From contig NZ_ADKM02000066.1 of the NCBI RefSeq assembly GCF_000178155.2, forward strand, positions 1 to 64,000: a stretch of DNA of 64,000 bases, in the 5' to 3' direction. The position numbers and the translations under genes were made by a program. The notes under the pieces were generated by a model. That model ran no database searches. It was given only the letters and a program-made list of their open reading frames with translations, and was not told the DNA's origin. The stretch's first letter is position 1; the number at the start of each line of letters is the position of its first letter. This document shows, one piece after another, positions 1-64,000 of this stretch. The stretch is from Hominimerdicola alba 8 (GTDB taxonomy: Bacteria > Bacillota > Clostridia > Oscillospirales > Ruminococcaceae).

Positions 1-14
1 AGAAAGGCACACAG

Positions 15-1277
15 ATGGTAAGAAATGTATTAAAGAGGACTGCGGCTCTGGTGACTGCGGCAGTCATGACGGCGGGGCTGTGCGGCTGTCATGAGAGGAC
101 TTTGACCGATGATGACGAGCGCACAGAGATAAGTTTCTCGTGGTGGGGCAATGATGACCGCAACGAGCGGACGCTGAACGGTCTGAAAGGCTTCACGGAG
201 GAAACGGGCGTTACTGTAAGACCGAAGTATGCCGAGTTCAGCGGTTTCAAGTCAAAGATGGATACTGAGATATATTCGGGTACTGAAGCTGATGTGGTAC
301 AGCTGAACTACGACTGGCTTTATCAGTACACGCAGAACGGGGAAGAGTTCTACGACCTCAGCACGCTGGAGGAGATAGACCTTTCGACCTACCCTGAGAT
401 GTCACTTGCCTGCGGCTGGGCAAACGGCAAATTGCAGGCGATACCATACGGCTTCAACGCGCTGACATTTGTGTATAACAAGACACTGCTGGACAGCTAT
501 GGCCTGAGTATACCCGAAACTTGGGACGAACTGTTCGAGGCGGCGGCGGTACTGCGGCGTGACGGTGTGTATGTGCTTTCGCTGACGGATAAGTTTTTCT
601 GGCTGACTGCCTGCGCATATCTGGAACAGTCCACAGGTCACAAGGTATTTGATGAGGACGGCAAACTGGCGCTGAGCAGTGATGATGTGCGCATAATGCT
701 GGCATTCAGCAAAAAGATGCTTGACGAAAAGGTGACTGAACTGGGCAGTGAGTATGACAGGCGTGATTTCTCGATGCTGAGAATGGCGGGCACTGTGTCA
801 TGGACTTCCGATCCCGGATATTTTGAAACAACGGCGGCAGAACTTAAGATGGAACTGGCGGTGGGTCCTTACCTGACCACTAAGGAGTTCGACAGCTTCG
901 GGTGGTACGAGAAGCCGACAGGTCTTTACGCCATAAGGCAGGACACCGAAGAACCGCAGGCGGCAGGCGAACTGGTCGATTATCTTATAAACAGCGCTGA
1001 CATGGCGGCAAGTCTGGGCATGACTAAGGGCGTGCCTGTCAGCAGGGCGGCGGAGGAAGCCCTTGAAGCGCATGGCATGCTGGAGGGCGTTGAGTACGAA
1101 GCCAACCGCATGATGATGAATGAACCGCGCCTGATGACCATGAGTCCATTGATGGAGAACAGCGAACTGATAGATATTTACGCAGATGCCCTCAACGGTG
1201 TGTACTACAACAAGCACATAACCGTTCCCACAGCCGCAGACAGGGCGTGGGACAAGATGATCGGCGTGAAATTATGA
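15..1277 (+). CDS. extracellular sugar-binding lipoprotein of an ABC transporter
   Basis: A 420-residue solute-binding protein of the family-1 (SBP_bac_1) type, which captures oligosaccharides outside the membrane for an ABC importer. The N-terminus is a lipoprotein signal: basic MVRNVLKR, a hydrophobic stretch, then the lipobox LCGC with Cys at about residue 25. Further on come features usual for the family: an early SWWGNDDRNE segment, a mid-protein PYGFNALTFVYNK segment and a C-terminal helical region. A ribosome site (AGAAAGG) lies at the window start, so upstream genes are cut off. No permease genes follow; a terminator and a repeat do, so this is the last gene of its unit. The sugar specificity cannot be read from the sequence. 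Confidence 0.88.
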   Translation: MVRNVLKRTAALVTAAVMTAGLCGCHERTLTDDDERTEISFSWWGNDDRNERTLNGLKGFTEETGVTVRPKYAEFSGFKSKMDTEIYSGTEADVVQLNYDWLYQYTQNGEEFYDLSTLEEIDLSTYPEMSLACGWANGKLQAIPYGFNALTFVYNKTLLDSYGLSIPETWDELFEAAAVLRRDGVYVLSLTDKFFWLTACAYLEQSTGHKVFDEDGKLALSSDDVRIMLAFSKKMLDEKVTELGSEYDRRDFSMLRMAGTVSWTSDPGYFETTAAELKMELAVGPYLTTKEFDSFGWYEKPTGLYAIRQDTEEPQAAGELVDYLINSADMAASLGMTKGVPVSRAAEEALEAHGMLEGVEYEANRMMMNEPRLMTMSPLMENSELIDIYADALNGVYYNKHITVPTAADRAWDKMIGVKL

Positions 1278-1288
1278 TATAAGGTGAA

Positions 1289-1321
1289 GTGCGTCCGCGG
1301 AGATATGCGGGCGCATTTTTT
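1289..1321 (+). terminator. Rho-independent terminator after the solute-binding protein
   Basis: GCGTCCGC pairs with GCGGGCGC (one G-U) around a short loop and is followed by six T. It lies 12 bp after the stop codon. Confidence 0.8.
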
Positions 1322-1399
1322 GCCGACAAACCGTACCGAACAGCCTTTCAGCAGGCATTAACAATGGTTCGCGATTTCTTTCGCTAAAACGGCATTCAC

Positions 1400-1945
1400 G
1401 CGCCCATGCCCCGATAATTCGGCGGTGTAACACGGTATAGTAATGTAACACGCATGGCGATAATCAAACGGCGAGAGTAACGCCGACACAGTCGCGAACG
1501 CCCCCGTCCTACACTATTGACAGGCTTATCCTTTGGAGAGATGACCGACCGCCGAAGACGCTGTCGCTGTTCGGCTGGACGTCGCGGGCAATTCGTCGCA
1601 CGCACATGGTTTCTGCGGGTCGAGAATTTTGAGCACGCTCTTTTCTATGAGAATTGCCCGCTTTTGCCTTGCTTTGGTCGAATGCTTTGACCTCTTACCG
1701 TTGTTGCTTTGTTCGCCCAACTAATTTTGTTTGTCGCTTGTGGACTTCTTCCCCGATTGAGGGCGCTGCCCTCAAACTCCCGCAAGCCTGCTGGCGCGAG
1801 GCTTGACCGCGCGCTTTGGTTCGCGCATAGCTTTGTGTTCTTACTCGGCTTTGTTGGGCGGCTTAGTTTGCGCTTTCTTCGCTGAAACAACATTCTTTCG
1901 TCCCTGCCAATAATTATGAATTATGAATTATGAATTATGAATTAC
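1400..1945 (-). repeat. R3 family repeat, copy A (minus orientation)
   Basis: A full copy of the R3 module read on the minus strand. It begins with AATTCATA tandem units (1911-1945), then the GGCAGGGACGAAAG segment, the CGCGCGGTCAAGCCTCGCG segment, a hairpin of the type TTGAGGGC..GCCCTCAA, and the inverted pair GCGGGCAATT / AATTGCCCGC. Open frames across it are not conserved between copies, so it is read as non-coding. Together with the terminator it fills the gap before ilvA. Confidence 0.85.
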
Positions 1946-1954
1946 AATCCCCCG

Positions 1955-1983
1955 TTGACTTTTGCGGCGGGGAGTGGTATAAT
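1955..1983 (+). promoter_or_regulatory. ilvA promoter
   Basis: TTGACT (1955-1960), 17 bp, TATAAT (1978-1983) with an upstream TGG (extended -10). It starts 9 bp after the AT-repeat end of R3 copy A. Confidence 0.8.
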
Positions 1984-2038
1984 CTAAGGTATAGGTCTTA
2001 CGGCAAAAATTTTTATTCTTGAAAAGAGGTCAATCACA

Positions 2039-3241
2039 ATGCTTACACTGGATAAGGTGTTCGACGCATCAAATGTACTCAAAGAGGTCATCAGGTCTAC
2101 CGACTGTATAGCCGCACCCAATGTGAACCCCGACTGCAACGTTTTTCTCAAGACCGAGAATTTGCAGATAACAGGTTCGTTTAAGGTGAGAGGCGCTTAT
2201 TACAGGATATCCCAGCTTTCCGATGAGGAAAAGGCACACGGCGTTATCGCATGTTCTGCGGGCAACCATGCACAGGGCGTGGCGCTGGCGGCGGCTAAGA
2301 ACGGCATAAGATCCATAATCTGCCTGCCCGATGGTGCGCCTATCTCAAAGGTAGAGGCTACAAGAAGCTACGGCGCTGAGATATGCCTTGTACCCGGCGT
2401 TTATGATGACGCTTACGCTGAGGCTATACGTCAGCGTGATGAGTACGGATATACTTTCATTCACCCGTTTGATGATGAAAATGTCATCGCAGGTCAGGGT
2501 ACTATCGGTCTGGAGATACTCAATCAGGTGGCTAATGCAAATGTGATCGTCGTGCCTGTGGGCGGCGGCGGACTTATTTCGGGCGTGGCTTTTGCGGTAA
2601 AACAGCTGAACCCCCGCGTGAAAGTCTACGGCGTGCAGGCTGAGGGTGCGCCTTCTATGGTGAAGTCCATATCTGAGGACAAGATAGTATGCCTTGACAG
2701 CGTACACACCATCGCAGACGGCATTCAGGTAAAAGAACCTGGCGAGAATACATTTGAGTACTGCAAGCAGTATGTTGACGGCATAGTGACTGTCACCGAT
2801 GACGAGGTAAGTTCAGCTATACTGCACCTTATCGAAAAGCAGAAGTTAATAGCTGAGGGCGCTGGCGCTGTTTCGGTGGCGGCTGTTATGTTCAACAAGA
2901 TACCTGACCTTAAGGGCAAGAACGTTGTTTGTCTGGTGTCGGGCGGCAATATCGATGTTACCATACTTTCGAGGGTCATCAAGAGAGGTCTGCTGAAGTC
3001 GGGCAGGTCTGATACGCTGACCATTCAGCTGGACGACAAGCCGGGTCAGCTGAAAGATGTTTCGGCAATTATCGCAGATCTGGGCGCGAATGTGGTATCT
3101 ATCCACCACGAGAGGGCGAGCGAGGACAGCGACATCACCGAATGTCTGCTCCGTCTGGTGCTGGAAACCAGAGATTACAGCCATATCCGTGAGATACGCG
3201 CGGCGCTGACTGCTAAGGGCTTCAAGATAGTCAATAAGTGA
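2039..3241 (+). CDS. ilvA: threonine ammonia-lyase (threonine dehydratase) with ACT domain
   Basis: A PLP-dependent enzyme that deaminates L-threonine to 2-oxobutanoate, the first step towards isoleucine. It has 400 residues, the usual length of the short IlvA/TdcB form with one ACT domain. The PLP-lysine motif reads GSFKVRGA (about residues 46-53), SAGNHAQGVA follows at about 74, and the glycine-rich phosphate loop is PVGGGGLISG (about 173-182). The C-terminal about 75 residues (DTLTIQLDDKPGQLKDV...) form the ACT domain, usually a site of allosteric control. The start is preceded by AAGAGGT. The downstream ridA is a functional match, because RidA removes the reactive enamine this enzyme releases. 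Biosynthetic versus catabolic role cannot be decided. Confidence 0.95.
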   Translation: MLTLDKVFDASNVLKEVIRSTDCIAAPNVNPDCNVFLKTENLQITGSFKVRGAYYRISQLSDEEKAHGVIACSAGNHAQGVALAAAKNGIRSIICLPDGAPISKVEATRSYGAEICLVPGVYDDAYAEAIRQRDEYGYTFIHPFDDENVIAGQGTIGLEILNQVANANVIVVPVGGGGLISGVAFAVKQLNPRVKVYGVQAEGAPSMVKSISEDKIVCLDSVHTIADGIQVKEPGENTFEYCKQYVDGIVTVTDDEVSSAILHLIEKQKLIAEGAGAVSVAAVMFNKIPDLKGKNVVCLVSGGNIDVTILSRVIKRGLLKSGRSDTLTIQLDDKPGQLKDVSAIIADLGANVVSIHHERASEDSDITECLLRLVLETRDYSHIREIRAALTAKGFKIVNK

Positions 3242-3552
3242 TGACAAGGCTGACAGATCACAGCGGGGGATATCTCTGTGCGGGCGCGAAACTGCGCTTT
3301 GTCGGGGAATATCCCTTTGATGCCGAACCTGTTGACTTTATGATATGCGATTATCCTGCGGCGGGCGCGGGACGGTGTAACTTTGCGCTGTACTGCGTGT
3401 CGGGCTACCATGCGGGCAGTCTTGAATATGTTTTCCCGCAGGAAGCGCAGGCAGAGGAAGCGCGGGCGATAAGTACAAAATGGCTCGCTGAGAACTGGCA
3501 GAAAAAGGTATATAACGGGTGCAGTGCAGAGAACGTTACCGTACTGCTCTGA
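3241..3552 (+). CDS. hypothetical protein, 103 residues
   Basis: I do not recognise the family. The ATG overlaps the ilvA stop by one base (TGATG), which points to translational coupling; a GTG three bases earlier is an alternative start. The product is small and soluble, with no signal peptide or membrane segment, and has a cysteine/aromatic-rich middle (MICDYPAAGAGRCNFALYCVSGYHAGSLEYVFP) and a helical charged end (EEARAISTKWLAENWQKKVYNG). The compact, tryptophan-bearing fold resembles small immunity or accessory proteins, but that is only an impression. Codon use matches ilvA. Confidence 0.6.
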   Translation: MTRLTDHSGGYLCAGAKLRFVGEYPFDAEPVDFMICDYPAAGAGRCNFALYCVSGYHAGSLEYVFPQEAQAEEARAISTKWLAENWQKKVYNGCSAENVTVLL

Positions 3553-3672
3553 ACCTGTTGAATAAATGAAACTGCTGTATATTGCTTACCAAGCCGAAAG
3601 CTGAGGAAGCGGTACAGATCGGGATCGGCAGACAAGTGATATGACAGGCGGGCGTTTCATCAAGGAGAAAAC

Positions 3673-4077
3673 ATGAAAAGGACAACAAAACGAAGGTTGG
3701 TATATTCGGCGCTTTTTGCCGTTATGCTTATAACTGAGATACTGATAGGGAAGTACGCTCACGGCTTTGTACGCGAATACTTCGGTGATGTCCTTGTCAT
3801 GCCCGCCATGTATTTTCTGGTGCGCATATTCACTGACAGTTTTCCGCGCACACTTCCGCTGATACTGTTTATCTTTGCATGTGCGGTGGAAGTTTCACAG
3901 TATTTCGGGCTTTACAAGGTACTCGGCTTCGCACGCGGAAGTCTGCCTGCCATAATCATCGGTACGGGCTTTGCGTGGGGCGACCTTGCGGCATACGCGG
4001 CGGGCAGTGTGCTGAACGTTATTGCCGCTGTCGCGGGCAGGGGCTCTTCCCAGAACACAACTGACGGGAAAATATAA
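3673..4077 (+). CDS. DUF2809-family membrane protein
   Basis: A 134-residue integral membrane protein with about four membrane segments: residues about 10-28, 37-55, 60-80 and 90-120. The order of motifs (GKYAHGFVREYFGDVLVM, then EVSQYFG, then GFAWGDLAAYAAG) is that of the DUF2809 family, whose function is not known. A ribosome site, AAGGAGA, lies 7 bp before the ATG. It stands alone between ilvA and ridA. Confidence 0.75.
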   Translation: MKRTTKRRLVYSALFAVMLITEILIGKYAHGFVREYFGDVLVMPAMYFLVRIFTDSFPRTLPLILFIFACAVEVSQYFGLYKVLGFARGSLPAIIIGTGFAWGDLAAYAAGSVLNVIAAVAGRGSSQNTTDGKI

Positions 4078-4112
4078 TTACAGTATAAAAACGCGGCAGA
4101 AACCGTGTTTTA

Positions 4113-4211
4113 TAGCAATCCGCCTTAAAATTCAGACAAAATCCAGTCACAAAATCCATAGATCCGAGCTTTTGCGACTGGATTTTGTGAATTTAAATAG
4201 TTGGATTGCTA
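4113..4211 (+). mobile_element. MITE-1 copy 1 (99 bp)
   Basis: Begins TAGCAATCCGCCTTAAAATT and ends with TTGGATTGCTA; the terminal TAGCAATCC arms are inverted repeats. An internal inverted pair (ACAAAATCC.../...GGATTTTGT) lets the whole element fold as a long hairpin. TA flanks both sides (4111-4112, 4212-4213), as expected for Tc1/mariner-IS630 type transposition. There is no coding capacity. Confidence 0.88.
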
Positions 4212-4249
4212 TAGATAGCCAATAATATTATTTAAAGGAGTAGATCAAA

Positions 4250-4624
4250 ATGGCAGAAACAATTTACACAAAGAACGCACCTGATGCGATAGGTCCTTAT
4301 TCGCAGGCTAAGAAAGTAGGCGGACTGATATTCACATCGGGTCAGATAGCTATTGATCCCGCAACAGGCAATGTTGAGGCAGCTACCATCGAGGAGCAGA
4401 CACATCAGGTATGCAAAAATCTGAAAGCTGTTCTGGAAGAGGCGGGAAGCGGTCTGGACAAGGCTGTGAAGACTGTATGCTTCCTTAAGAATATGAGCGA
4501 TTTCGGCGCTTTTAACGGCGTTTACGGCGAGTATTTCTCTTCAAAGCCCGCAAGAAGCTGTGTGGCTGTAAAGGAACTTCCCAAGGACGTTCTGGTAGAG
4601 GTAGAAGTAATAGCTGAGGTATGA
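4250..4624 (+). CDS. ridA: RidA family enamine/imine deaminase
   Basis: A 124-residue RidA (YjgF/YER057c) protein, which hydrolyses the reactive 2-aminoacrylate and 2-aminocrotonate formed by PLP dehydratases such as IlvA. Diagnostic segments are seen in order: NAPDAIGPYSQAKKVGGLIFTSGQI at the start, CKNLKAVLEEAGSGLDKAVKTVCFL in the middle, and the substrate-binding R in ARSCVAVKELPKDVLVEVEVIAEV at the end. Ribosome site AAAGGAG lies 8 bp before the ATG. MITE-1 copy 1 lies about 40 bp upstream. It is close to ilvA, which supports the enamine-removing role. Confidence 0.93.
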   Translation: MAETIYTKNAPDAIGPYSQAKKVGGLIFTSGQIAIDPATGNVEAATIEEQTHQVCKNLKAVLEEAGSGLDKAVKTVCFLKNMSDFGAFNGVYGEYFSSKPARSCVAVKELPKDVLVEVEVIAEV

Positions 4625-4693
4625 TGCGGCATAAGACCTCTTTAATTAACAAAATCGTTGCAGAACGTTGACACATAGCCGTACATGTTCTGA

Positions 4694-4699
4694 TATAAT
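4694..4699 (+). promoter_or_regulatory. probable extended -10 promoter before the antiporter gene
   Basis: TGATATAAT at 4691-4699. A TTGACA at 4668-4673 lies 20 bp upstream, which is too far for an ideal -35. A GC-rich hairpin (4708-4736) with a T4 run follows at once, so it could be an early attenuator or the ridA terminator. Confidence 0.5.
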
Positions 4700-4707
4700 G
4701 AAAATGC

Positions 4708-4744
4708 AGAGTTCTCCCTCGCCTTTGGGCGGGGGAGTGCTTTT
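4708..4744 (+). terminator. GC-rich hairpin with short T run after ridA
   Basis: CTCCCTCGCC pairs with GGGCGGGGGAG around TTT, followed by TGCTTTT. It can terminate ridA transcripts. MITE-2 copy 1 is inserted about 16 bp beyond it. Confidence 0.6.
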
Positions 4745-4760
4745 GCGTAAAAATAAAACG

Positions 4761-4836
4761 TGGTTATCCCGCTGACACACCACAAAAACGGCGGTTTTAC
4801 AGCATTTTCAGCCGTTGTGCCAAAGGGATAGTCATA
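4761..4836 (+). mobile_element. MITE-2 copy 1 (short, 76 bp)
   Basis: Both ends of the family are present: TGGTTATCCCGCTGACACACC at the left and TGTGCCAAAGGGATAGTCATA at the right; the middle is deleted or replaced. The flanking 10-mers AAATAAAACG and AAATAAGGGG agree at 7 of 10 positions and may be a worn target duplication. The element ends 18 bp before the antiporter ATG, so it forms part of its leader. Confidence 0.75.
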
Positions 4837-4854
4837 AAATAAGGGGAAGTAAAA

Positions 4855-6048
4855 ATGAAAGCATATGAGATACTTATGGATATCGCGCTGATACTGATAA
4901 GTGCGAAGCTCATGGGTCTGGCGGCGCGCAAGGTAAAAGCGCCGATGGTAGTGGGCGAGATAATCGCTGGCATACTGATAGGACCGTGTTTTTATTCGGG
5001 ACTGGTACAGCCCTCAGAGTACATAAACGTGTTTGCCGAGATAGGCGTTATACTGATAATGTTCTCGGCGGGGCTTGAAACGAATTTGCAGGAACTCAAG
5101 AAGTCGGGCGGCATAGCGCTGGTGATAGCCTGCGTGGGCGTGTTCGTGCCGCTTATCTGCGGTGCGGCGCTGTACGGGGCGTTCTACGGATTTGACGGCT
5201 TTGGCACCGAGAAATTCTTCCACGGGCTGTTCATCGGCTGTATAATGACGGCGACATCGGTGGGCATAACGGTCGAGGCGCTGAAAGAGATGGGCTATCT
5301 CAAAGGCAGGGTCGGTCAGACGATACTTTCGGCGGCGATAATAGATGACATCATCGGCATAGTGGTGCTGACATTTGTGCTCAGCATGAAAGACCCTTCC
5401 AACAGCATCGGCAAGGTATCGCTGAAAGTTGTGGGATTTCTGGCGGCATCGTTCATACTGGGATATCTGATATACAAGGTATTCAAGGTAGTGGACGAGA
5501 AATATCCTCACACGAGGAGGATACCGATAATCGCGCTGAGCCTGTGCTTCATACTGGCTTATGTGGCAGAGGAATATTTCGGCATAGCGGACATCACGGG
5601 CGCATACATCGCGGGCATAATCCTGTGCAACGTGCGTGATGCTGACTACATCGACCGCAAGGTGAACGTGAACGGCTACATGTTTTTCGCCCCGATATTC
5701 TTTGTCGGCATCGGATTAAAGACGAGTTTCAAGGGCATGGGCGGTGAAACTGTCCTGTTTGCGCTGGCATTCGTGGCGGTAGCAATGTTATCGAAGCTGA
5801 TAGGCTGTGGTCTTGCAGCGAAATGCTTCAAGTTTGACACACACGACTGTGTGAAGATAGGTGCGGGCATGATGACAAGGGGCGAAGTTGCGCTGATAAT
5901 CACCAACAAGGGTCTTAGCATGGGCGTACTTGAACCGAACGCATCTACAGCAGTCATACTGCTTATAATCGTCAGCAGTATAGTCACGCCGATATTCCTG
6001 AAATATCTGTACACTAAGCACCCCGAAAAATCAGAAGAAACGGCATAG
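4855..6048 (+). CDS. cation:proton antiporter, CPA2 family
   Basis: A 397-residue membrane protein with about 12-13 hydrophobic segments, of the Na+/H+ or K+/H+ exchanger (Kef/NapA-like) core. Family features seen: KVKAPMVVGEIIAGILIGP at about residues 27-45, FAEIGVILIMFSAGLETNLQEL at about 60-82, the conserved acidic pair in AAIIDDIIGIVVL at about 162-174, and GAGMMTRGEVALII near 335-350. It lacks the C-terminal TrkA-N domain of many Kef proteins. The ATG follows an AAGGGGAAG site just outside MITE-2 copy 1. The ion is not predictable. Confidence 0.9.
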   Translation: MKAYEILMDIALILISAKLMGLAARKVKAPMVVGEIIAGILIGPCFYSGLVQPSEYINVFAEIGVILIMFSAGLETNLQELKKSGGIALVIACVGVFVPLICGAALYGAFYGFDGFGTEKFFHGLFIGCIMTATSVGITVEALKEMGYLKGRVGQTILSAAIIDDIIGIVVLTFVLSMKDPSNSIGKVSLKVVGFLAASFILGYLIYKVFKVVDEKYPHTRRIPIIALSLCFILAYVAEEYFGIADITGAYIAGIILCNVRDADYIDRKVNVNGYMFFAPIFFVGIGLKTSFKGMGGETVLFALAFVAVAMLSKLIGCGLAAKCFKFDTHDCVKIGAGMMTRGEVALIITNKGLSMGVLEPNASTAVILLIIVSSIVTPIFLKYLYTKHPEKSEETA

Positions 6049-6051
6049 CTA

Positions 6052-6150
6052 TAGCAATCCAACTATTTAAATTCACAAAATCCAGTCGCAAAAGCTCGGA
6101 TCTATGGATTTTGTGACCGGATTTTGTCTGAATTTTAAGGCGGATTGCTA
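6052..6150 (-). mobile_element. MITE-1 copy 2 (99 bp)
   Basis: The same 99-bp element in inverse orientation, TAGCAATCCAAC ... GCGGATTGCTA, flanked by TA at 6050-6051 and 6151-6152. It is inserted 3 bp after the antiporter stop codon and before that gene's terminator. Confidence 0.88.
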
Positions 6151-6154
6151 TAGG

Positions 6155-6188
6155 GACAGTCCCCGCATGAGCGGGGGCTGTTTTTTTT
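6155..6188 (+). terminator. Rho-independent terminator after the antiporter
   Basis: CAGTCCCCGC pairs with GCGGGGGCTG around ATGA and is followed by eight T. MITE-1 copy 2 separates it from the stop codon. Confidence 0.88.
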
Positions 6189-6314
6189 GCTGTTATCACG
6201 CGGAGATATGCGCACCGATGCAAGCTGATGCCGTTCTTATCCTTTGAAGTGATGACTGAGCGGAGGGGCTGGGGTGCTGTTTTTGTCGTTTCTTACAAAC
6301 TTTCCGATATATCA

Positions 6315-6343
6315 GTGACAGATAACTCAAATGATGGTATAAT
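6315..6343 (+). promoter_or_regulatory. capA-like gene promoter
   Basis: GTGACA (6315-6320), 17 bp, TATAAT (6338-6343) with upstream TGG (extended -10). It lies 35 bp before the coding start chosen here and rules out the longer reading frame start at 6228. Confidence 0.75.
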
Positions 6344-6377
6344 AAAGGCAGTGTTTTACCGCGAAAGGAGTATATTG

Positions 6378-7667
6378 ATGATGAAAATGAAATTCTTTGT
6401 ACCTGTCTTAGCGGCTGTTATGCTCACTGCTTCCTGCGGCGTTTCGGTTGAGAGCGATCCTGCGGCTGAAAAACAGTCTGCCAAAACCACCGCTGACAAT
6501 AGGGAAGTATCTGACAACGAAAGCATACCCGACGGACAGTCCCCCGAAGATACAGACTCTCAGTCCCCCGAAACCGAAAAACCGCAGGAAACACGTACAG
6601 GCAAAACTGTGGTGAGGTTTGCCTGTGCAGGCGATAACCTGATACATGATAATATCTATTTAGAAGCGCAGAACGATGACGGCAGTTATGATTTCAGCAA
6701 GTGCTACGCCCCCTGCAAAAAGCTGATAGAAGATACCGATGTGGCGGTACTCAATCAGGAAACGCTGGTGAACGATATGTTCGAGCCATCGACTTTTCCG
6801 CTGTTCTCTACCCCGACAGAGGACGGCGATGCAGTGGTGGACTTCGGGTTCAATGTCATTTCGATGTCAAACAACCATGTGCTTGACAAAGGCTCTGACG
6901 GGCTTATAGCTTCTCTCGACTACTGGGATACCAAAGATGTGGTACACTACGGCGCTTACCGTGATGAAGCCGATGCCGAAAACATCAGGACGATGGAGGT
7001 AAACGGCATAACTTTCGCGTTTCTGGGCTATATGGAACACACCAACGGCTTTTTCCTCAGCGATGACGAACCGGGAGAAGTGGTATATATCGAAGAGCGC
7101 GAGCGCATAGAGCGTCAGGTGAGGGCGGCTGACGAAATGGCTGATGTGGTGGTAGTTTCCTGTCATTTCGGCACAGAGGTGCAGAATGACCTTAACGCTA
7201 TGCAGATGGAATTTGCACCTCAGCTGGTAGAATGGGGCGCTGACCTCATCATCGGCACACAGGCGCATGCGCTTTCGACCTGTGGATTTATCGACAAGCC
7301 CGACGGCGGCAGAGCGTTCGTCTACTACGGGCTGGGAAATTTCCTGAATACCATGTACGATGCCGACAACCCCGATGGCTGGTACGGCAGGGCGATACTG
7401 GGAATATTCGGCAAGCTGGACATAGTGAAGGACTTCGACAACGGCGGCGCGGTGACTTTTGAGAATGTCAAGGCGATACCCGTTATCTCCCATTATGAGG
7501 GCGTAAGCTGGGACAGCATGTGGTACAACTGTGCGGTCTACCCATACGGCGACTACACCGATGAAATGTTATCGCGGCACATGATGTATCAGCAGGTCGG
7601 TGTCAACAGGGATACCCTTGCCCACTATCTGTCATACATTCCCGAAGAATTTCTGGCATACGAGTGA
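6378..7667 (+). CDS. CapA family lipoprotein (metallophosphatase-like fold)
   Basis: A 429-residue CapA/PgsA-type protein. The family includes a poly-gamma-glutamate capsule factor, but most members have no proven substrate. The start is chosen at 6378 because AAAGGAG precedes it by 8 bp and the promoter lies inside the longer frame. Lipobox LTASC is at about residues 17-21, followed by a Ser/Glu/Pro-rich linker of about 60 residues. The metal-site motifs are in order: FACAGDNLIHD, VLNQETLV, VISMSNNHVLDKG, VVVSCHFGTEV and IIGTQAHAL. It is a surface-anchored enzyme of unknown substrate. A nested repeat follows, then a terminator shared with the convergent gene. Confidence 0.85.
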   Translation: MMKMKFFVPVLAAVMLTASCGVSVESDPAAEKQSAKTTADNREVSDNESIPDGQSPEDTDSQSPETEKPQETRTGKTVVRFACAGDNLIHDNIYLEAQNDDGSYDFSKCYAPCKKLIEDTDVAVLNQETLVNDMFEPSTFPLFSTPTEDGDAVVDFGFNVISMSNNHVLDKGSDGLIASLDYWDTKDVVHYGAYRDEADAENIRTMEVNGITFAFLGYMEHTNGFFLSDDEPGEVVYIEERERIERQVRAADEMADVVVVSCHFGTEVQNDLNAMQMEFAPQLVEWGADLIIGTQAHALSTCGFIDKPDGGRAFVYYGLGNFLNTMYDADNPDGWYGRAILGIFGKLDIVKDFDNGGAVTFENVKAIPVISHYEGVSWDSMWYNCAVYPYGDYTDEMLSRHMMYQQVGVNRDTLAHYLSYIPEEFLAYE

Positions 7668-7685
7668 TATTTCGGCATAAAAATG

Positions 7686-7945
7686 TGGTTATCCCGCTGA
7701 CACACCACAAAAACAACGGCTATACAGAACTTAAGGTTCCTGGCGTATATTTTTCCCCCGCCGCAGGCGGGGGGAAAATATACAATGCTCAATTATCCTT
7801 TTGTTTACCGCATTTTTATAGCAATCCGCCTTAAAATTCAGACAAAATCCAGTCACAAAACCCATAAATCCCAGCTTTTGCGACCGGATTTTGTGAATTT
7901 AAAAAGTTGGATTGCTATAGTTGGTGTGCTAAAGGGATAGTCATA
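7686..7945 (+). mobile_element. MITE-2 copy 2, interrupted by MITE-1 copy 3
   Basis: Left end TGGTTATCCCGCTGACACACC at 7686, internal GC-rich hairpin around CCCCCGCC..GGCGGGGG, right end GGGATAGTCATA at 7945. MITE-1 copy 3 (7819-7917) sits inside, near the right end. The flanking 10-mers CATAAAAATG and TCAAAAAATG agree at 7 of 10 positions. The right flank is the A-tract of the terminator hairpin at 7950-7988. Confidence 0.85.
7819..7917 (+). mobile_element. MITE-1 copy 3 (99 bp), nested in MITE-2
   Basis: TAGCAATCCGCC ... GTTGGATTGCTA with TA on both sides (7817-7818, 7918-7919). Uninterrupted MITE-2 copies read GCATTTTTAGTTGG at this place; here that string is split at TA, which shows it is an insertion. 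Confidence 0.9.
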
Positions 7946-7949
7946 TCAA

Positions 7950-7988
7950 AAAATGCGCGGGCGAACTTTCGCCTGCGCATTTTCTTTT
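7950..7988. terminator. bidirectional terminator between the capA-like and O-antigen-ligase-like genes
   Basis: ATGCGCGGGCGAA pairs with TTCGCCTGCGCAT around a short loop, with an A-run on the left and a T-rich run (TTTTCTTTT) on the right, so it can act on both strands for the two converging genes. Confidence 0.82.
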
Positions 7989-8008
7989 ATTGTGATACAT
8001 GTATCTGT

Positions 8009-9598
8009 TCAGCTTGCAGCGCTGTCTTCAACGGCTTTGTTCTCTTTGTTTTTTACCGAGATATCCCAGCAAAGACCTGCCGCTATGAAGAACATGTAGG
8101 TCGCACTGAACCATGTGGTGTTGAACCATGACTGTGCCACGTAGGTCAGCACAGCGGCGAGTGCGGCGGCTGATACCCAGTCGCCCTTGCCCTTGACGAA
8201 CTTGTTCAGCAGTTTGAAGCCCTTTACCGCCGTTACTATCAGGAACGCCGCGTATATCACCAGCGTGATGATGCCTTTCTGTGCGCCTGTGTCGGTAAAT
8301 TCGTTGTAGGTGCGGTCAAGGGTCAGTGTGAATTCAGGATAGTGGTATGGAACGTTGTCGGGACCCACGCCGAATGCAGGGTACTTCATCATGATGTTCT
8401 CGCCGTCACCGAACAGATAGTCGTATATGCTTCTGTCATCGGTGGCAGGGTCGGTAACTTGGTTGATGTAGTCTCTCCTGCGCTCATAGCCTATCATGCG
8501 GTTTACATAGCTGTCGGTGAAGATTATCTGCTCATCTGCGAACTTCACCGCGCCCGTACCGAAGAGCGCACCCGCGATAATGCCCGAACATGCAACGGGT
8601 ATCAGTACAGCCAGTGCCGACTTTTCGCCTTTTGCCGCCTTGATGACCGCGAATATCGTCACGAAGAACGCCGCCGCCGCTATGCAGACAGCGCCCGACC
8701 ATACCTTTGTGAGACATGCCGCCGCCGCCATTATCGGTGCGGCTATACAGTACAGCACTCTGCGCGTTTTGTTTTTGTCAAATGCGATGCCTGCCAGTGC
8801 TATCGGGAAAGCGACAGCCAGTATGACAGCCAGCGCGTGGGGCGAGGTCAGAAAACCGCTCGCCGCTTTAGTGTCGCTGTATATGCCCCATGATGTAGGG
8901 CTTTCTTCGGGCGAAACGAACAGTTCGCCCAGCGAAGAGTCAGCGTCCTCAGCCAGACCCGGACGCTGATACAGCCTGTCAAAGAAATTGCACATAGCCC
9001 CCGATGTTGCGGGTATTACTTCAAGTATGCCCGCAGCCGACTGCAAAACGCCTGCACCCACGATGAAGTCGGCAAGCTGTTTTTTGCGGTCTTTGTCATT
9101 CAGCGCCGCCGCCACAGCAAAAAGTCCGAAACAGCCGAATGTCATCAAAAAGCCGTCATGCCTGCCCATGAAGCCCAGCATCGAGTCATGCAGGCTTGCG
9201 GCTGTCAGCGAAGATATCAGCGTGGTAAGCATGCAGATGACAGGCAGTGTCAGCAGTTTGTTGCCTTTCAGGTCAACCAGACCCTTTTGCCTTGCCACAT
9301 TGAACACCAGATAACCCACGCCGCCCGTAAGCATGACCATAGATGCGGCGTAGAATATGAAGTTGTCGCTGAGGTAGTGGGGCATATCATCCTCCACATA
9401 CATCAGGGTATTCTGTGTGTAATATGCGGGTATAAGTATCAGCGTGACTATAGCTATAGCCAGCATACAGAAGCGGCTGCACATCTTCTGTGCGCCGTTA
9501 AAGTCCATATTCAGTATAAAATCCGATTTTTCGGTCGAACCGAACAGGTGTCTGTGACCCTGATTGGGCACATCGACCCTTTTTTCTTTTTTAGCCAT
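8009..9598 (-). CDS. O-antigen ligase-like polytopic membrane protein
   Basis: A 529-residue protein with about 12 membrane segments, of the Wzy/WaaL-like (O-antigen ligase family) group that polymerises or transfers surface polysaccharides. The start at 9598 (MAKKEKR) has GGAGG 6 bp upstream on the minus strand; the frame runs 15 codons further but without such a site. A large extracytoplasmic loop lies at about residues 350-430 with GVGPDNVPYHYPEF, the GxGPxN type motif common in this family. The C-terminus carries two more membrane segments and a short Lys/Glu-rich tail. No glycosyltransferases are nearby, so its partner pathway is not shown. Confidence 0.72.
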   Translation of the reverse strand: MAKKEKRVDVPNQGHRHLFGSTEKSDFILNMDFNGAQKMCSRFCMLAIAIVTLILIPAYYTQNTLMYVEDDMPHYLSDNFIFYAASMVMLTGGVGYLVFNVARQKGLVDLKGNKLLTLPVICMLTTLISSLTAASLHDSMLGFMGRHDGFLMTFGCFGLFAVAAALNDKDRKKQLADFIVGAGVLQSAAGILEVIPATSGAMCNFFDRLYQRPGLAEDADSSLGELFVSPEESPTSWGIYSDTKAASGFLTSPHALAVILAVAFPIALAGIAFDKNKTRRVLYCIAAPIMAAAACLTKVWSGAVCIAAAAFFVTIFAVIKAAKGEKSALAVLIPVACSGIIAGALFGTGAVKFADEQIIFTDSYVNRMIGYERRRDYINQVTDPATDDRSIYDYLFGDGENIMMKYPAFGVGPDNVPYHYPEFTLTLDRTYNEFTDTGAQKGIITLVIYAAFLIVTAVKGFKLLNKFVKGKGDWVSAAALAAVLTYVAQSWFNTTWFSATYMFFIAAGLCWDISVKNKENKAVEDSAAS

Positions 9599-9728
9599 AT
9601 CTAGCCTCCGAATAGATTCCCTTTCTGCCGCCGCGATGCGCAAAGTCGGTCTTTGCCGAATTTTTCCGACTGCCGCGCGGGGTATTTGTTTTCATAATTC
9701 CTTATAATTCTTATATTATCCATGATAT

Positions 9729-9761
9729 AAAAAAGGCGGACAGGTCTGCCCTGTCCGCCGT
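9729..9761 (-). terminator. rny terminator
   Basis: On the minus strand GGCGGACAGG pairs with CCTGTCCGCC around GCAGA and is followed by six T. It lies about 15 bp after the rny stop. Confidence 0.9.
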
Positions 9762-9773
9762 CATTGTTGAGCC

Positions 9774-11339
9774 TTACTTGGCATACTCCACTACTCGGCT
9801 CTCTCTGATAAGGTTTACCTTGATCTGACCGGGATAGTCCATCTCTGTTTCTATCCTCTTTGCGATCTCCCTTGCGACAAGCACCATCTTTTCATCGTTG
9901 ATCTTGTCGGGCTGTATCATTATCCTTACCTCTCTGCCCGCCTGTATAGCGTAGGATTTCTCTACGCCGTCATAGGAAGTGCAGATCTCTTCGAGTTTTT
10001 GCAGCCTCTTGATGTAGTTTTCGTAGTTTTCGCTTCTTGCACCGGGTCTTGCCGCAGAAATTGCATCTGCCGCCTGTACCAGTGCCGCAACGACTGTCCT
10101 TGTTTCAACATCGCCGTGATGTGCCTCGATCGCGTGGATAACGTCGGGGCTTTCCTTGTACTTCTTACATACATCTACACCTATCTGTACATGCGAACCC
10201 TCGATCTCGTAACTCAGCGCCTTGCCTATATCGTGGAGCAGACCCGCTCTTCTTGCGAGATTAGCGTCAACGCCCAGTTCCGAAGCCATCATGCCTGCAA
10301 GATGTGCGACCTCGATAGAGTGGTTGAGCACGTTCTGGCGGTAGCTTGTTCTGAACCTCAGTCTGCCCAGCAGTTTGATAAGTTCGTGGTTAAGACCGTG
10401 AACGTTGGTTTCAAGCACAGCCCTTTCGCCTTCCTGCTTGATCTTCAGCTCTACTTCGCGCTTTGCCTTTTCTACCATCTCTTCGATACGGGTGGGGTGT
10501 ATACGGCCGTCCTGTATCAGCTTTTCCAGTGCGATCCTTGCGACCTCGCGCCTTACCTGATCGAAACATGAGATAGTGATAGCCTCAGGTGTGTCATCAA
10601 TGATAAGGTCAACGCCTGTGAGCGTTTCGATGGTGCGGATATTTCGACCTTCACGACCGATTATCCTGCCCTTCATCTCATCGTTCGGCAGTGCCACAAC
10701 GGATACAGCCGTTTCAGACACCTGATCTGCCGCACATCTGGCGATAGCCAGTGAGATGTACTGCCTTGCCTTAGCGTCGCACTCGTCCTTGATCTGCGCC
10801 TCGTAATTCGCGATCTTCACTGCCTTTTCGTGGACAAGATCACCCTCCAGCTGGCTCAGCAGGTATTCCTTAGCCTGGTCAACTGTCAGCCCTGAGATCT
10901 TCTCCAGCATATCAAGCTGTGAATGCTTGATGCGCTCTGCCTCAGCCACCTTCTCGTCGGCGGACTTCAGCTTCTTCTGAAGTGTTTCCTCCTTCTTCTC
11001 CAGATTGTCCAGCTTCTTGTCGATGCTCTCTTCCTTCTGCTGGATACGTCTTTCCTGTCTGGATACTTCACTTCTTCTCTCTTTCAGCTCTTTTTCGGTT
11101 TCCTGGCGGGACTTATGTATTTCGTCCTTTGCCTCCACCAACGCGGATTTCTTAAGAGTTTCGGCGTTTTTCTTCGCTTCCTCGACTATCTTTTCCGCCT
11201 CTGCCTCTGCTGAACCGATGGCTGCTTCGGCAGTTTCCTTGCGGTAGTCGATACCCTTCTTAAAACAGATGTAGCCGCTGATGGCTGCGCCAAGAACAAG
11301 AGCCGCTACACAAAGTGCTATTACCAATCCGACACTCAT
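9774..11339 (-). CDS. rny: ribonuclease Y
   Basis: A 521-residue membrane-anchored endoribonuclease that starts mRNA decay in Firmicutes. Domains in order: one N-terminal membrane helix (about 5-25), a long coiled coil rich in Glu/Lys (about 35-150), a KH RNA-binding domain with [15 protein letters not shown] (about 226-240), and an HD domain with [21 protein letters not shown] (about 365-385) and the EAHHGD segment for metal binding. Length is normal for the family. GGAGG lies 10 bp before the ATG. It has its own promoter and terminator, so it is monocistronic. Confidence 0.97.
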
Positions 11340-11523
11340 TGTATAGCATTCCTCCTTCTTGAAAGTACAGAGTTTTTCCCTTTCATGCGCCTGCGCATCG
11401 ATCGGGAAACCCTCTGCCCGATATTAAATTGTAAAGATACATATAGCAAAATTTATTTTATGACAAGCCGCCGTAAGCACCCCTCGCTTCGGCAGACCGA
11501 TAAAAAATAAAATGCACAATATT

Positions 11524-11552
11524 ATTGTATAACAAAACACGTAAAATGTCAA
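11524..11552 (-). promoter_or_regulatory. rny promoter
   Basis: On the minus strand TTGACA (11552-11547), 17 bp, TACAAT (11529-11524). The untranslated leader is about 180 nt. Confidence 0.8.
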
Positions 11553-11614
11553 GTTGTTTTTTAGTTATTCTACCAAAAAAACAAAAATTTTATATTTGGC
11601 GCGAAAGTTTACAC

Positions 11615-11643
11615 TTGACAAAAGCACCCGATAGTGGTATCAT
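11615..11643 (+). promoter_or_regulatory. T-box operon promoter
   Basis: TTGACA (11615-11620), 17 bp, TATCAT (11638-11643) with upstream TGG. It is back to back with the rny promoter. The first transcribed bases form a small hairpin, GGCAC..GTGCC (11652-11668). Confidence 0.85.
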
Positions 11644-11679
11644 GTAAACAAGGCACCGCAAAAGTGCCTGTTATAAAGC

Positions 11680-12072
11680 AAATCTATGACGGGGAAGCCG
11701 TTTGGCAAAAATGCTGATACAGAGAGTGCCGCGCAAGCTGAAAGCGGCATGGAAGCGTAGCCTTATCGGACACCACCCCTGAGTGCGTCCAATCCACGCC
11801 GCAAGCCTGCGTTAAAGGCATCAACGAGTTACAGGGCGGCAGCTTTTGGCTGGTGCGGCATCGCGAGTGAGCGGTCGGCGCATGTGAGTGCGAGTCGGTT
11901 CGCGGTGAACGGTCGGCGGTCTGCGTGAGTGCGGGTGTTCCGCATTGGCGTTTGTGAGTTTGCGGGGTGCTTATATGGGCAGTTCGCGGCGGCATGCTTC
12001 TCTGTATAAATACGGGTGGAACCACGTTTTTAACGTCCCATGTGAGATTATTCTCGCATGGGGCTTTTTATT
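11680..12072 (+). ncRNA. T-box riboswitch leader, probably tRNA-Thr responsive
   Basis: T-box leaders sense uncharged tRNA and let transcription pass a terminator. Stem I base pairs GACGGGG (from 11690) with CCCC..GTC. The AGAGAG signature is at 11721-11726 with the distal CTGAAAGCGG loop after it. The T-box motif GGGTGGAACCACG lies in 12013-12026, and the terminator CCCATGTGAG/CTCGCATGGGG with a T run ends near 12072. The likely specifier is ACC (Thr) at 11772-11774, followed by A as usual. The TGGA in the T-box would pair with a UCCA end, which fits a tRNA with U73; many Firmicutes tRNA-Thr have this. An Asp reading (GAC) fits less well. The first gene downstream is not a synthetase; thrS lies 2.1 kb away. 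Confidence 0.85.
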
Positions 12073-12079
12073 TGTGTTA

Positions 12080-12347
12080 TAGCAATCCAACTATTTAAAT
12101 TTATGACTATCCCTTTAGCACACCAACTAAAAATGCGGTGAACAAAAGGATAATTGAGCGTTGTATATCTTTCCCCCGCCTGCGGCGGGGGAAAGATATA
12201 CGCCAAGAACCTTAAGTTCTGTATAGCCGCTGTTTTGGTGGTGTGTCAGCGGGATAACCACGTTTAAATTTACAAAATCCGGTCGCAAAAGCTCGGATCT
12301 ATGGATTTTGTGACTGGATTTTGTCTGAATTTTAAGGCGGATTGCTA
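12080..12347 (-). mobile_element. MITE-1 copy 4, interrupted by MITE-2 copy 3
   Basis: TAGCAATCCAAC at the left and GCGGATTGCTA at the right, flanked by TA (12078-12079, 12348-12349). MITE-2 copy 3 is inserted at 12102-12260 into the TTTAAATT stretch. Without the insert and duplicated bases the element is about 99 bp, like the others. Confidence 0.88.
12102..12260 (-). mobile_element. MITE-2 copy 3 (159 bp), nested in MITE-1
   Basis: In inverse orientation: TATGACTATCCCTTTAGCAC at the left, GGGATAACCA at the right, with an internal CCCCCGCC..GGCGGGGG hairpin. The flanking 10-mers TATTTAAATT and CGTTTAAATT agree at 8 of 10 and duplicate the host MITE-1 sequence. It lies just downstream of the T-box terminator. 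Confidence 0.9.
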
Positions 12348-12395
12348 TAGGGCGGCTATCTCCGCCTGATAAGAACAATGGGAGGTGTTCATACT

Positions 12396-12785
12396 ATGAG
12401 AGCAAGAAAGACTCTTGCGATCATTTGCTATACCGTCAGCGCCGCCGCATGTCTGGCGGCAGGGGCAGTGTCGCTTATGGCGATGAGGGAGAAGATAAGC
12501 TGTGCCTACGGTTTCTGGCTGTTCGTGCCGATATGGATAGGCGCGTTCTGGTTTTTGACCTTTTTCAATGCTTTGAGCCGTGAGAAGCGGGGCAAAAAGG
12601 TGAAGTACATTGTAAAAAAGAGCGTTACGAAGACGCTGAGCGCTCTGGTGAATGTGCTGAGCATACTGCTTTTATGTTTCTGGGTGTACCTTTACATCTT
12701 CAAGGTCATGCCTGCGGCGGCGGATAAGAACAGTGACCCGCTGAAAAACACGGCGGCTTCAATAAGTATAACTGAGAACATATGA
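12396..12785 (+). CDS. small membrane protein, unknown function
   Basis: A 129-residue protein with three hydrophobic segments: about residues 5-25, 35-53 and 78-98. The start at 12396 is chosen because GGGAGGTG lies 8 bp before it; the frame is open back to 12378 but has no site there. The middle is strongly basic (REKRGKKVKYIVKKSVTKT). I do not recognise the family. It is the first gene after the T-box leader and the nested mobile elements, and sits 13 bp before the SUFU-domain gene, probably in one transcript. Confidence 0.7.
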   Translation: MRARKTLAIICYTVSAAACLAAGAVSLMAMREKISCAYGFWLFVPIWIGAFWFLTFFNALSREKRGKKVKYIVKKSVTKTLSALVNVLSILLLCFWVYLYIFKVMPAAADKNSDPLKNTAASISITENI

Positions 12786-12798
12786 ACGGAGGGACATC

Positions 12799-13425
12799 AT
12801 GGCGAATGAAGAACTGAACACAAGCGGCTGGGATGCGATAACCGCTGAATTTGAGAGAGTTTATCCCGGTCAGACGAAGCCTTTGCACTACGGCACCATA
12901 CTTTCATGGGAACTGGGCGGCAACGACCCGCTGAGGGGCATAAGCATCTATGACGGCGGGGATTTCTGGCACTTTGTAAGCTACGGTCTTACCGAGCTTT
13001 ACGAGAAAGAAAACAATGACAAAGAGTGGAGCGGTTTTGGGTTTGAACTGACATTCAAGCTGAAGAAAGACTGTTTCGACCCTGACGATCTGGAGGACGA
13101 ACTTGCCTGCGTTTGCGGGATAATGCAGTCGATAGCCAGGATAACCTTTAAAAACGGCGACATTTTCCAAAACAATGAATACATTTACACTGGTCAGACT
13201 ACGGGCATAGATGCGAAGCAGAAGTCGGCACTGACAGGCTTTATCTGCATCAACGACCCGACAGTGAACACCTTAGAAACGCCGAACGGCAGGGTAAAAT
13301 TCATTGAACTCATCGGCATGACAGATGCGGAACTCAAGACGCTGGGTTCACACGACAGTGTAGCTGAGATATATGCACGTTTAGGCAGTGACATAACCGA
13401 CTACAAGAGAAAACCGCTTTTTTAA
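12799..13425 (+). CDS. suppressor of fused (SUFU) domain protein
   Basis: A 208-residue cytoplasmic protein whose fold-specific segments match bacterial SUFU-domain proteins: GWDAITAEFERVYPGQTKPLHYGTI at the start, then DPLRGISIYDGGDFWHFVSYGLTELYEKE and SGFGFELTFKLKK. In bacteria the domain is found in small proteins of unknown role, some linked to polymorphic toxin immunity. Ribosome site GGAGGG lies 6 bp before the ATG. No toxin gene is seen beside it. R3 copy B follows directly after its stop. Its place between a T-box leader and thrS is odd. Confidence 0.82.
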   Translation: MANEELNTSGWDAITAEFERVYPGQTKPLHYGTILSWELGGNDPLRGISIYDGGDFWHFVSYGLTELYEKENNDKEWSGFGFELTFKLKKDCFDPDDLEDELACVCGIMQSIARITFKNGDIFQNNEYIYTGQTTGIDAKQKSALTGFICINDPTVNTLETPNGRVKFIELIGMTDAELKTLGSHDSVAEIYARLGSDITDYKRKPLF

Positions 13426-14060
13426 TTCATAATTCATAATTCATAATTCATAATTATTGGCATGGGCGAAAGAATGCCATGCCGCCCAACAAAGTAAAGC
13501 AAGAACACAAAGCTATGTGCGAACCAAAGCGCGCGGTCAAGCCTCGCGCCAGCAGGCTTGCGGGAGTTTGAGGGCAGAGCCCTCAATCTGGGAAGCAGAA
13601 AGCAAAGCGACAAACAAAATTAGTTGGGCGAACAAAGTGACCGTCCACAAGCGGCGGTAAACAACGGCGTGGCGGTAAACACGGCGGGAGCAAGCCCCCG
13701 CCCTACACGTAGGGAGTGCAGACCAAAAAGCGGGCAATTCGCAAGAAATCAGCGGGGCGCACAAACCTCCGACAAACGCAGTCCTTTCGTGGCAAGACGA
13801 ATTGCCCGCGTCCACCAGCCGAACAGCGACAGCGTCTTCGGCGGTCGTGGCGCAGTCCCCCGCGATAAAACGGCAAACCCTCGCGGCGGTCGGTCATAGC
13901 TCCAAAGGATAAGCCTGTCAATAGTTCAAGGCACAAAACCCGGTGGGCGGGTGGGCGGGCGCACTCCAAAGAAAAGCATGTCAAGGTTCAACGCGCACAC
14001 CCGCGATAATTCGGCAAAACCTCACGGCGGTGCAACACGGCGGGGGTCACGCCGACACAC
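13424..14060 (+). repeat. R3 family repeat, copy B
   Basis: Starts with four AATTCATA-type units right at the stop codon of the SUFU gene, followed by the conserved modules: GCATGGGCGAAAGAATGC, CGCGGTCAAGCCTCGCGCC, the TTTGAGGGC..GCCCTCAA hairpin, AGCGGGCAATTCGC and its partner CGAATTGCCCGC, and CCGAACAGCGACAGCGTCTT. The following 13990-14187 holds a further GC-rich stretch and the thrS ribosome site; a TATACAAT (about 14151) could be a local -10 but no good -35 is seen. Confidence 0.88.
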
Positions 14061-14187
14061 TGCACAAACAGCGCGGTCTTCACGGAAAGCCGCACACAAC
14101 ACAACGATAAAAGCCGATGGCTCACCGCGAAAACGGTCTGCCAGTGGCGGTATACAATAGAAAATTTTTACGAAAGGCGGAAATATT

Positions 14188-16134
14188 ATGATAAAGCTCA
14201 CATTAAAAGACGGCTCTGTTAAAGAGATAGAGCAGGCAATGCCCGCGAGCGAGATAATCAAGGGCATCGGCATGGGCCTGTATAAGGCGGCATGCGTGGT
14301 AAAGATAAACGGTGAGGTCAAAGACCTCAGAACTGTCATAGACAGCGACTGCGAGTTCGAGGTGCTGACTTTTGACTCCAAACAGGGCAAGGAAACTTTC
14401 TGGCATACCGCTTCGCACCTGATGGCGCAGGCTGTAAAGAACCTCTACCCCGATGCTAAACTCGGCAGAGGTCCTGCTACCGAGAACGGCTTCTACTACG
14501 ATTTCCAGGTGGAAAAGCCTTTCGCTCCCGCTGACCTCGAAAAGATACAGGCTGAAATGAAGCGTCTCGCTAAAGAGGGCTATGAACTCGAAAGATTTGA
14601 ACTCTCCCATGATGAAGCTGTAAAGCTGATGCAGGAAAAGAACGAGGATTTCAAGCTGGAACTTATCGAGAAGCACGACAGCAAGGGCGAAAAACTCAGC
14701 TTCTACAGGCAGGGCGATTTCGTTGACCTCTGCGCAGGTCCCCACATAATGAGTGTCGCTCCCATCAAGGCGGTAAAGCTGACACAGTGTACAGGCGCTT
14801 ACTGGGGCAAGGTTGAGGACGGCATACAGATGTCGCGTATCTACGGCACCGCTTACCCTAAGGCTTCCATGCTGGAAGAACACCTCAAGCAGATGGAAGA
14901 AGCTAAACTGCGCGACCACAACAAGCTGGGACGTGAACTTGACTACTTCACAACTGTTGACTATATCGGTCAGGGTCTTCCGATACTGCTTCCTAAGGGC
15001 GCTAAGGTCATACAGACTCTCCAGCGCTGGATAGAGGACGAAGAGTACAGACGCGGCTACCAGCTGACAAAGACTCCTTTCATGTCAAAGAGAGAACTGT
15101 ATAAGATAAGCGGTCACTGGGATCACTACCGTGACGGAATGTTCATACTGGGCGACCCCGATGACGAAACTAAAGAATGCTTCGCTCTGCGCCCGATGAC
15201 TTGTCCTTTCCAGTATCAGGTCTTCCTGAACAGAAAGCGCTCCTACCGTGACCTGCCGATGCGTCTGGGCGAAACTTCCACACTGTTCCGCAAAGAGGAC
15301 AGCGGTGAGATGCACGGTCTTATCAGAGTAAGACAGTTCACTATATCCGAAGGTCACCTTATCATCAGACCCGAACAGCTGGAAGATGAGTTCAAGGGCT
15401 GTCTGGCACTGGCTAAGTACTGCCTTGAGACTATCGGTCTGGCAGAAGATGTAAGCTACCGCTTCAGCCAGTGGGATCCCGCTAACCCCAACAACAAGTA
15501 CGAGGGTACTGCCGAACAGTGGGAAGAAGCACAGGGCGCTATGAAGAAGATACTGGACGATATCGGTCTTGATTACGAGATAGGTATCGATGAAGCCGCT
15601 TTCTACGGTCCTAAGCTGGATATCCAGATAAAGAACGTGTTCGGCAAGGAAGATACACTTATCACCATACAGATAGATATGCAGATCGCCAAGAAGTTCG
15701 GCATGGAGTATGTTGACAAGGACGGCAAGATGAAGATGCCTTACATCATACACAGAACTTCTGTCGGCTGCTACGAGAGAACTCTCGCTCTGCTGATAGA
15801 GAAGTATGCAGGCGTACTCCCGCTGTGGCTCGCCCCCGAACAGGTGCGCATACTGCCCATCAAGCCCGAACATAACGACTATGCTTATGAACTGGCAGAG
15901 GAAATGCGCGATCTGGGCATGAGAGTCGAAGTTGACGGCGAGGACGACAACATCGGTCCTAAGATAAAGCAGGCACGCTTTGACAGAGTGCCTTACATGT
16001 TCATCATCGGTGACAATGAGGTGAAGGACAGGACTGTTACCGTTCGTTCGAGAAAAGAGGGCGAACTGCCCGCTATGCCTGTGGCTGATGCTATCGCTAA
16101 GCTGAAAGAGGAGATAGACACTAAGGCTAAGTAA
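14188..16134 (+). CDS. thrS: threonine--tRNA ligase
   Basis: Charges tRNA-Thr. The 648 residues run in the usual order: TGS domain (about 1-62), editing domain with HTASHLMAQA (about 72-82), class II catalytic core and anticodon-binding domain (from about 540). The zinc ligands appear to be kept: Cys in RPMTCPFQ, His in GEMHGLIR and His in IIHRTSVG. The core has unusual wording for the family: FTISEGHL for the commoner FTQDDAHI, and TLITIQIDM for the common WTCxTIQLDF. Ribosome site AAAGGCGG precedes the ATG. It is the obvious target for the Thr-type T-box 2.1 kb upstream. A terminator follows directly. Confidence 0.95.
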   Translation: MIKLTLKDGSVKEIEQAMPASEIIKGIGMGLYKAACVVKINGEVKDLRTVIDSDCEFEVLTFDSKQGKETFWHTASHLMAQAVKNLYPDAKLGRGPATENGFYYDFQVEKPFAPADLEKIQAEMKRLAKEGYELERFELSHDEAVKLMQEKNEDFKLELIEKHDSKGEKLSFYRQGDFVDLCAGPHIMSVAPIKAVKLTQCTGAYWGKVEDGIQMSRIYGTAYPKASMLEEHLKQMEEAKLRDHNKLGRELDYFTTVDYIGQGLPILLPKGAKVIQTLQRWIEDEEYRRGYQLTKTPFMSKRELYKISGHWDHYRDGMFILGDPDDETKECFALRPMTCPFQYQVFLNRKRSYRDLPMRLGETSTLFRKEDSGEMHGLIRVRQFTISEGHLIIRPEQLEDEFKGCLALAKYCLETIGLAEDVSYRFSQWDPANPNNKYEGTAEQWEEAQGAMKKILDDIGLDYEIGIDEAAFYGPKLDIQIKNVFGKEDTLITIQIDMQIAKKFGMEYVDKDGKMKMPYIIHRTSVGCYERTLALLIEKYAGVLPLWLAPEQVRILPIKPEHNDYAYELAEEMRDLGMRVEVDGEDDNIGPKIKQARFDRVPYMFIIGDNEVKDRTVTVRSRKEGELPAMPVADAIAKLKEEIDTKAK

Positions 16135-16164
16135 TTTATCACGTTCGGCACATGTCGGAGTTTT

Positions 16165-16201
16165 GTGCGCCCGCGGGAAGTTTCCTGCGGGCGCATTTTT
16201 T
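16165..16201 (+). terminator. thrS terminator
   Basis: TGCGCCCGCGGGAA pairs with TTCCTGCGGGCGCA and is followed by seven T. The next 280 bases (16202-16485) hold nothing I can name. Confidence 0.9.
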
Positions 16202-16489
16202 ATGCCCTGATGCAGTCTGTGACGGCACGATTGTGCAGAATGACGGAAAATGAGCCGCCGTTAAAGCGGCTGATGGCTGAAATGTTCTGTGAGGTCGGGC
16301 GGAGGTCGAGGCAGTGCGAAAATTTTGTCGGGAGAAGGCAGTGTCGGTCTTTGTAATAATTAATGTATTTAACGAAAGAATTTGTAACCTTTTGCGGAAA
16401 CTCAGCAAAGTGTGGCACGAATGTCCTGCCCGATAAAGTGAAAGGTTTGTGAAATGTCTGCATATAGTATTATTTTTCAGCGAAAGCTA

Positions 16490-16518
16490 TTGACGGGCAC
16501 CAAGTATTGTGGTACAAT
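16490..16518 (+). promoter_or_regulatory. distal dcw promoter P1
   Basis: TTGACG (16490-16495), 17 bp, TACAAT (16513-16518). It gives a leader of about 375 nt before mraZ. A weak hairpin with T6 (about 16557-16583) lies just inside and could attenuate. Confidence 0.72.
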
Positions 16519-16792
16519 GTATCTGTAAAGAAGTTCTGCGGGGCAAGATCGACATTCGGGGACGGTGACTGTCCTGATTTTTTGTCGGTCTGTGACAACT
16601 AGATATCTGAAAATTTTTGGTGACAGAAGACCAGATGTTGTATGTGGCTGTCGTTCACGAAAAATTTACAAATTACGGAAAAGTTACAGATGACCCCCTA
16701 AAAGTTACAAACAGCGCCGTTCACGCGCCAAAAACGGGTTGGCAGGTACAATAATATTCCCTGTTTCGCTGATATTTCGGGAAAAATAACAA

Positions 16793-16821
16793 TTGCAATT
16801 TTTTTCATTATACTGTATAAT
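16793..16821 (+). promoter_or_regulatory. proximal dcw promoter P2
   Basis: TTGCAA (16793-16798), 17 bp, TATAAT (16816-16821). About 75 bp lie between it and the mraZ start; this stretch has several GTG-type repeats that could be MraZ sites, but I could not assign them. Confidence 0.75.
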
Positions 16822-16901
16822 AGATGTAGTGGTAAAAAGTGCGATTTGGTGTCAATTTTCGACTGAGTTGTGTAAAAGGTGTCAGTGAGAGGGGTGAGCG
16901 C

Positions 16902-17327
16902 TTGGATTTTCTGATGGGTACATGCAACCAGAGCATGGACGTTAAGGGGCGAATGAGCTTCCCTGTGAAATTCCGTGAGATAATGGGCGAGCGCGTCATC
17001 GTCACAAAAGGCATCGACCACTGTCTGCTGGTGTTCTCACCCGATGCTTTCGGCAGGCTGAATGATAAGTTCCGCGAGATGCCGCTGGCGCAGGGGCGCG
17101 ATATCATAAGGTTCTTCACGGGCAGTGCCGTTGAAGCTGAGGCGGACAAGCAGGGCAGGATACTTATCCCGCAGACCCTGAGGGACTGGGCAGGGCTTGA
17201 AAAGGAAGTTTCTGTCATGGGGCTTGGCGACCGCTGTGAGATATGGGACAGGGCAAAGCTGGAAGAACGTGACAAACAGCTGGACGAAGAGGCACTTCTG
17301 ACGGCTATCGAGGGAGTTGGTATCTGA
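16902..17327 (+). CDS. mraZ: MraZ transcriptional regulator
   Basis: A 141-residue DNA-binding regulator that heads dcw clusters and usually represses them. Two SpoVT/AbrB-like halves are visible: SMDVKGRMSFPVKFREIMG (about 13-31) and EADKQGRILIPQTLRDWAGLEKEVSVMG (about 85-112). I choose the TTG start at 16902 because AGAGGGGTGA sits 6 bp upstream and it gives the usual length; the frame is open 63 bp further, but that would start close to the promoter. Its stop overlaps the rsmH start (TGATG). Confidence 0.93.
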   Translation: MDFLMGTCNQSMDVKGRMSFPVKFREIMGERVIVTKGIDHCLLVFSPDAFGRLNDKFREMPLAQGRDIIRFFTGSAVEAEADKQGRILIPQTLRDWAGLEKEVSVMGLGDRCEIWDRAKLEERDKQLDEEALLTAIEGVGI

Positions 17328-18286
17328 TGGAGTTTCGGCATGTGCCTGTGCTTCTTGAAGAGTGCATCGAGGGGCTGGATATAAAGCCCGACGGCATCTA
17401 CTGCGATGGTACTGCGGGCGGTGCGGGGCATTCTAAAGAGATAGCGAAGCGGCTGACTACAGGTCGGCTGATATCGGTAGACCGCGACCCCGAAGCGGTG
17501 GCTGTTGCCACAGAACGGCTGGCGGGTCTTCCCGCAACAGTGGTGCGCGGCAATTATTCTGAACTGGACGAGATATTTGAACGGCTGGGTCTTTCGGGGG
17601 CTGACGGCATACTGATGGACCTGGGCGTGTCATCGTATCAGCTGGATAATGCGGAAAGGGGCTTTTCTTACCACGCAGATGCTCCGCTGGATATGCGCAT
17701 GAGCAGCGAGGGACTGTCGGCAAGAGATGTGGTCAACGGCTACGATGAAAAGACGCTGGCGCGGATAATATTCGAGTACGGCGAAGAAAAATACTCGCGC
17801 AGTATAGCGCGCAGGATAGTCGAGGCGCGTCAGGTCAGACCCATAGAGACCACGCTGGAACTGGCAGAGATAATAAAGACAGGCGTTCCGCAGAAGGTAA
17901 GGCGTGAGAAAAATCCATGCAAGAAGACATTTCAGGCGATACGCATAGAAGTCAATGCCGAACTGGAACACCTCAGCGTGGCGCTGGACAAGGCATTTGA
18001 CCTGCTGAATGTGGGCGGCAGGCTTTGCATAATAACTTTCCATTCGCTGGAGGACAGGCTGGTGAAACAGCGCTTTCGGGGCTTCTGTCAGGGGTGTGTA
18101 TGCCCGCCTGATTTCCCTGTGTGCGTGTGCGGAAGGACTCCGCGCGGCAGACTGGTCACCAGAAAACCCATCGAACCCACCGAGAGAGAGAATACAGAGA
18201 ACAAGCGTGCGCACAGCGCAAAGCTGAGGATAATAGAGAAGATAAAAGAAGAAAAAGACCCGAACGTCACGGCGGACGGGATATAG
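17327..18286 (+). CDS. rsmH: 16S rRNA (cytosine(1402)-N(4))-methyltransferase
   Basis: A 319-residue SAM-dependent methyltransferase (RsmH/MraW), which modifies C1402 in the ribosomal decoding centre. Seen in order: FRHVPVLLEECIEGL at the start, the SAM loop DGTAGGAGHSKEIAKRL (about 26-42), GILMDLGVSSYQLD (about 98-111), NPCKKTFQAIRIEVN (about 197-211) and IITFHSLEDRLVK (about 238-250). It overlaps mraZ by one base. A GC- and Cys-rich late segment (GFCQGCVCPPDFPVCVCGR) is normal for the family. Confidence 0.96.
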   Translation: MEFRHVPVLLEECIEGLDIKPDGIYCDGTAGGAGHSKEIAKRLTTGRLISVDRDPEAVAVATERLAGLPATVVRGNYSELDEIFERLGLSGADGILMDLGVSSYQLDNAERGFSYHADAPLDMRMSSEGLSARDVVNGYDEKTLARIIFEYGEEKYSRSIARRIVEARQVRPIETTLELAEIIKTGVPQKVRREKNPCKKTFQAIRIEVNAELEHLSVALDKAFDLLNVGGRLCIITFHSLEDRLVKQRFRGFCQGCVCPPDFPVCVCGRTPRGRLVTRKPIEPTERENTENKRAHSAKLRIIEKIKEEKDPNVTADGI

Positions 18287-18383
18287 CCGAAAGGCACTGT
18301 CACGCGGCAGATAACGGACTGCGCGGCGGACGAGAGAAAAAAGTTTGTGTAAAAATTTTCCCGATCTACAGAGGTGTGTATAT

Positions 18384-18899
18384 ATGGTGAAGTATAACGA
18401 TAACGGCAATCTTGCCCATGAACTGGAGATGCCGTATGAGGAAACGGCACAGGAGAGAAACGAAAAAGAAAACGAAACAGTACGCGCAGAGGAAGAGAAG
18501 AAAGCAAAGAAGAAGTCTGCGCCTGCGATGAGCATACCCGCTAAGGTGGCTTGGGGCGTGCTGCTGATAGTGGCGGTGACGCTGATGGGAAGCCTTATCT
18601 ACGGCAGAGTCGAGATATCAAGGCTCTACAATGAAAGGGCAGAACTGGACACCGAACTGACCCGCCTGCAAAATGAGAATCTGAGCATGCAGTCTGAGAT
18701 AGCCGAGCGCATGAACATGACAAAAGTCGAACAGTATGCGCAGTCGGAACTTGGTCTGCAAAAGCTGGACAGATCACAGATAGAATACATAGAGGTCGAA
18801 ACACCGTCGGTGGCTGAGGTGAAGGCTGACGGCGGCGAAGATGCTTTCGCCCGCGTGAAGAGATGGTTCAATTCGCTGGCGGAATATCTGGGACTTTAA
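18384..18899 (+). CDS. FtsL-like division protein
   Basis: A 171-residue bitopic membrane protein. It has an acidic/basic cytoplasmic part (about 1-50), one membrane helix VAWGVLLIVAVTLMGSLIYG (about 55-74), then an extracellular coiled coil (ISRLYNERAELDTELTRLQNENLSMQSEIAERM) and a FtsL/DivIC-type TKVEQYAQSELGLQKLD end. FtsL links DivIB and DivIC to the septal PBP. The position between rsmH and the PBP gene is the classic ftsL place. Start chosen at 18384 after GAGGTG; the upstream ATG at 18345 lacks a site. Confidence 0.82.
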   Translation: MVKYNDNGNLAHELEMPYEETAQERNEKENETVRAEEEKKAKKKSAPAMSIPAKVAWGVLLIVAVTLMGSLIYGRVEISRLYNERAELDTELTRLQNENLSMQSEIAERMNMTKVEQYAQSELGLQKLDRSQIEYIEVETPSVAEVKADGGEDAFARVKRWFNSLAEYLGL

Positions 18900-19165
18900 A
18901 ACATAAACTATAGAAGAAAGTTAAGTGCGGGGGACTCGTCCGCGCGGATAAACAGCAGTCGGGGCGGAGCGCTCTGAGGGCTGTTCTGCGGGAGTTTTCG
19001 GGCGTGCCCGAAGCGCTTGGCTTTCTTGTTCTATGCTTTAGCCGCGATCGTCACGCCTGCGGACGGCACGGAAAATCCGGATAACGCAGTCGGCACGTCG
19101 GCAGACCCGATATTTCGGGGAGGTCGGCGGCGTGCTGTGTTGTAAATAAGGAAAGTTTTTATCGG
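18900..19165 (+). other. structured intergenic segment between ftsL-like and PBP genes
   Basis: About 270 bp without a gene. It holds a perfect short hairpin TTCGGGC/GCCCGAA (about 18997-19012) and partly complementary outer arms (ACTATAGAAGAAAG near 18907 and CTTTCTTGTTCTATG near 19021). No promoter of good quality is seen. It may be a folded RNA spacer or a worn repeat. Confidence 0.4.
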
Positions 19166-19182
19166 ACGGAGGAATGCTTTTA

Positions 19183-21516
19183 ATGACCGATAAGCCGAGT
19201 CTTAAAATGAAAACAAGGCTGACCATATGGCTGTGCCTGCCTGTGCTGGCGATACTCGTATACATGATATGGGGCATATGGAAAGTTTCAATAAAAGAGG
19301 GCGAAAAGTGGCGGGAACTGGCAAGCTCGCAGCAGCTCAAATCCACAGTGGTGACGGCTTCGCGCGGAAATATGTACGATGCGAAAGGCAATGTGCTGGC
19401 GCAGAGCGCAACAGTATACAAGATATACGTTGACCCCGTGATGCTCGAACAGCAGTGCAAGCTGAGAGATAAGCGCATCGATGACCTGAAAGCGGCGATA
19501 GCCAAAGAGAAAGACCCCGATACGCTGGCAAAGTATCAGGAGGAACTGCTGAATGCCAAGACAAGTACCCAGACCTTTGACGAACTGGCTGACTTCATCG
19601 CACAGAAACTCAATATGGATATCGCAGATGTACGCGCCAAGCTGGGCAATACCGCGAGCCAGTATATCGTTTTGCAGGAGGAGATAGAGAAGACCCTCCG
19701 TGATGAGATAGAAGCCAAACTGACCGAACTGCATGTAGACGGCATAAGGGGCGAGCCCCAGACAAAGAGGGTCTACCCGCAGGAGTCGCTGGCGGCGCAT
19801 ATACTGGGCTACATCAATGCCGAAAATGACGGCGTTTACGGTCTTGAAGCCTATTATGACGACTACCTCAAGGGCGTTGACGGCAGAGTCATAACCGCTA
19901 AGGACAAGGACGGCAAGGACATTCCCTACCGCTATAAGCAAAGCTATGATGTGCAGAACGGCAACGACCTCAACCTGAACATCGACATAAACATACAGTA
20001 CATGCTCGAAAAAGGTCTTCAGGAGGCGTATGAGAAAAACCTGCCCACCGACAGGGTGTGCGGCATTATCATGGATCCGAAGACAGGGCGCATATACGCT
20101 GAGGCTACTGCCTACAGCTATGACCCCAATGACCCTTCGGTGATATCGGATCAGCAGGTGGCTGCTGATCTGGCGGCACTTAAAAATACCGACAAGTATG
20201 AAACTGCAAGGCAGGACGCATGGAGCGTCCAGTGGAAGGACAAGTGCGTATCGGAACTGTATTTTCCCGGTTCGGTATTCAAGATAATCACAGGTTCGGC
20301 GGCGCTGGAAGAAAAAGCTATCACTATGGAGGATACTTTCACCTGCAACAGCCATATAACCGTTGAGGACAGAGATATCTCCTGCTGGACTACAGGCGAT
20401 CACGGTTCGCAGAATCTGGCGGAAGCTATGGCGAACTCCTGCAACCCCGCGTTCGTGCAGATAGGTCTTAAGCTGGGGGCTGACAAGTTCGTAAAGTACT
20501 TTGACGGCTTCGGCTACAACGAACTGACAGGCATCGACCTGCCCGGCGAAGTCAATTCTTACAACATACATGTACTCAACTGGCTGGGTCCTGTCGAACT
20601 GGCGACATCGGCATTCGGTCAGACCAACAAGGTAACACCGATACAGATGATAACCGCTGTGGCGGCATCGATAAACGGCGGCTACGTGCTCACGCCCCGC
20701 GTGGTGGACACTGTCACCGACCAGAACGGCAATATCGTCAAGAAAAATGAGAAAGAAGTAAAAAGGCAGATAATCTCTGAGGAAACTTCGGCACAGATGC
20801 GCGAGATACTCAAAGGCGTCGTTGAAACGAACAAGAGTTCAAACTGCTATATACCCGGCTACAGCATCGGCGGAAAATCGGGTACTTCGCAGAAGCTGGA
20901 CGAAAACGTAAAGGGCGATACATATGTGGGTTCCTACTGCGCTTTCGCACCTGCTGAAGACCCGCAGGTCATCATGCTGGTAATGGTAGACCACCCCACA
21001 GGTGAAGAGTTCTACGGAAGCCAGGTGGCGGCACCTATCTGTCAGGAAGTGCTGGCGGAAGTACTGCCTTACATGGGTCTGTTCCCCAACTACACAGAAG
21101 AAGAATTGCAGACTGTTTCGATAAATGTGCCGAACGTTCAGTACTACACTGTCGAAGAGGCGCAGAAGACCCTTGAAGAACTTGGCTTCGTGGTCAAGAT
21201 AAAGGGCGAGGGCGAAACGGTGCTGAGGCAGATGCCTGCGGCAGTCAAGATAGAACACGGCGGCTCGGTGGTGCTGTATACCGACCAGAGAGCTGAGGTA
21301 GAAAAGGTAACAGTGCCCAGCATACAGGGGCTTACAAGACAGCAGGCTAAGGCAACGCTTGACATGTATGGTCTTAACCTCATCGCTGAGGGCACAGCGG
21401 CTTCGGAAGAAGGCAGTTATGCGGCGGGCGACCAGAGTTACGAGGCGGGTACCAGCGTACCGCTCGGCACAGCGGTCACGGTGACATTCTCACCGAACGG
21501 CATAGCTTCGCAGTAA
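19183..21516 (+). CDS. septal penicillin-binding protein with two PASTA domains (FtsI/SpoVD type)
   Basis: A class B transpeptidase that cross-links septal peptidoglycan. With the start at 19183 (GGAGG 9 bp upstream; the ATG at 19174 is too close) it has 777 residues. One membrane helix (about 11-33) comes first, then a PBP dimer domain with RGNMYDAKGNVLA, then the transpeptidase with SVFK (SxxK), SCN (SxN, in AMANSCNPAF) and KSGT (KTG-like). Two C-terminal PASTA domains (about 640-705 and 706-775) bind cell-wall fragments or lipid II. PASTA pairs are seen in both PbpB (division) and SpoVD (sporulation), so which role it has is open; the dcw position fits division. Confidence 0.93.
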   Translation: MTDKPSLKMKTRLTIWLCLPVLAILVYMIWGIWKVSIKEGEKWRELASSQQLKSTVVTASRGNMYDAKGNVLAQSATVYKIYVDPVMLEQQCKLRDKRIDDLKAAIAKEKDPDTLAKYQEELLNAKTSTQTFDELADFIAQKLNMDIADVRAKLGNTASQYIVLQEEIEKTLRDEIEAKLTELHVDGIRGEPQTKRVYPQESLAAHILGYINAENDGVYGLEAYYDDYLKGVDGRVITAKDKDGKDIPYRYKQSYDVQNGNDLNLNIDINIQYMLEKGLQEAYEKNLPTDRVCGIIMDPKTGRIYAEATAYSYDPNDPSVISDQQVAADLAALKNTDKYETARQDAWSVQWKDKCVSELYFPGSVFKIITGSAALEEKAITMEDTFTCNSHITVEDRDISCWTTGDHGSQNLAEAMANSCNPAFVQIGLKLGADKFVKYFDGFGYNELTGIDLPGEVNSYNIHVLNWLGPVELATSAFGQTNKVTPIQMITAVAASINGGYVLTPRVVDTVTDQNGNIVKKNEKEVKRQIISEETSAQMREILKGVVETNKSSNCYIPGYSIGGKSGTSQKLDENVKGDTYVGSYCAFAPAEDPQVIMLVMVDHPTGEEFYGSQVAAPICQEVLAEVLPYMGLFPNYTEEELQTVSINVPNVQYYTVEEAQKTLEELGFVVKIKGEGETVLRQMPAAVKIEHGGSVVLYTDQRAEVEKVTVPSIQGLTRQQAKATLDMYGLNLIAEGTAASEEGSYAAGDQSYEAGTSVPLGTAVTVTFSPNGIASQ

Positions 21517-21609
21517 GCGGCTCCGGCGTGATGACATGGAAAAGTAAAATGTGTAACATCGGCTGACGGCGGGGGCTGTCGGCGTGAGAAAATGATAGGG
21601 AATGGTTTT

Positions 21610-23046
21610 ATGAAACTTTATGAGTTGATAAAGGGCGTGGCTGAAACTTCACTGCCCGATATGGAGATAAGCGGCATAACTTCCGACACAAGGGCGGAAG
21701 TCAAGGCGGGCGGAATGTTCGTCTGCATAAAGGGCAAGACCTTTGACGGGCATGATGCGGCACAGCAGATGCTCGACAAGGGCTGTGCTGTGGTAGTCTG
21801 TGAGAGGGACTTAGGTCTTGAAAGACAGATAGTGGTGAGCGATACAAGGGCGGCTTTCCCGATGCTGTGCGCGGCATGGTTCGGTCACCCCGAAAGGGAA
21901 CTGGAACTGATAGGCGTTACAGGCACAAACGGCAAGACCACCATCACCACCGTCATAAAGAAGGTGCTGAGCGGCTTCGGGTGCAAGGTGGGACTTATAG
22001 GCACCTGCCAGAACGAGATAGGCGAGGAGATAATACCCACCGCGAGGACGACTCCCGAACCCTATGACCTGTTTGAACTGTTCCGCAGAATGGCTGACGC
22101 GGGCTGTAAGTACACGGTGATGGAAGTTTCCTCACAGGGGCTTGAACAGAAGAGAGTGCAGGGCTGTCATTTCAAGGTGGGCGTGTTCACCAACCTGACA
22201 CAGGATCACCTCGATGTTCACGGCACGATGGAGAACTACTATCAGGCGAAGAAAATGCTGTTCGATATATCCGACAGCGCTATAATCAATATAGATGACG
22301 AGTACGGCAGGCGCTATGCTAAGGAGATACCCTGTCCGTATAAGAGTTATTCGGTGAACGGCAGTGCAGACTTCATGGCGCAGGACGTTATGCTGGGCAC
22401 TGCGGGGGTAAAGTATGTCTTCGATGACGGCAGGGTGAAGAAGAATGTCAGCTTCAACATGCCGGGACTGTTCAATGTGTCAAACTCGCTGGCGGTCATC
22501 GCCTGCATGGAGGTGCTGGGCTATACGCCATGTCAGACCATCAGGGAGTTCGAGAAGATACAGGGCGTTCGCGGCAGGGCTGAGATAGTTCCCACAGGTC
22601 GTGATTTCACGGTGATATGCGACTACGCACATACTCCCGATGCGCTGATAAACGTGCTCTCAGCCATAAAGGAGGGCGCGAAGGGCAAGGTGAAATGCCT
22701 CTTCGGGTGCGGCGGCAACCGCGACCGCACAAAGCGTGCGCCGATGGCGGCTGCGGCAGCTGAACACGCGGACTTCCTGATAGTTACATCGGATAACCCG
22801 CGCAATGAAGACCCCGATGAGATAATCAACGATGTGATGGAGGGTCTTAAGGGCAAGGATACGCCTTATGTGCGCATAACCGACAGGCGCGAAGCGATAC
22901 ACTGGGCGGTGAAGAACGCCGAAAAAGACGACATTATCGTGCTGGCAGGCAAGGGTCATGAGGATTACCAGATACTTGCAGGCGGCGTGAAGATACATTT
23001 TGACGAGCGCGAGGTAGTTGCAGAAGCGCTCAGAGAACTTGAATAA
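21610..23046 (+). CDS. murE: UDP-N-acetylmuramoyl-L-alanyl-D-glutamate--2,6-diaminopimelate ligase
   Basis: Adds the third residue to the peptidoglycan stem peptide, using ATP. The 478 residues show ISGITSDTRAEVKAGGMFVCIKG at the start, the ATP loop GVTGTNGKTT (about 104-113), the TTPEPYDL segment for the UDP-MurNAc substrate, and SDNPRNEDP (about 398-406). DNPR is the signature for meso-diaminopimelate rather than lysine, so a DAP-type wall is predicted. Start taken at 21610 (MKLYELIKG) as in the family; an in-frame start at 21592 is less likely. murF follows after 60 bp. Confidence 0.96.
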   Translation: MKLYELIKGVAETSLPDMEISGITSDTRAEVKAGGMFVCIKGKTFDGHDAAQQMLDKGCAVVVCERDLGLERQIVVSDTRAAFPMLCAAWFGHPERELELIGVTGTNGKTTITTVIKKVLSGFGCKVGLIGTCQNEIGEEIIPTARTTPEPYDLFELFRRMADAGCKYTVMEVSSQGLEQKRVQGCHFKVGVFTNLTQDHLDVHGTMENYYQAKKMLFDISDSAIINIDDEYGRRYAKEIPCPYKSYSVNGSADFMAQDVMLGTAGVKYVFDDGRVKKNVSFNMPGLFNVSNSLAVIACMEVLGYTPCQTIREFEKIQGVRGRAEIVPTGRDFTVICDYAHTPDALINVLSAIKEGAKGKVKCLFGCGGNRDRTKRAPMAAAAAEHADFLIVTSDNPRNEDPDEIINDVMEGLKGKDTPYVRITDRREAIHWAVKNAEKDDIIVLAGKGHEDYQILAGGVKIHFDEREVVAEALRELE

Positions 23047-23106
23047 AGGACTTCACGGCAAAATGGAGGAAGTTCTGAAGTAAGGACAGCAAAGGGTGGT
23101 TTAGCA

Positions 23107-24471
23107 ATGGAAAAATTGATGCTTTCAGAGATAATACAGGCGGTGCGCGGCAGTTACGGCTATCCCGCTGATGTGGAGGTGAAAGATATCTCCACCGATA
23201 CAAGGACGATAACCGAAGGTTCACTGTTCATAGCGCTGAAAGGTGCTAACTTTGACGGACACGACTTCGCGGCGCAGGCTATGGAGGCAGGTGCGGTGGC
23301 TGTTGTGACCGAAAGACCTGTAGACGGCGCAAGATGCCTGATAGTCGATTCGACTTCGCAGGCACTTCTTGATGCGGCTTCATATTACAGGAGCAGATTT
23401 GATATACCGCTGGTGGGCATCACGGGCAGTGTGGGCAAGACCACCACTAAGGAAATGATATGGTCGGTGATGTCAAAGGGCTTCAAGACCCTGAAAACAG
23501 AGGCGAACCACAACAACGAGGTCGGCATGCCGAAAACTCTGCTGGAACTTGACAGCACCCATCAGGCGGCTGTCATAGAGATGGGCATGAACCACAAGGG
23601 CGAGATATCGAGAATGTCTACCAGCTGTAAGCCGACTGTCTGCGTGATAACCAACATCGGCGTTTCGCATATAGAAAATCTCGGTTCGCAGGAGGGCATA
23701 CTCAAAGCCAAAATGGAGATACTCGACGGTGCTTCGGCAGATGCGCCGCTGATACTCTCGCGCGATGACAGGATACTCTCAAAGGTGCAGGTCTACGGCG
23801 ACAGAAAGATATGGTACTACTCGGTATCGAAAAAGGACAGCGATGTGTACGCTTCCGATATCGCCGCTGACAGCAAGGGCATCAGTTTCACGATACACTA
23901 TGCCCGCGAGAAACTGCCCGCAAGGATAAACTGTCTGGGCGAACACAATGTCAAGAACGCGCTGGCGGCTTTCTGCGTGGGCGCGGCACTGGGCATGGAC
24001 AATGCCGATATCATCGCGGGTCTGGCTGATTTCAGACCTGAGGGCATGAGGCAGAACATCATAGAAGAGAACGGCGTGACCTATATACTCGACTGCTATA
24101 ACGCCGCTCCCGATTCGATGAAAGCAAGTCTTTCGGTGCTGGGGCAGGTTTCCGTAAGGGGCAGGCGCATAGCTGTGCTGGGGGATATGCTGGAACTTGG
24201 CAAGGGTTCGACAAGATACCACCGCACTGTGGGCGAGTATGTCAAAAACTCAAAGACCGATATACTGCTCTGCTTCGGCAAAAATTCAAATTACTATATA
24301 GAGGGCGCATGCGACAAGGGCTTCGACCGCGCAAATACAGCACACTTTGACAGCAGGGAAGAACTTGCCGAACACCTCAAAGGCATTTTGAAGGAGGGCG
24401 ATGCGGTGCTGTTCAAGGGCAGCCGCGGCATGAAGCTGGAGGAAGTCTACGAGGCGATAAAACAGGCGTGA
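23107..24471 (+). CDS. murF: UDP-N-acetylmuramoyl-tripeptide--D-alanyl-D-alanine ligase
   Basis: Adds D-Ala-D-Ala to complete the UDP-MurNAc-pentapeptide. The 454 residues hold STDTRTITEGSLFIALKGANFDGHDF at the start, the ATP loop GITGSVGKTTTKE (about 102-114), EANHNNEVGMPKTLL (about 133-147), EMGMNHKGEI (about 160-169) and the late VLGDMLELG and KGSRGMKLEEV motifs. Ribosome site GGGTGG precedes the start. Its stop overlaps the GTG start of the mraY-like gene (GTGA), which implies coupled translation. Confidence 0.96.
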   Translation: MEKLMLSEIIQAVRGSYGYPADVEVKDISTDTRTITEGSLFIALKGANFDGHDFAAQAMEAGAVAVVTERPVDGARCLIVDSTSQALLDAASYYRSRFDIPLVGITGSVGKTTTKEMIWSVMSKGFKTLKTEANHNNEVGMPKTLLELDSTHQAAVIEMGMNHKGEISRMSTSCKPTVCVITNIGVSHIENLGSQEGILKAKMEILDGASADAPLILSRDDRILSKVQVYGDRKIWYYSVSKKDSDVYASDIAADSKGISFTIHYAREKLPARINCLGEHNVKNALAAFCVGAALGMDNADIIAGLADFRPEGMRQNIIEENGVTYILDCYNAAPDSMKASLSVLGQVSVRGRRIAVLGDMLELGKGSTRYHRTVGEYVKNSKTDILLCFGKNSNYYIEGACDKGFDRANTAHFDSREELAEHLKGILKEGDAVLFKGSRGMKLEEVYEAIKQA

Positions 24472-25484
24472 AGCTGACCTTTATAATATTTGCTTTACAG
24501 CTGGCTGTCGGGGGAATGCTCGGACGGCTGGCGATACCTGTTTTCAGGAAGATGAAAACGGGCAAGTTTGAAGTTTACATCGGTGACCGCTTCGGGCAGG
24601 ATAATTCCGAACCGCGCGGCGGCGGCGCTGTGATGTTTCTGTCGCTGATATTCGCCTGTTTTGCGGGCGCGGCGGCTGAGGGTCTTGGTGCGGCTGACCT
24701 GCGGGGCATAGTCGGCTTTGTGATGTACACGGGTCTTATGACGGCGGTCGGTCTTGCTGAGGACTATGACCGCGATGTGCGTGGCGGCATCGGTATGAAG
24801 AGCCGTTACCGCGTGGCGGTGAAGCTGGTGGTCAGCGCGGGTTTTGTGGCGCTGATGGGGCTTTTCGGCTATGACTGTGGTGTGGTGCTCCTGCCTTTTC
24901 GGTGGGGGTATATAGACCTTTCCTGGGCGTGCATACCGCTGAATGCGATAATAATGACGGTGCTGATAACAGCTGTGGAGATAACAGACTGTCAGCGCGG
25001 CATACACGACACGGGCATCGACGGGCTTTGCGCTATGGTGATGTTCGTGGGCTTTTTAGGGCTTTTCGCCGCCTTCGGTGACGGCAGGCGGGAACTTGTG
25101 AGACTCATTAGCCTCTGCGCGGCGGGAAGCTGTGCGGGCTATCTTATATGGGGGCTGAAACCCTCAAAGCTGTACACGGGGCAGTCGGGCGGAATGTTTC
25201 TGGGCAGTGCGATGTGCGGGATAATGGTGCTTTCGGGACTTCACGGCGCTGTGATGTTCAGCTGTGCCGCCGCCGTCATGGAACTTGCTGTGCATCTGCT
25301 TCAGAGGGCGGTATTTGTGGGAAAAAAGAAGCTGTTGTTCAAGGGCGCAACGCTCCATGAGCACCTGAGGAACATCGGGTGGACGGAGAGCCGCATAATG
25401 GCAGTGTTCGCGGCGGCGCAGGCGGTGTTCTGCATCGGGGCGGCGGCTTACAGCATATACGAATCGAAACTCGCTGTCGGCTGA
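24468..25484 (+). CDS. mraY: divergent MraY-like phospho-MurNAc-pentapeptide transferase
   Basis: MraY moves phospho-MurNAc-pentapeptide onto undecaprenyl phosphate to make lipid I. This 338-residue protein has about ten membrane segments and sits in the mraY place after murF, with a GTG start overlapping the murF stop. Segments align with the family, but catalytic motifs are altered: the DD pair reads GLAEDYDRD, the NxTDGxDGLA motif reads ITDCQRGIHDTGIDGLCA, the GDTGS motif reads YTGQSGGMFLGS, and the HHH motif reads GATLHEHLRNIGW. IGDRFGQD, corresponding to the family's (V)RDDGPQ region, is also changed. It may be a diverged active enzyme or one with a new role. No second copy is in the window. 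Confidence 0.72.
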   Translation: MKLTFIIFALQLAVGGMLGRLAIPVFRKMKTGKFEVYIGDRFGQDNSEPRGGGAVMFLSLIFACFAGAAAEGLGAADLRGIVGFVMYTGLMTAVGLAEDYDRDVRGGIGMKSRYRVAVKLVVSAGFVALMGLFGYDCGVVLLPFRWGYIDLSWACIPLNAIIMTVLITAVEITDCQRGIHDTGIDGLCAMVMFVGFLGLFAAFGDGRRELVRLISLCAAGSCAGYLIWGLKPSKLYTGQSGGMFLGSAMCGIMVLSGLHGAVMFSCAAAVMELAVHLLQRAVFVGKKKLLFKGATLHEHLRNIGWTESRIMAVFAAAQAVFCIGAAAYSIYESKLAVG

Positions 25485-25513
25485 CAGGGGCGGCAATATT
25501 ACCTCACCAAAGA

Positions 25514-25606
25514 TATGACCATATAACGATACGGCTATAGATATACGCCGACCACTTTATGTTTTGTAAGACCGCTGTTTTTTGTGGTGAGCCAGCGGGA
25601 TGACCA
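25514..25606 (-). mobile_element. MITE-2 copy 4 (degenerate)
   Basis: Begins TATGACC and ends GCCAGCGGGATGACCA, matching the inverted MITE-2 ends with several changes; the middle keeps GACCGCTGTTTTTTGTGG. It lies between the mraY-like gene and ftsW, 35 bp before the ftsW start. Confidence 0.6.
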
Positions 25607-25641
25607 CTTATAACAAATGCTTTATCGGAGGGACAGCATTA

Positions 25642-26862
25642 ATGGCTGATAAAGGAATCTACCGTGACCGCGACGGCGGTCTGACACTGGGTCACAGACA
25701 GCCTGTGGCTCAGGCGAGAAAAAAGCTGAACCTGAACTTCAAGTCCATAAGACACGGCGTTGACAGACCTTTTCTGATACTGATACTGACACTGCTGGGC
25801 TTTGGCGTGCTGATGATGTTCTCGGCATCATACGCATGGGGACTCAATGACATGGGCGATGGCTACTATTATGCGCGCAAACAGCTTACCTTCGCGGGTA
25901 TCGGGCTGGTCGGCATGCTGGTGGCATCTGTGTGGGATTACCACTTTTTCCAGAATACCTGGGTGTGCTATATCTTCTACATAGTGATGTACGGGGTGTG
26001 TATCTACGCGGCATTCTTCGGGTCGGCAACGGCTGACGCGAGCCGATGGATCGACTTGGGATTTGTGCAGTTCCAGCCGTCAGAACTTCTTAAAGTCGCC
26101 TTTATAATGATATTTGCGTACATAATGGCGGTGAACTTCCCGAAATTCGACCACTGGAAATACTGCGTGATACCGTTCACTGTGATAATGGGTCTGACGG
26201 TGGTGGTGCTGACGTTACAGCGACACCTTTCGGCAGTAATGATAATAGGCGTTATCGGTGTTAGCATGATGTTCGTGAGCGGCATGCCTGCGAAAACTTT
26301 CTGGAAATTCATGGGCATACTGGCACTGGTGGCGGTTATAGGATTCGTGGGACTTACGCTGATAGGCAAGTTCTCGTACATACAGGACAGAATAACCAGC
26401 TGGAGAAATCCTGAGGGTGACATACAGGATTCCACATGGCAGACATACAACTCACTGCTTGCGATAGGTTCGGGCGGCTGGTTCGGTCTGGGATTTGGCG
26501 AATCGAAGCAGAAATTCCTGTATCTTCCCGAAGCACAGAACGACTTTGTATTTGCGGTCATCTGTGAAGAACTGGGTTTTGTGGGGGCGCTGGTAGTAGT
26601 AGTACTTTTTGTCCTTTTTGTACTGAGGGGATTTTACATAGCGGCTAATGCGAAAGACCGTTTCGGCATGCTTGTAGCGGCAGGCATCACGATACAGATA
26701 GGATTGCAGGCATTCCTCAACATAATGGTAGCATCGAATGCGATACCGAACACGGGTATATCCTTACCTTTCTTCAGTTATGGCGGAACAGCACTCATCA
26801 TACAGCTGGCAGAGATGGGCATACTACTGAACATTTCGCGTCAGGGAAACATCAAGAAATGA
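25642..26862 (+). CDS. ftsW: FtsW/RodA/SpoVE (SEDS) glycosyltransferase
   Basis: A 406-residue SEDS protein that polymerises lipid II into glycan strands together with its class B PBP. About ten membrane segments; motifs in order: MMFSASYAWG (about 60-69), YYYARKQL, DASRWIDLGFVQFQPSELLKVAFI (about 130-153), TWQTYNSLLAIGSGGWFGLGFGESKQKF (about 268-295), LPEAQNDFVFAVICEELGFVG (about 297-317) and NTGISLPFFSYGGTALI (about 371-387). Start chosen at 25642 after GGAGGG; an upstream in-frame ATG at 25600 is inside the MITE-2 copy. The position among murF, murG and ftsZ favours FtsW. Confidence 0.93.
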   Translation: MADKGIYRDRDGGLTLGHRQPVAQARKKLNLNFKSIRHGVDRPFLILILTLLGFGVLMMFSASYAWGLNDMGDGYYYARKQLTFAGIGLVGMLVASVWDYHFFQNTWVCYIFYIVMYGVCIYAAFFGSATADASRWIDLGFVQFQPSELLKVAFIMIFAYIMAVNFPKFDHWKYCVIPFTVIMGLTVVVLTLQRHLSAVMIIGVIGVSMMFVSGMPAKTFWKFMGILALVAVIGFVGLTLIGKFSYIQDRITSWRNPEGDIQDSTWQTYNSLLAIGSGGWFGLGFGESKQKFLYLPEAQNDFVFAVICEELGFVGALVVVVLFVLFVLRGFYIAANAKDRFGMLVAAGITIQIGLQAFLNIMVASNAIPNTGISLPFFSYGGTALIIQLAEMGILLNISRQGNIKK

Positions 26863-27380
26863 ATTCATAATTCATAATTATTGACAGGGGCGCTTCGTCA
26901 ATTCATAATTCATAATTATTGGCATGGGCGAAAGAATGCTGTTTCAGCGGTCACTTTGCCGCCCAACAAAGTGAAGTAAGAACACAAAGCTATGCGCGAG
27001 CCAAAGCGCGCGGTCAAGCCTCGCGCCAGCAGGCTTGCGGGAGTTTGAGGGCAGCGCCCTCAATCACCGAAGCACAAAGCCGAAATGCAAAGCAAACAAG
27101 AAGAGTACGGCAAAGCGACCGCCCACAAGTCGGATAAGCACAGCAAATTTTCCGACCCAAAGAGCGGGCAATTCTCCAAAAAATCAGTGGGGCGCACAAA
27201 CCCAAAACAAACACAGTCCTTTCGGGGCAAGACGAATTGCCCGCGTCCACCAGCCGAACAGCGAAGCGTTTTCGGCGGTCGGTCATCGCTCACCGGCGTG
27301 AAACGCAATTCTAAGGTGTAGTGTGGGGCACACTCGACTGTGTCGGCGCGAACGCCCCCGCCCTACCCGAATTTTGTCAA
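26862..27380 (+). repeat. R3 family repeat, copy C
   Basis: Starts with AATTCATA units right at the ftsW stop; the start segment is partly doubled (26864-26887 and 26900-26921). Then come the CGCGGTCAAGCCTCGCGCC segment, the GAGGGCAGCGCCCTC hairpin, the AGCGGGCAATTCTCC / GAATTGCCCGC pair and the CCGAACAGCGAAGCG segment. A further GC-rich tail runs to about 27400. Confidence 0.87.
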
Positions 27381-27522
27381 ACCCCCGCGATAAAACGGCA
27401 GACCCCCGCAAAGCACGCCAAAAAAGAATATCAGACAGCGAAAGGTGAATAGTGGACCGCAGAGCGCTATTCGCTTTTTTTCGGTTTTTGTGAAGCTATT
27501 GTTAACTGTTAACCAAATATGG

Positions 27523-27551
27523 TTGCTTTATTAATAATAACAGAGTATAAT
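27523..27551 (+). promoter_or_regulatory. murG promoter
   Basis: TTGCTT (27523-27528), 17 bp, TATAAT (27546-27551); a second TATAAT follows at 27555. It restarts transcription after R3 copy C. Confidence 0.72.
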
Positions 27552-27602
27552 TTATATAATATACTAGAATAGTCAAATCTATACAAAAGAGGTATTGTTT
27601 AT

Positions 27603-28733
27603 ATGTTGAAGGTACTGCTTGCCGGCGGCGGCACAGCGGGTCATGTCAACCCCGCACTTGCCATCGCTGAGATAATCAAGGAGAATTACCCCGATGCGGA
27701 GATATGCTTTGCAGGCAATCCCGAAAAGCTGGAGGCAAAACTCGTGCCGAAAGCGGGCTACCGCTTTGAACCGCTGAGGATAGAAGGCTTTCAGCGGCAG
27801 ATAAATGCCGAGAATATCAAGCGAAATCTCAGGGCGGGCATGTATCTGCTGAGATCGGGCGGAAGATGCAGGGAGATAATCAAAGGCTTCAAGCCCGACC
27901 TCGTCATAGGTACAGGCGGCTATGTCAGCGGACCTATCGTCAGGACTGCCGCTAAAATGGGCATACATACAGCAGTCCACGAACAGAACGCTTTCGCAGG
28001 TGTCACAAACAAGATACTCTCGAAAAAAGTCGATGTGGTCATGATGACGGTCGAAGAGTCGCGCAAAAATTTCCCCGATGCCAAAAAGTGCGTGGTGACA
28101 GGTCTGCCTGTCAGGGGCGGCTTTGGCAGAATGACTAAGGCTGAGGCTCGCAAAATACTGGGTATCCCCGAAGATGCGCAGGTCGTGCTGTCAGCAGGCG
28201 GAAGTCTTGGCTCGAAAGTCCTTAACGAGAACATCATGAAGCTGTTCAAATGGTATCAGAAAGAGGGTCGTGAGGTTTGGCATATACATTCCTACGGCAC
28301 TTATAAAGACTACGCAAACTATATCGCAGACTGCGAAAAACAGGGCATAAAGATAAGGGGCGACAAGCATTTCATGGTGGACAGCTACGTTGATATGCCA
28401 AAGGCTATGGCGGCGTGCGATATGATAATCACCAGATGCGGCGCGGCTTCGCTGGCTGAGATAGAAGCTATGGGCAGATGTTCGGTGCTGATACCTTCTC
28501 CGTGGGTGGCTGAAAATCACCAGTACCACAACGGAATGGTACTGCAAAATGCAGGCGCGGGCATTGTCATCGAGGAAAAAGACCTTACCGAAGAAAAGTT
28601 CATCGGTGCGGTAAAAGATTACCTCGACCACCCCGACAAGCTGAGAGAATGCTCCGAAAAAGCGGCATCTCTTCACATAAAAGATACCAAAGACAGGATA
28701 ATGTCCTGCCTAAAACCGCTTATCAATTCATAA
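27603..28733 (+). CDS. murG: lipid II synthase (undecaprenyldiphospho-muramoylpentapeptide GlcNAc transferase)
   Basis: Adds GlcNAc to lipid I at the inner face of the membrane. The 376 residues begin with LLAGGGTAGHVNPALAIAE, the classic glycine-rich loop, followed by FAGNPEKLEAKLVPKAGYRFEPL, TGGYVSGPIV (about 101-110), HEQNAFAGVTNK (about 122-133), LSAGGSLGSKVLNE (about 197-210) and the UDP-GlcNAc-binding late region ITRCGAASLAEI..LIPSPWVAENHQYHNG. Ribosome site AGAGGT lies before the ATG. It has its own promoter and R3 copies on both sides, so it may be a separate transcript. Confidence 0.97.
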   Translation: MLKVLLAGGGTAGHVNPALAIAEIIKENYPDAEICFAGNPEKLEAKLVPKAGYRFEPLRIEGFQRQINAENIKRNLRAGMYLLRSGGRCREIIKGFKPDLVIGTGGYVSGPIVRTAAKMGIHTAVHEQNAFAGVTNKILSKKVDVVMMTVEESRKNFPDAKKCVVTGLPVRGGFGRMTKAEARKILGIPEDAQVVLSAGGSLGSKVLNENIMKLFKWYQKEGREVWHIHSYGTYKDYANYIADCEKQGIKIRGDKHFMVDSYVDMPKAMAACDMIITRCGAASLAEIEAMGRCSVLIPSPWVAENHQYHNGMVLQNAGAGIVIEEKDLTEEKFIGAVKDYLDHPDKLRECSEKAASLHIKDTKDRIMSCLKPLINS

Positions 28734-29010
28734 TTCATAATTCATAATTCATAATTGTTGGCAGGCATTCGAGAATGCCGTTTTAGCAGAAAAAAGCGCA
28801 AACCATGACGCAGACAAAGTGAGGAAAAAACACAAAGCTGTGGGCGAGAAAAAGCGGTCGGTCAAGCCCGCCGCCAGAGGGCTTGCGGGAGTTTGAGGGC
28901 AGAGCCCTCAATCGGGGAAGCAGAAAGCAAAGCGGCAAACAAAATTAGTTGGGCGAACAAAACGACCGCCCACAAGCGCGGCAGCTTTGCCTACGTTAAA
29001 CAGCGGGCTG
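28727..29010 (+). repeat. R3 family repeat, copy D (truncated)
   Basis: Four AATTCATA units from the murG stop, then the first modules with variants (GCAGGCATTCGAGAATGCC, GCGGTCGGTCAAGCCCGCCG, the TTTGAGGGC..GCCCTCAA hairpin). The second half with the GCGGGCAATT inverted pair is missing. Confidence 0.82.
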
Positions 29011-29042
29011 ATGGGGTCGGTTCGCATGTTCATTTCAATAAG

Positions 29043-29056
29043 CGAAAACGTTTAAG
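29043..29056 (-). promoter_or_regulatory. LacI-type operator-like site before the unknown division-cluster gene
   Basis: CGAAAACGTTTAAG; read on the minus strand it is CTTAAACGTTTTCG, the same core as the four sites at 37045-37555. It lies 219 bp before the next gene. Position and number are weak evidence for function. Confidence 0.4.
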
Positions 29057-29274
29057 TAAAGAGAAACAGTTCTGACAGGCGGGTAATTGTCGGAAAAAAT
29101 TTTATAGGTTAGGTAAAAGCTGATGGTGAGGCAGAAAGCCGAGATCGGATATGCGGCAGAACTGCAAAACTGACGGTCAGCATAGGAAAAGTTGGGATAT
29201 CCCGCGCGGAAAAGCAGGCAGAAAGCCGTTGGTGCGGGGCATGGGGACACCCCCATTTGAGATAGGTGATTTAA

Positions 29275-30219
29275 ATGGCGATAGACAAAACATTGCAGAC
29301 TAAGCGTTCCGGCAGGGGCGCTTCGATGGACAGTTTAAAAATACCCGAAAACCTTGATATGTCACGGCTTGAAAGGACAAGCTATCACGGTTCGGGCATA
29401 AATGCGGCAGCTGACGAGATATTCGCGGAAAACAGGTACGGCAAAAAGACCCGCTTCGGAGCGGCTGATGTGAACTATGCAGGTTCGGAACAGCGTGCGA
29501 AACAGCGGCGTGAGGAAGCCAAAACTATCGAAAATGACTTCACTGCAAGACCGATGGTGAACAATAAAGCGCGGAATGCGCTCCATCAGGGGGTCAAGGT
29601 AGGTTCAAGCTATGTCGAGCGCAAGAAGATAATCATATGGATAACTGCGGCACTGATACTGCTGGCATCAGCGCTGGTATTCCTGCCGCCGCTGATGAAC
29701 AGTTCGTCAGAAGAAGCCAGGGTAGACTATGACAGGAACGTATTCAGAACTATGGGCATGACCGAGTTCAAGGCGTTTGCGATGTCGAACTACTCGGTAT
29801 TCAGTCAGGAGGCTTTTTCTTCTGAACGCAACGAGAATTACAGGGTCATCGAGATGACTGTGCATCTACAGAATTCATCACCTTTCGAGGTCACCATACC
29901 ACAGTACGAAGCTGTACACGTTCCTGCAAAGTACAAAGACAAAGTCTGCTATGTTACATCAACGGGCGTAGCCTCGAACAAAGACGGTGTCAGCAAAGTA
30001 GTAGGCGACAGGCTGAACGGATTTGAGGGCAAAGATGTCACCATAGAGATGATGATAAACGTGGCTGACATGACGGAAGAAGACCTTGACGAATGTGTGA
30101 CGGGCATGATACTTTCGACCACAGGTGCAAAGAAACGTATAGCGCGCGGTGTGGAAGTACCTTGTTTACCTGCATTCCTTTTTGTATCTGATGCGGTAAC
30201 GGTACAACTGGACCCTTAG
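29275..30219 (+). CDS. unknown single-pass membrane protein in the division cluster
   Basis: I do not recognise the family. The 314 residues divide into a charged cytoplasmic part of about 116 residues (arginine-rich: QRAKQRREEAKTIENDF), one membrane helix IIIWITAALILLASALVFLPPL (about 119-140) and an outer domain of about 170 residues with beta-type sequence (YRVIEMTVHLQNSSPFEVTIPQYEAVHVPAKY). The outer part looks like an immunoglobulin-like or NEAT-like fold, but I cannot name it. It lies between murG and murA, where other bacteria have murC/murB or ftsQ, so a role in wall synthesis or division is a fair guess. Confidence 0.75.
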   Translation: MAIDKTLQTKRSGRGASMDSLKIPENLDMSRLERTSYHGSGINAAADEIFAENRYGKKTRFGAADVNYAGSEQRAKQRREEAKTIENDFTARPMVNNKARNALHQGVKVGSSYVERKKIIIWITAALILLASALVFLPPLMNSSSEEARVDYDRNVFRTMGMTEFKAFAMSNYSVFSQEAFSSERNENYRVIEMTVHLQNSSPFEVTIPQYEAVHVPAKYKDKVCYVTSTGVASNKDGVSKVVGDRLNGFEGKDVTIEMMINVADMTEEDLDECVTGMILSTTGAKKRIARGVEVPCLPAFLFVSDAVTVQLDP

Positions 30220-30228
30220 CCGATACAT

Positions 30229-30330
30229 GATCCATAATTATCAGCAGAAAAAAGCGTAAAATAAGCCGAGCGGCGAAACATCGCGGCGATGACCCGATAA
30301 TTCGGCGGTGTATCGTGCGCCATTCTCGTA
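30229..30330 (+). repeat. R3 family fragment
   Basis: Short remains of R3: ATAATTATCAGCAG at the left and CGATAATTCGGCGGTGTA at the right, the latter matching the distal end of copy A. The middle is lost. Confidence 0.5.
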
Positions 30331-30398
30331 AAAAAGTAACGAAAACTCCGCTCCCTGCATAAGATAAGCTATACTTTACCTGAAAAGGGGCGGGGCTT

Positions 30399-31655
30399 AT
30401 GCAAAGGCTTATAATAAAAGGCGGAAAACGTTTGTGCGGCGAGATAAAAGTTCAGGGGGCGAAAAACAGCGCTCTGCCACTGCTGGCGGGGTGCCTGCTG
30501 GCTGAGGGCAGAACAGCGCTCACGCGATGTCCCGAACTTTCAGATGTCTTTGCCGCATGCAGGATACTTAACGAACTGGGCTGTAAATGCAGTTTTCGGG
30601 GGAACGTGGTTACCACCGATACTTCGGGGGCTGAGGGCTTCCGTATAAGTGACGGACTTATGCGCGAGATGCGCAGTTCCATCGTTTTTATGGGGGCGGT
30701 GCTGGGGCGCACAGGCAGGTGCGAACTCAGCTATCCAGGCGGCTGTGAACTGGGTCCCCGACCGATAGATATGCACATAACGGCACTAAGACAGCTGGGC
30801 GTGAAGATAACCGAAGAACACGGGCGCATAAGCTGTACCTGCCCGCGCGGTATTCGCGGGGCGGTCATCGACCTGCCTTTCCCATCGGTCGGGGCGACCG
30901 AAAACATCATGCTGGCGGCAGTTTGCGGTGAGGGCGAAACTGTCATACGCAACGCGGCACGCGAACCCGAAGTGCGTGACCTCGCTGACTTCCTGAACCG
31001 ATGCGGCGGAGATATCCGCGGGGCGGGGTGCAGTACCATACGCATAAACGGGGTGAAAAAACTGCGGGGCTGTGATTTTGAAGTCATGCCCGACAGGATA
31101 GCGGCGGCAACCTTTATGTCGGCGGCGGCTTCAACAGGCGGTGAGATAGGACTGCTGGGGGTCAGATGTGATGACATTCGGGCGGTGACGGCTGTCTTTG
31201 AAGAAATGGGGGCGGCGGTCTACTGTTCGGCTGACAGCATCTATATCAGCTGTGCAAGACCTCTGCGGGCTGTCAGAATGATACGCACCATGCCCTATCC
31301 GGGATTTCCCACCGATGCGCAGGCAGTCGTGATGGCTTCGCTTGCCACCGCGCGGGGGAGCAGTATCATCTCAGAAAACATTTTTGAAAGCAGATACCGC
31401 CATGTTGACGAACTTGTGCGCATGGGCGCAAACATAAAGACTTCGGGACGGACGGCAGTGATAGAGGGCGTTGAGCGCTTGTATGGCGCAAATGTGATGG
31501 CACACGAATTAAGGGGCGGTGCGGCACTGGTCGTGGCGGCATTAGGTGCAGAAGGCATAAGCTGTGTCAGCGGTGTACAATACATTGACAGGGGATATGA
31601 GCAGATAGAGCGTTCCTTCACCTCACTGGGCGCGGAAGCGGTTCGCAATTCTTAA
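30399..31655 (+). CDS. murA: UDP-N-acetylglucosamine 1-carboxyvinyltransferase
   Basis: Transfers enolpyruvate from PEP to UDP-GlcNAc, the first committed step of peptidoglycan synthesis. The 418 residues match the family length. GGKRLCGEIKVQGAKNSALPLLAGCLL at the start contains the KN pair; the active-site cysteine is in YPGGCELGPRPIDMHI (about residue 112); late motifs include FPTDAQAVVMASL (about 304-316) and RYRHVDELVRMGANI. With Cys rather than Asp in the active loop it is expected to be fosfomycin sensitive. Ribosome site AAAGGGGCGG precedes the ATG. TATACT at 30370-30375 may be a -10 but no matching -35 is seen. Confidence 0.97.
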   Translation: MQRLIIKGGKRLCGEIKVQGAKNSALPLLAGCLLAEGRTALTRCPELSDVFAACRILNELGCKCSFRGNVVTTDTSGAEGFRISDGLMREMRSSIVFMGAVLGRTGRCELSYPGGCELGPRPIDMHITALRQLGVKITEEHGRISCTCPRGIRGAVIDLPFPSVGATENIMLAAVCGEGETVIRNAAREPEVRDLADFLNRCGGDIRGAGCSTIRINGVKKLRGCDFEVMPDRIAAATFMSAAASTGGEIGLLGVRCDDIRAVTAVFEEMGAAVYCSADSIYISCARPLRAVRMIRTMPYPGFPTDAQAVVMASLATARGSSIISENIFESRYRHVDELVRMGANIKTSGRTAVIEGVERLYGANVMAHELRGGAALVVAALGAEGISCVSGVQYIDRGYEQIERSFTSLGAEAVRNS

Positions 31656-31803
31656 TTCATAATTCATAATTATTGGCATGGGCGAAAGAATGCTGTTTCA
31701 GCGGTCACTTTGCCGCCAAACAAAGTGAAATAAGAACACAAAGCTATGCGCGAACCAAAGCGCGCGGTCAAGCCTCGCGCCAGCAGGCTTGCGGGAGTTG
31801 TGG
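31653..31803 (+). repeat. R3 family repeat, copy E1 (truncated)
   Basis: Begins with AATTCATA units at the murA stop and runs to GCTTGCGGGAG, where it is cut and followed at once by the complete copy E2. Confidence 0.85.
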
Positions 31804-32420
31804 TCAATTCATAATTCATAATTCATAATTCATAATTATTGGCATGACCGCGAGAATGCTGTTTCAGCGGTCACTTTGCCGCCCAACAAAGTGAAGTAAG
31901 AACACAAAGCTATGCGCGAGCCAAAGCGGTCGGTCAAGCCCGCCGCCAGAGGGCTTGCGGGAGTTTGAGGGCAGAGCCCTCAATCACCGAAGCGCAAAGC
32001 CAAAATGCAAAGCAAACAAGAAGAGTACGGCAAAGCGACCGCCCACAAGTCGGATAAGCACAGCAAATTTTCCGACCCAAAGAGCGGGCAATTCGCAAAG
32101 AACAGAGCGTGCGAAAATCTTTCGAGCCGCAGAAACCATGTGCGGGCGACGAATTGCCCGCGTGAATTAGCCGAACAGCGACAGCGTCTTCGGCGGTCGT
32201 ACACGCCGACACAGTCGCGTGACAGTTCAACGGATAAGCATGTCAAGATTCAAGGCACAAAACCCGGTGGGTGGGCGGGCGGGGCGCACTCCAAAGAAAA
32301 ACATGTCAAGGTTCAACGCACACACCCGCGATAAAACGGCGAACCCTCACAGTGATGAACCTATAATTCGGCGGTAAACACGGTATGGCGATGTAACAAG
32401 GCGGTCGCACGCCCCCACCC
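31804..32420 (+). repeat. R3 family repeat, copy E2
   Basis: A second copy directly behind E1, beginning with four AATTCATA units. All main modules are present: GTTTCAGCGGTCACTTTGCC, CAAGCCCGCCGCCAGAGGGC, TTTGAGGGC..GCCCTCAA, AGCGGGCAATTCGC/GAATTGCCCGC and CCGAACAGCGACAGCG. The divIB gene starts 33 bp after its end. Confidence 0.87.
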
Positions 32421-32452
32421 TACCCTAAGTAATACAGTAAAGGAAGAGCAAA

Positions 32453-33673
32453 ATGAGCAGTGATTTCGAGAATAATCCCTTTTCAACGGGACGTGTCAGG
32501 CGTAAACTGAATATCAGGGCGCTCTATGCGGGGGCGGCAGTCATCGCGGCAGTGGTGATATTGGTTCTCTGCATGACAGTTTTCTTTAATATCAGTGAGG
32601 TCGAGGTAAGGGGCGTTACCCTGTATACCGATGACCAGATAATCAACGCGGGCGGTATATATGAAGATATGAACCTCGTGCGCACCGATGTTTTAAGGGC
32701 TGAAAAACGACTGACCGATAACCTCGTGTATATCGATGAAGTCAAGGTCAGCAAGGAGTACCCCTCAACCGTCGTCATAGACTGCATCGAGGCTGAGAAA
32801 GCCGCAGATATACAGTTCGAGGGCGGCTACTACGTGCTGAGTACTTCGGGCAGGATACTCGAAGCAGATAACTCAGCGCCTACAGGCGGTATCCCCGTCA
32901 TCACGGGATTTAAGTTCTATACCGCGCAAGACCTTATCGACAACGGCGAAGAACTCACCGATGAGGAAATTTTCGCCTACCGCGCACCAGGCGCAAAATT
33001 GCAGTCGGAAGACGGCTACAGCGACAAGATAATAATGGACTTGCTGACCGAACTCAGAAAACAGAAGTACGAAAATGTAAAGACTATCGACATAACTTCC
33101 CGCGCGGATATCATCATGAATATCGATGACAGGCTCGATGTCAAACTGGGAAGTTCGGCGGATATCGGCTATAAACTCAGCTATTTCACTGAGGTAATGA
33201 ACAGACTGGCTGACGGCTATGAGGGCACACTTATCTATAACGGCTCGGAGAACGGCGTTTCTGCCATTCCGAAAGACCAGTATCTCGGTAAGGTAAATCT
33301 CGGCAAAGACCCCGAAAAAACCGATGAAAGCGCCGCTGAAAAGCCCGAAAACAACGCCGAACCCGCTGATGCTCAGATGGATACCGACAGTTCGCAGACC
33401 GATAACACCGCAGACGGCGGCTGGTCGGACAATACATACGATAACGGTCAGGGCTATGATAACGGCGGCTGGTCTGACAATACATACGATAACGGTCAGG
33501 GCTATGACAACGGCGGCTGGTCGGACAATACATACGATAACGGTCAGGGGTACGATAACGGCGGCTGGTCGGACAATACCTACGACTACGGTCAGGGGTA
33601 CGATAACGGCGGCTGGTCTGATAATACCTACGACTACGGTCAGGGCTACGATAACGGTAATTATGGTTGGTGA
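32453..33673 (+). CDS. divIB: DivIB/FtsQ cell-division protein with repeat-rich C-terminus
   Basis: A bitopic division protein that acts with FtsL and DivIC to recruit and control the septal synthase. The 406 residues hold a short cytoplasmic tail, a membrane helix (about 28-45), and a POTRA domain (FFNISEVEVRGVTLYTDDQIINAGG to VVIDCIEAEKAADIQFEGGYYVL, about 46-135) followed by the beta domain. The last 85 residues are unlike the family: an acidic linker and five copies of a 16-residue unit, GGWSDNTYDNGQGYDN. Start follows AAAGGAAGAG. It lies just before ftsZ, as in many clusters. Confidence 0.9.
   Translation: MSSDFENNPFSTGRVRRKLNIRALYAGAAVIAAVVILVLCMTVFFNISEVEVRGVTLYTDDQIINAGGIYEDMNLVRTDVLRAEKRLTDNLVYIDEVKVSKEYPSTVVIDCIEAEKAADIQFEGGYYVLSTSGRILEADNSAPTGGIPVITGFKFYTAQDLIDNGEELTDEEIFAYRAPGAKLQSEDGYSDKIIMDLLTELRKQKYENVKTIDITSRADIIMNIDDRLDVKLGSSADIGYKLSYFTEVMNRLADGYEGTLIYNGSENGVSAIPKDQYLGKVNLGKDPEKTDESAAEKPENNAEPADAQMDTDSSQTDNTADGGWSDNTYDNGQGYDNGGWSDNTYDNGQGYDNGGWSDNTYDNGQGYDNGGWSDNTYDYGQGYDNGGWSDNTYDYGQGYDNGNYGW
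33415..33660 (+). repeat. 48-bp tandem repeat within divIB
   Basis: Five near-identical 48-bp units encode GGWSDNTYDNGQGYDN; units 4 and 5 carry Y instead of N at position 10 of the unit. The third-position changes between units are few, which suggests recent expansion. Confidence 0.93.
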
Positions 33674-33729
33674 TTTTACCAATTAACAAAAAATTAAACC
33701 ATCAAAATTGCCTAATATCAGCAAAATCC

Positions 33730-33758
33730 TTTACATTTCGGGGGATTTGTGTTATAGT
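33730..33758 (+). promoter_or_regulatory. ftsZ promoter
   Basis: TTTACA (33730-33735), 17 bp, TATAGT (33753-33758). It lies 130 bp before the ftsZ start. Confidence 0.75.
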
Positions 33759-33887
33759 ATTAATGTATCTAATCATATTCTTCGGGTCGTATGGTAAAAA
33801 GACAGAAGAAACAGACGGCGAACCGACTTCACAGTGAAGTCTGAGGACCCGAAGGTGAGTAAAAATTTTTCAGGAGGATTGTTCACT

Positions 33888-35069
33888 ATGAGTTATGAAT
33901 TTGTAGAAGAGCCGGTTGTCGGCGCAAGCATAAAAGTCATCGGTGTCGGCGGCGGCGGCGGAAACGCCCTCAACGGCATCGCAGAGGCAGGTATACAGGG
34001 CAATGTTGAGTACATAGCCGTAAATACCGATATACAGGCACTCAAAAAGTCCAGAGCAGACAGACAGATACAGATAGGCGCTAAGCTGACTCACGGTCTG
34101 GGCGCAGGCGCTAAGCCTGAGATAGGCGAGGCTTCCGCACAGGAGAGTCAGGACGAGATAGCTGAGGCTATCAAGGACGCTGATATGGTATTCATCACCG
34201 CAGGTATGGGCGGCGGTACAGGTACAGGCGCGGCTCCTGTTGTTGCTGAGATAGCACAGAGCCTTGAAAAGCTGACCATCGCGGTAGTTACAAAGCCTTT
34301 CAAGTTCGAGGGCGTAAAGAAGATGCAGAGGGCTGAGAGCGGTATCGAACAGCTGGTAAAGCACGTTGATGCGCTGATCGTTATACCTAACCAGAACCTT
34401 ATCACCAGTGATATGAGGCTGACTATGAAGCAGTCCTACCAGATCGCAGATGAGGTGCTGAAGACCGATGTTATCGCTATAGCTGAGATAATCACAAGAC
34501 ATGATGAGATAAATGTTGACTTCGCTGATGTGACCACCATACTCAAAGGCGCCGGCAGAGCGCACATCGCTATCGGTCACGGTGAGGGCAAGGATAAGGT
34601 ACAGGATATCGTTGAGCAGGTAATAGCTTCAAAGATACTGGAGACTTCCATCGCAGGCGCAAGAAGACTGATAGTAAATGTTACTATGAGCGAGGATCTG
34701 CTCATAAGCGATATGGACGAGCTGACTGCGGCTATCGCAGATGCGGCTGATGACGGCGCTGAGATAATCTTCGGTAACGGCACCAACCCCGACAGCAAGG
34801 ACAGCATGGACGTTACAGTTATCGCGGCTGATTTCGTTGACGGCAACCCGATGGCGGCAAGCTATGCTGAGGCTCAGGCGGCTGTACAGCAGTCACAGGC
34901 AGTGGCGGCACAGCAGGTGTCGGCAGTGCCCAACACCACAAATTTCTCTTTCCAGAGAACTGACGCTGACAAAAAGGCTGACGCTGAAGCTATGTACAAG
35001 GCGGGCGTAAAGGCGGCTGACAAGACCGACCTCTACGACGATATCTTCAACGTATTCAAGAATAAGTAA
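33888..35069 (+). CDS. ftsZ: cell division protein FtsZ
   Basis: Tubulin-like GTPase that forms the Z ring. Start at 33888 (MSYEFVEEP) follows CAGGAGG at 7 bp; the frame opens 54 bp earlier but without a site. The 393 residues hold KVIGVGGGGGNALN (about 16-29), the tubulin signature GMGGGTGTGAAPVV (about 105-118), TKPFKFEG, NQNLITSDMRL and the T7-loop region DFADVTTIL. The C-terminal linker is Ala/Gln rich. The tail ends DLYDDIFNVFKNK rather than the familiar IPxFL(R/K) motif, so the tail that binds FtsA/SepF may be of another type. Confidence 0.98.
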   Translation: MSYEFVEEPVVGASIKVIGVGGGGGNALNGIAEAGIQGNVEYIAVNTDIQALKKSRADRQIQIGAKLTHGLGAGAKPEIGEASAQESQDEIAEAIKDADMVFITAGMGGGTGTGAAPVVAEIAQSLEKLTIAVVTKPFKFEGVKKMQRAESGIEQLVKHVDALIVIPNQNLITSDMRLTMKQSYQIADEVLKTDVIAIAEIITRHDEINVDFADVTTILKGAGRAHIAIGHGEGKDKVQDIVEQVIASKILETSIAGARRLIVNVTMSEDLLISDMDELTAAIADAADDGAEIIFGNGTNPDSKDSMDVTVIAADFVDGNPMAASYAEAQAAVQQSQAVAAQQVSAVPNTTNFSFQRTDADKKADAEAMYKAGVKAADKTDLYDDIFNVFKNK

Positions 35070-35378
35070 GGATTTCACAAAGGCGGGTCGGCAGGCTCGT
35101 CTTTGAATCATAGTTGAACGGCATCGTTTTTTGCTTGTTTCATATGGAAATATGCGAAAATATGAATGTCGTTTACTATAACTCGCAATGTTCAGCTTTT
35201 CTGAATTAAGTTCAGCTATGCGGCGCAAAAGCTGAACTTCATCTGCGAACACATGCACAAAACGGCAGAGAGCACGTTCAGTGGGCTGAAATGGGCGAAA
35301 AGTTGCACAAAATCGGCGGAGAATATTGTGAAGTTTACTGAAATTTCATTTTTCGGCAAAAATCGTCAAAGTAAGTGG
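35070..35378 (+). other. ftsZ-divIVA intergenic region
   Basis: No gene. Hairpins are seen at about 35078-35105 (CAAAGGCGGGT / GCTCGTCTTTG) and 35210-35239 (GTTCAGCT / AAGCTGAAC). Neither has a T run, so a terminator for ftsZ is not clear. Confidence 0.4.
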
Positions 35379-35407
35379 TTGAAATAATTTTATATTTATA
35401 GTATAAT
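35379..35407 (+). promoter_or_regulatory. promoter of the DivIVA-like gene
   Basis: TTGAAA (35379-35384), 17 bp, TATAAT (35402-35407). Confidence 0.78.
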
Positions 35408-35471
35408 AGAGTAGTCTTAAAACTAAATGCTTATAATTCTATGCAAGCATATATTCAGGAGGGAATAGAAA

Positions 35472-36431
35472 ATGGCTGGTAATGGTTATTTGAGAACAGT
35501 AAGAGTCGGCGGTTTCGATAAGCAGGACGTTCTGCAGTATGTTGACGAACTGACTTCCAAGATCTATCAACTTGAAAATAAGGTCAAGGATCAGGAGGAA
35601 ACGATAGATCAGCTCCAGCAGGGCGGCGGCGACTCTAAGGGCGACGACGAGGCAAAGAAGGAGCTGGAAGCTAAGGTCGAAGAGGCAAAGCAGAAGATAG
35701 CTGAACTGATGGCTTCCACTGACACCATGAAGGTCAGGATCGCTGATTATGAACAGCAGATAGCAGATAAGGACGCTGAGATCGAGGAGAAGAATGCTGA
35801 GATCGAAGAGCTTAAGGATAAGGTGACCGATGCTGAAACTAAGGCACAGCAGGCTGAGGCTAAGGCACAGCAGGCTGAGAACAGCGGTTCACAGCAGGCA
35901 TTCGATATGGGTCAGATCTTCGTACAGGCTCAGCAGACCGCAAACTTGGCTATCGAAAAGGCAAGGGCTGACGCTAAGCAGATCACTGATGAGGCTGAGG
36001 CTCAGGCAAATCAGGCTATAGATGATGCCAATGCACAGGCTGAGGCTACTGTAACAAAGGCTAATGCTGAGGCTGAGCAGACTTTGTCCTCTGCAAGAGA
36101 GAGCGCTGAGAACACTAAGGCTGAGGCTAAGAGAGAGGCTGACCAGGTAACAGGTGCCGCTTATGCTGAGGCTAATAAGGTGAAGAAGGACGCTGAGGAA
36201 GAGGCTGAGAGAGTCATCGCTGATGCTAAGTCTAAGGCGGCGGCTATCAAGAATGATACCGTTGAGATCAGAACAGCTGTCAAGGAGCAGTTCACTACAC
36301 TGAGCGATACTGTTCAGAAATTGGTAACTTCGCTGAATGACCTGTATGGCAGCAGCATCGGTGCAGTAAACACTGCAAGAGATCTGATAGATGACGGTCT
36401 GGATATCGTCAGCGAGGGTGAGGAAGAATAA
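35472..36431 (+). CDS. DivIVA-like coiled-coil protein
   Basis: A 319-residue protein that starts with a DivIVA-type lipid-binding head (GYLRTVRVGGFDKQDVLQYVDELTSKIYQLENKVKDQEE) and continues as a long coiled coil rich in Ala, Glu, Lys and Gln (about 60-270), with AEAKAQQ-type repeats near 120-135. The end (EIRTAVKEQFTTLSDTVQKLVTSLNDLYGSSIGAV) is a second helical module. DivIVA proteins mark curved membrane at poles and septa; the site after ftsZ fits. GGAGGG lies before the ATG. Its exact role (division, pole or wall growth) is open. Confidence 0.82.
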   Translation: MAGNGYLRTVRVGGFDKQDVLQYVDELTSKIYQLENKVKDQEETIDQLQQGGGDSKGDDEAKKELEAKVEEAKQKIAELMASTDTMKVRIADYEQQIADKDAEIEEKNAEIEELKDKVTDAETKAQQAEAKAQQAENSGSQQAFDMGQIFVQAQQTANLAIEKARADAKQITDEAEAQANQAIDDANAQAEATVTKANAEAEQTLSSARESAENTKAEAKREADQVTGAAYAEANKVKKDAEEEAERVIADAKSKAAAIKNDTVEIRTAVKEQFTTLSDTVQKLVTSLNDLYGSSIGAVNTARDLIDDGLDIVSEGEEE

Positions 36432-36432
36432 T

Positions 36433-36993
36433 ATGTCCGAGATAAGGGCATTTCGCACCGAAGAACTGAAAGCAAGGAGCGGTGAATTGCACTGCGGCGA
36501 CAAGATACTGCTGACAGGCACCGTTTACACTGCAAGAGATGCGGCGCATAAGCGTTTTGCGGCACTGCTCGATGAGGGCAAGGAACTGCCTATACCGCTG
36601 GAAGGCGCTGTGATATATTACGCAGGTCCCACACCTGCGCCTGAGGGCAAACCCATCGGTTCATGCGGACCGACTACTTCGGGCAGAATGGACAGGTTTG
36701 CGCCGAGATTGCTTGACTTGGGTCTGGGCGGAATGATCGGCAAGGGCGAACGCTCGCAGGAGGTCAGGGACGCCGTTGTGAGGAACAAGGCGGTCTATCT
36801 CTGTGCCGTTGGCGGCGCGGGGGCACTGGCGTGCAACTGCATAAAGTCCTGTGAGGTCATCGCATTTGATGATCTGGGCTGTGAGTCGGTGAAAAAGCTG
36901 TATGTGGAGGATTTTCCGCTTATAGTTGCCGATGACTGCTATGGCGGCGATATTTTCTCGCGCGGCAGACAGGAATTCTGCAAGGCTGAATAA
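36433..36993 (+). CDS. class I fumarase/tartrate dehydratase beta-type subunit
   Basis: A 187-residue protein of the Fe-S hydro-lyase C-terminal (beta) family; with an alpha subunit it forms fumarate hydratase or L(+)-tartrate dehydratase. Signs: LHCGDKILLTGTVYTARDAAHKRFAALLDEGKELP, GAVIYYAGPTPAPEGKPIGSCGPTTSGRMDRFAP and GKGERSQEVRDAV, all typical of the beta part. The start at 36433 is one base after the DivIVA-like stop; its site (GAGG) lies inside that gene's end. The alpha subunit, normally just upstream, is not here, so it must lie elsewhere or the subunit acts otherwise. A terminator follows. Confidence 0.88.
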   Translation: MSEIRAFRTEELKARSGELHCGDKILLTGTVYTARDAAHKRFAALLDEGKELPIPLEGAVIYYAGPTPAPEGKPIGSCGPTTSGRMDRFAPRLLDLGLGGMIGKGERSQEVRDAVVRNKAVYLCAVGGAGALACNCIKSCEVIAFDDLGCESVKKLYVEDFPLIVADDCYGGDIFSRGRQEFCKAE

Positions 36994-37003
36994 TGATATG
37001 ATA

Positions 37004-37033
37004 GCGCACAGTCGATGGCTGTGCGCTTTTTTG
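37004..37033 (+). terminator. terminator after the fumarase beta-type gene
   Basis: GCGCACAG pairs with CTGTGCGC around a 7-base loop and is followed by six T. Confidence 0.9.
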
Positions 37034-37044
37034 ATATTTAAATT

Positions 37045-37055
37045 AAACGTTTTCG
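37045..37055 (+). promoter_or_regulatory. LacI-type operator-like site 1
   Basis: TT followed by AAACGTTTTCG, a palindromic core with central CG as bound by LacI-family repressors. It lies just after the terminator. Confidence 0.6.
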
Positions 37056-37170
37056 CGTCGGAATTATCGGCGCGGCGGCAAAGTGCGGAACGATCTGTGG
37101 TGCTAAGACAGGGCAATTTCACGGTTTCAGCAAAGTGCCTGAGAAAAGTGTCTGCCACGAATATGAACGC

Positions 37171-37181
37171 AAACGTTTTCG
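37171..37181 (+). promoter_or_regulatory. LacI-type operator-like site 2
   Basis: CGCAAACGTTTTCG (37168-37181), identical over 14 bases to site 3. Confidence 0.62.
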
Positions 37182-37346
37182 GGCGAACGCCCCCTCACGG
37201 CGACCGTCGGCAGGTCGGTGAGTGTGTTACAGATCGGGCTGACACTCTGTACGGTGTAAACTTTTGGGTGATAATGCGCAGTTCTGACGGTCGGGTGATG
37301 TGCGGCAGGCAGAACGCTGTCGGCGTGTTTTTATAAATGTGAGCGC

Positions 37347-37357
37347 AAACGTTTTCG
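37347..37357 (+). promoter_or_regulatory. LacI-type operator-like site 3
   Basis: CGCAAACGTTTTCG (37344-37357), identical to site 2 and 176 bp from it. Confidence 0.62.
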
Positions 37358-37540
37358 TGGAACAGTTTTTTTTCACAGAAACACCGTTCGGGAGCGTGAA
37401 AAATGAGATGATCGGTGCGAGTTCGGGAAGACAGCACATTTTCAGGCACGAAATATGCACACAAAACGGCTCGGATGCTGTGGGATACATGCTTATTTGT
37501 GCAAAAAGACAGGCTAATAAATGGTTAATATGTGCAATTT

Positions 37541-37562
37541 ACTAAAACGTTTTCGTTTTAGT
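37541..37562 (+). promoter_or_regulatory. LacI-type operator-like site 4, extended palindrome
   Basis: Contains AAACGTTTTCG at 37545-37555 within a perfect longer inverted repeat: ACTAAAACG and CGTTTTAGT separated by TTTT. It lies 63 bp upstream of the -35 of the following promoter. Confidence 0.68.
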
Positions 37563-37624
37563 GTAAAGTTGTTCAAATCGGGTGGGGAGAAATTATTAAA
37601 ATGTGCAAAAATAGTTAAAAAGAC

Positions 37625-37653
37625 TTGAATAATCGGGGCGGATATGGTATAAT
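37625..37653 (+). promoter_or_regulatory. promoter of the mutarotase-cellobiose phosphorylase group
   Basis: TTGAAT (37625-37630), 17 bp, TATAAT (37648-37653) with upstream TGG (extended -10). Confidence 0.82.
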
Positions 37654-37693
37654 TGAGTGTGTTTAAATTTAGCGCTTGAAAGGAAGACCGTAA

Positions 37694-38701
37694 GTGAACA
37701 AAATAGACTTGAATTATCAGTTCAAGGGTACTGACTGCGTTAAGATGCAGTCGGACAAGTATACTGCTATAATCGCCCCATCTGTCGGCTCGGCTGTGCT
37801 GAGGATGCGCGATGACAAAAATGATCTGGAAATATTTAAATTCCGCAAATTCGTGCCGATGAAGACCATCGAGGAACAGCGCGAGATATGGGGTCTGCCC
37901 ACACTGTACCTGCCCAACAGGTTCGACAAGGGCGTGCTGAAGACCTCCGATGCGGTGTATAATTTCCCCATAAATGAAGAAAAGCTGGACAACTTCATTC
38001 ACGGCTGGGTACACAAGCGTGCCCACGAGATAGAGTGCTTCTCGGACGAAAACGGCAAGTGCGTGCTGATAACCTCTTACGTTTACGATGAGAAGGACGA
38101 GATGTTCCGCTATTTCCCCGTTGAGTTCAAGATATCCTACACTTTCACCCTCTCTAAGGACGGGCTGACACAGGAGATATATCTGACCTCAAACAGCGAC
38201 AAGGCTCTGCCTGTGTCGATATGCACACACACCTGCTTCAACGCTCCGCTGAAAGACGGCGGAAATGAAGCTGATATGCGCCTCTGCGTGCCTGTGGGCG
38301 AGAAGTGCGAACTGGACAGAAGATGTCTGCCCACCGAAAAACTTCTGCCGCTGACCGACTGGGACAAGGAGTATAAGGACGGCGACAAGGTGCCTACAGG
38401 TCAGCCGCTTGACAACGACATGTACACAGCAGTGATGAACAGCTACAAGGGCAAGCCTTTCAACGGTGTCATCATCAGGGATATCAAGAGCGGCTGTACT
38501 CTGCTGAACGAAGTTTCTAAGGAATTCATGTTCTGGAATATGTGGAACGACAGCGGCGACAAGGGCTACTTCTGCCCCGAACCGATGACTGCCATGATAA
38601 ACGCTCCGAACCTCTCGCTGGACAGCAAGGTGACAGGCTACCGCGAACTTAAAAAGGGTGAGACCTTTAAATGCTGGCAGAGGTTCTATACCGAAGACTG
38701 A
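37694..38701 (+). CDS. aldose 1-epimerase (galactose mutarotase-like) family protein
   Basis: A 335-residue beta-sandwich protein of the aldose 1-epimerase family, which interconverts alpha and beta anomers of free sugars. Start is GTG at 37694, 8 bp after AGGAAG; no ATG fits. Likely active-site positions: His in FIHGWVHKRAHEIE (about 98-105), His in ICTHTCFNAPL (about 178) and Glu in CPEPMTAMINAPNLS near the end. The downstream cellobiose phosphorylase releases alpha-glucose 1-phosphate and glucose, so an anomerase next to it makes sense. It is probably under the LacI-type sites upstream. Confidence 0.85.
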   Translation: MNKIDLNYQFKGTDCVKMQSDKYTAIIAPSVGSAVLRMRDDKNDLEIFKFRKFVPMKTIEEQREIWGLPTLYLPNRFDKGVLKTSDAVYNFPINEEKLDNFIHGWVHKRAHEIECFSDENGKCVLITSYVYDEKDEMFRYFPVEFKISYTFTLSKDGLTQEIYLTSNSDKALPVSICTHTCFNAPLKDGGNEADMRLCVPVGEKCELDRRCLPTEKLLPLTDWDKEYKDGDKVPTGQPLDNDMYTAVMNSYKGKPFNGVIIRDIKSGCTLLNEVSKEFMFWNMWNDSGDKGYFCPEPMTAMINAPNLSLDSKVTGYRELKKGETFKCWQRFYTED

Positions 38702-39495
38702 CTCTGCTGACCATCACTGCGGCGGCTGTGACTATGGTCGGCTGTGCGTGGGACGGTCAGGGCGATGGGCTGGGCGAGTTCACTTCCGCAAGGGTGACGG
38801 CTGAGGAAAGCGCGGTCACTGACGGCGAAGACTCGTCGGAAGATGATACGCCCTCCGAAGAGGAGATAGCCGAAGATACAGCTATGGCTCTGGTGGAAAA
38901 ATGGCTGGGTCTGCTGGCTGAGGGGGACGCGAAGTCTGCCGATGAACTGGTATCGCCCCGCATAAGGGCGGTCGATGAAGACCTGCGGCTGTTCAACACG
39001 GATTTCCCAAAAGCGGCTGACATAACAAGGTACGCCCCGTCAGTGGTGCGAAAAGATGCCTATGGGTATACGGTGACGCTGAAAGTCATCGTAACGCCCC
39101 GCGATGACCCCGAAAGCAAAGTCAATGCGGATATACTGGTAAGTATCGACAGTGACGGCGGCGCGGCGGTGGAATATGTCACCGAGATAGGCAGTACCGC
39201 GATGCGCTCACGCAGAGTGATGCGGCGGGCAAAGCAAGCCTACGAATGCGCGGTCAATTCCCTCGCGAACATGGAAAAGAAAACGTGGAGCGGTATGCAC
39301 CACATGGGCGAAGGCTCGCGGGTGACAGATGATATCGAAGAACGGCTACACCCCGCCAAAAGCGAAGATTTCAGCGTGGCGGTGCGTGACGGCGAGGTGA
39401 TGTATGTCAGCTGGACTGACGGCGGCATCACCGAAAGATATCCCAAAGCCGAAGAATATGAGGACTTGCGGGAGTCAGAACCCGAACGGTCGTAA
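38671..39495 (+). CDS. lipoprotein of unknown function
   Basis: The 274-residue product has an N-terminal signal ending in a lipobox, MVGC (Cys at about 25), then an acidic Ser/Glu-rich linker (about 45-65) and a folded domain of about 200 residues (MALVEKWLGLLAEGDAKSADELVSP ... YVTEIGSTAMRSRRVMRRAKQAYECAVNSL). The first part resembles small DUF-type ligand-binding or SnoaL-like folds, but I do not recognise the family. Its ATG lies 31 bp inside the mutarotase gene, in another frame, so translation is probably coupled. It sits between two cellobiose genes and may be a surface part of that pathway. Confidence 0.72.
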   Translation: MLAEVLYRRLTLLTITAAAVTMVGCAWDGQGDGLGEFTSARVTAEESAVTDGEDSSEDDTPSEEEIAEDTAMALVEKWLGLLAEGDAKSADELVSPRIRAVDEDLRLFNTDFPKAADITRYAPSVVRKDAYGYTVTLKVIVTPRDDPESKVNADILVSIDSDGGAAVEYVTEIGSTAMRSRRVMRRAKQAYECAVNSLANMEKKTWSGMHHMGEGSRVTDDIEERLHPAKSEDFSVAVRDGEVMYVSWTDGGITERYPKAEEYEDLRESEPERS

Positions 39496-39504
39496 AACGC
39501 CCTG

Positions 39505-39527
39505 TCCTCTGTAAAACAGAGGGCATC
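39505..39527 (+). other. hairpin between the lipoprotein and cellobiose phosphorylase genes
   Basis: CCTCTGT and ACAGAGG pair around AAA. No T run follows, so it may be an RNA-processing or stability element rather than a terminator. Confidence 0.4.
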
Positions 39528-39617
39528 ATATAAAGTTATTTATTTCCCGAAAACGGGGATAGAATATATTCAAGCCAAAACAAAATTGGAAAATACAGGA
39601 AAGGTGGAATTTATCAA

Positions 39618-42101
39618 ATGAAATTCGGTTTTTTCGATGACGCTAACAAGGAGTACGTCATTACCGAACCCAGAACGCCATATCCGTGGATAAACTATCT
39701 CGGTTCGCAGGCGTTCTTCTCACTGATCTCCAACACAGCAGGCGGCTACAGCTTCTATAAGGACGCAAGGCTGAGAAGGATCACCCGTTACCGTTACAAC
39801 AATGTGCCTATCGATATGGGCGGCAGATATTTCTACATAAACGATAACGGCACTGTATGGAATCCCGGCTGGTCACCTGTAAAGACAGAACTTGATGCGT
39901 ACACCTGCCGTCACGGTATGGGCTACACCATCATCAAGGGTGAAAAGAACGGTCTGGAAGCTGAGGTAACATTCTTTGTACCTAACAACTACAACGGCGA
40001 AGTACAGAAGGTAGTCCTCACCAACAAGAGCGGCGCTGAGAAGACCTTCAAGCTGTTCTCTTTTGCAGAGTGGTGTCTGTGGGACGCTCAGGACGACTGC
40101 ACAAACTTCCAGAGAAACTTCTCTACAGGTCGTGTTGAGGTTGACGGCTCTGTTATCTACCACAAGACCGAATACAGAGACAGACGCGATCACTACGCAT
40201 TCTACTCTGTAAATGACAGCATAGACGGCTACGATACCGACAGGGATTCTTTCATCGGTCTGTATAACGGCTTTAACGATCCTCAGGCTGTAATGGCAGG
40301 CAAGGCTAACGACTCATTTGCTGACGGCTGGTCACCTATCGCTTCACACTACAAGGAGATAAAGCTGGGCGCAGGCGAGAGCAAGACCCTTATCTTCATA
40401 CTGGGCTATGTTGAGATGCCTGTTGACCAGAAGTTCGAGGCTGACGGCAAGACCATCAACAAGGTAAAGGCTAAGGCTATGATGGAGCAGTTCGATACTC
40501 CTGAAAAGGTCGATGCAGGTCTGGCTGAACTCAAGGCTTCGTGGGATAAACTGCTGGGCATACTGAACGTTGATACTCCCGATGACAAGGTTGACCGTAT
40601 GGTAAACATCTGGAACCAGTATCAGTGCATGGTAACATTCAACCTTTCACGTTCGGCTTCTTACTTTGAGTCGGGCATCGGCAGAGGCATGGGCTTCCGT
40701 GACTCCAACCAGGACATACTGGGCTTCGTTCACCAGATACCTGACAGAGCAAGAGAGAGGATCATCGACATCGCTTCCACTCAGCTCCCCGACGGCGGCT
40801 GCTATCACCAGTACCAGCCCCTCACCAAAAAGGGCAACTCCGATATCGGCGGCGACTTCTCCGATGACCCGCTGTGGATGATACTGTCAGTTTCCGCATA
40901 TATCAAGGAAACAGGCGACTGGGGCATTCTCGATGAGATGGTGCCTTACGACAACGATGAGTCAAAGGCTCAGCCGATGCTCGACCACCTGAAAGTATCT
41001 TTCTACCACATCGTAAACAATCTCGGTCCTCACGGTCTGCCTCTGGCTATGCGTGCTGACTGGAACGACTGCATCAACCTTTCCTGCTATTCCGATACTC
41101 CCGGTGAGAGCTTCCAGACCTACACCAACCCGAAGTTTGCGGCTGAGGGCGGCTATTCAAAGGTGGCTGAGTCTGTAATGGTAGCTACACTGTTCACCTA
41201 CACAGGTCCTAACTACGTGGCTATACTGAAGCATCTGGGCAAGGACGATGAGGCTGCTGCTGCACAGGCTGAGATAGACAAGATGAAGAAGAACGTTATG
41301 GCTTCTGCATGGGACGGCGACTGGTTCTTAAGAGCATATGACTCTGAGGGCAAGAAGATGGGCTCTAAGGAGTGCGAAGAGGGTCAGATATTCATTGAAC
41401 CTCAGGGCTTCGCTATCATGTCTGAGATAGGCAAGGAGCAGGGCGCTGATAAGAAGACCCTCGCAGCTATCGATGAAAGACTGAACACCAAGTTCGGTCT
41501 GGTGCTGAACAACCCCGCATTCACCAAGTACTATATCCAGTACGGTGAGATCTCCACATATCCCGGCGGATATAAGGAGAACGCAGGTATCTTCACACAC
41601 AACAACGCATGGATCATCTGCGCTGCTGCATATGCAGGTCAGGGCGATCAGGCGTTCAAGTACTATTCCGAGATCGCTCCTGCTTTCACTGAGGAAACTT
41701 CCGATATCCACAAGACCGAGCCTTATGTATACGGTCAGATGATCGGTGGTAAGGACGCAGGTTCAGATATCGGCAGACCCGGCAAGAACTTCGGTCAGGG
41801 CAAGAACTCATGGCTGACAGGTACCGCTGCATGGAACATGGTAGCTATCTCCCAGTACATTCTGGGTGTACAGCCTGATTTTGACGGTCTTAAGATCGAT
41901 CCTTCCATACCCGCTGCATGGGACGGCTTCAACATCACAAGAAAGTTCAGAGGCAACACCTACAACATCGCAGTCAAGAACCCCGACCACGTATGCAAGG
42001 GCATCAAGTCTGTGACTGTTGACGGCAAGAAGATCGACGGTATCGTAATGCCCGTATTCGAGGCAGGCTCGGTACACGAAGTCGAAGTAGTAATGGGCTG
42101 A
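39618..42101 (+). CDS. cbpA: cellobiose phosphorylase (GH94)
   Basis: Splits cellobiose with phosphate to alpha-glucose 1-phosphate and glucose in the cytoplasm, saving ATP. The 827 residues match the GH94 cellobiose-type length and run without breaks: N-terminal beta-sandwich ([29 protein letters not shown]), linker, (alpha/alpha)6 barrel and C-terminal beta part. The proton donor Asp is in [11 protein letters not shown] (about residue 487). [20 protein letters not shown] and [16 protein letters not shown] are near-invariant in the family. The N-terminal and barrel wording is that of known clostridial cellobiose phosphorylases, rather than the longer cellodextrin enzymes. AGGAAAGGTGG precedes the ATG by 12 bp. 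Codon use is strongly biased, which suggests high expression. Confidence 0.96.
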
Positions 42102-42102
42102 A

Positions 42103-42144
42103 ATAATTCATAATTTATAATTCATAATTCATAATTATTGACAG
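42103..42144 (+). repeat. R3 family fragment: AT-repeat start
   Basis: AATTCATA-type units followed by ATTATTGACAGGC directly after the cellobiose phosphorylase stop; the rest of R3 is absent and a terminator follows. Confidence 0.75.
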
Positions 42145-42173
42145 GCATTACGGCTTTGCTGATATAACGTATA

Positions 42174-42216
42174 AACGCGCTCACGGGGAGTTTACTGTGA
42201 GCGCGTTATTTTTTTT
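42174..42216 (+). terminator. cellobiose phosphorylase terminator
   Basis: AACGCGCTCAC pairs with GTGAGCGCGTT and is followed by A and nine T. MITE-2 copy 5 starts in this T run. Confidence 0.92.
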
Positions 42217-42283
42217 GTTATCCCGCTGACACACCACAAAAACAGCGGCTATACAGAACTTAAGGTTCTTGGCGTATATTTTT
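42216..42283 (+). mobile_element. MITE-2 copy 5 (truncated)
   Basis: TTATCCCGCTGACACACC to CTTGGCGTATATTTTT matches the left half of the family; the first bases (TGG) and the right half are missing. The left end lies in the T-tract of the terminator; the right end joins an R3 fragment. Confidence 0.82.
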
Positions 42284-42352
42284 TTTCGACAAAAACAGCA
42301 TTCTTCCGCCCCTGCCAACAATTATGAATTATGAATTATGAATTATGAATTA
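42284..42352 (-). repeat. R3 family fragment (minus orientation)
   Basis: CAGCATTCTTCCGCCCCTGC followed by AATTATGA units: the first about 70 bases of R3 read on the minus strand, fused to the cut end of MITE-2 copy 5. Confidence 0.8.
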
Positions 42353-42362
42353 TAAAATTGCC

Positions 42363-42391
42363 TTGACAAAGAAAGGAAAAAGAGGTATAAT
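42363..42391 (+). promoter_or_regulatory. metG promoter
   Basis: TTGACA (42363-42368), 17 bp, TATAAT (42386-42391): an ideal sigma-A promoter, about 10 bp after the R3 fragment. Confidence 0.92.
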
Positions 42392-42444
42392 TATAAGGTC
42401 GGCTGAAATGTTCGGCGTATTTTTTACTGAAAGGGGTAATGACA

Positions 42445-44424
42445 ATGCCTAAGTTTTACATCACTACACCGATATATTACCCATCGGGTGACCCGCATAT
42501 CGGTCATTGCTATACCACAGTCGCGTGCGACTCTATTGCGAGGTATAAGCGAATGCAGGGCTATGATGTCATGTTCCTGACCGGTACTGACGAGCATGGT
42601 CAGAAGATAGAGGACAAAGCCCGCGATAAGGGCGTAACACCTCAGCAGTATGTTGATGAGGTCGTGGCTACATTCAAGAAGCTGTGGAGCTATATGAATA
42701 TCAGCTACGACAGATATATCAGAACTACCGATGACTACCATGTGGAGAGTGTCCAGAAGATATTCAAGGAACTTTATGACAAGGGCTATATCTACAAGGG
42801 CGAATATACAGGCAAGTACTGTACTCCCTGTGAGAGTTTCTGGACTGAGAGCCAGCTTGATGCTGACGGCTGCTGCCCTGAGTGTCACCGTCCTGTAAAG
42901 GAGGCATCTGAGGAGGCTTACTTCTTCAAGATGTCACCGTTTGCTGACAGGATAGAGAAACTGCTGACCGAAACTGACTATCTCCGCCCGAAGACAAGGG
43001 CTACCGAGCTGGTCAATAACTTCATAAAGCCCGGTCTTGAGGACCTGTGCGTTTCGAGAACTTCGTTCACATGGGGCATTCCCGTGACCTTTGACCCCAA
43101 GCACGTTGTTTATGTGTGGGTCGATGCGCTCTCGAACTACTGCACCGCTCTGGGCTACAAGAACAACAAGTACAATGACTATGACAAGTACTGGCCTGCC
43201 GATGTGCATATGGTGGCTAAGGATATCATGCGTTTCCACGCGATAATCTGGCCTGCTATACTGATGGCGCTGGACGAGCCTCTGCCTAAGCATCTGGCTG
43301 TTCACGGCTGGATAACTTTCCAGAACAAGAACGGCGAGGCACAGAAGATGTCTAAGTCGCTGGGCAACGTGGTAGACCCCTTCATGCTGGGTGAGCGCTA
43401 CGGCGTTGACGCTATCAGATACCATATCCTGCGTGAGATGGCTCTGGGCGCTGACAGCGCATTCTCCAACGAGATAATGATAAACCGCATAAATTCCGAC
43501 CTTGCAAACGGCTTCGGCAATCTGGTATCACGTACCGTTGCTATGGCGGACAAGTACTTCGGCGGCACACTGCCCGAAACTCGTCTTGAGGGTGATTTCG
43601 ATCAGTCACTTAAGGACTGCCTGCTGTCGGTGCGCGAAAAGGTCGATAAGTGCATAGACGAAACACGTCTGAAAAATGCACTGGAAGAGATCTTCGTGGC
43701 GGTAGACCGCGCAAACAAGTACATCGATGAAACTGAGCCTTGGGTACTGGGCAAGGACGAGTCGAAGTATGACAGGCTGGCATCAGTGCTGTACAACCTG
43801 CTGGAGTCTATCCGTATCATCTCCACTCTGCTGTCTGCATTCATGCCCACCACCATGCCTGAGGTATGGGAGCAGATCGGCGCAAACGCTGATATCTGCA
43901 CCTACGAAAATGCAGGAAAGTTCGGCGTACTGCCCGCAAATGTGACCGTTCACAAGGGCAGGATACTCTTCCCAAGAATAGATATGGACAAAGAGATAGG
44001 CGAGCTGAATGCCATCATCGAGAAGAACATGGCTGAGGCTAAGGCTAAGCTGAACGCTGATGAAGCCGCAGAAACATTCACTCCCGCACCGCTGGCTGAA
44101 CAGGTCACTATTGATGACTTTGCAAAGGTCGAACTGAGAGTGGCTGAGGTAAAGGCTTGCGAAAAGGTCAAGAAGTCGAAGAAACTGCTGTGCTTGCAGC
44201 TTGATGACGGCTTCGGCGGCAGACAGGTGGTAAGCGGTATCGCTCAGTGGTATAAGCCCGAAGACCTGATAGGCAAGAAAGTCATCATCGTGGCTAACCT
44301 TAAGCCTGTTACCCTCTGCGGTGTTGAGTCCAACGGCATGATCTGCGCGGCAGATGCTCCCGACGGCTCTGCAAGGGTGGTATTCCCCGACCAGACTTTG
44401 CCAAACGGCTCTAAGATAAGATAA
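42445..44424 (+). CDS. metG: methionine--tRNA ligase
   Basis: Charges tRNA-Met. With the start at 42445 (GGGG 8 bp upstream; the ATG at 42439 is too close) it has 659 residues. The class I signatures are DPHIGH (about 16-21) and KMSKS (about 299-303). A single zinc knuckle is formed by CTPCESFW and CCPEC (about 128-150). The helical anticodon domain follows, and a C-terminal tRNA-binding (EMAP/Trbp111-like) domain, TIDDFAKVELRVAEVKACEKVKKSKKLL to the end (about 555-659), gives dimerisation and tRNA affinity. The next small gene begins directly at its stop. Confidence 0.97.
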   Translation: MPKFYITTPIYYPSGDPHIGHCYTTVACDSIARYKRMQGYDVMFLTGTDEHGQKIEDKARDKGVTPQQYVDEVVATFKKLWSYMNISYDRYIRTTDDYHVESVQKIFKELYDKGYIYKGEYTGKYCTPCESFWTESQLDADGCCPECHRPVKEASEEAYFFKMSPFADRIEKLLTETDYLRPKTRATELVNNFIKPGLEDLCVSRTSFTWGIPVTFDPKHVVYVWVDALSNYCTALGYKNNKYNDYDKYWPADVHMVAKDIMRFHAIIWPAILMALDEPLPKHLAVHGWITFQNKNGEAQKMSKSLGNVVDPFMLGERYGVDAIRYHILREMALGADSAFSNEIMINRINSDLANGFGNLVSRTVAMADKYFGGTLPETRLEGDFDQSLKDCLLSVREKVDKCIDETRLKNALEEIFVAVDRANKYIDETEPWVLGKDESKYDRLASVLYNLLESIRIISTLLSAFMPTTMPEVWEQIGANADICTYENAGKFGVLPANVTVHKGRILFPRIDMDKEIGELNAIIEKNMAEAKAKLNADEAAETFTPAPLAEQVTIDDFAKVELRVAEVKACEKVKKSKKLLCLQLDDGFGGRQVVSGIAQWYKPEDLIGKKVIIVANLKPVTLCGVESNGMICAADAPDGSARVVFPDQTLPNGSKIR

Positions 44425-44643
44425 ATGGCGGGTTTTTCACTGATACGGGTCATGCTGCTTTTTGCGGCATTTATCATGGGACTGCTGATGATGATAGTTG
44501 GAACTGTGATACTCAAAAGAGCGGCAGGCAATTCCCGCAGAATGAAAAATCTCGGCGTGGTGCTGAGAGTGGTGAGCTATCTCATACTTACTCCGTGCTT
44601 TGCCTTTGCGTTCCTAATGATCGTGCTGAAGTTTAACATATAA
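44425..44643 (+). CDS. small two-helix membrane protein
   Basis: A 72-residue protein with two membrane helices: LLFAAFIMGLLMMIVGTVIL (about 11-30) and SYLILTPCFAFAFLMIVL (about 51-68), joined by a basic loop (KRAAGNSRRMKNLG). The ATG follows the metG stop with no gap, so it is read from the same mRNA. I do not recognise the family. Confidence 0.7.
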   Translation: MAGFSLIRVMLLFAAFIMGLLMMIVGTVILKRAAGNSRRMKNLGVVLRVVSYLILTPCFAFAFLMIVLKFNI

Positions 44644-44647
44644 AAAA

Positions 44648-44669
44648 GGGGGCGTATCCCGCCCCCTGC
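44648..44669 (-). terminator. GC-rich hairpin with terminator shape on the minus strand
   Basis: GGGGGCG and CGCCCCC pair; six A precede it, so the T run exists only on the minus strand, towards metG. On the plus strand it may end or trim the metG transcript just before the tRNA. Confidence 0.55.
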
Positions 44670-44673
44670 ATAA

Positions 44674-44747
44674 GCGTCCGTAGCTCAGCTGGATAGAGCG
44701 TCAGACTCCGACTCTGAAGGCCGCAGGTTCGACTCCTGTCGGGCGCA
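44674..44747 (+). tRNA. tRNA-Arg (anticodon CCG)
   Basis: A 74-nt cloverleaf. Acceptor GCGTCCG pairs with CGGGCGC (one G-U); D arm AGCTCAGCTGGATAGAGC; anticodon arm TCAGA-CTCCGAC-TCTGA with anticodon CCG at loop positions 3-5; TPsiC arm with GGTTCGACTCC. The discriminator is A and no CCA is encoded. Confidence 0.96.
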
Positions 44748-44750
44748 TAT

Positions 44751-44784
44751 AAGCCCCTCTGCATTGGCGGAGGGGCTTTATTTT
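44751..44784 (+). terminator. tRNA-Arg terminator
   Basis: AAGCCCCTC pairs with GAGGGGCTT and is followed by TATTTT. Confidence 0.85.
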
Positions 44785-44877
44785 GCTTGAATCCCGATTT
44801 GGTTGTGTATCAATCAGCAATACACATCAAAATTGGGAGTTGCTTTAATGAAGTTCGGATATAAGATCATAGGTGCA

Positions 44878-44924
44878 GACAAACAAATATCCCGCACAGC
44901 CGAATATCGGTAAGTGCGGGATGT
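44878..44924 (-). terminator. terminator of the SGNH lipoprotein gene
   Basis: On the minus strand CATCCCGCAC pairs with GTGCGGGAT(A) around a 15-base loop, followed by TTTGTTTG. It begins about 6 bp after the stop codon. Confidence 0.75.
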
Positions 44925-44929
44925 TTCTG

Positions 44930-46192
44930 TTATTCCGTCCACCCCAGTGCCAACACCTGACCCTGTTTGTCCTCATCGCCGTCTGCCATGCTTATCTCAA
45001 CACGGTATTTCGCAGGTGATGGTTCCATAATTATGTTGGTCAGCTGTGGGTTGCCCCAGCCTTCGGGGGAGATGACCGTCACGTTTCGGTCGGCGTATTC
45101 TGCACCGTCTTGGGTGATGTGTACGCGCAGATCGCCGTAATTGCCGCCTTTGACCTCTTTGTATATCAGGTAGAGGAACTTCGGCTCGACCTCGAACACC
45201 AGCGGGTCGTTGCCCAGATCGGGGTCGTGCGACCAGCCGTTTGTGAAGTGCGCCACATCACTGCCCTCGACCCAGCTTCCCATCTCAACAGGAGTGATGC
45301 CGTTATTTTCAGCCATTTTCGCATCGACCTCGCGGGGGTGGAAAACATCTTCAAAAGGCATCATCGGTTCGCCCTCAGGCTCGACTTCCATTACAGTGTC
45401 CCAGTAGTGGTCTATCATGCGGGCGACTAGGGCGTGACCCTCAGTGTTGGGGTGTGACTGGTCGTTGGAGAAGTCTTTCCATGTCATTCTGCCGTTGGTG
45501 AACATGAAGCGCAGTGCATCGCAGTAGGATATCATCGGCAGGCGGTAAGCCTCGCCTATCTGTTTCATGTAGTCCTGCGCCGAGTGGTCATTTTCGGTGA
45601 CCGAGAACAGCAGTACCACCGCCACATTCTTTTGCAGAAGTGTCTTGACTATCGACTCGTAGGCGTTCTGGAAATCGGCTTCGTTTCCGTCATTTACGGC
45701 GAATTCGATAAATACCAGATCGGGGTCGTAGTTCAGCACATCGCGGTCAAGTCGGAGTATCCCCAGCTTTGAGGGCGTGCCGCTTATGCCCGCATTGACG
45801 TATTTCACGTTGTCGCCTGTGCCGAATTTTTCAGCAAAATGCTCATAACTCAGCTTCGCATAGCAGAGGTCTGCACCCGCCGAGATGCCCTCAGTTATCG
45901 AGCCGCCCAGATACGCAAGGGTGACTTCCTCGCCGTTCTGCGCCTTTTTGATAACGTCCTGCACCATTTTGGTGTTGCCGTAGGAAGTCATGGCAGTGTT
46001 TATCATGGCTTCGTCCCACTCTTCATCTGTTTCGGGGAGTTTTTCCTCCTTGCTTTCGGGAGCTTCCGTCACGGCGGCAGAACTTGTTTCGGGTGAAGCA
46101 GAACTGCTGTTGCTTGAATTTCCATTTTCGCAGGCAGTCAGCAAAGTGAGCGACAGTGCCAGCGAGAGCGCGGTCAGTTTTTTCATTTCCAT
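44930..46192 (-). CDS. SGNH/GDSL hydrolase lipoprotein
   Basis: A secreted, lipid-anchored esterase-type protein of 420 residues. The lipobox LLTAC gives Cys at about residue 21, followed by a Ser/Asn/Glu linker (about 22-55). The SGNH blocks are seen: block I as LAYLGGSITEG (about 93-103), Gly in YVNAGISGTPSKLG, Asn in EFAVNDGNE (about 167-175), and Asp/His in DQSHPNTEGHALVARM (about 239-254). A C-terminal domain of about 150 residues with beta character follows, perhaps carbohydrate-binding. It probably removes acyl groups from plant polysaccharide. It has its own promoter and terminator. Confidence 0.85.
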   Translation of the reverse strand: MEMKKLTALSLALSLTLLTACENGNSSNSSSASPETSSAAVTEAPESKEEKLPETDEEWDEAMINTAMTSYGNTKMVQDVIKKAQNGEEVTLAYLGGSITEGISAGADLCYAKLSYEHFAEKFGTGDNVKYVNAGISGTPSKLGILRLDRDVLNYDPDLVFIEFAVNDGNEADFQNAYESIVKTLLQKNVAVVLLFSVTENDHSAQDYMKQIGEAYRLPMISYCDALRFMFTNGRMTWKDFSNDQSHPNTEGHALVARMIDHYWDTVMEVEPEGEPMMPFEDVFHPREVDAKMAENNGITPVEMGSWVEGSDVAHFTNGWSHDPDLGNDPLVFEVEPKFLYLIYKEVKGGNYGDLRVHITQDGAEYADRNVTVISPEGWGNPQLTNIIMEPSPAKYRVEISMADGDEDKQGQVLALGWTE

Positions 46193-46233
46193 ACCTGATA
46201 TCCTTTCATTTTTTTGTCAGAACTCTTTTGGAT

Positions 46234-46262
46234 ATTATAGCATGAAGCGGTCGGAAAATCAA
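46234..46262 (-). promoter_or_regulatory. promoter of the SGNH lipoprotein gene
   Basis: On the minus strand TTGATT (46262-46257), 17 bp, TATAAT (46239-46234). Confidence 0.8.
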
Positions 46263-46305
46263 GTAGCAGTCTAAAAAACAGCAAATTGCGCCTTGCGGTG
46301 TCGGC

Positions 46306-46334
46306 TTGACTTGTAGCCTGAAATCGTGTAAAAT
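46306..46334 (+). promoter_or_regulatory. histidine kinase promoter, touched by MITE-2
   Basis: TTGACT (46306-46311), 17 bp, TAAAAT (46329-46334). The -10 lies inside the left target duplication (TAAAATATAA) of MITE-2 copy 6. Confidence 0.65.
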
Positions 46335-46338
46335 ATAA

Positions 46339-46429
46339 TATGGCTATCCCTTTAGCATACCAACTAAAAATGCGGTAAACAAAAGGATAATTGATCGCTG
46401 TTTTTTGTGGTGTGTCAGCGGGATAACCA
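46339..46429 (-). mobile_element. MITE-2 copy 6 (91 bp, internally deleted)
   Basis: Inverse orientation: TATGGCTATCCCTTTAGCAT at the left and GTCAGCGGGATAACCA at the right; the central GC hairpin is missing. Flanking 10-mers TAAAATATAA and TAAAATATGG agree at 8 of 10. A second GGTTATCCCTTTA stretch follows at 46438-46450. Confidence 0.78.
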
Positions 46430-46515
46430 TAAAATATGGTTATCCCTTTAAAACATCACTAAGAATAAATAGACAACAGGTACTAACTTATTATTATGCG
46501 AAAGGCGGTGAGTTA

Positions 46516-47577
46516 TTGGAACGTTTTATTGATAAGCTGGCGATAATTCTTATCTGTTTGCCTGCACTGATGCAGTCAGACGGAGCGGCTGCACCTGTCA
46601 CGGCTTTCCTTGCGGCTGTGACCGTTTCGGCGCTGGCGCAGGTCTTTCCGCGCACGCGAATGACATGGGTGCTGCTGGGACTTTCTGCGGGGCTGTGCGG
46701 TCTGCTGCCCGAAATGTTCTGCATGATGCCGCTGCTGCTGTATGATGCCCTGTGGGAAAAAAAATGGTGGCTTATCCTCTTCGGGCTGACTGTTTTGAAT
46801 TCTGCGCCCGCGCTTTCGGTCGCAGGGGCGGCGCTGGCGGGCTGTGTGGTGACTGTCATCATGTATCTGAGAGTTTCACGGCTCGAAAAGGCTGTTGCCG
46901 ACCTGAAAGAACTGCGCGATGAAGTCGCTGAGAGCAACCTGCGGCTCAAACAGCACAACGAAGCCATCACCCGCGCACAGGACAGCGATATCCACATAGC
47001 TACCCTGAAAGAGCGCAACCGCATCGCCCGTGAGATACACGATAATGTCGGGCATCTGCTGACCCGCGCACTGCTGCAGGCGGGTGCGCTGGGCATGATA
47101 AATAAGGACGAAACCTTAAATGAGCCGATAAAAAGTCTGCGCACGACCCTCGACACCGCCATGACAGGCATACGTCAAAGCGTCCATGACCTGCATGATG
47201 AGTCGATAGACCTGCGCCGCGCCGTTGATGATGCCATATCTTCCGTTGACGGCAGGTTCACGGTAAGGCTGGACTATGACATATCCGAAAGCACATCCGG
47301 CAATGTTAAGCTGTGCATTTTAGGTATAATCAAGGAGAGTCTTTCAAACGCCGCAAAGCATTCATCGGGCGACCGCATATACGTTTCGGTGCAGGAACAC
47401 CCCGCATTCTACCAACTTGCGGTGGAAGACAACGGCAGTTGTTCTGCCATTGCAGATACGGGTATAGGTCTGCAAAATATGCGCGAACGCGCCGAAACGC
47501 TGGGAGGGAGCATTTCTTTCACACCGTCCGAAAAGGGATTCAGGGTGTTCCTTTCGATACCCAAACAGCGCAGATAA
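46516..47577 (+). CDS. orphan sensor histidine kinase (HisKA_3/NarL type)
   Basis: A two-component kinase of 353 residues with the TTG start at 46516 (AAAGGCGGTG 6 bp before it). The longer open frame to 46405 would include mobile-element sequence. About four to five N-terminal membrane helices (about 5-120) are followed by a short coiled coil and a HisKA_3 dimerisation domain, with the phospho-His in RIAREIHDNVGHLLTRALLQ (about 178-197). The ATPase part shows ESLSNAAKHS (N box), VEDNGSC and GIGLQNMRERAETLGGSISF (G boxes). Such kinases usually sit next to a LuxR-type response regulator; none is here, since nested mobile elements follow directly. Confidence 0.88.
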   Translation: MERFIDKLAIILICLPALMQSDGAAAPVTAFLAAVTVSALAQVFPRTRMTWVLLGLSAGLCGLLPEMFCMMPLLLYDALWEKKWWLILFGLTVLNSAPALSVAGAALAGCVVTVIMYLRVSRLEKAVADLKELRDEVAESNLRLKQHNEAITRAQDSDIHIATLKERNRIAREIHDNVGHLLTRALLQAGALGMINKDETLNEPIKSLRTTLDTAMTGIRQSVHDLHDESIDLRRAVDDAISSVDGRFTVRLDYDISESTSGNVKLCILGIIKESLSNAAKHSSGDRIYVSVQEHPAFYQLAVEDNGSCSAIADTGIGLQNMRERAETLGGSISFTPSEKGFRVFLSIPKQRR

Positions 47578-47607
47578 GTGTTACCTTGCATCAATGAATA
47601 AAAAATG

Positions 47608-47832
47608 TGGTTATCCCGCTGACACACCACAAAAACAGCGGCTATACAGAACTTATAGCAATCCAACTTTTTAAATTCACAAAATCCAGTCGCAAAAGCT
47701 GGGATTTATGGGTCTTGTGACTGGATTTTGTCTGAATTTTAAGGCGGATTGCTATAGGGTTCTTGGCGTATGGCGCTCAATTATCCTTTTGTTTACCGCA
47801 TTTTTAGTTGGTGTGCTAAAGGGATAGTCATA
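47608..47832 (+). mobile_element. MITE-2 copy 7, interrupted by MITE-1 copy 5
   Basis: Left end TGGTTATCCCGCTGACACACC at 47608, right end GGGATAGTCATA at 47832. A perfect 10-bp duplication ATAAAAAATG flanks it (47598-47607 and 47833-47842); the right copy is the A-tract of the terminator at 47835-47877. MITE-1 lies inside at 47656-47754. The GC hairpin of the middle is lost. Confidence 0.92.
47656..47754 (-). mobile_element. MITE-1 copy 5 (99 bp), nested in MITE-2
   Basis: TAGCAATCCAAC ... GCGGATTGCTA with TA on both sides (47654-47655, 47755-47756). It splits the MITE-2 string CAGAACTTAAGGTTCTTGG, which is whole in other copies. Confidence 0.92.
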
Positions 47833-47834
47833 AT

Positions 47835-47877
47835 AAAAAATGCGCGGACATCTGAACGTCCGCGCATTTTGTTTTTT
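47835..47877 (-). terminator. terminator of the dockerin/C39-like gene (bidirectional shape)
   Basis: ATGCGCGGAC pairs with GTCCGCGCAT around ATCTGAAC. A T run lies on both sides in the respective direction: TTTTTTAT on the minus strand and TTTTGTTTTTT on the plus strand. Confidence 0.85.
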
Positions 47878-47893
47878 ATCAGAACATCTGATA

Positions 47894-50152
47894 TTACTTC
47901 TTGTAAAGCACCACCGACTGTCTGCCAAGTGTGGTGTATGTTGACATGAAGAAATCGTAGTCAACATAGTCGGTAACTCCGAAGTAACTGCTTGAGTCAA
48001 AGTTCTCAACGTTGCCGATGATGAACTTGCCTGTGGAATCATCATAGCCCATCAGTACAGCTGTGTGCTGTCTGCCGTACCATGTGAAATTGTATGTGCC
48101 TGTACCGGGATTTGTCAGCTTACCGCCCGCATTGACCACCTGCGTGCAGACAGGGTATGTGTTCACCTCAGAGTACCACACTATCGGGTTAGCCCCCCTG
48201 TCAAGCTCTGCCTTAAGACCGTTCAGGTCAAGACCACCGCTTATCTTGGTGTCGCCTAAGTCCAGCTTTGACGGGTCGAATTTCAGCTTGTTCACATTGT
48301 TGCCCGTGTAGTAGTCGGTGTTCAGCCTTATGCTGAAATCGTCACGCTGACCGATGTACTTGAGATACTGGTGAGCCGACTGCGCTATGACAGGTGCGTA
48401 CACACCGTAGCCCACACTGCCCTCCATGTGGTATGGCGAACCCCAGAAGCAGTAGTTGGGGTCAACGTTTATCGTGCCGTTTGAGAATGCCTGTTCGGGC
48501 ATGTAGTAGTTGAGCAGTGTGTTCTTGCTGACATCTATGCCAAACTGATTTCTCAGCACCGATGCCAGCGAAGTTTCCTCACAGCCCAGCACAGCAGGGT
48601 CGCCGCCCAGCCAGCCGTCCTGATTTATCACGCCTATCAGACTGTTTGCATATTTAGCTAAGTTAGCCATCGGCACATAGCCTTTCTGTCCGCCTGAACC
48701 CGGTATGAATACTGTTACCCAGCCGTTTGCAGGCAGGTCTGTCTGGGTGACGAGGTTGCCTGTAGAAAGCGAGGATACCTGTGCCGAATATATGTCGGGA
48801 GAAGCGTAGATAGGCGTTTTTACCGCCACGCTCCTCAACGCATCGGTGATGGGCTTCATGGTCGCAGACTCACCAAACACCTTCTGACCGTTGACGGTCT
48901 TGTATGCGCGCACTGCAACATCGAACTGTGTGCCCTGTGTAAGGTTCGGCAAGGTGAATTTTGTACCTGTGGTGAAGTATTCGACTTTCTCACCATTGAC
49001 AGTTGTGTACACCTGATAGCCCTCAGCACCGCTTACCGAATACCAGAATACCGTAGCGCTGTTGCAATCACTGTAATAGTAGTTGTACAGCTCGAAATTC
49101 GGTGCCGCCAGTGTCTTGTCGATGGAAGGCGTGGGGTCAACGGGGGTAGGTTCAACAGGTGTCGGGTCAACAGGGGTGGGCTGAGGAGCGACCGCTGTAC
49201 CCGATAACTTTGCCGTCATGCCGTTGCTCTCGCCGTTGGAGTTGAAAGGCACTATCATCAGGTGCCTGTCCTTGCCGTCAGTGGGGAACTCCGTAGTGAA
49301 CTCGGTGCTCTGGGTATCAGCCAGCAGATGGGGCATGCCGTCAGTTTCGGTGCGGTCGAGGTCATATATCCTGTAGCCCGATGCGAAATCGGCTTTATCC
49401 CATTTCATCAGTGCCTTGCCGTTGGTATCGGTAACGGTTATCGCGCCTGTCATGGCATCGGGCTTTATCTTCATCAGATATCCGATGCTGTCGCCGTAGT
49501 CCTTAACTCGGGTGCCGTCCTCAGTCTGAGCGATGCGCACAGGCGCGATGGTGACGGTCAGTCTGCCGTCTTTGAACATATCGTAAGGGATAGCGGCATT
49601 AGTCGCAGATGTGGTTACAGTGCCCGACTTCTCACCGTTTGAGAATGTGACCACATACTGTTTCATACCCTCTGCGGCATTCCATGAAACCTTGCCTGTA
49701 TCCTTGTTCACATTGAACTCGACAAGGCTGACATTATCACTCTTCGGGCGGGGTTCTTTTACCGTTGGCGGAGCGATATATTCCTTAATATTGACATTGC
49801 CCTTGACATGACCCGCCAGCAGTGACAGGTCGGTAACATTTATCTTGCCGTCAAAGTTGACATCGGCGGCTTTTCTGCCTTTTGCGTCAAGCGGTTTGAT
49901 GTTTTTGATATGGGCAGAGGTCTTGACCACATCGGTGATATTTATAACTTTATCGCCGTTTACATCGCCCAAATCGTTATCAGCGGTAGTTTCGCCGTCA
50001 GAAGTGACTTCATCACCGCCATTTGTTACATTGGCTGACTGTTCAGTGCTCTCCGATACACTGTCTGCGTTTTCCGCAAAAGTCGGAACGCTTGCATAGC
50101 CTGCGGCTAAAGCCAGCGAAACGACAGCAGCCAGAAATCTTCTCGATCTCAT
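47894..50152 (-). CDS. secreted dockerin protein with SH3-like and C39-like peptidase domains
   Basis: A 752-residue exported protein. Start at 50152 (MRSRRFLAAV) has GGAGG 8 bp upstream. Order of parts: signal peptide (about 1-27), acidic linker, a type I dockerin with two calcium loops (DVNGDKVINITD at about 64 and DVNFDGKINVTD at about 98), fibronectin-III-like beta domains (about 140-460) with a PTPVEPTPVDPTP linker, an SH3-like wall-binding domain (PIYASPDIYSAQVSSLSTGNLVTQTDLPANGW), and a C-terminal peptidase C39_2-like domain with Cys in LGCEETSLASVL and His in RQHTAVLMGYD. A cysteine peptidase docked to a scaffold is likely, the target is unknown. It has its own promoter and terminator. 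Confidence 0.86.
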   Translation of the reverse strand: MRSRRFLAAVVSLALAAGYASVPTFAENADSVSESTEQSANVTNGGDEVTSDGETTADNDLGDVNGDKVINITDVVKTSAHIKNIKPLDAKGRKAADVNFDGKINVTDLSLLAGHVKGNVNIKEYIAPPTVKEPRPKSDNVSLVEFNVNKDTGKVSWNAAEGMKQYVVTFSNGEKSGTVTTSATNAAIPYDMFKDGRLTVTIAPVRIAQTEDGTRVKDYGDSIGYLMKIKPDAMTGAITVTDTNGKALMKWDKADFASGYRIYDLDRTETDGMPHLLADTQSTEFTTEFPTDGKDRHLMIVPFNSNGESNGMTAKLSGTAVAPQPTPVDPTPVEPTPVDPTPSIDKTLAAPNFELYNYYYSDCNSATVFWYSVSGAEGYQVYTTVNGEKVEYFTTGTKFTLPNLTQGTQFDVAVRAYKTVNGQKVFGESATMKPITDALRSVAVKTPIYASPDIYSAQVSSLSTGNLVTQTDLPANGWVTVFIPGSGGQKGYVPMANLAKYANSLIGVINQDGWLGGDPAVLGCEETSLASVLRNQFGIDVSKNTLLNYYMPEQAFSNGTINVDPNYCFWGSPYHMEGSVGYGVYAPVIAQSAHQYLKYIGQRDDFSIRLNTDYYTGNNVNKLKFDPSKLDLGDTKISGGLDLNGLKAELDRGANPIVWYSEVNTYPVCTQVVNAGGKLTNPGTGTYNFTWYGRQHTAVLMGYDDSTGKFIIGNVENFDSSSYFGVTDYVDYDFFMSTYTTLGRQSVVLYKK

Positions 50153-50217
50153 TAAGATACCTCCATAGATCATATATTTCATTTTCTCCAAAAGGGCAGA
50201 AAACGCCCTTACCCTTT

Positions 50218-50246
50218 AGTATAGCACTTTTCGGGTCTAGTGTCAA
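50218..50246 (-). promoter_or_regulatory. promoter of the dockerin gene
   Basis: On the minus strand TTGACA (50246-50241), 17 bp, TATACT (50223-50218). A hairpin AAGGGCG/CGCCCTT-like (about 50191-50211) lies early in the leader. Confidence 0.85.
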
Positions 50247-50255
50247 GGCGGGTGA

Positions 50256-50838
50256 TAATTCATAATTCATAATTCATAATTATTGGCATGACCGAAAGCG
50301 AGCTGTGCCGCCCAACAAAGTGAAGTAAGAACACAAAGCTATGTGCGAGTCAAAGCGCGCGGTCAAGCCTCGCGCCAGCAGGCTTGCGGGAGTTTGAGGG
50401 CAGAGCCCTCAATCGTGGAAGCAGAAAGCAAGGCGACAAACAAAACAAGTTGGGCGAACAAAGCGAAAGCCCACAAGCGGCGGTAAACAACGGCGTGGCG
50501 GTGTAACACGGCGGGGGTAACGCCCCCGCCCTACACGTAGGGAGTGCAGACCCAAAAGCGGGCAATTCGCAAAGAAAAGAGCGTGCTCAAAATTCTCGAC
50601 CCGCAGAAACTATGTGCGTGCGACGAATTGCCCGCGTCATCTAGCCGAACAGCGAAGCGTCTTCGGCGGTCGGTCATCGCTCCAAAGGATAAGCCTGTCA
50701 ATAGTGTAGGGCGGGGGTCACGCCGACACAGTCGCGTGCGCTCCCGCCGTTCGACCCGCACACACCCGCGATAAGAACGGCTCACTTTCGGTCATGTCAA
50801 CCAATTATGAATTGTGAATTATGAATTATGAATTACAA
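50256..50838 (+). repeat. R3 family repeat, copy F
   Basis: A full copy: AATTCATA units at 50256, all modules, then inverted AATTATGA units at 50803-50838, so this copy is framed by AT repeats in opposite directions. It fills the gap between the divergent dockerin and M23 genes. Bases 50839-50975 hold the M23 leader; no good promoter is seen. Confidence 0.9.
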
Positions 50839-50975
50839 AAGTGTCGGCATTTTGCGTAATTTTTTTGTGATCTCAAGATTTTACGATTTTTTCAGATCTT
50901 CCGAATATTTCAGCTTTTATTGCCCACAATAGCCTCAGAGGATATCTCAAAGTTCAAGCAGAAAGGAACGATCTA

Positions 50976-51701
50976 ATGAGCAATTTTATCACAGAGTCAT
51001 CTCTCGGCAGAAAACTTGGCGCAAAAGGAGTCTACATCACTCTGGGGACTTGCCTTATCGCCCTCGCGGGTGCAGGCGCGGCGGCTTACAATAAGGCGGT
51101 CGATGAACTTGACAACAGCTTGGTGCTCGATGCCCCGCGCGCCGTACAGCAGGCTGACAACAAGACGGAAGGTGTCGCCAAAGCCGAAAGTTCTGCCGCT
51201 GAAAGCAGTTCTTCAAAGGCTGAGGAAAGCTCCCGCATGGACGATGGAACTTCTTCGCTGATATCGGACGATATCAAGACACAGCCCAATGTGATGCCTG
51301 TCAACGGCGATATAATAAACCCCTTTTCAGACGGCGAACTGGTCAAGGACAGCACGCTGGGGGTGTGGCGCACCCATGACGGCGTTGATATCAAGGCTGA
51401 TGTGGGTACGCCCGTCAAGTCGATGAACAAGGGAATGGTCACAGAAGTAAAGGAAGACCCGCTGTGGGGCTTTTGTGTGACCATCGATCACGGAAGCGGT
51501 ATAACAGGGTATTACTGTTCGCTGTCAAAGGCGGTGAATGTCACTGAGGGTGAACGTGTCAATGCGGGGCAGGTGATAGGTGCTGTGGGCGACACCGCCG
51601 AATGTGAAGCCGCCGAACTTTCGCACCTGCATTTTGCCCTTAAGCGAAACAACGGCTGGATAGACCCCATCGGCTTTATCGATGGCAAAAAGCTGAAATA
51701 A
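50976..51701 (+). CDS. membrane-anchored M23 peptidase (LytM domain)
   Basis: A 241-residue protein with one N-terminal membrane helix (VYITLGTCLIALAGAGAAAY, about 19-38), a Ser/Glu/Lys-rich linker (about 60-95) and a C-terminal LytM/M23 domain. The zinc motifs are complete: HDGVD (HxxxD-type, about 139-143) and HLH (about 222-224), so it could cut peptidoglycan cross-bridges. Layout and size recall SpoIIQ, the forespore protein of the engulfment channel, though SpoIIQ of Bacillus lacks one zinc ligand. AAAGGAACG precedes the ATG. A terminator follows. Confidence 0.88.
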   Translation: MSNFITESSLGRKLGAKGVYITLGTCLIALAGAGAAAYNKAVDELDNSLVLDAPRAVQQADNKTEGVAKAESSAAESSSSKAEESSRMDDGTSSLISDDIKTQPNVMPVNGDIINPFSDGELVKDSTLGVWRTHDGVDIKADVGTPVKSMNKGMVTEVKEDPLWGFCVTIDHGSGITGYYCSLSKAVNVTEGERVNAGQVIGAVGDTAECEAAELSHLHFALKRNNGWIDPIGFIDGKKLK

Positions 51702-51720
51702 ACGGCGTAACGTTTACTGT

Positions 51721-51760
51721 AAAATGCGTGGGCGAAGATATTCGTTCACGCATTTTTATT
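51721..51760 (+). terminator. M23 gene terminator
   Basis: AAAATGCGTGGGCGAA pairs with TTCGTTCACGCATTTT around GATA, followed by TATTATG. MITE-2 copy 8 is inserted in its T-rich tail. Confidence 0.85.
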
Positions 51761-51763
51761 ATG

Positions 51764-51882
51764 TGGTTATCCCTCTGATACGCCAAAATAAACGATGTTA
51801 TATCGGGAACTGAATTGTAGCCGTCGGTCATCTTTCCTCGTTATAAAGGTTTTTGAGGTGGTGTGCTAAAGGGATAGTCATA
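51764..51882 (+). mobile_element. MITE-2 copy 8 (119 bp)
   Basis: TGGTTATCCCTCTGATACGCC ... GGGATAGTCATA with a perfect 10-bp target duplication TTTTATTATG (51754-51763, 51883-51892). The left duplication is the T-tract of the M23 terminator. The middle differs from most copies (GATGTTATATCGGGAACTGA) and matches copy 9, so they form a subfamily. Confidence 0.93.
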
Positions 51883-52033
51883 TTTTATTATGCTTGTCCC
51901 CGCAAGAGCTGTTCGGCGGGATAATTGCTGCGGGGTGGAAGAATAAATATGTCGTTTGCTATAAATATTTCTGTGCAGATTTGTGCAAGATGACACTCTG
52001 TTATGGGGTTTTGTGGAAATTTCTCAAAAATAC

Positions 52034-52062
52034 TTGCAAGATATGATAAAATGTGGTATAAT
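52034..52062 (+). promoter_or_regulatory. promoter of the PHP gene
   Basis: TTGCAA (52034-52039), 17 bp, TATAAT (52057-52062) with upstream TGTGG. It lies inside the longer open frame and so fixes the later coding start. Confidence 0.85.
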
Positions 52063-52177
52063 TATACGGTCGGTACAAGCTGACAATACTTCAACCAATA
52101 AAACTGTGATATTCAGTTTCCCGCACCGCAGGCTTTTGTGCGGTCGGGGCAGTCTTGATAAATGGGAGGTTCACTAT

Positions 52178-53068
52178 ATGATCGGTGATCTGCATTGCCA
52201 CACGACCTTGTCGGACGGCTCGATGGGTATAGAGGAAGTCATAGCGCAGGCTAAGCGCGTAGGTCTGGATTTTCTAGCGATAACAGACCACGATACGCTG
52301 TCTTCTTCAAGCCGCGCCCAGATATTGGGTGAACGCTACGGTGTCAAGATAATCCAGGCGGTGGAACTTTCGGCGTGGGACAAAGTGCGCGGTCAGAAGG
52401 TACACATACTTTGCTACGCGCCGCAGAAACCCAACAGGCTGGAGGGTCTGTGCCTTAAGTCCTGCACCATAAGGACGGAGTGCGCCAAAGAGATGATAGA
52501 AAAGGTGATGGCTCGTTACCCCATACCGCGCGATGCGGTGATGAAATACTGCAAGGGGTCTAAGAGCATATACAAGTCCCACATAATGCGGGCGCTGATA
52601 AGCTACGGCTATGCCACCGAGTTTTACGGCTCGGTCAATGACAGGCTGTTCTCCTATCCGCGCGGTGAATGTCTGGTGACCAGAGAATATCCCGATGTCA
52701 ATTTCGTGCTGGATATGATACATTCTTCAAAGGGCGTGGCTGTGCTGGCTCATCCGCACATGTTCGGCAATATAGAACTTATGAAGGATCTGACGGCGGC
52801 AGGCAAGCTGGACGGCATTGAGTGTTTCCACGTATCTGCGACCGATTCACAGCAGCAGGCGCTCAAAAAGTTTGCCGAAGAGAATGGTCTGCTGGTGACG
52901 GGCGGTTCGGACTTTCACGGCCTGTATAACTCGACCATGACCCATATAGGCAAATTTACGACAGATGAAGAGAACCTCGAAAAACTCTTCAAGCTGATAC
53001 ATGTCAATGCAAAAGCCGCCAAAAAAGCGGGCGAAGCGGCGTTCAACCAGCCCAAAGAGAAGGAATGA
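52178..53068 (+). CDS. PHP-domain phosphoesterase (TrpH/YciV-like)
   Basis: A 296-residue metal-dependent phosphoesterase. The start at 52178 follows GGGAGG by 7 bp and gives MIGDLHCHTTLSDGS, the first metal motif. Others: LAITDHDTLS (about 33-42), VELSAWD (Glu ligand, about 65), VLAHPHMFG (about 188-196) and GSDFHGLYNSTMTHIG (about 245-260). The middle insertion (about 95-150) is helical. Relatives act on 3',5'-bisphosphonucleotides or short RNAs (RNase AM); substrate here is not proved. MITE-2 copies lie on both sides. Confidence 0.88.
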   Translation: MIGDLHCHTTLSDGSMGIEEVIAQAKRVGLDFLAITDHDTLSSSSRAQILGERYGVKIIQAVELSAWDKVRGQKVHILCYAPQKPNRLEGLCLKSCTIRTECAKEMIEKVMARYPIPRDAVMKYCKGSKSIYKSHIMRALISYGYATEFYGSVNDRLFSYPRGECLVTREYPDVNFVLDMIHSSKGVAVLAHPHMFGNIELMKDLTAAGKLDGIECFHVSATDSQQQALKKFAEENGLLVTGGSDFHGLYNSTMTHIGKFTTDEENLEKLFKLIHVNAKAAKKAGEAAFNQPKEKE

Positions 53069-53109
53069 CTCTCCTGACTGCGGCAGACTTACAGAACCCG
53101 GATATTATC

Positions 53110-53140
53110 TGCGCGGACGAACATTCGCCCGCGCTTTTTA
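53110..53140 (+). terminator. PHP gene terminator
   Basis: GCGCGGACGAA pairs with TTCGCCCGCGC around CA, followed by TTTTTATTTTG. MITE-2 copy 9 is inserted in this tail. Confidence 0.87.
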
Positions 53141-53145
53141 TTTTG

Positions 53146-53307
53146 TGGTTATCCCGCTGACACACCAAAATAAAAGATGTTATATCGGGAACTGAATATA
53201 GTTGGCGTTTATCTTTCCACCTCCTGCGGCGGGGGAAAGATAACATCAACTCAGTATTTCCTTGTTATAAAGGTATTTTTTGGTTGTGTGCTGAAGGGAT
53301 AGTCATA
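53146..53307 (+). mobile_element. MITE-2 copy 9 (162 bp)
   Basis: TGGTTATCCCGCTGACACACC ... GGGATAGTCATA with a perfect 10-bp duplication TTTTATTTTG (53136-53145, 53308-53317), the left one being the terminator T-tract. A central hairpin with CTTTCC..GGGGGAAAG is present. Confidence 0.93.
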
Positions 53308-53390
53308 TTTTATTTTGAAAAATGTGTCCGCGCCGATAAGCTGTGCGTTTTGAGTCGAATTAACAAAAGGGTAACACATTCGGCGGTAAA

Positions 53391-53402
53391 GTGTGGTATA
53401 AT
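53391..53402 (+). promoter_or_regulatory. malic enzyme promoter (extended -10)
   Basis: GTGTGGTATAAT ends at 53402; TATAAT is at 53397-53402. No -35 close to consensus lies 17 bp upstream. Confidence 0.65.
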
Positions 53403-53436
53403 AAAACAGCATAAAATGCGAAAGGAAGTACTAAAC

Positions 53437-54609
53437 ATGAACGTTATGGAAGAATCATTGCAGCTGCATGAGCAGTGGAAGGGTAAGATAGAAGTCATCT
53501 CGCGCGCTAAGATCAATAATGCCCGCGACCTCACACTTGCCTATACTCCGGGTGTTGCTCAGCCCTGTCTTGAAATAGAGAAAAACCCCGACCTCAGCTA
53601 TGTATACACACGCCGCGCTAACCTCGTGGCTGTTATCACTGACGGCTCTGCTGTGCTGGGTCTTGGCAATATAGGTCCTGAGGCAGGTATGCCTGTTATG
53701 GAGGGCAAGTGCGCCCTGTTCAAGGAGTTTGCCGATGTTGACGCTTTCCCGCTCTGCGTGAGGAGCAACGATGTCGATGAGATAGTAAATACCATCGCCA
53801 TGATAGCAGGCAGTTTCGGCGGCATAAATCTGGAGGATATCGCCGCACCCAGATGCTTCGAGATAGAAGCAAAACTCAAAGAGCGCGTAGATATCCCTGT
53901 TTTCCATGATGACCAGCATGGTACTGCTATCGTTGTGGGCGCGGCTATGCTCAATGCCTGCAAGCTGACAGGCAGAGATATAGGTTCGCTGAAAGTCGTT
54001 ATGAGCGGCGCGGGCGCGGCAGGCTGTGCTATCGCAAAGTTCCTGATGAGTCTGGGTGTCAAGGATATAATCATGCTCAACTCAAAGGGCATAATCTGTG
54101 AGGGCGATGATATCAAGAACCCTGCACAGGCTGAGATGGCTAAGATAACCAACCGTGAGCATCTGCGCGGCGGTCTGGCTGATGCAATGAAGGGCGCTGA
54201 CGTTTTCGTGGGCGTTTCCAAGCCCGACCTCGTTACCGCTGAGATGGTAAAGAGCATGAACGATAAGCCTTTCATCTTCGCCATGTCCAACCCCGTACCC
54301 GAGATAATGCCCGATGTTGCTAAGGCGGCAGGCGCATATATCGTAGGTACAGGCAGGTCGGATTTCCCGAACCAGATAAACAACGTTGTTGCATTCCCGG
54401 GCATCTTCAAGGGTGCGCTGGCAGTTCGTGCAAGCGATATCAATGAAGAGATGAAGCTGGCGGCGGCTTATGCAATAGCTTCCTGCGTGCCTGAGGACAA
54501 GCTCTGCCCCGAATTTATCCTGCCTGACGCTTTTGACAGGGCTGTACCTGTTGCAGTTGCGGAAGCTGTAGGCAAGGCGGCAAGAGAAAGCGGAGTTGCA
54601 AGGATATAA
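53437..54609 (+). CDS. malic enzyme (NAD(P)-dependent, bacterial short form)
   Basis: Converts malate to pyruvate and CO2 with reduction of NAD(P)+. Start at 53437 follows AAAGGAAG by 8 bp; the frame opens 153 bp earlier in the leader. The 390 residues carry LAYTPGVAQPCLEIEKNP (about 30-47), TDGSAVLGLGNIGPEAGMPVMEGKCALFKEFADVDAFP (about 68-105), FHDDQHGTAIVVGAA (about 152-166, metal site) and the nucleotide loop SGAGAAGCAIAKFL (about 189-202). Late ANP-type motifs are ALAVRASDINEEMKLAAAYAIAS. nadA follows after 47 bp, probably in the same transcript. Confidence 0.95.
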   Translation: MNVMEESLQLHEQWKGKIEVISRAKINNARDLTLAYTPGVAQPCLEIEKNPDLSYVYTRRANLVAVITDGSAVLGLGNIGPEAGMPVMEGKCALFKEFADVDAFPLCVRSNDVDEIVNTIAMIAGSFGGINLEDIAAPRCFEIEAKLKERVDIPVFHDDQHGTAIVVGAAMLNACKLTGRDIGSLKVVMSGAGAAGCAIAKFLMSLGVKDIIMLNSKGIICEGDDIKNPAQAEMAKITNREHLRGGLADAMKGADVFVGVSKPDLVTAEMVKSMNDKPFIFAMSNPVPEIMPDVAKAAGAYIVGTGRSDFPNQINNVVAFPGIFKGALAVRASDINEEMKLAAAYAIASCVPEDKLCPEFILPDAFDRAVPVAVAEAVGKAARESGVARI

Positions 54610-54656
54610 GCACAGGTACACCTGAAGAACCTGAACCATTCCAAAAAGGTGATAAT

Positions 54657-55589
54657 ATGATAAGAGATATCCAGGACGAGATACTCAGACTGAAAAAGGA
54701 ATATGACATCTGCATACTGGCGCACAGCTATCAGGCGGCTGAGATAATCGAGGTCGCTGATATAACGGGTGACAGCTATAAGCTGAGCGTTGAAGCCGCT
54801 AAGGTGCAGAACAGGAACATACTGATGTGCGGCGTGCATTTCATGGCTGAAACTGCCAAGATGCTCTCGCCCGATAAGCGGGTGTTCCTTGCCCACAGGG
54901 ACGCGGGCTGTCCTATGGCTGAACAGTTCGAGCCTGAGATGATAACCGCCATGAAGAAGCAAGACCCCGACCGCAAGGTGGTTTGCTATGTAAACACGAC
55001 CGCAGAACTGAAAACTGTCTGCGATGTCTGCGTTACTTCTTCTTCGGCTGTTAAGATAGTCAAGGCGATGGACGCTGACAAGATACTCTTTATACCCGAT
55101 ATAAATCTGGGTACTTTCGTGGCAGAAGCCTGTCCCGAAAAAGATGTTAAGCTGTTACACGGCGGCTGTCCCGTACATGCGGCGATAACGGCTGACGAAG
55201 CGCGTGAGGCGAAAGCGGCTCATCCGAATGCTAAATTGCTGGTACACCCCGAATGCAGACCCGAAGTCACCCGCATGGCTGACTATGCAGGTTCAACATC
55301 GGGCATAATGGAGTATGCCGCAAAGAGCGATGAAAAGGAATTCATCATCGGCACTGAGGTGTCGATAAGGGAGCATTTGCAGTACAAGTTCCCCGAAAAG
55401 AAGTTCTATGATATGTCTAAGCGGCTTCTCTGCCAGAACATGAAAGCCACTACGCTGATGGACGTGCTGAACACGGTAAAAGCCATCGGCGGCGACAGCG
55501 AGTATGATGCCGCAGAGATAATCATGTCTGACGAACTGATAAGCAAAGCCAGAGTTTGCATCGATGAGATGATAAGACTGGGCGGCTGA
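54657..55589 (+). CDS. nadA: quinolinate synthase
   Basis: Joins iminoaspartate and dihydroxyacetone phosphate to quinolinate for NAD synthesis, using a [4Fe-4S] cluster. The 310 residues are the usual short NadA. The three cluster cysteines are expected in LMCGVHFMAE (about 60), CDVCVTSSSA region or LVHPECRP (about 201), and LLCQNMKATT (about 260). Substrate motifs seen: LAHSYQAAEIIEVADITGDSY, HRDAGCPMAEQ and YAGSTSGI. Ribosome site AAAAAGGTG precedes the start. nadB and nadC are not next to it, so the pathway is split. Confidence 0.96.
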   Translation: MIRDIQDEILRLKKEYDICILAHSYQAAEIIEVADITGDSYKLSVEAAKVQNRNILMCGVHFMAETAKMLSPDKRVFLAHRDAGCPMAEQFEPEMITAMKKQDPDRKVVCYVNTTAELKTVCDVCVTSSSAVKIVKAMDADKILFIPDINLGTFVAEACPEKDVKLLHGGCPVHAAITADEAREAKAAHPNAKLLVHPECRPEVTRMADYAGSTSGIMEYAAKSDEKEFIIGTEVSIREHLQYKFPEKKFYDMSKRLLCQNMKATTLMDVLNTVKAIGGDSEYDAAEIIMSDELISKARVCIDEMIRLGG

Positions 55590-55627
55590 TAAAAACTGAC
55601 CATTGACCATAACATATTCATCCAAAA

Positions 55628-55670
55628 CCGCCTCAGAGCCGTGTGAAAGCGACTCTGAGGCGGTTTTTTG
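55628..55670. terminator. strong terminator between nadA and the convergent unknown gene
   Basis: ACCGCCTCAGAG pairs with CTCTGAGGCGGT and is followed by six T. On the minus strand the tail is shorter (GGTTTTGG), so it acts mainly on nadA. Confidence 0.92.
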
Positions 55671-56183
55671 TCATCTCATTTCTTCAAAGTTTTTGCAGAT
55701 ATAGCCGCGCAGTTCTTCGCCGCTAAGTGCGATGCCGAGTTCGCGGGCGGTACCTGACCATGTGGGCATGCGCCTGTTCAGGTCATCGAAATAGCGGTGC
55801 TGTACCACCATTTTCACCAGTTCGCCCTTAAGACTGTCGCGGCGCTCTTCGATGCGGCGGCGGCGCAGGGCGAGTTCAGCAAGCTCAAGGGTCGCGTGCC
55901 GAAGTGCCGACCGCAGTACAGGCAGCTGCGGCGACATCGTTTTTTCCGCTATGATGCACTCAGCCAGCATTCGCTCGATACGGCGGCGAACGCTGTTCTC
56001 ACGCAGGCATAGACTGCGGTAACTGCCAAACTCCCTGGCTATCGTGCAGGCATGGTCGCGCTCGCCGCTCTCTTCACCATTATACCGTTCTGACGGTCTG
56101 CCCAGCGGTATGCGCATTATCTCTGCAAGATAGGCATAAATTTCCATCGTGTCAAGAATGTCTTTGTGTTTATTTCGTTCCAT
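55671..56183 (-). CDS. unknown helical protein under apparent LexA control
   Basis: I do not recognise the family. With the start at 56183 (GGAGGG 6 bp upstream on the minus strand) it has 170 residues; the frame is open 11 codons further. There is no signal or membrane segment. It is mostly helical, with many Arg and Glu (ELALRRRRIEERRDSLKGELVKMVVQ, about 100-128) and a C-terminal helical pair (TARELGIALSGEELRGYICKNFEEMR). Its promoter carries LexA-type boxes, so a damage-response role is likely. The basic helices could bind nucleic acid. The downstream terminator is shared with nadA. Confidence 0.72.
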   Translation of the reverse strand: MERNKHKDILDTMEIYAYLAEIMRIPLGRPSERYNGEESGERDHACTIAREFGSYRSLCLRENSVRRRIERMLAECIIAEKTMSPQLPVLRSALRHATLELAELALRRRRIEERRDSLKGELVKMVVQHRYFDDLNRRMPTWSGTARELGIALSGEELRGYICKNFEEMR

Positions 56184-56291
56184 ATGTCCCTCCCGAATTT
56201 TCTGCCGCTTTGACATGGGCGCGTTTGCGCGGCGATGCTATACCTCACTTTCCGTTTGGTCAGGCGGGCAGTTTGGCACTAGCTTTTCATG

Positions 56292-56305
56292 AGCACGAAT
56301 GTTCT
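56292..56305 (-). promoter_or_regulatory. weak LexA box (site 3)
   Basis: AGAACATTCGTGCT on the minus strand matches the Gram-positive consensus CGAACRNRYGTTYG at 11 of 14 positions. It lies just inside the transcript. Confidence 0.4.
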
Positions 56306-56322
56306 TATCAGGTAGCAACTAT

Positions 56323-56351
56323 ATTATACATCAAACATATGTTCTTGTCAA
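56323..56351 (-). promoter_or_regulatory. promoter of the unknown LexA-controlled gene
   Basis: On the minus strand TTGACA (56351-56346), 17 bp, TATAAT (56328-56323), an ideal sigma-A promoter. The leader is about 130 nt. Confidence 0.9.
56332..56345 (-). promoter_or_regulatory. LexA box (site 2), within the promoter spacer
   Basis: AGAACATATGTTTG on the minus strand matches CGAACRNRYGTTYG at 13 of 14 positions. It lies between the -35 and -10. Confidence 0.82.
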
Positions 56352-56364
56352 GAACGTTTGTTCG
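56351..56364 (-). promoter_or_regulatory. LexA box (site 1), at the -35
   Basis: CGAACAAACGTTCT on the minus strand matches the consensus at 13 of 14 positions and touches the -35. Confidence 0.82.
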
Positions 56365-56458
56365 ATTTTTCTCTTTTCAGCGTTTTGCACAACCTGCGCG
56401 AGGTACTGCGGAACAGATTTCACAAAGGTCATGGAGGTGATGTTTTGCTGTCATAATG

Positions 56459-56493
56459 AAAAAACGCCCGCAGAAATACCTCCTGCGGGCGTT
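56459..56493 (-). terminator. terminator of the deacetylase-CE2 operon
   Basis: On the minus strand AACGCCCGCAG pairs with CTGCGGGCGTT and is followed by T6. Confidence 0.88.
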
Positions 56494-56557
56494 TGCTATG
56501 ACTGTTTTGCAGTTCTGTGTCGGCATTACGGTGTTTATGCCAATAATTATGGAACAC

Positions 56558-57385
56558 TCAGTACATGCTCGTCTGTTCGGCGCGGCTGTAAAGAATGCCG
56601 TCTTCCTGCGGCTCTATACCTTTTGCATGGAAAAGTTCCGATACCGTCACCAGTTCATATCCCTGCTTCTGCAATTCGGGAACTATAGTCTTTATAGCCT
56701 CCGCAGTGCGGAAATTGCTCCCGCCGTCATGCAGAAGTATTATCGCGCCGTCCTCAGCCTGCGCAAGAACTTTTTCGGCTATCGTTTCAGCCGATACGCT
56801 CTTGTCCCAGTCGTTACAGCCAAGGCCGTTGATAAAGGGCTTGTCTATAGCCTCAAACATAGTGTCGTTAACGGCGATATAAGGCGGGCGGAAAAATCTC
56901 GGTGTCACACCTGTCAGAGCCTTTATCTTCTCATCGGTGTAGTCCATCTCGGCTTTTATCTCTTCAGCCGTCATCTTGTCCATGTAGGAGTGTGTGCGCG
57001 AGTGGCTGTTGACCTCAAAACCCAGTTCCGCTTCGCGCTTAACCGTTTCTTCGGTGGAATAGTCGATGTTGTCGCCTATCAGGAAGAAACTTGCCCGCGC
57101 GTTGTTTTCTTCAAAAACATCAAGTATCATGTTGGTGCTGACCGCATCGGGGCCGTCATCAAAGGTCAGCGCAATTACTTTGCCGTATTCTTCGGGGGAC
57201 TTGAAAGAAGTCACCGCAGGGGTCACGCTTGTTTCGGGGGGCGCAGTATCGGTCTTTGCCGAAGTCACAGCGCTTTCGCCCGAAGTCTTTTCGCTGACAT
57301 CATTCCCGCCTGTACTGCCGCAGCCTGTCATAAACATCAAACCTCCCAGAAATGCGGCAAATGCCGCTTTGACGTATCTTCTCAT
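56558..57385 (-). CDS. polysaccharide deacetylase lipoprotein (CE4/NodB)
   Basis: Removes N- or O-acetyl groups from glycans such as peptidoglycan or xylan, outside the cell. The 275 residues have a lipobox MTGC (Cys at about 22), a Ser/Thr-rich linker (about 23-65), and a NodB domain. The NodB motifs are in order: TFDDGPD (about 74-80), SHSRTH (about 126-131, metal His pair), RFFRPPY (about 162-168) and IILLHDGG (about 213-220). Its start lies 4 bp after the stop of the CE2-like gene on the minus strand, so the two form an operon. Confidence 0.93.
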   Translation of the reverse strand: MRRYVKAAFAAFLGGLMFMTGCGSTGGNDVSEKTSGESAVTSAKTDTAPPETSVTPAVTSFKSPEEYGKVIALTFDDGPDAVSTNMILDVFEENNARASFFLIGDNIDYSTEETVKREAELGFEVNSHSRTHSYMDKMTAEEIKAEMDYTDEKIKALTGVTPRFFRPPYIAVNDTMFEAIDKPFINGLGCNDWDKSVSAETIAEKVLAQAEDGAIILLHDGGSNFRTAEAIKTIVPELQKQGYELVTVSELFHAKGIEPQEDGILYSRAEQTSMY

Positions 57386-57389
57386 GATA

Positions 57390-58583
57390 TCACCACCCCA
57401 TTATCCGCTTTATCTCGGCGGTCAAAGCGTCTGACGCTTTGGTGTGTGTCTTTTCGGTGGGGTGGTAGTCAGCCACCAGACCGTCCTCAGCGGTGTTCTG
57501 AGGTTCAAGGTGGAAAGCCGAGATATTCGTGTCACCTGTGTCGGTGCTGTACTTTTCTACAGCCGCTTCAACATAAGGGTAAAGCCTGTCGCCCATTATG
57601 CCCAGCACACAGAGTATGCGCGCATCGGGATTGTTCTTGCGCACTGTTTTCAGGAACTCTGCGTAGCCCTCGACATAATCCTGCTGACGGTCGGCGTTGG
57701 TGGTGCAATAGCTGTCATCGTTCGTACCCAGATTTATGACCACCAGTTCGGGCTGATAAAGCGAGTAGTCCCAGTCGATATCCTGCGGCTGTTTATCTCC
57801 GAAAGCGCCGTAGCTGAAACCCATCTTCTCATAATAGAGAGGTATCTGCTGGTCGGGCTTCTGTTTGCCGTCACCCGTCCAACCGCTGATTATGCCCCAG
57901 CCGCTTATTGAGAACATGCTGTATTCCGCATTGAGGTTCTCGGCTGTTTTGTAAGCATAAGCGCGGGTCACATCTTCGGTGGAAGTTTTGAACTTGTGAG
58001 TGGGGTCTTCGTCATCGACACCGTAGCCGCAGGTTATGGAGTCACCGATGAACTCTATCTTATGCGCCTTTTGCTCGGTGGGCTTTACAGAAGCGCCCTC
58101 TTCCAGCTGTATAGGCATGATGCCGAAGCATGACATAGCCGTTTCGGACAGCTTGACTATCCTGACCGTTTTGGTGACTTCGGTATCGCCCGATATTGGG
58201 GTATACTTTTTCAGTCCCTCGTTCAGCATATCGTCCACGACCCTTTCTCCGTCAACATAGATGGCGATGCGGGTGTAATTATCCTTTTGCCCCGACCAGC
58301 TTACCTTGTCGCCCTCGACCATTATGTCGAGATTTTTCCCTGTGAACTCAAATTCAGCGCCCGACCCGCTGAGTCCGCACCATAATGTGCCGCTTTCGGC
58401 AAGATAAGTTCTGCCGATGAGTTTTGCGTTTTCCGCAGTCAATCTTGTACCCTTCATTCCTTTGACCTCCTCAGTCTGAGATGCTGTGCTGTCGGCATCA
58501 GACTCATTTTTACCCGACATACCGCAGGCAGTTCCCCCTACACAGAGGACTGCAAGCAACACAGCCAAAAATTTCCTTTTCAT
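57390..58583 (-). CDS. CE2-like acetylesterase lipoprotein
   Basis: A 397-residue lipid-anchored esterase of the carbohydrate esterase family 2 layout. The lipobox is GGTAC (Cys about 20), then a linker, an N-terminal jelly-roll domain (TRLTAENAKLIGRTYLAESGTLWCGLSGSGAEFEFTGK..., about 45-165) and a C-terminal SGNH domain: FIGDSITCGYG (Ser nucleophile, about 178-188), INLGTNDDSY (about 277) and DYHPTEKTHTKASDAL (late His). Family members remove acetyl groups from xylan and glucomannan, and some also bind cellulose. It leads the operon with the deacetylase; its promoter is at 58611-58639. Confidence 0.87.
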   Translation of the reverse strand: MKRKFLAVLLAVLCVGGTACGMSGKNESDADSTASQTEEVKGMKGTRLTAENAKLIGRTYLAESGTLWCGLSGSGAEFEFTGKNLDIMVEGDKVSWSGQKDNYTRIAIYVDGERVVDDMLNEGLKKYTPISGDTEVTKTVRIVKLSETAMSCFGIMPIQLEEGASVKPTEQKAHKIEFIGDSITCGYGVDDEDPTHKFKTSTEDVTRAYAYKTAENLNAEYSMFSISGWGIISGWTGDGKQKPDQQIPLYYEKMGFSYGAFGDKQPQDIDWDYSLYQPELVVINLGTNDDSYCTTNADRQQDYVEGYAEFLKTVRKNNPDARILCVLGIMGDRLYPYVEAAVEKYSTDTGDTNISAFHLEPQNTAEDGLVADYHPTEKTHTKASDALTAEIKRIMGW

Positions 58584-58610
58584 AAGGTCACCCCATTTCC
58601 ATATACCACT

Positions 58611-58639
58611 ATTATATCATGTTAGTTGTCAATAATCAA
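58611..58639 (-). promoter_or_regulatory. promoter of the CE2-deacetylase operon
   Basis: On the minus strand TTGATT (58639-58634), 17 bp, TATAAT (58616-58611), with TGA before the -10. Confidence 0.8.
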
Positions 58640-58660
58640 GAGAGATGGTGTTAATTGGAA

Positions 58661-59330
58661 TTCATAATTCACAATTCATAATTCATAATTTTTGACAGGG
58701 GCGAGAGAATGCTGTTTCGGCGGTAACTTTGCCGCCCAACAAAGTGAAGCAAGAACACAAAGCTATGCGCGAGAAAAAGCGCGCGGTCAAGCCTCGCGCC
58801 AGCAGGCTTGCGGGGAGCGCGAGGGGCAGAGCCTCTCGCATCGTGGAAGCAGAAAGCAAAGCGACAAACAAAATTAGTTGGGCGAACAAAGCGAAATACG
58901 ATAAGAGGGCAAAGCCATCGACCAAAGCAGAACCAAAATCGGTTAAACACGACATAACGATGCCCCGAAAGTTCGGCGGTAAACACGGCGGGAGTCACGC
59001 CGACACAGTCGCGTGCGCCGACACAGTCGCGAACGCCCCCCGCCCTACACGTAGGGAGTGCAGACCCAAAAGCGGGCAATTCGCAAAAAAAGCGCGTACT
59101 CAATTCCCGCGAACAGCACTCCCCATGTGCGGGCGACGAATTGCCCGCGTGTGCCAGCCGAACAGCGTAGCGTCTTCGGCGGTCGTGGCGCAGTCCCCAG
59201 CGATAAAACGGCAAACCCTCATGGCGATACCCGGATAATTTGGTGGTAAACAAAGTCGCGGCAATGTAACACGGCGAGAGTTACGCCGACACAGTCACTT
59301 ACGCCGACACGGTCGCGTGCGCCGACCATA
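58661..59330 (+). repeat. R3 family repeat, copy G
   Basis: AATTCATAATTCACAATTCA units, then GACAGGGGCGAGAGAATGC, CGCGGTCAAGCCTCGCGCC, an altered hairpin (GAGAGGCTCTGCCCCTC on the minus strand), AGCGGGCAATTCGC/GAATTGCCCGC and CCGAACAGCG. The tail repeats ACGCCGACACAGTCGCG several times. It is the only copy not directly after a stop codon; it lies between two divergent genes. Confidence 0.87.
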
Positions 59331-59407
59331 TCAAATATCTGCGAATTGCTCACTATGAATATTACCTAAAAATTAAATACGCATAAATTTTAAATAAAGA
59401 CAAATAC

Positions 59408-59436
59408 TTGCAAAACTTTAGAAAATATGTTATAAT
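59408..59436 (+). promoter_or_regulatory. HD-GYP gene promoter
   Basis: TTGCAA (59408-59413), 17 bp, TATAAT (59431-59436). Confidence 0.82.
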
Positions 59437-59520
59437 AACATAAGGTATATCAGATAAGATATATGGGGTCACCGCCCGCATACCATAAAAAGGAATGCGG
59501 CGGCAGGGGAGTGAACATTG

Positions 59521-61671
59521 ATGGAAAAGTTTTCAGATAGATCTCGGCGCGCAAGCAAAATGAGGGCTGTGTCTGTTATGATAGGCGCGGCTGTCAATGT
59601 TGTGCTTGCGTCCCTTTCATATAAGGCGGGTCTGCCCGTTGTGGCTGATACCATCGGTACTGTTGCCATAACTGCGGTGGGCGGTATCTTTCCGGGCATA
59701 ATGACCGCGATACTCACAAACGCAGTGTGCAGTCTGTTCAACAGCGAAGCCGCCTATTTCAGCCTTATCAATGCCATGATAGCTATGTATACCGCATGGG
59801 CTGTAAGGGATAAGAACCTCAAAAAACCGAAAAATATCGCTTCGCTGATGCTGGTGCTGGGCATCGGAAGCGGAATTTTCAGCGCATTCATACAGTGGGG
59901 CGTTCTCGGCGGCGTGAAGAACGATGCCATGCGCTCACTGATAGAAGCTGTCGGGGAATACCACAGTATGCCCGCATTCCCGCTGTTCCTTGCTATAAAT
60001 GTACTGCTCAACCTCATAGACAAGGCGGTATCTGTCGGCGTGATGCTGTTGGTGCTGTACTTAATGCCAAAAAGTACCCGCACGATGATAAAGAACAGCG
60101 GCTGGCGTCAGCACCCGCTCTCCTTTGAAGAGATAAAAAAACTTCAACTCCTCAGCCGCGATATCAGATACCCGCTGAAAAACCGCATGACAGTGATGTT
60201 CCTGACGGTCACTCTCTCGCTGACCGCGCTGATGGCTTTTGTCGGTTCGCGCCTGTTTTACAGGAACCAAAGACAGGAAAAGACCGAATCCGCCATAAAG
60301 ACAGCAAAGTTCGCCGCCGAGATGGTGGACGCCGATATGATGGACGATTATATCAAGTACGGCAGTGATGCTGAGGGCTACGATGAAACGAGCGATCTTC
60401 TCAGCAAGATACGCGAGAATGCTTCGGGGGTGCAGTACCTCTATATCATTCAGATAAGGGCTGACGGCTGTTATGTGGCTTTCGATGTCGAAACGAGCGA
60501 TACGCCTGCCTATTCTGCGGGCGACAAGATAGATTTCGAGGAAGCCTTTGAACCCTACCTGCCTGCACTGTTCGCGGGCGAGGAGATCGAACCTATCGAA
60601 TCAAACGATATCTCAGGCTGGCTTCTGACTGCCTATTACCCCATACGCAATGAGTCGGGCAGATGCACAGGCTACGCGGGCGCTGATATTTCGCTCAAGT
60701 ATATGGCGGATTCAATGGGTGATCTTGTATTGAGGATCGCGCTGATACTTTCGGGCTTCTTCGTGCTGATAATCGCCTACGCACTCTGGGTGACAGGCAT
60801 TAACTTGGTCTACCCGATAAACAATATCGTGGCGGCGGTGGGTGATTTCATCGGCGCAGGCACCGACCAGAAAAAGCTGGACGAGTCTGTAAGGAAACTA
60901 CGCGCCATAGATGTGCATACGGGTGACGAGGTGGAAAAACTCTTCCACGCCATATGCGATATGGCAGTCAGCCAGACCGAACAGATGCGCAGTATCAGAA
61001 GATTTTCAGAAAACACCGCCCGCATGCAGGACGGTCTTATAATCACGATGGCAGACCTTGTGGAGAACCGCGATTCGGATACAGGTGCGCACATACAGAA
61101 GACTGCCGCTTATGTGAAGATAATAGTCGAGGGGCTTAAACGCAAGGGCTACTACGCCGAAAAACTCACGCCGAAATTCATGTCGGACGTGGTGCGCAGT
61201 GCGCCTCTGCATGATATCGGCAAGATAAGCATTCCCGATAATGTGCTGAACAAAAAGGGCAAGCTGAACGAAGCCGAGTACGAGATAATCAAGACCCATA
61301 CCACCGCAGGCAGGATAATAATGGAGAAAGCCATCAACACGGTCGAGGGCGAGAACTACCTTAAGGAAGCACGCAATATGGCGGCTTACCACCATGAACG
61401 CTGGGACGGCAAGGGTTACCCCGAAGGGCTTCACGGTGAGGTAATACCGCTTTCGGCTCGCATCATGGCAGTTGCAGATGTGTTCGATGCGCTGGCATCG
61501 CCGCGCGTGTATAAGCCTGCATTCCCGCTTGAAAAGGCACTTTCCATAATACAGGAGGGTTCGGGCACACAGTTTGACCCCAAGTGCGTTGAAGTCTTTA
61601 TGGAAGCACTGCCCGAAGTCAAGACTGTGCTGAGTAAGTACAGCGAGAACGGTCAGGGGGGTGCAGTATAG
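59521..61671 (+). CDS. membrane HD-GYP phosphodiesterase with sensor domain
   Basis: A 716-residue protein predicted to break down cyclic di-GMP. Six or so N-terminal membrane helices (about 15-190) resemble an ECF-S-like or 5TM sensor module; one more helix (about 220-240) precedes an extracellular Cache-like domain (about 245-400), followed by a helix (about 405-425) and a HAMP-like linker. The C-terminal HD-GYP domain has DTGAHIQKTAAYV, LHDIGKISIPDNVLNKKGKL, HTTAGRIIM, YHHERWDGKGYPEGL and RIMAVADVFDAL, all key residues present. Start at 59521 is preceded by GGGGAG at 9 bp; a TTG three bases earlier is an alternative. The sensor gene follows directly. Confidence 0.92.
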   Translation: MEKFSDRSRRASKMRAVSVMIGAAVNVVLASLSYKAGLPVVADTIGTVAITAVGGIFPGIMTAILTNAVCSLFNSEAAYFSLINAMIAMYTAWAVRDKNLKKPKNIASLMLVLGIGSGIFSAFIQWGVLGGVKNDAMRSLIEAVGEYHSMPAFPLFLAINVLLNLIDKAVSVGVMLLVLYLMPKSTRTMIKNSGWRQHPLSFEEIKKLQLLSRDIRYPLKNRMTVMFLTVTLSLTALMAFVGSRLFYRNQRQEKTESAIKTAKFAAEMVDADMMDDYIKYGSDAEGYDETSDLLSKIRENASGVQYLYIIQIRADGCYVAFDVETSDTPAYSAGDKIDFEEAFEPYLPALFAGEEIEPIESNDISGWLLTAYYPIRNESGRCTGYAGADISLKYMADSMGDLVLRIALILSGFFVLIIAYALWVTGINLVYPINNIVAAVGDFIGAGTDQKKLDESVRKLRAIDVHTGDEVEKLFHAICDMAVSQTEQMRSIRRFSENTARMQDGLIITMADLVENRDSDTGAHIQKTAAYVKIIVEGLKRKGYYAEKLTPKFMSDVVRSAPLHDIGKISIPDNVLNKKGKLNEAEYEIIKTHTTAGRIIMEKAINTVEGENYLKEARNMAAYHHERWDGKGYPEGLHGEVIPLSARIMAVADVFDALASPRVYKPAFPLEKALSIIQEGSGTQFDPKCVEVFMEALPEVKTVLSKYSENGQGGAV

Positions 61672-61672
61672 T

Positions 61673-64000
61673 ATGATGAAAGGTTTCAAAAGCAGGCTGA
61701 CTGCACTTCTGGCGGCGGCTGTTATGGGGCTGTCACAGCTTGCCGCATACGCCGATGACGAACTTAAATACGGCGGCGCATACGCGGCGGCAGGTCAGAT
61801 AGAGGGCGTGGGCTATACCACCGAACTCTATGACGCATCGAACGGTCTGCCCACATCTGATGCCATGTTCATGCTGAGTGCATCTGACGGCAGATTGTGG
61901 GTGGGCGGCTACAGCGGCGTGCTGAGATATGACGGCACCACATTTGAAAGACAAGACCCCGCACTGGGTCTGACCAGCGCAAGGGGCTTCTATGAGGACA
62001 GCAAGGGCAGAGTGTGGGTAGGCACCAACGATAACGGCGTGGTGGTGGTCGATGGCAGAAAGACCACCCACATCACTTACAAGGACGGTCTGCCGTCATC
62101 GTCCATACGCAATTTTGCCGAAGACCGCGAGGGCAATATATTTATAGGCACTACTACGGGCATCTGCTATGCTGACAGCGGACTGAAACTGCACACACCC
62201 GAAGGCATCGACCTTTCGGAAGAGCGCATACTCAGACAGGATATCGACCCGAAAGGGCGCATATTCGGGCAATGCTCCAGCGGCAGGATATTTGTGATAG
62301 ATGATAAGAAAGTCACCGAAAGCTATACATCTGACGAGATAGGTTGTGAGAAGATAACCACCCTCGCGGCTGACCCCGACAATTCGGGCTACTTGTGGCT
62401 GGGTACCGATGACAGCAAGGTGTTCTACGGCAGTTTCGGCACTAAGGCTGACAAGATGAAACGGGTCAGTATCCCCGAAATGAACGGCAGTATACACTGG
62501 CTGAGTTTTGACTGCGGCAGACTTTGGGTGTCTTCGACCAGCAAGGTCGGCTATCTTGGCAACGACCTGAAAATTCATATGCTTGATGATATACCCGTCA
62601 CAAGCGGTGTCGAGATGACCCTCACCGACTATCAGGGCAACCTGTGGGTGGCATCTTCAACTCAGGGCGTTATGAAGCTGGTCACCAACAATTTCGTTGA
62701 CTACAGCGGCATGGCAGGGCTTGAAGAAGCTGTGTCCAACGCGGCATTTTTCTACCGTGATGAACTCTACATCGGCACTGACAGCGGACTGCGCATAATA
62801 GATGAGTACGGTCACCCTAAGAACAATGAACTGACCGACTATATCGGCAATTCCCGCGTGCGCTGTTTTGCAGAGGATAAAGAGGGTCAGCTGTGGATAG
62901 CTACCTACACCAACGAACTCGGTCTGCTTTGCTATAACGGCGAGGGCGCACCCAAAGCATTCACCACCGCAAGCGGCATGCCCGATGACCAGATAAGGTG
63001 CGTGACGGTGGCTGAGGACGGCAGAGTGCTGGCAGGCACGAACGGCGGTCTGGCTGTGATAGAGAAAGGCAGGGTAGTGCGCACTGTCGGGGCTGATGAC
63101 GGCATCGGCAACACCGTGTTCCTGACGGTGGCTGAGTATGAAAACGACACCATCATAGCAGGCACCGACGGCGGCGGTATGTACATAATCGGCAGGGACA
63201 GCGTGAAAAAGCTGGGGCGCGATGACGGTCTGACCAGCGAAGTCATAATGCGCGTCATCAAGGACGAGGAAAGGGGCGTTTACTGGCTGGTGACCTCAAA
63301 CTCGCTGGAATTTATAAAGAACGGCGAGATAACCCCTCTCACGACTTTCCCATACAACAACAATTACGATATGATTTTCGATGACAACGGCGGGATATGG
63401 GTCACATCTTCCTACGGCATTTACTGCATCGACGGCAAGGCGATGGCAGATAATGACATAACCGACTACAAGCTGTATACAGTTGCAAACGGTCTGCCTT
63501 ATGCCATAACCACAAATTCATACAGCGCCCGAAAAGATAACGGCGACCTTTATATACCGGGTCGCAGCGGCGTGATAAAGGTGAATATCAACAACTATTT
63601 TGAGGTCAGCGACAGGGTGATGACTGATGTGAGGGCGGTGTACTGCGACGAAGAGCAGATATTCCCCGATGAAGAGGGCATCTATCACATACCCGCATCA
63701 AAAGGGCGCGTGCAGATATCGGCATCGGTGATGGATTACACGATGCTTGACCCCACCGTGAAGATGTTCCTCGAAAACGGTCCCGACGGCGGACTGACAG
63801 TCAGCAGGAGCGAACTGTCATCGCTGGAATACACCAATCTCCCTTACGGCGACTACAAACTGCATTTGCAGATAGTTGACCGCTATACAGGTGAGGTCAT
63901 GCAGGACAGCACTTTTATGATATCAAAGGCGGCAAGGCTGTATGAACTGCTGGTGGTAAAGATACTGCTGGCGGCTCTGCTGGCGGCGCTGGCAGGGTTC
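61673..64000 (+). CDS. two-component-regulator-type beta-propeller sensor (partial, cut by window end)
   Basis: An open frame of 776 codons that runs out of the window. After a signal peptide (MMKGFKSRLTALLAAAVMGLSQLAAYA) come many Reg_prop blades (LWVGGYSGVLRYDG, VWVGTNDNGVVVVDGRK, IFIGTTTGICYAD, LWVASSTQGVMKL, LWIATYTNELGLLCYNG and more, about 50-640), then a Y_Y_Y-type domain (about 650-760), and the start of a membrane helix (LLVVKILLAALLAALAGF). The part inside the cell, kinase, GGDEF or HD-GYP, lies beyond the window. The ATG follows the HD-GYP stop by one base, so they form an operon and probably share a signal. Confidence 0.88.
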   Translation, partial: MMKGFKSRLTALLAAAVMGLSQLAAYADDELKYGGAYAAAGQIEGVGYTTELYDASNGLPTSDAMFMLSASDGRLWVGGYSGVLRYDGTTFERQDPALGLTSARGFYEDSKGRVWVGTNDNGVVVVDGRKTTHITYKDGLPSSSIRNFAEDREGNIFIGTTTGICYADSGLKLHTPEGIDLSEERILRQDIDPKGRIFGQCSSGRIFVIDDKKVTESYTSDEIGCEKITTLAADPDNSGYLWLGTDDSKVFYGSFGTKADKMKRVSIPEMNGSIHWLSFDCGRLWVSSTSKVGYLGNDLKIHMLDDIPVTSGVEMTLTDYQGNLWVASSTQGVMKLVTNNFVDYSGMAGLEEAVSNAAFFYRDELYIGTDSGLRIIDEYGHPKNNELTDYIGNSRVRCFAEDKEGQLWIATYTNELGLLCYNGEGAPKAFTTASGMPDDQIRCVTVAEDGRVLAGTNGGLAVIEKGRVVRTVGADDGIGNTVFLTVAEYENDTIIAGTDGGGMYIIGRDSVKKLGRDDGLTSEVIMRVIKDEERGVYWLVTSNSLEFIKNGEITPLTTFPYNNNYDMIFDDNGGIWVTSSYGIYCIDGKAMADNDITDYKLYTVANGLPYAITTNSYSARKDNGDLYIPGRSGVIKVNINNYFEVSDRVMTDVRAVYCDEEQIFPDEEGIYHIPASKGRVQISASVMDYTMLDPTVKMFLENGPDGGLTVSRSELSSLEYTNLPYGDYKLHLQIVDRYTGEVMQDSTFMISKAARLYELLVVKILLAALLAALAGF

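Follow-up and report, generated by a model that had tools for sequence, protein, structure and literature searches.

The stretch of DNA analysed here, referred to as the window, comprises 64,000 nucleotides of the draft genome of Hominimerdicola alba 8 (4.05 Mb in 136 contigs, labelled G000 in this analysis). It holds nine places with the ends of a miniature element, MITE-2, of which seven have both ends and two are truncated, in agreement with the number given in the preliminary description of this DNA. The two end motifs have 14 and 12 matches in the window, where 2.9 are expected for either, and none of 100 shuffles reached these values.

The copy at 51764..51882 (forward strand, 119 bp) has both ends and an interior of the GATGTTATATCGGG subtype. 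It is flanked by the 8-bp duplication TTTTATTA (51754-51761 and 51883-51890), the TG at 51762-51763 is the element's own left dinucleotide, and its target is the T-tract of an intrinsic-terminator-like hairpin found by the hairpin scan at 51721..51756 on the forward strand. The next copy (53146..53307, forward, 162 bp) includes a hairpin, has TG as its left dinucleotide and the 8-bp duplication TTTTATTT (53136-53143 and 53308-53315), and sits in the T-tract of the hairpin immediately upstream. The copy at 47608..47832 (forward, 225 bp), duplication ATAAAAAA (47598-47605 and 47833-47840), adjoins a terminator-like hairpin called on both strands at 47837..47870, and that at 7686..7945 (forward, 260 bp) has a hairpin immediately to its right; both contain a copy of another miniature element, MITE-1. 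The 7686 copy is left out of the terminator counts below because its duplication is worn (3 mismatches). A short copy of 76 bp (4761..4836, forward), whose duplication has 2 mismatches, lies near a terminator-like hairpin, and a truncated one, reduced to its left part (42215..42287, forward, right limit approximate), lies in a hairpin T-tract. The others are a 159-bp copy inside a MITE-1 copy (12102..12260, reverse strand, duplication AATTTAAA), a 91-bp copy with both ends (46339..46429, reverse) and a fragment with a MITE-2-like left end (46437..46470, forward, right limit approximate). The placement of the copies at 7686, 42215, 47608, 51764 and 53146 at the side of a terminator, with that at 4761 close to one, thus reads as first described. 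MITE-1 (ends TATAGCAATCC) and MITE-2 nest mutually, as seen in the window at 7686-7945, 12102-12260 and 47608-47832, and MITE-2 encloses 11 of the 61 MITE-1 copies from two genomes.

Beyond the window, the 22-bp left end of MITE-2 has 177 matches in the H. alba 8 genome with at most 2 mismatches, and none for a reversed-pattern control. A sister genome (G018) has 293 left ends, 12 of the 29 genomes of the genus contain the left end, and viral contigs gave one match to the end pattern. Copies with paired ends show length peaks at 124-125 and 156-164 bp. MITE-2 is a short, repeated, non-coding element with terminal inverted repeats, i.e., a MITE. The copy sets used below comprise 115 copies among the matches listed for H. 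alba 8, and 84 copies taken from 40 stretches of G018.

Ends, duplication and target of MITE-2

Comparison of the left positions -10 to -3 with the right positions 1 to 8 revealed a perfect 8-bp duplication in 68 of the 115 H. alba 8 copies among the matches listed, with one mismatch in 10 more, and in 50 of the 84 G018 copies, with one mismatch in 9 more. The duplication is therefore of constant length, with at most one mismatch in 78/115 (among the matches listed) and 59/84 copies, respectively. Next to the left TGGTTATCCC of these copies stands a restricted dinucleotide, namely TG in 43, CG in 23, TA in 9 and CA in 3 of the 78 H. alba 8 copies (among the matches listed), and TG in 53 of the 59 from G018, whereas the two bases past the right duplication are mixed (TG in 22/78, among the matches listed, and 10/59). 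Because it is constrained on the left only, this dinucleotide is the element's own. MITE-2 is accordingly limited by the left end YRTGGTTATCCC and the right end GGGATAGTCATA, and duplicates 8 bp.

Empty sites lead to the same length. Between H. alba 8 and G018, 11 such sites were flagged (4 in one direction and 7 in the other), and five of them are a clean single copy of the target. In four of these, some of which also show base changes, the left dinucleotide is missing and the length is 8 bp (L119, L093 and L086 in G018; L023 in H. alba 8), while the pair L030/L101 is compatible with both 8 and 10 bp. The empty sites support a duplication of the target, but not of the 10 bp originally proposed: alignment in two genomes and the four deciding junctions agree on 8 bp, and the three cases read as perfect 10-bp duplications are those in which an AT-rich 8-mer happens to precede TG, the same letters as the left dinucleotide of the element.

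Rebuilding the target gives, in both genomes, the palindrome YA-W8-TR, symmetric about the 8 bp. An A precedes W8 in 86% of the H. alba 8 sites and 80% of those in G018, a T follows it in 78% and 83%, and the outer Y and R are weaker. Insertion into T- or A-tracts, as initially noticed, is borne out with W8 as the target.

A candidate partner of the IS1595 family

A scan of 396 genomes of the family for the shared ends matched 15 and led to one (G369) in which a pair of inverted ends, separated by 1,019 bp and flanked by the duplication TTATATAA, encloses an ORF of 291 amino acids. This insertion sequence (IS) of 1,023 bp has the ends, the 8-bp duplication and the target in common with MITE-2. 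Its ORF matches PF12762 at 78 bits (cut-off 27), PF12760 at 38.6 bits (cut-off 25.4) and the NCBIfam IS1595 model NF033547 at 159.3 bits (cut-off 75), and this combination of a zinc ribbon with an ISXO2-like DDE domain places it in the IS1595 family. For the catalytic residues of the putative partner transposase, we assume the DDN-type pattern of an IS1595 subgroup.

Matches to the transposase occur in 9 of the 29 genomes of the genus. Ruminococcus albus 7 has 42, 25 of them full length, and its copies carry the annotation "IS1595 family transposase"; the 25 and the G369 copy make a set of 26 distinct full-length elements (L166 was dropped as a duplicate of L218). A full-length transposase element with the ends of MITE-2, for which the preliminary description proposed a search, is thus present in relatives. 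The 8-bp duplication is perfect in 24 of the 26, is A/T-rich, and gives the same target logo as that of MITE-2, with T after W8 in 24/24 and A before it in 83%. The two elements share the terminal inverted repeat core TGGTTATCCC..T..CACACCA, about 22 terminal bases in all, and nothing of the interior, so that simple internal deletion of this IS does not account for MITE-2. R. albus 7 contains both elements, and two of the three MITE-2 copies checked there have the 8-bp duplication. On these grounds, an IS1595-family IS with matching ends, duplication and target is the likely autonomous partner of MITE-2.

No intact IS1595 transposase was seen in the 136 contigs of the H. alba 8 draft assembly, which holds four fragments of it, all on contig C113. 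The longest is without residues 1-57, its reading frame starting in other sequence. At L161:1381-2205 on this contig, the truncated transposase follows in frame on an N-terminal segment of foreign origin, which may resemble an IS66-type accessory protein. Other genera of the family have the end motif with different interiors (L138-L151; genomes G098, G362 and G063), several of them at contig ends. Longer units that have both ends between matching duplications were also considered as autonomous copies and set aside, as those found contain host DNA and no transposase.

Terminators near the insertion sites

Terminators were called by a simple in-house scan for a hairpin plus T-tract, and genes by a crude ORF caller. 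Copies were excluded if the duplication had more than 2 mismatches (27 of the 115 among the matches listed for H. alba 8; 24 of 84 in G018), and then if they lay inside ORFs or too near the end of a stretch (17 of 88 and 14 of 60). Matched controls, which omit the 60 bp around real sites, were available for 65 of the 71 remaining H. alba 8 sites, for 62 of the 66 outside the window, and for 42 of 46 in G018.

Of the 88 H. alba 8 copies (among the matches listed) whose duplication is readable, 23 have a terminator candidate within 15 bp. For intergenic copies the figures are 18/71, and 15/66 outside the window (likewise among the matches listed), against 4.5 and 4.3 expected at sites matched for target score, and 6.2 and 5.8 at sites also matched for distance to the gene 3'-end; the G018 count is 13/46, against 4.4 and 5.9. 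In both genomes, copies are hence some 2-5 times as often within 15 bp of a candidate as matched W8 sites are. A stricter scan gave 13/71 and 11/66 (among the matches listed) and 11/46 for G018, with 2.6-4.3 expected, and the weakest comparison was that within 5 bp in G018, where 9/46 stand against 4.9 at doubly matched sites, a value reached in 74 of 2000 draws. The window is richer than the genome, with 3 of its 5 usable intergenic sites within 15 bp. Full-length IS copies lie within 15 bp in 5 of 26 cases against 1.69 expected (binomial P 0.024), and in 3 of 26 against 0.56 with the stricter scan, these controls including genic sites; the excess is smaller against intergenic controls only (82/848 within 15 bp), and within 5 bp it is 2/26 against 1.10.

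MITE-1, which has other ends and a TA target, offers a comparison: 10 of its 38 intergenic copies lie within 15 bp, with 4.2 expected from controls that are intergenic TA sites, not score-matched. This share equals that of MITE-2 (31/117, its copies among the matches listed; Fisher P 1.0), although the strict scan within 5 bp leans to MITE-2 (20/117, among the matches listed, against 3/38; Fisher P 0.20).

At filled sites the scan still calls a hairpin with its T-tract in all 23 H. alba 8 cases (among the matches listed) and in 16 of 18 in G018. On the sequence, the suggestion that duplication of the tract preserves the host terminator is supported. MITE-2 lies on the strand of the terminator in 15/23 (among the matches listed) and 4/18 of these cases, without preference in orientation. 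Moreover, 92 of the 115 copies among the matches listed for H. alba 8 are intergenic, compared with about two thirds of high-scoring W8 sites, a surplus that fits the loss of genic hits; intergenic IS copies (12/26) are close to the W8 controls (848/2108).

The excess near terminators is real but is a minority pattern, since about three quarters of the intergenic copies lie elsewhere. The idea of terminators as a real target preference, raised in the preliminary description, is therefore weakly supported: the excess over matched W8 sites stands, but most copies are away from any candidate, the outcome that the preliminary description itself named as refuting the idea, and the equal share of the unrelated MITE-1 does not support a target specific to MITE-2.

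Explanations weighed and related systems

The shared ends, duplication and target lead us to infer mobilisation in trans, and very probably MITE-2 is a non-autonomous element moved by an IS1595-family transposase, with W8 targeting and survival explaining its excess near terminators. The transposase would bind the ends common to IS and MITE-2, cut a W-rich target with an 8-bp stagger, and insert the MITE there. Copies would then accumulate between genes, as W8 sites are commoner there and hits inside genes are lost, and the T- or A-tracts of terminators would be one class of W8 site. As a hit in such a tract duplicates it, the hairpin would keep a T-tract and the insertion would be nearly harmless. 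Some sites filled in H. alba 8 or G018 are empty in the other; with only transposase fragments in the draft of H. alba 8, movement may now be stalled there, or may rely on a copy lost in assembly gaps.

The excess near terminators is best explained by W-rich targeting together with the survival of insertions that cause no damage, and terminators look more like easy, harmless landing places than a dedicated target. Survival alone sits less well with the R. albus 7 IS copies, which are probably younger and are mildly enriched near terminators too; this enrichment is weak evidence for a modest bias at insertion. A true preference, with insertion guided to terminators by the transposase or by the DNA or transcription complex present there, would agree with it, with the doubly matched excess in H. 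alba 8 outside the window and in G018, and with the lean to MITE-2 at the closest and strictest setting. We nevertheless regard it as unlikely, given the many copies far from any candidate, the equal share of MITE-1, the weak excess within 5 bp in G018 and for the IS, and the lack of orientation preference. Similarly doubtful is a broader proposal, in which the IS1595 transposase is truly but modestly biased to terminators, the duplication of the T-tract is a built-in way of inserting without disrupting termination, and the MITE ends also move host DNA (the 1,172-bp and 509-bp units described below). If true, such a bias would have a DNA transposon doing what group IIC introns do, which are mobile elements that insert after intrinsic terminators; these are retroelements with a ribozyme and a reverse transcriptase, unlike MITE-2, a short piece of DNA that ends in inverted repeats and duplicates its target.

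Two other explanations concern the driver and the role of the element. A driver of MITE-2 from some other transposase family, one that makes a 10-bp duplication, is extremely improbable: the 10 matching bases of three window copies and the TG on both sides of 17/78 H. alba 8 copies (among the matches listed) speak for it, but that number is near chance (about 12 expected; 10 against 9 in G018), left ends with CG never have CG at the right in the H. alba 8 copies among the matches listed, the target is symmetric about 8 bp, and the IS4-type (PF01609) and ISL3-type (PF01610) loci fetched have no MITE-2-like end pair around the transposase. Retention of MITE-2 as a terminator or regulatory hairpin is also very unlikely, despite a structure that invites it. 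The window copies fold as long hairpins, and the long GC hairpin first noted in several copies is confirmed, its stem being 12 bp or longer, in 73 of 199 copies from the two genomes (those of H. alba 8 among the matches listed). Its arms change together among copies (pair 12 is C-G in 50 and T-A in 16 of the 73), so that a near-perfect palindrome is kept. Yet most copies are without it, MITE-2 is found alike between divergent (22), tandem (32) and convergent (16) genes of H. alba 8 (among the matches listed), and scans of six window copies on both strands found no internal hairpin with T-tract (0/12), which leaves the proposal that the element replaces or adds a terminator without support.

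In this last respect the MITE-2 copies scanned differ from the SPRITE, RUP and BOX repeats of Streptococcus pneumoniae, which are likewise small and mutually nested, and some of which are terminator-like according to PMC10969869. The same source describes bacterial MITEs as tending to AT-rich intergenic sites; MITE-2 resembles them in this and in being short and non-coding, with inverted ends, duplications and stable hairpins, and differs from MITEs in general by its tie to a named transposase family. Within that family, ISApl4 has A/T-rich 8-bp direct repeats, as reported in PMC12561309, and is like the partner IS in transposase family, duplication and inverted ends. IS1595-family elements encode a transposase; MITE-2 has none, and shares the terminal repeat alone. 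Searches of the open-licence literature found papers that mention IS1595 together with MITEs, and none on miniature inverted repeats in R. albus or on Ruminococcus with both a MITE and a transposase; as far as these searches show, MITE-2 is a new family of a known kind. This orphan repeat, whose left ends number 177 and 293 in two Ruminococcus-type genomes, is tied to a named transposase family and has its boundaries and target fixed, and R. albus 7, which holds IS and MITE-2, offers a system in which a terminator preference of DNA transposons can be told from mere survival.

Units that carry host DNA between MITE-2 ends were observed as well. Among 89 left-right end pairs that are not partners, 2 have an exact 8-bp match, and two such units are known (L078 and L090). 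The first, on contig C119 of H. alba 8 (L078:1851-3022), is 1,172 bp long, is bounded by MITE-2 ends with an 8-bp duplication that matches exactly, and contains a membrane-protein-like gene of 240 amino acids from the first ATG, which has other locations in all seven relatives that possess it. We do not put it forward as a cleanly transposed gene, since the same terminator site in G018 bears the right end of a MITE-2, making recombination into an older MITE as likely. The second, in G018 (L090:8856-9364), is a 509-bp unit in which MITE-2 ends with an exact duplication surround about 400 bp of non-MITE DNA; a partial copy lies at another G018 site (L112:10192-10364), and the inner DNA occurs without MITE ends in H. 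alba 8 (L234) at 88% identity.
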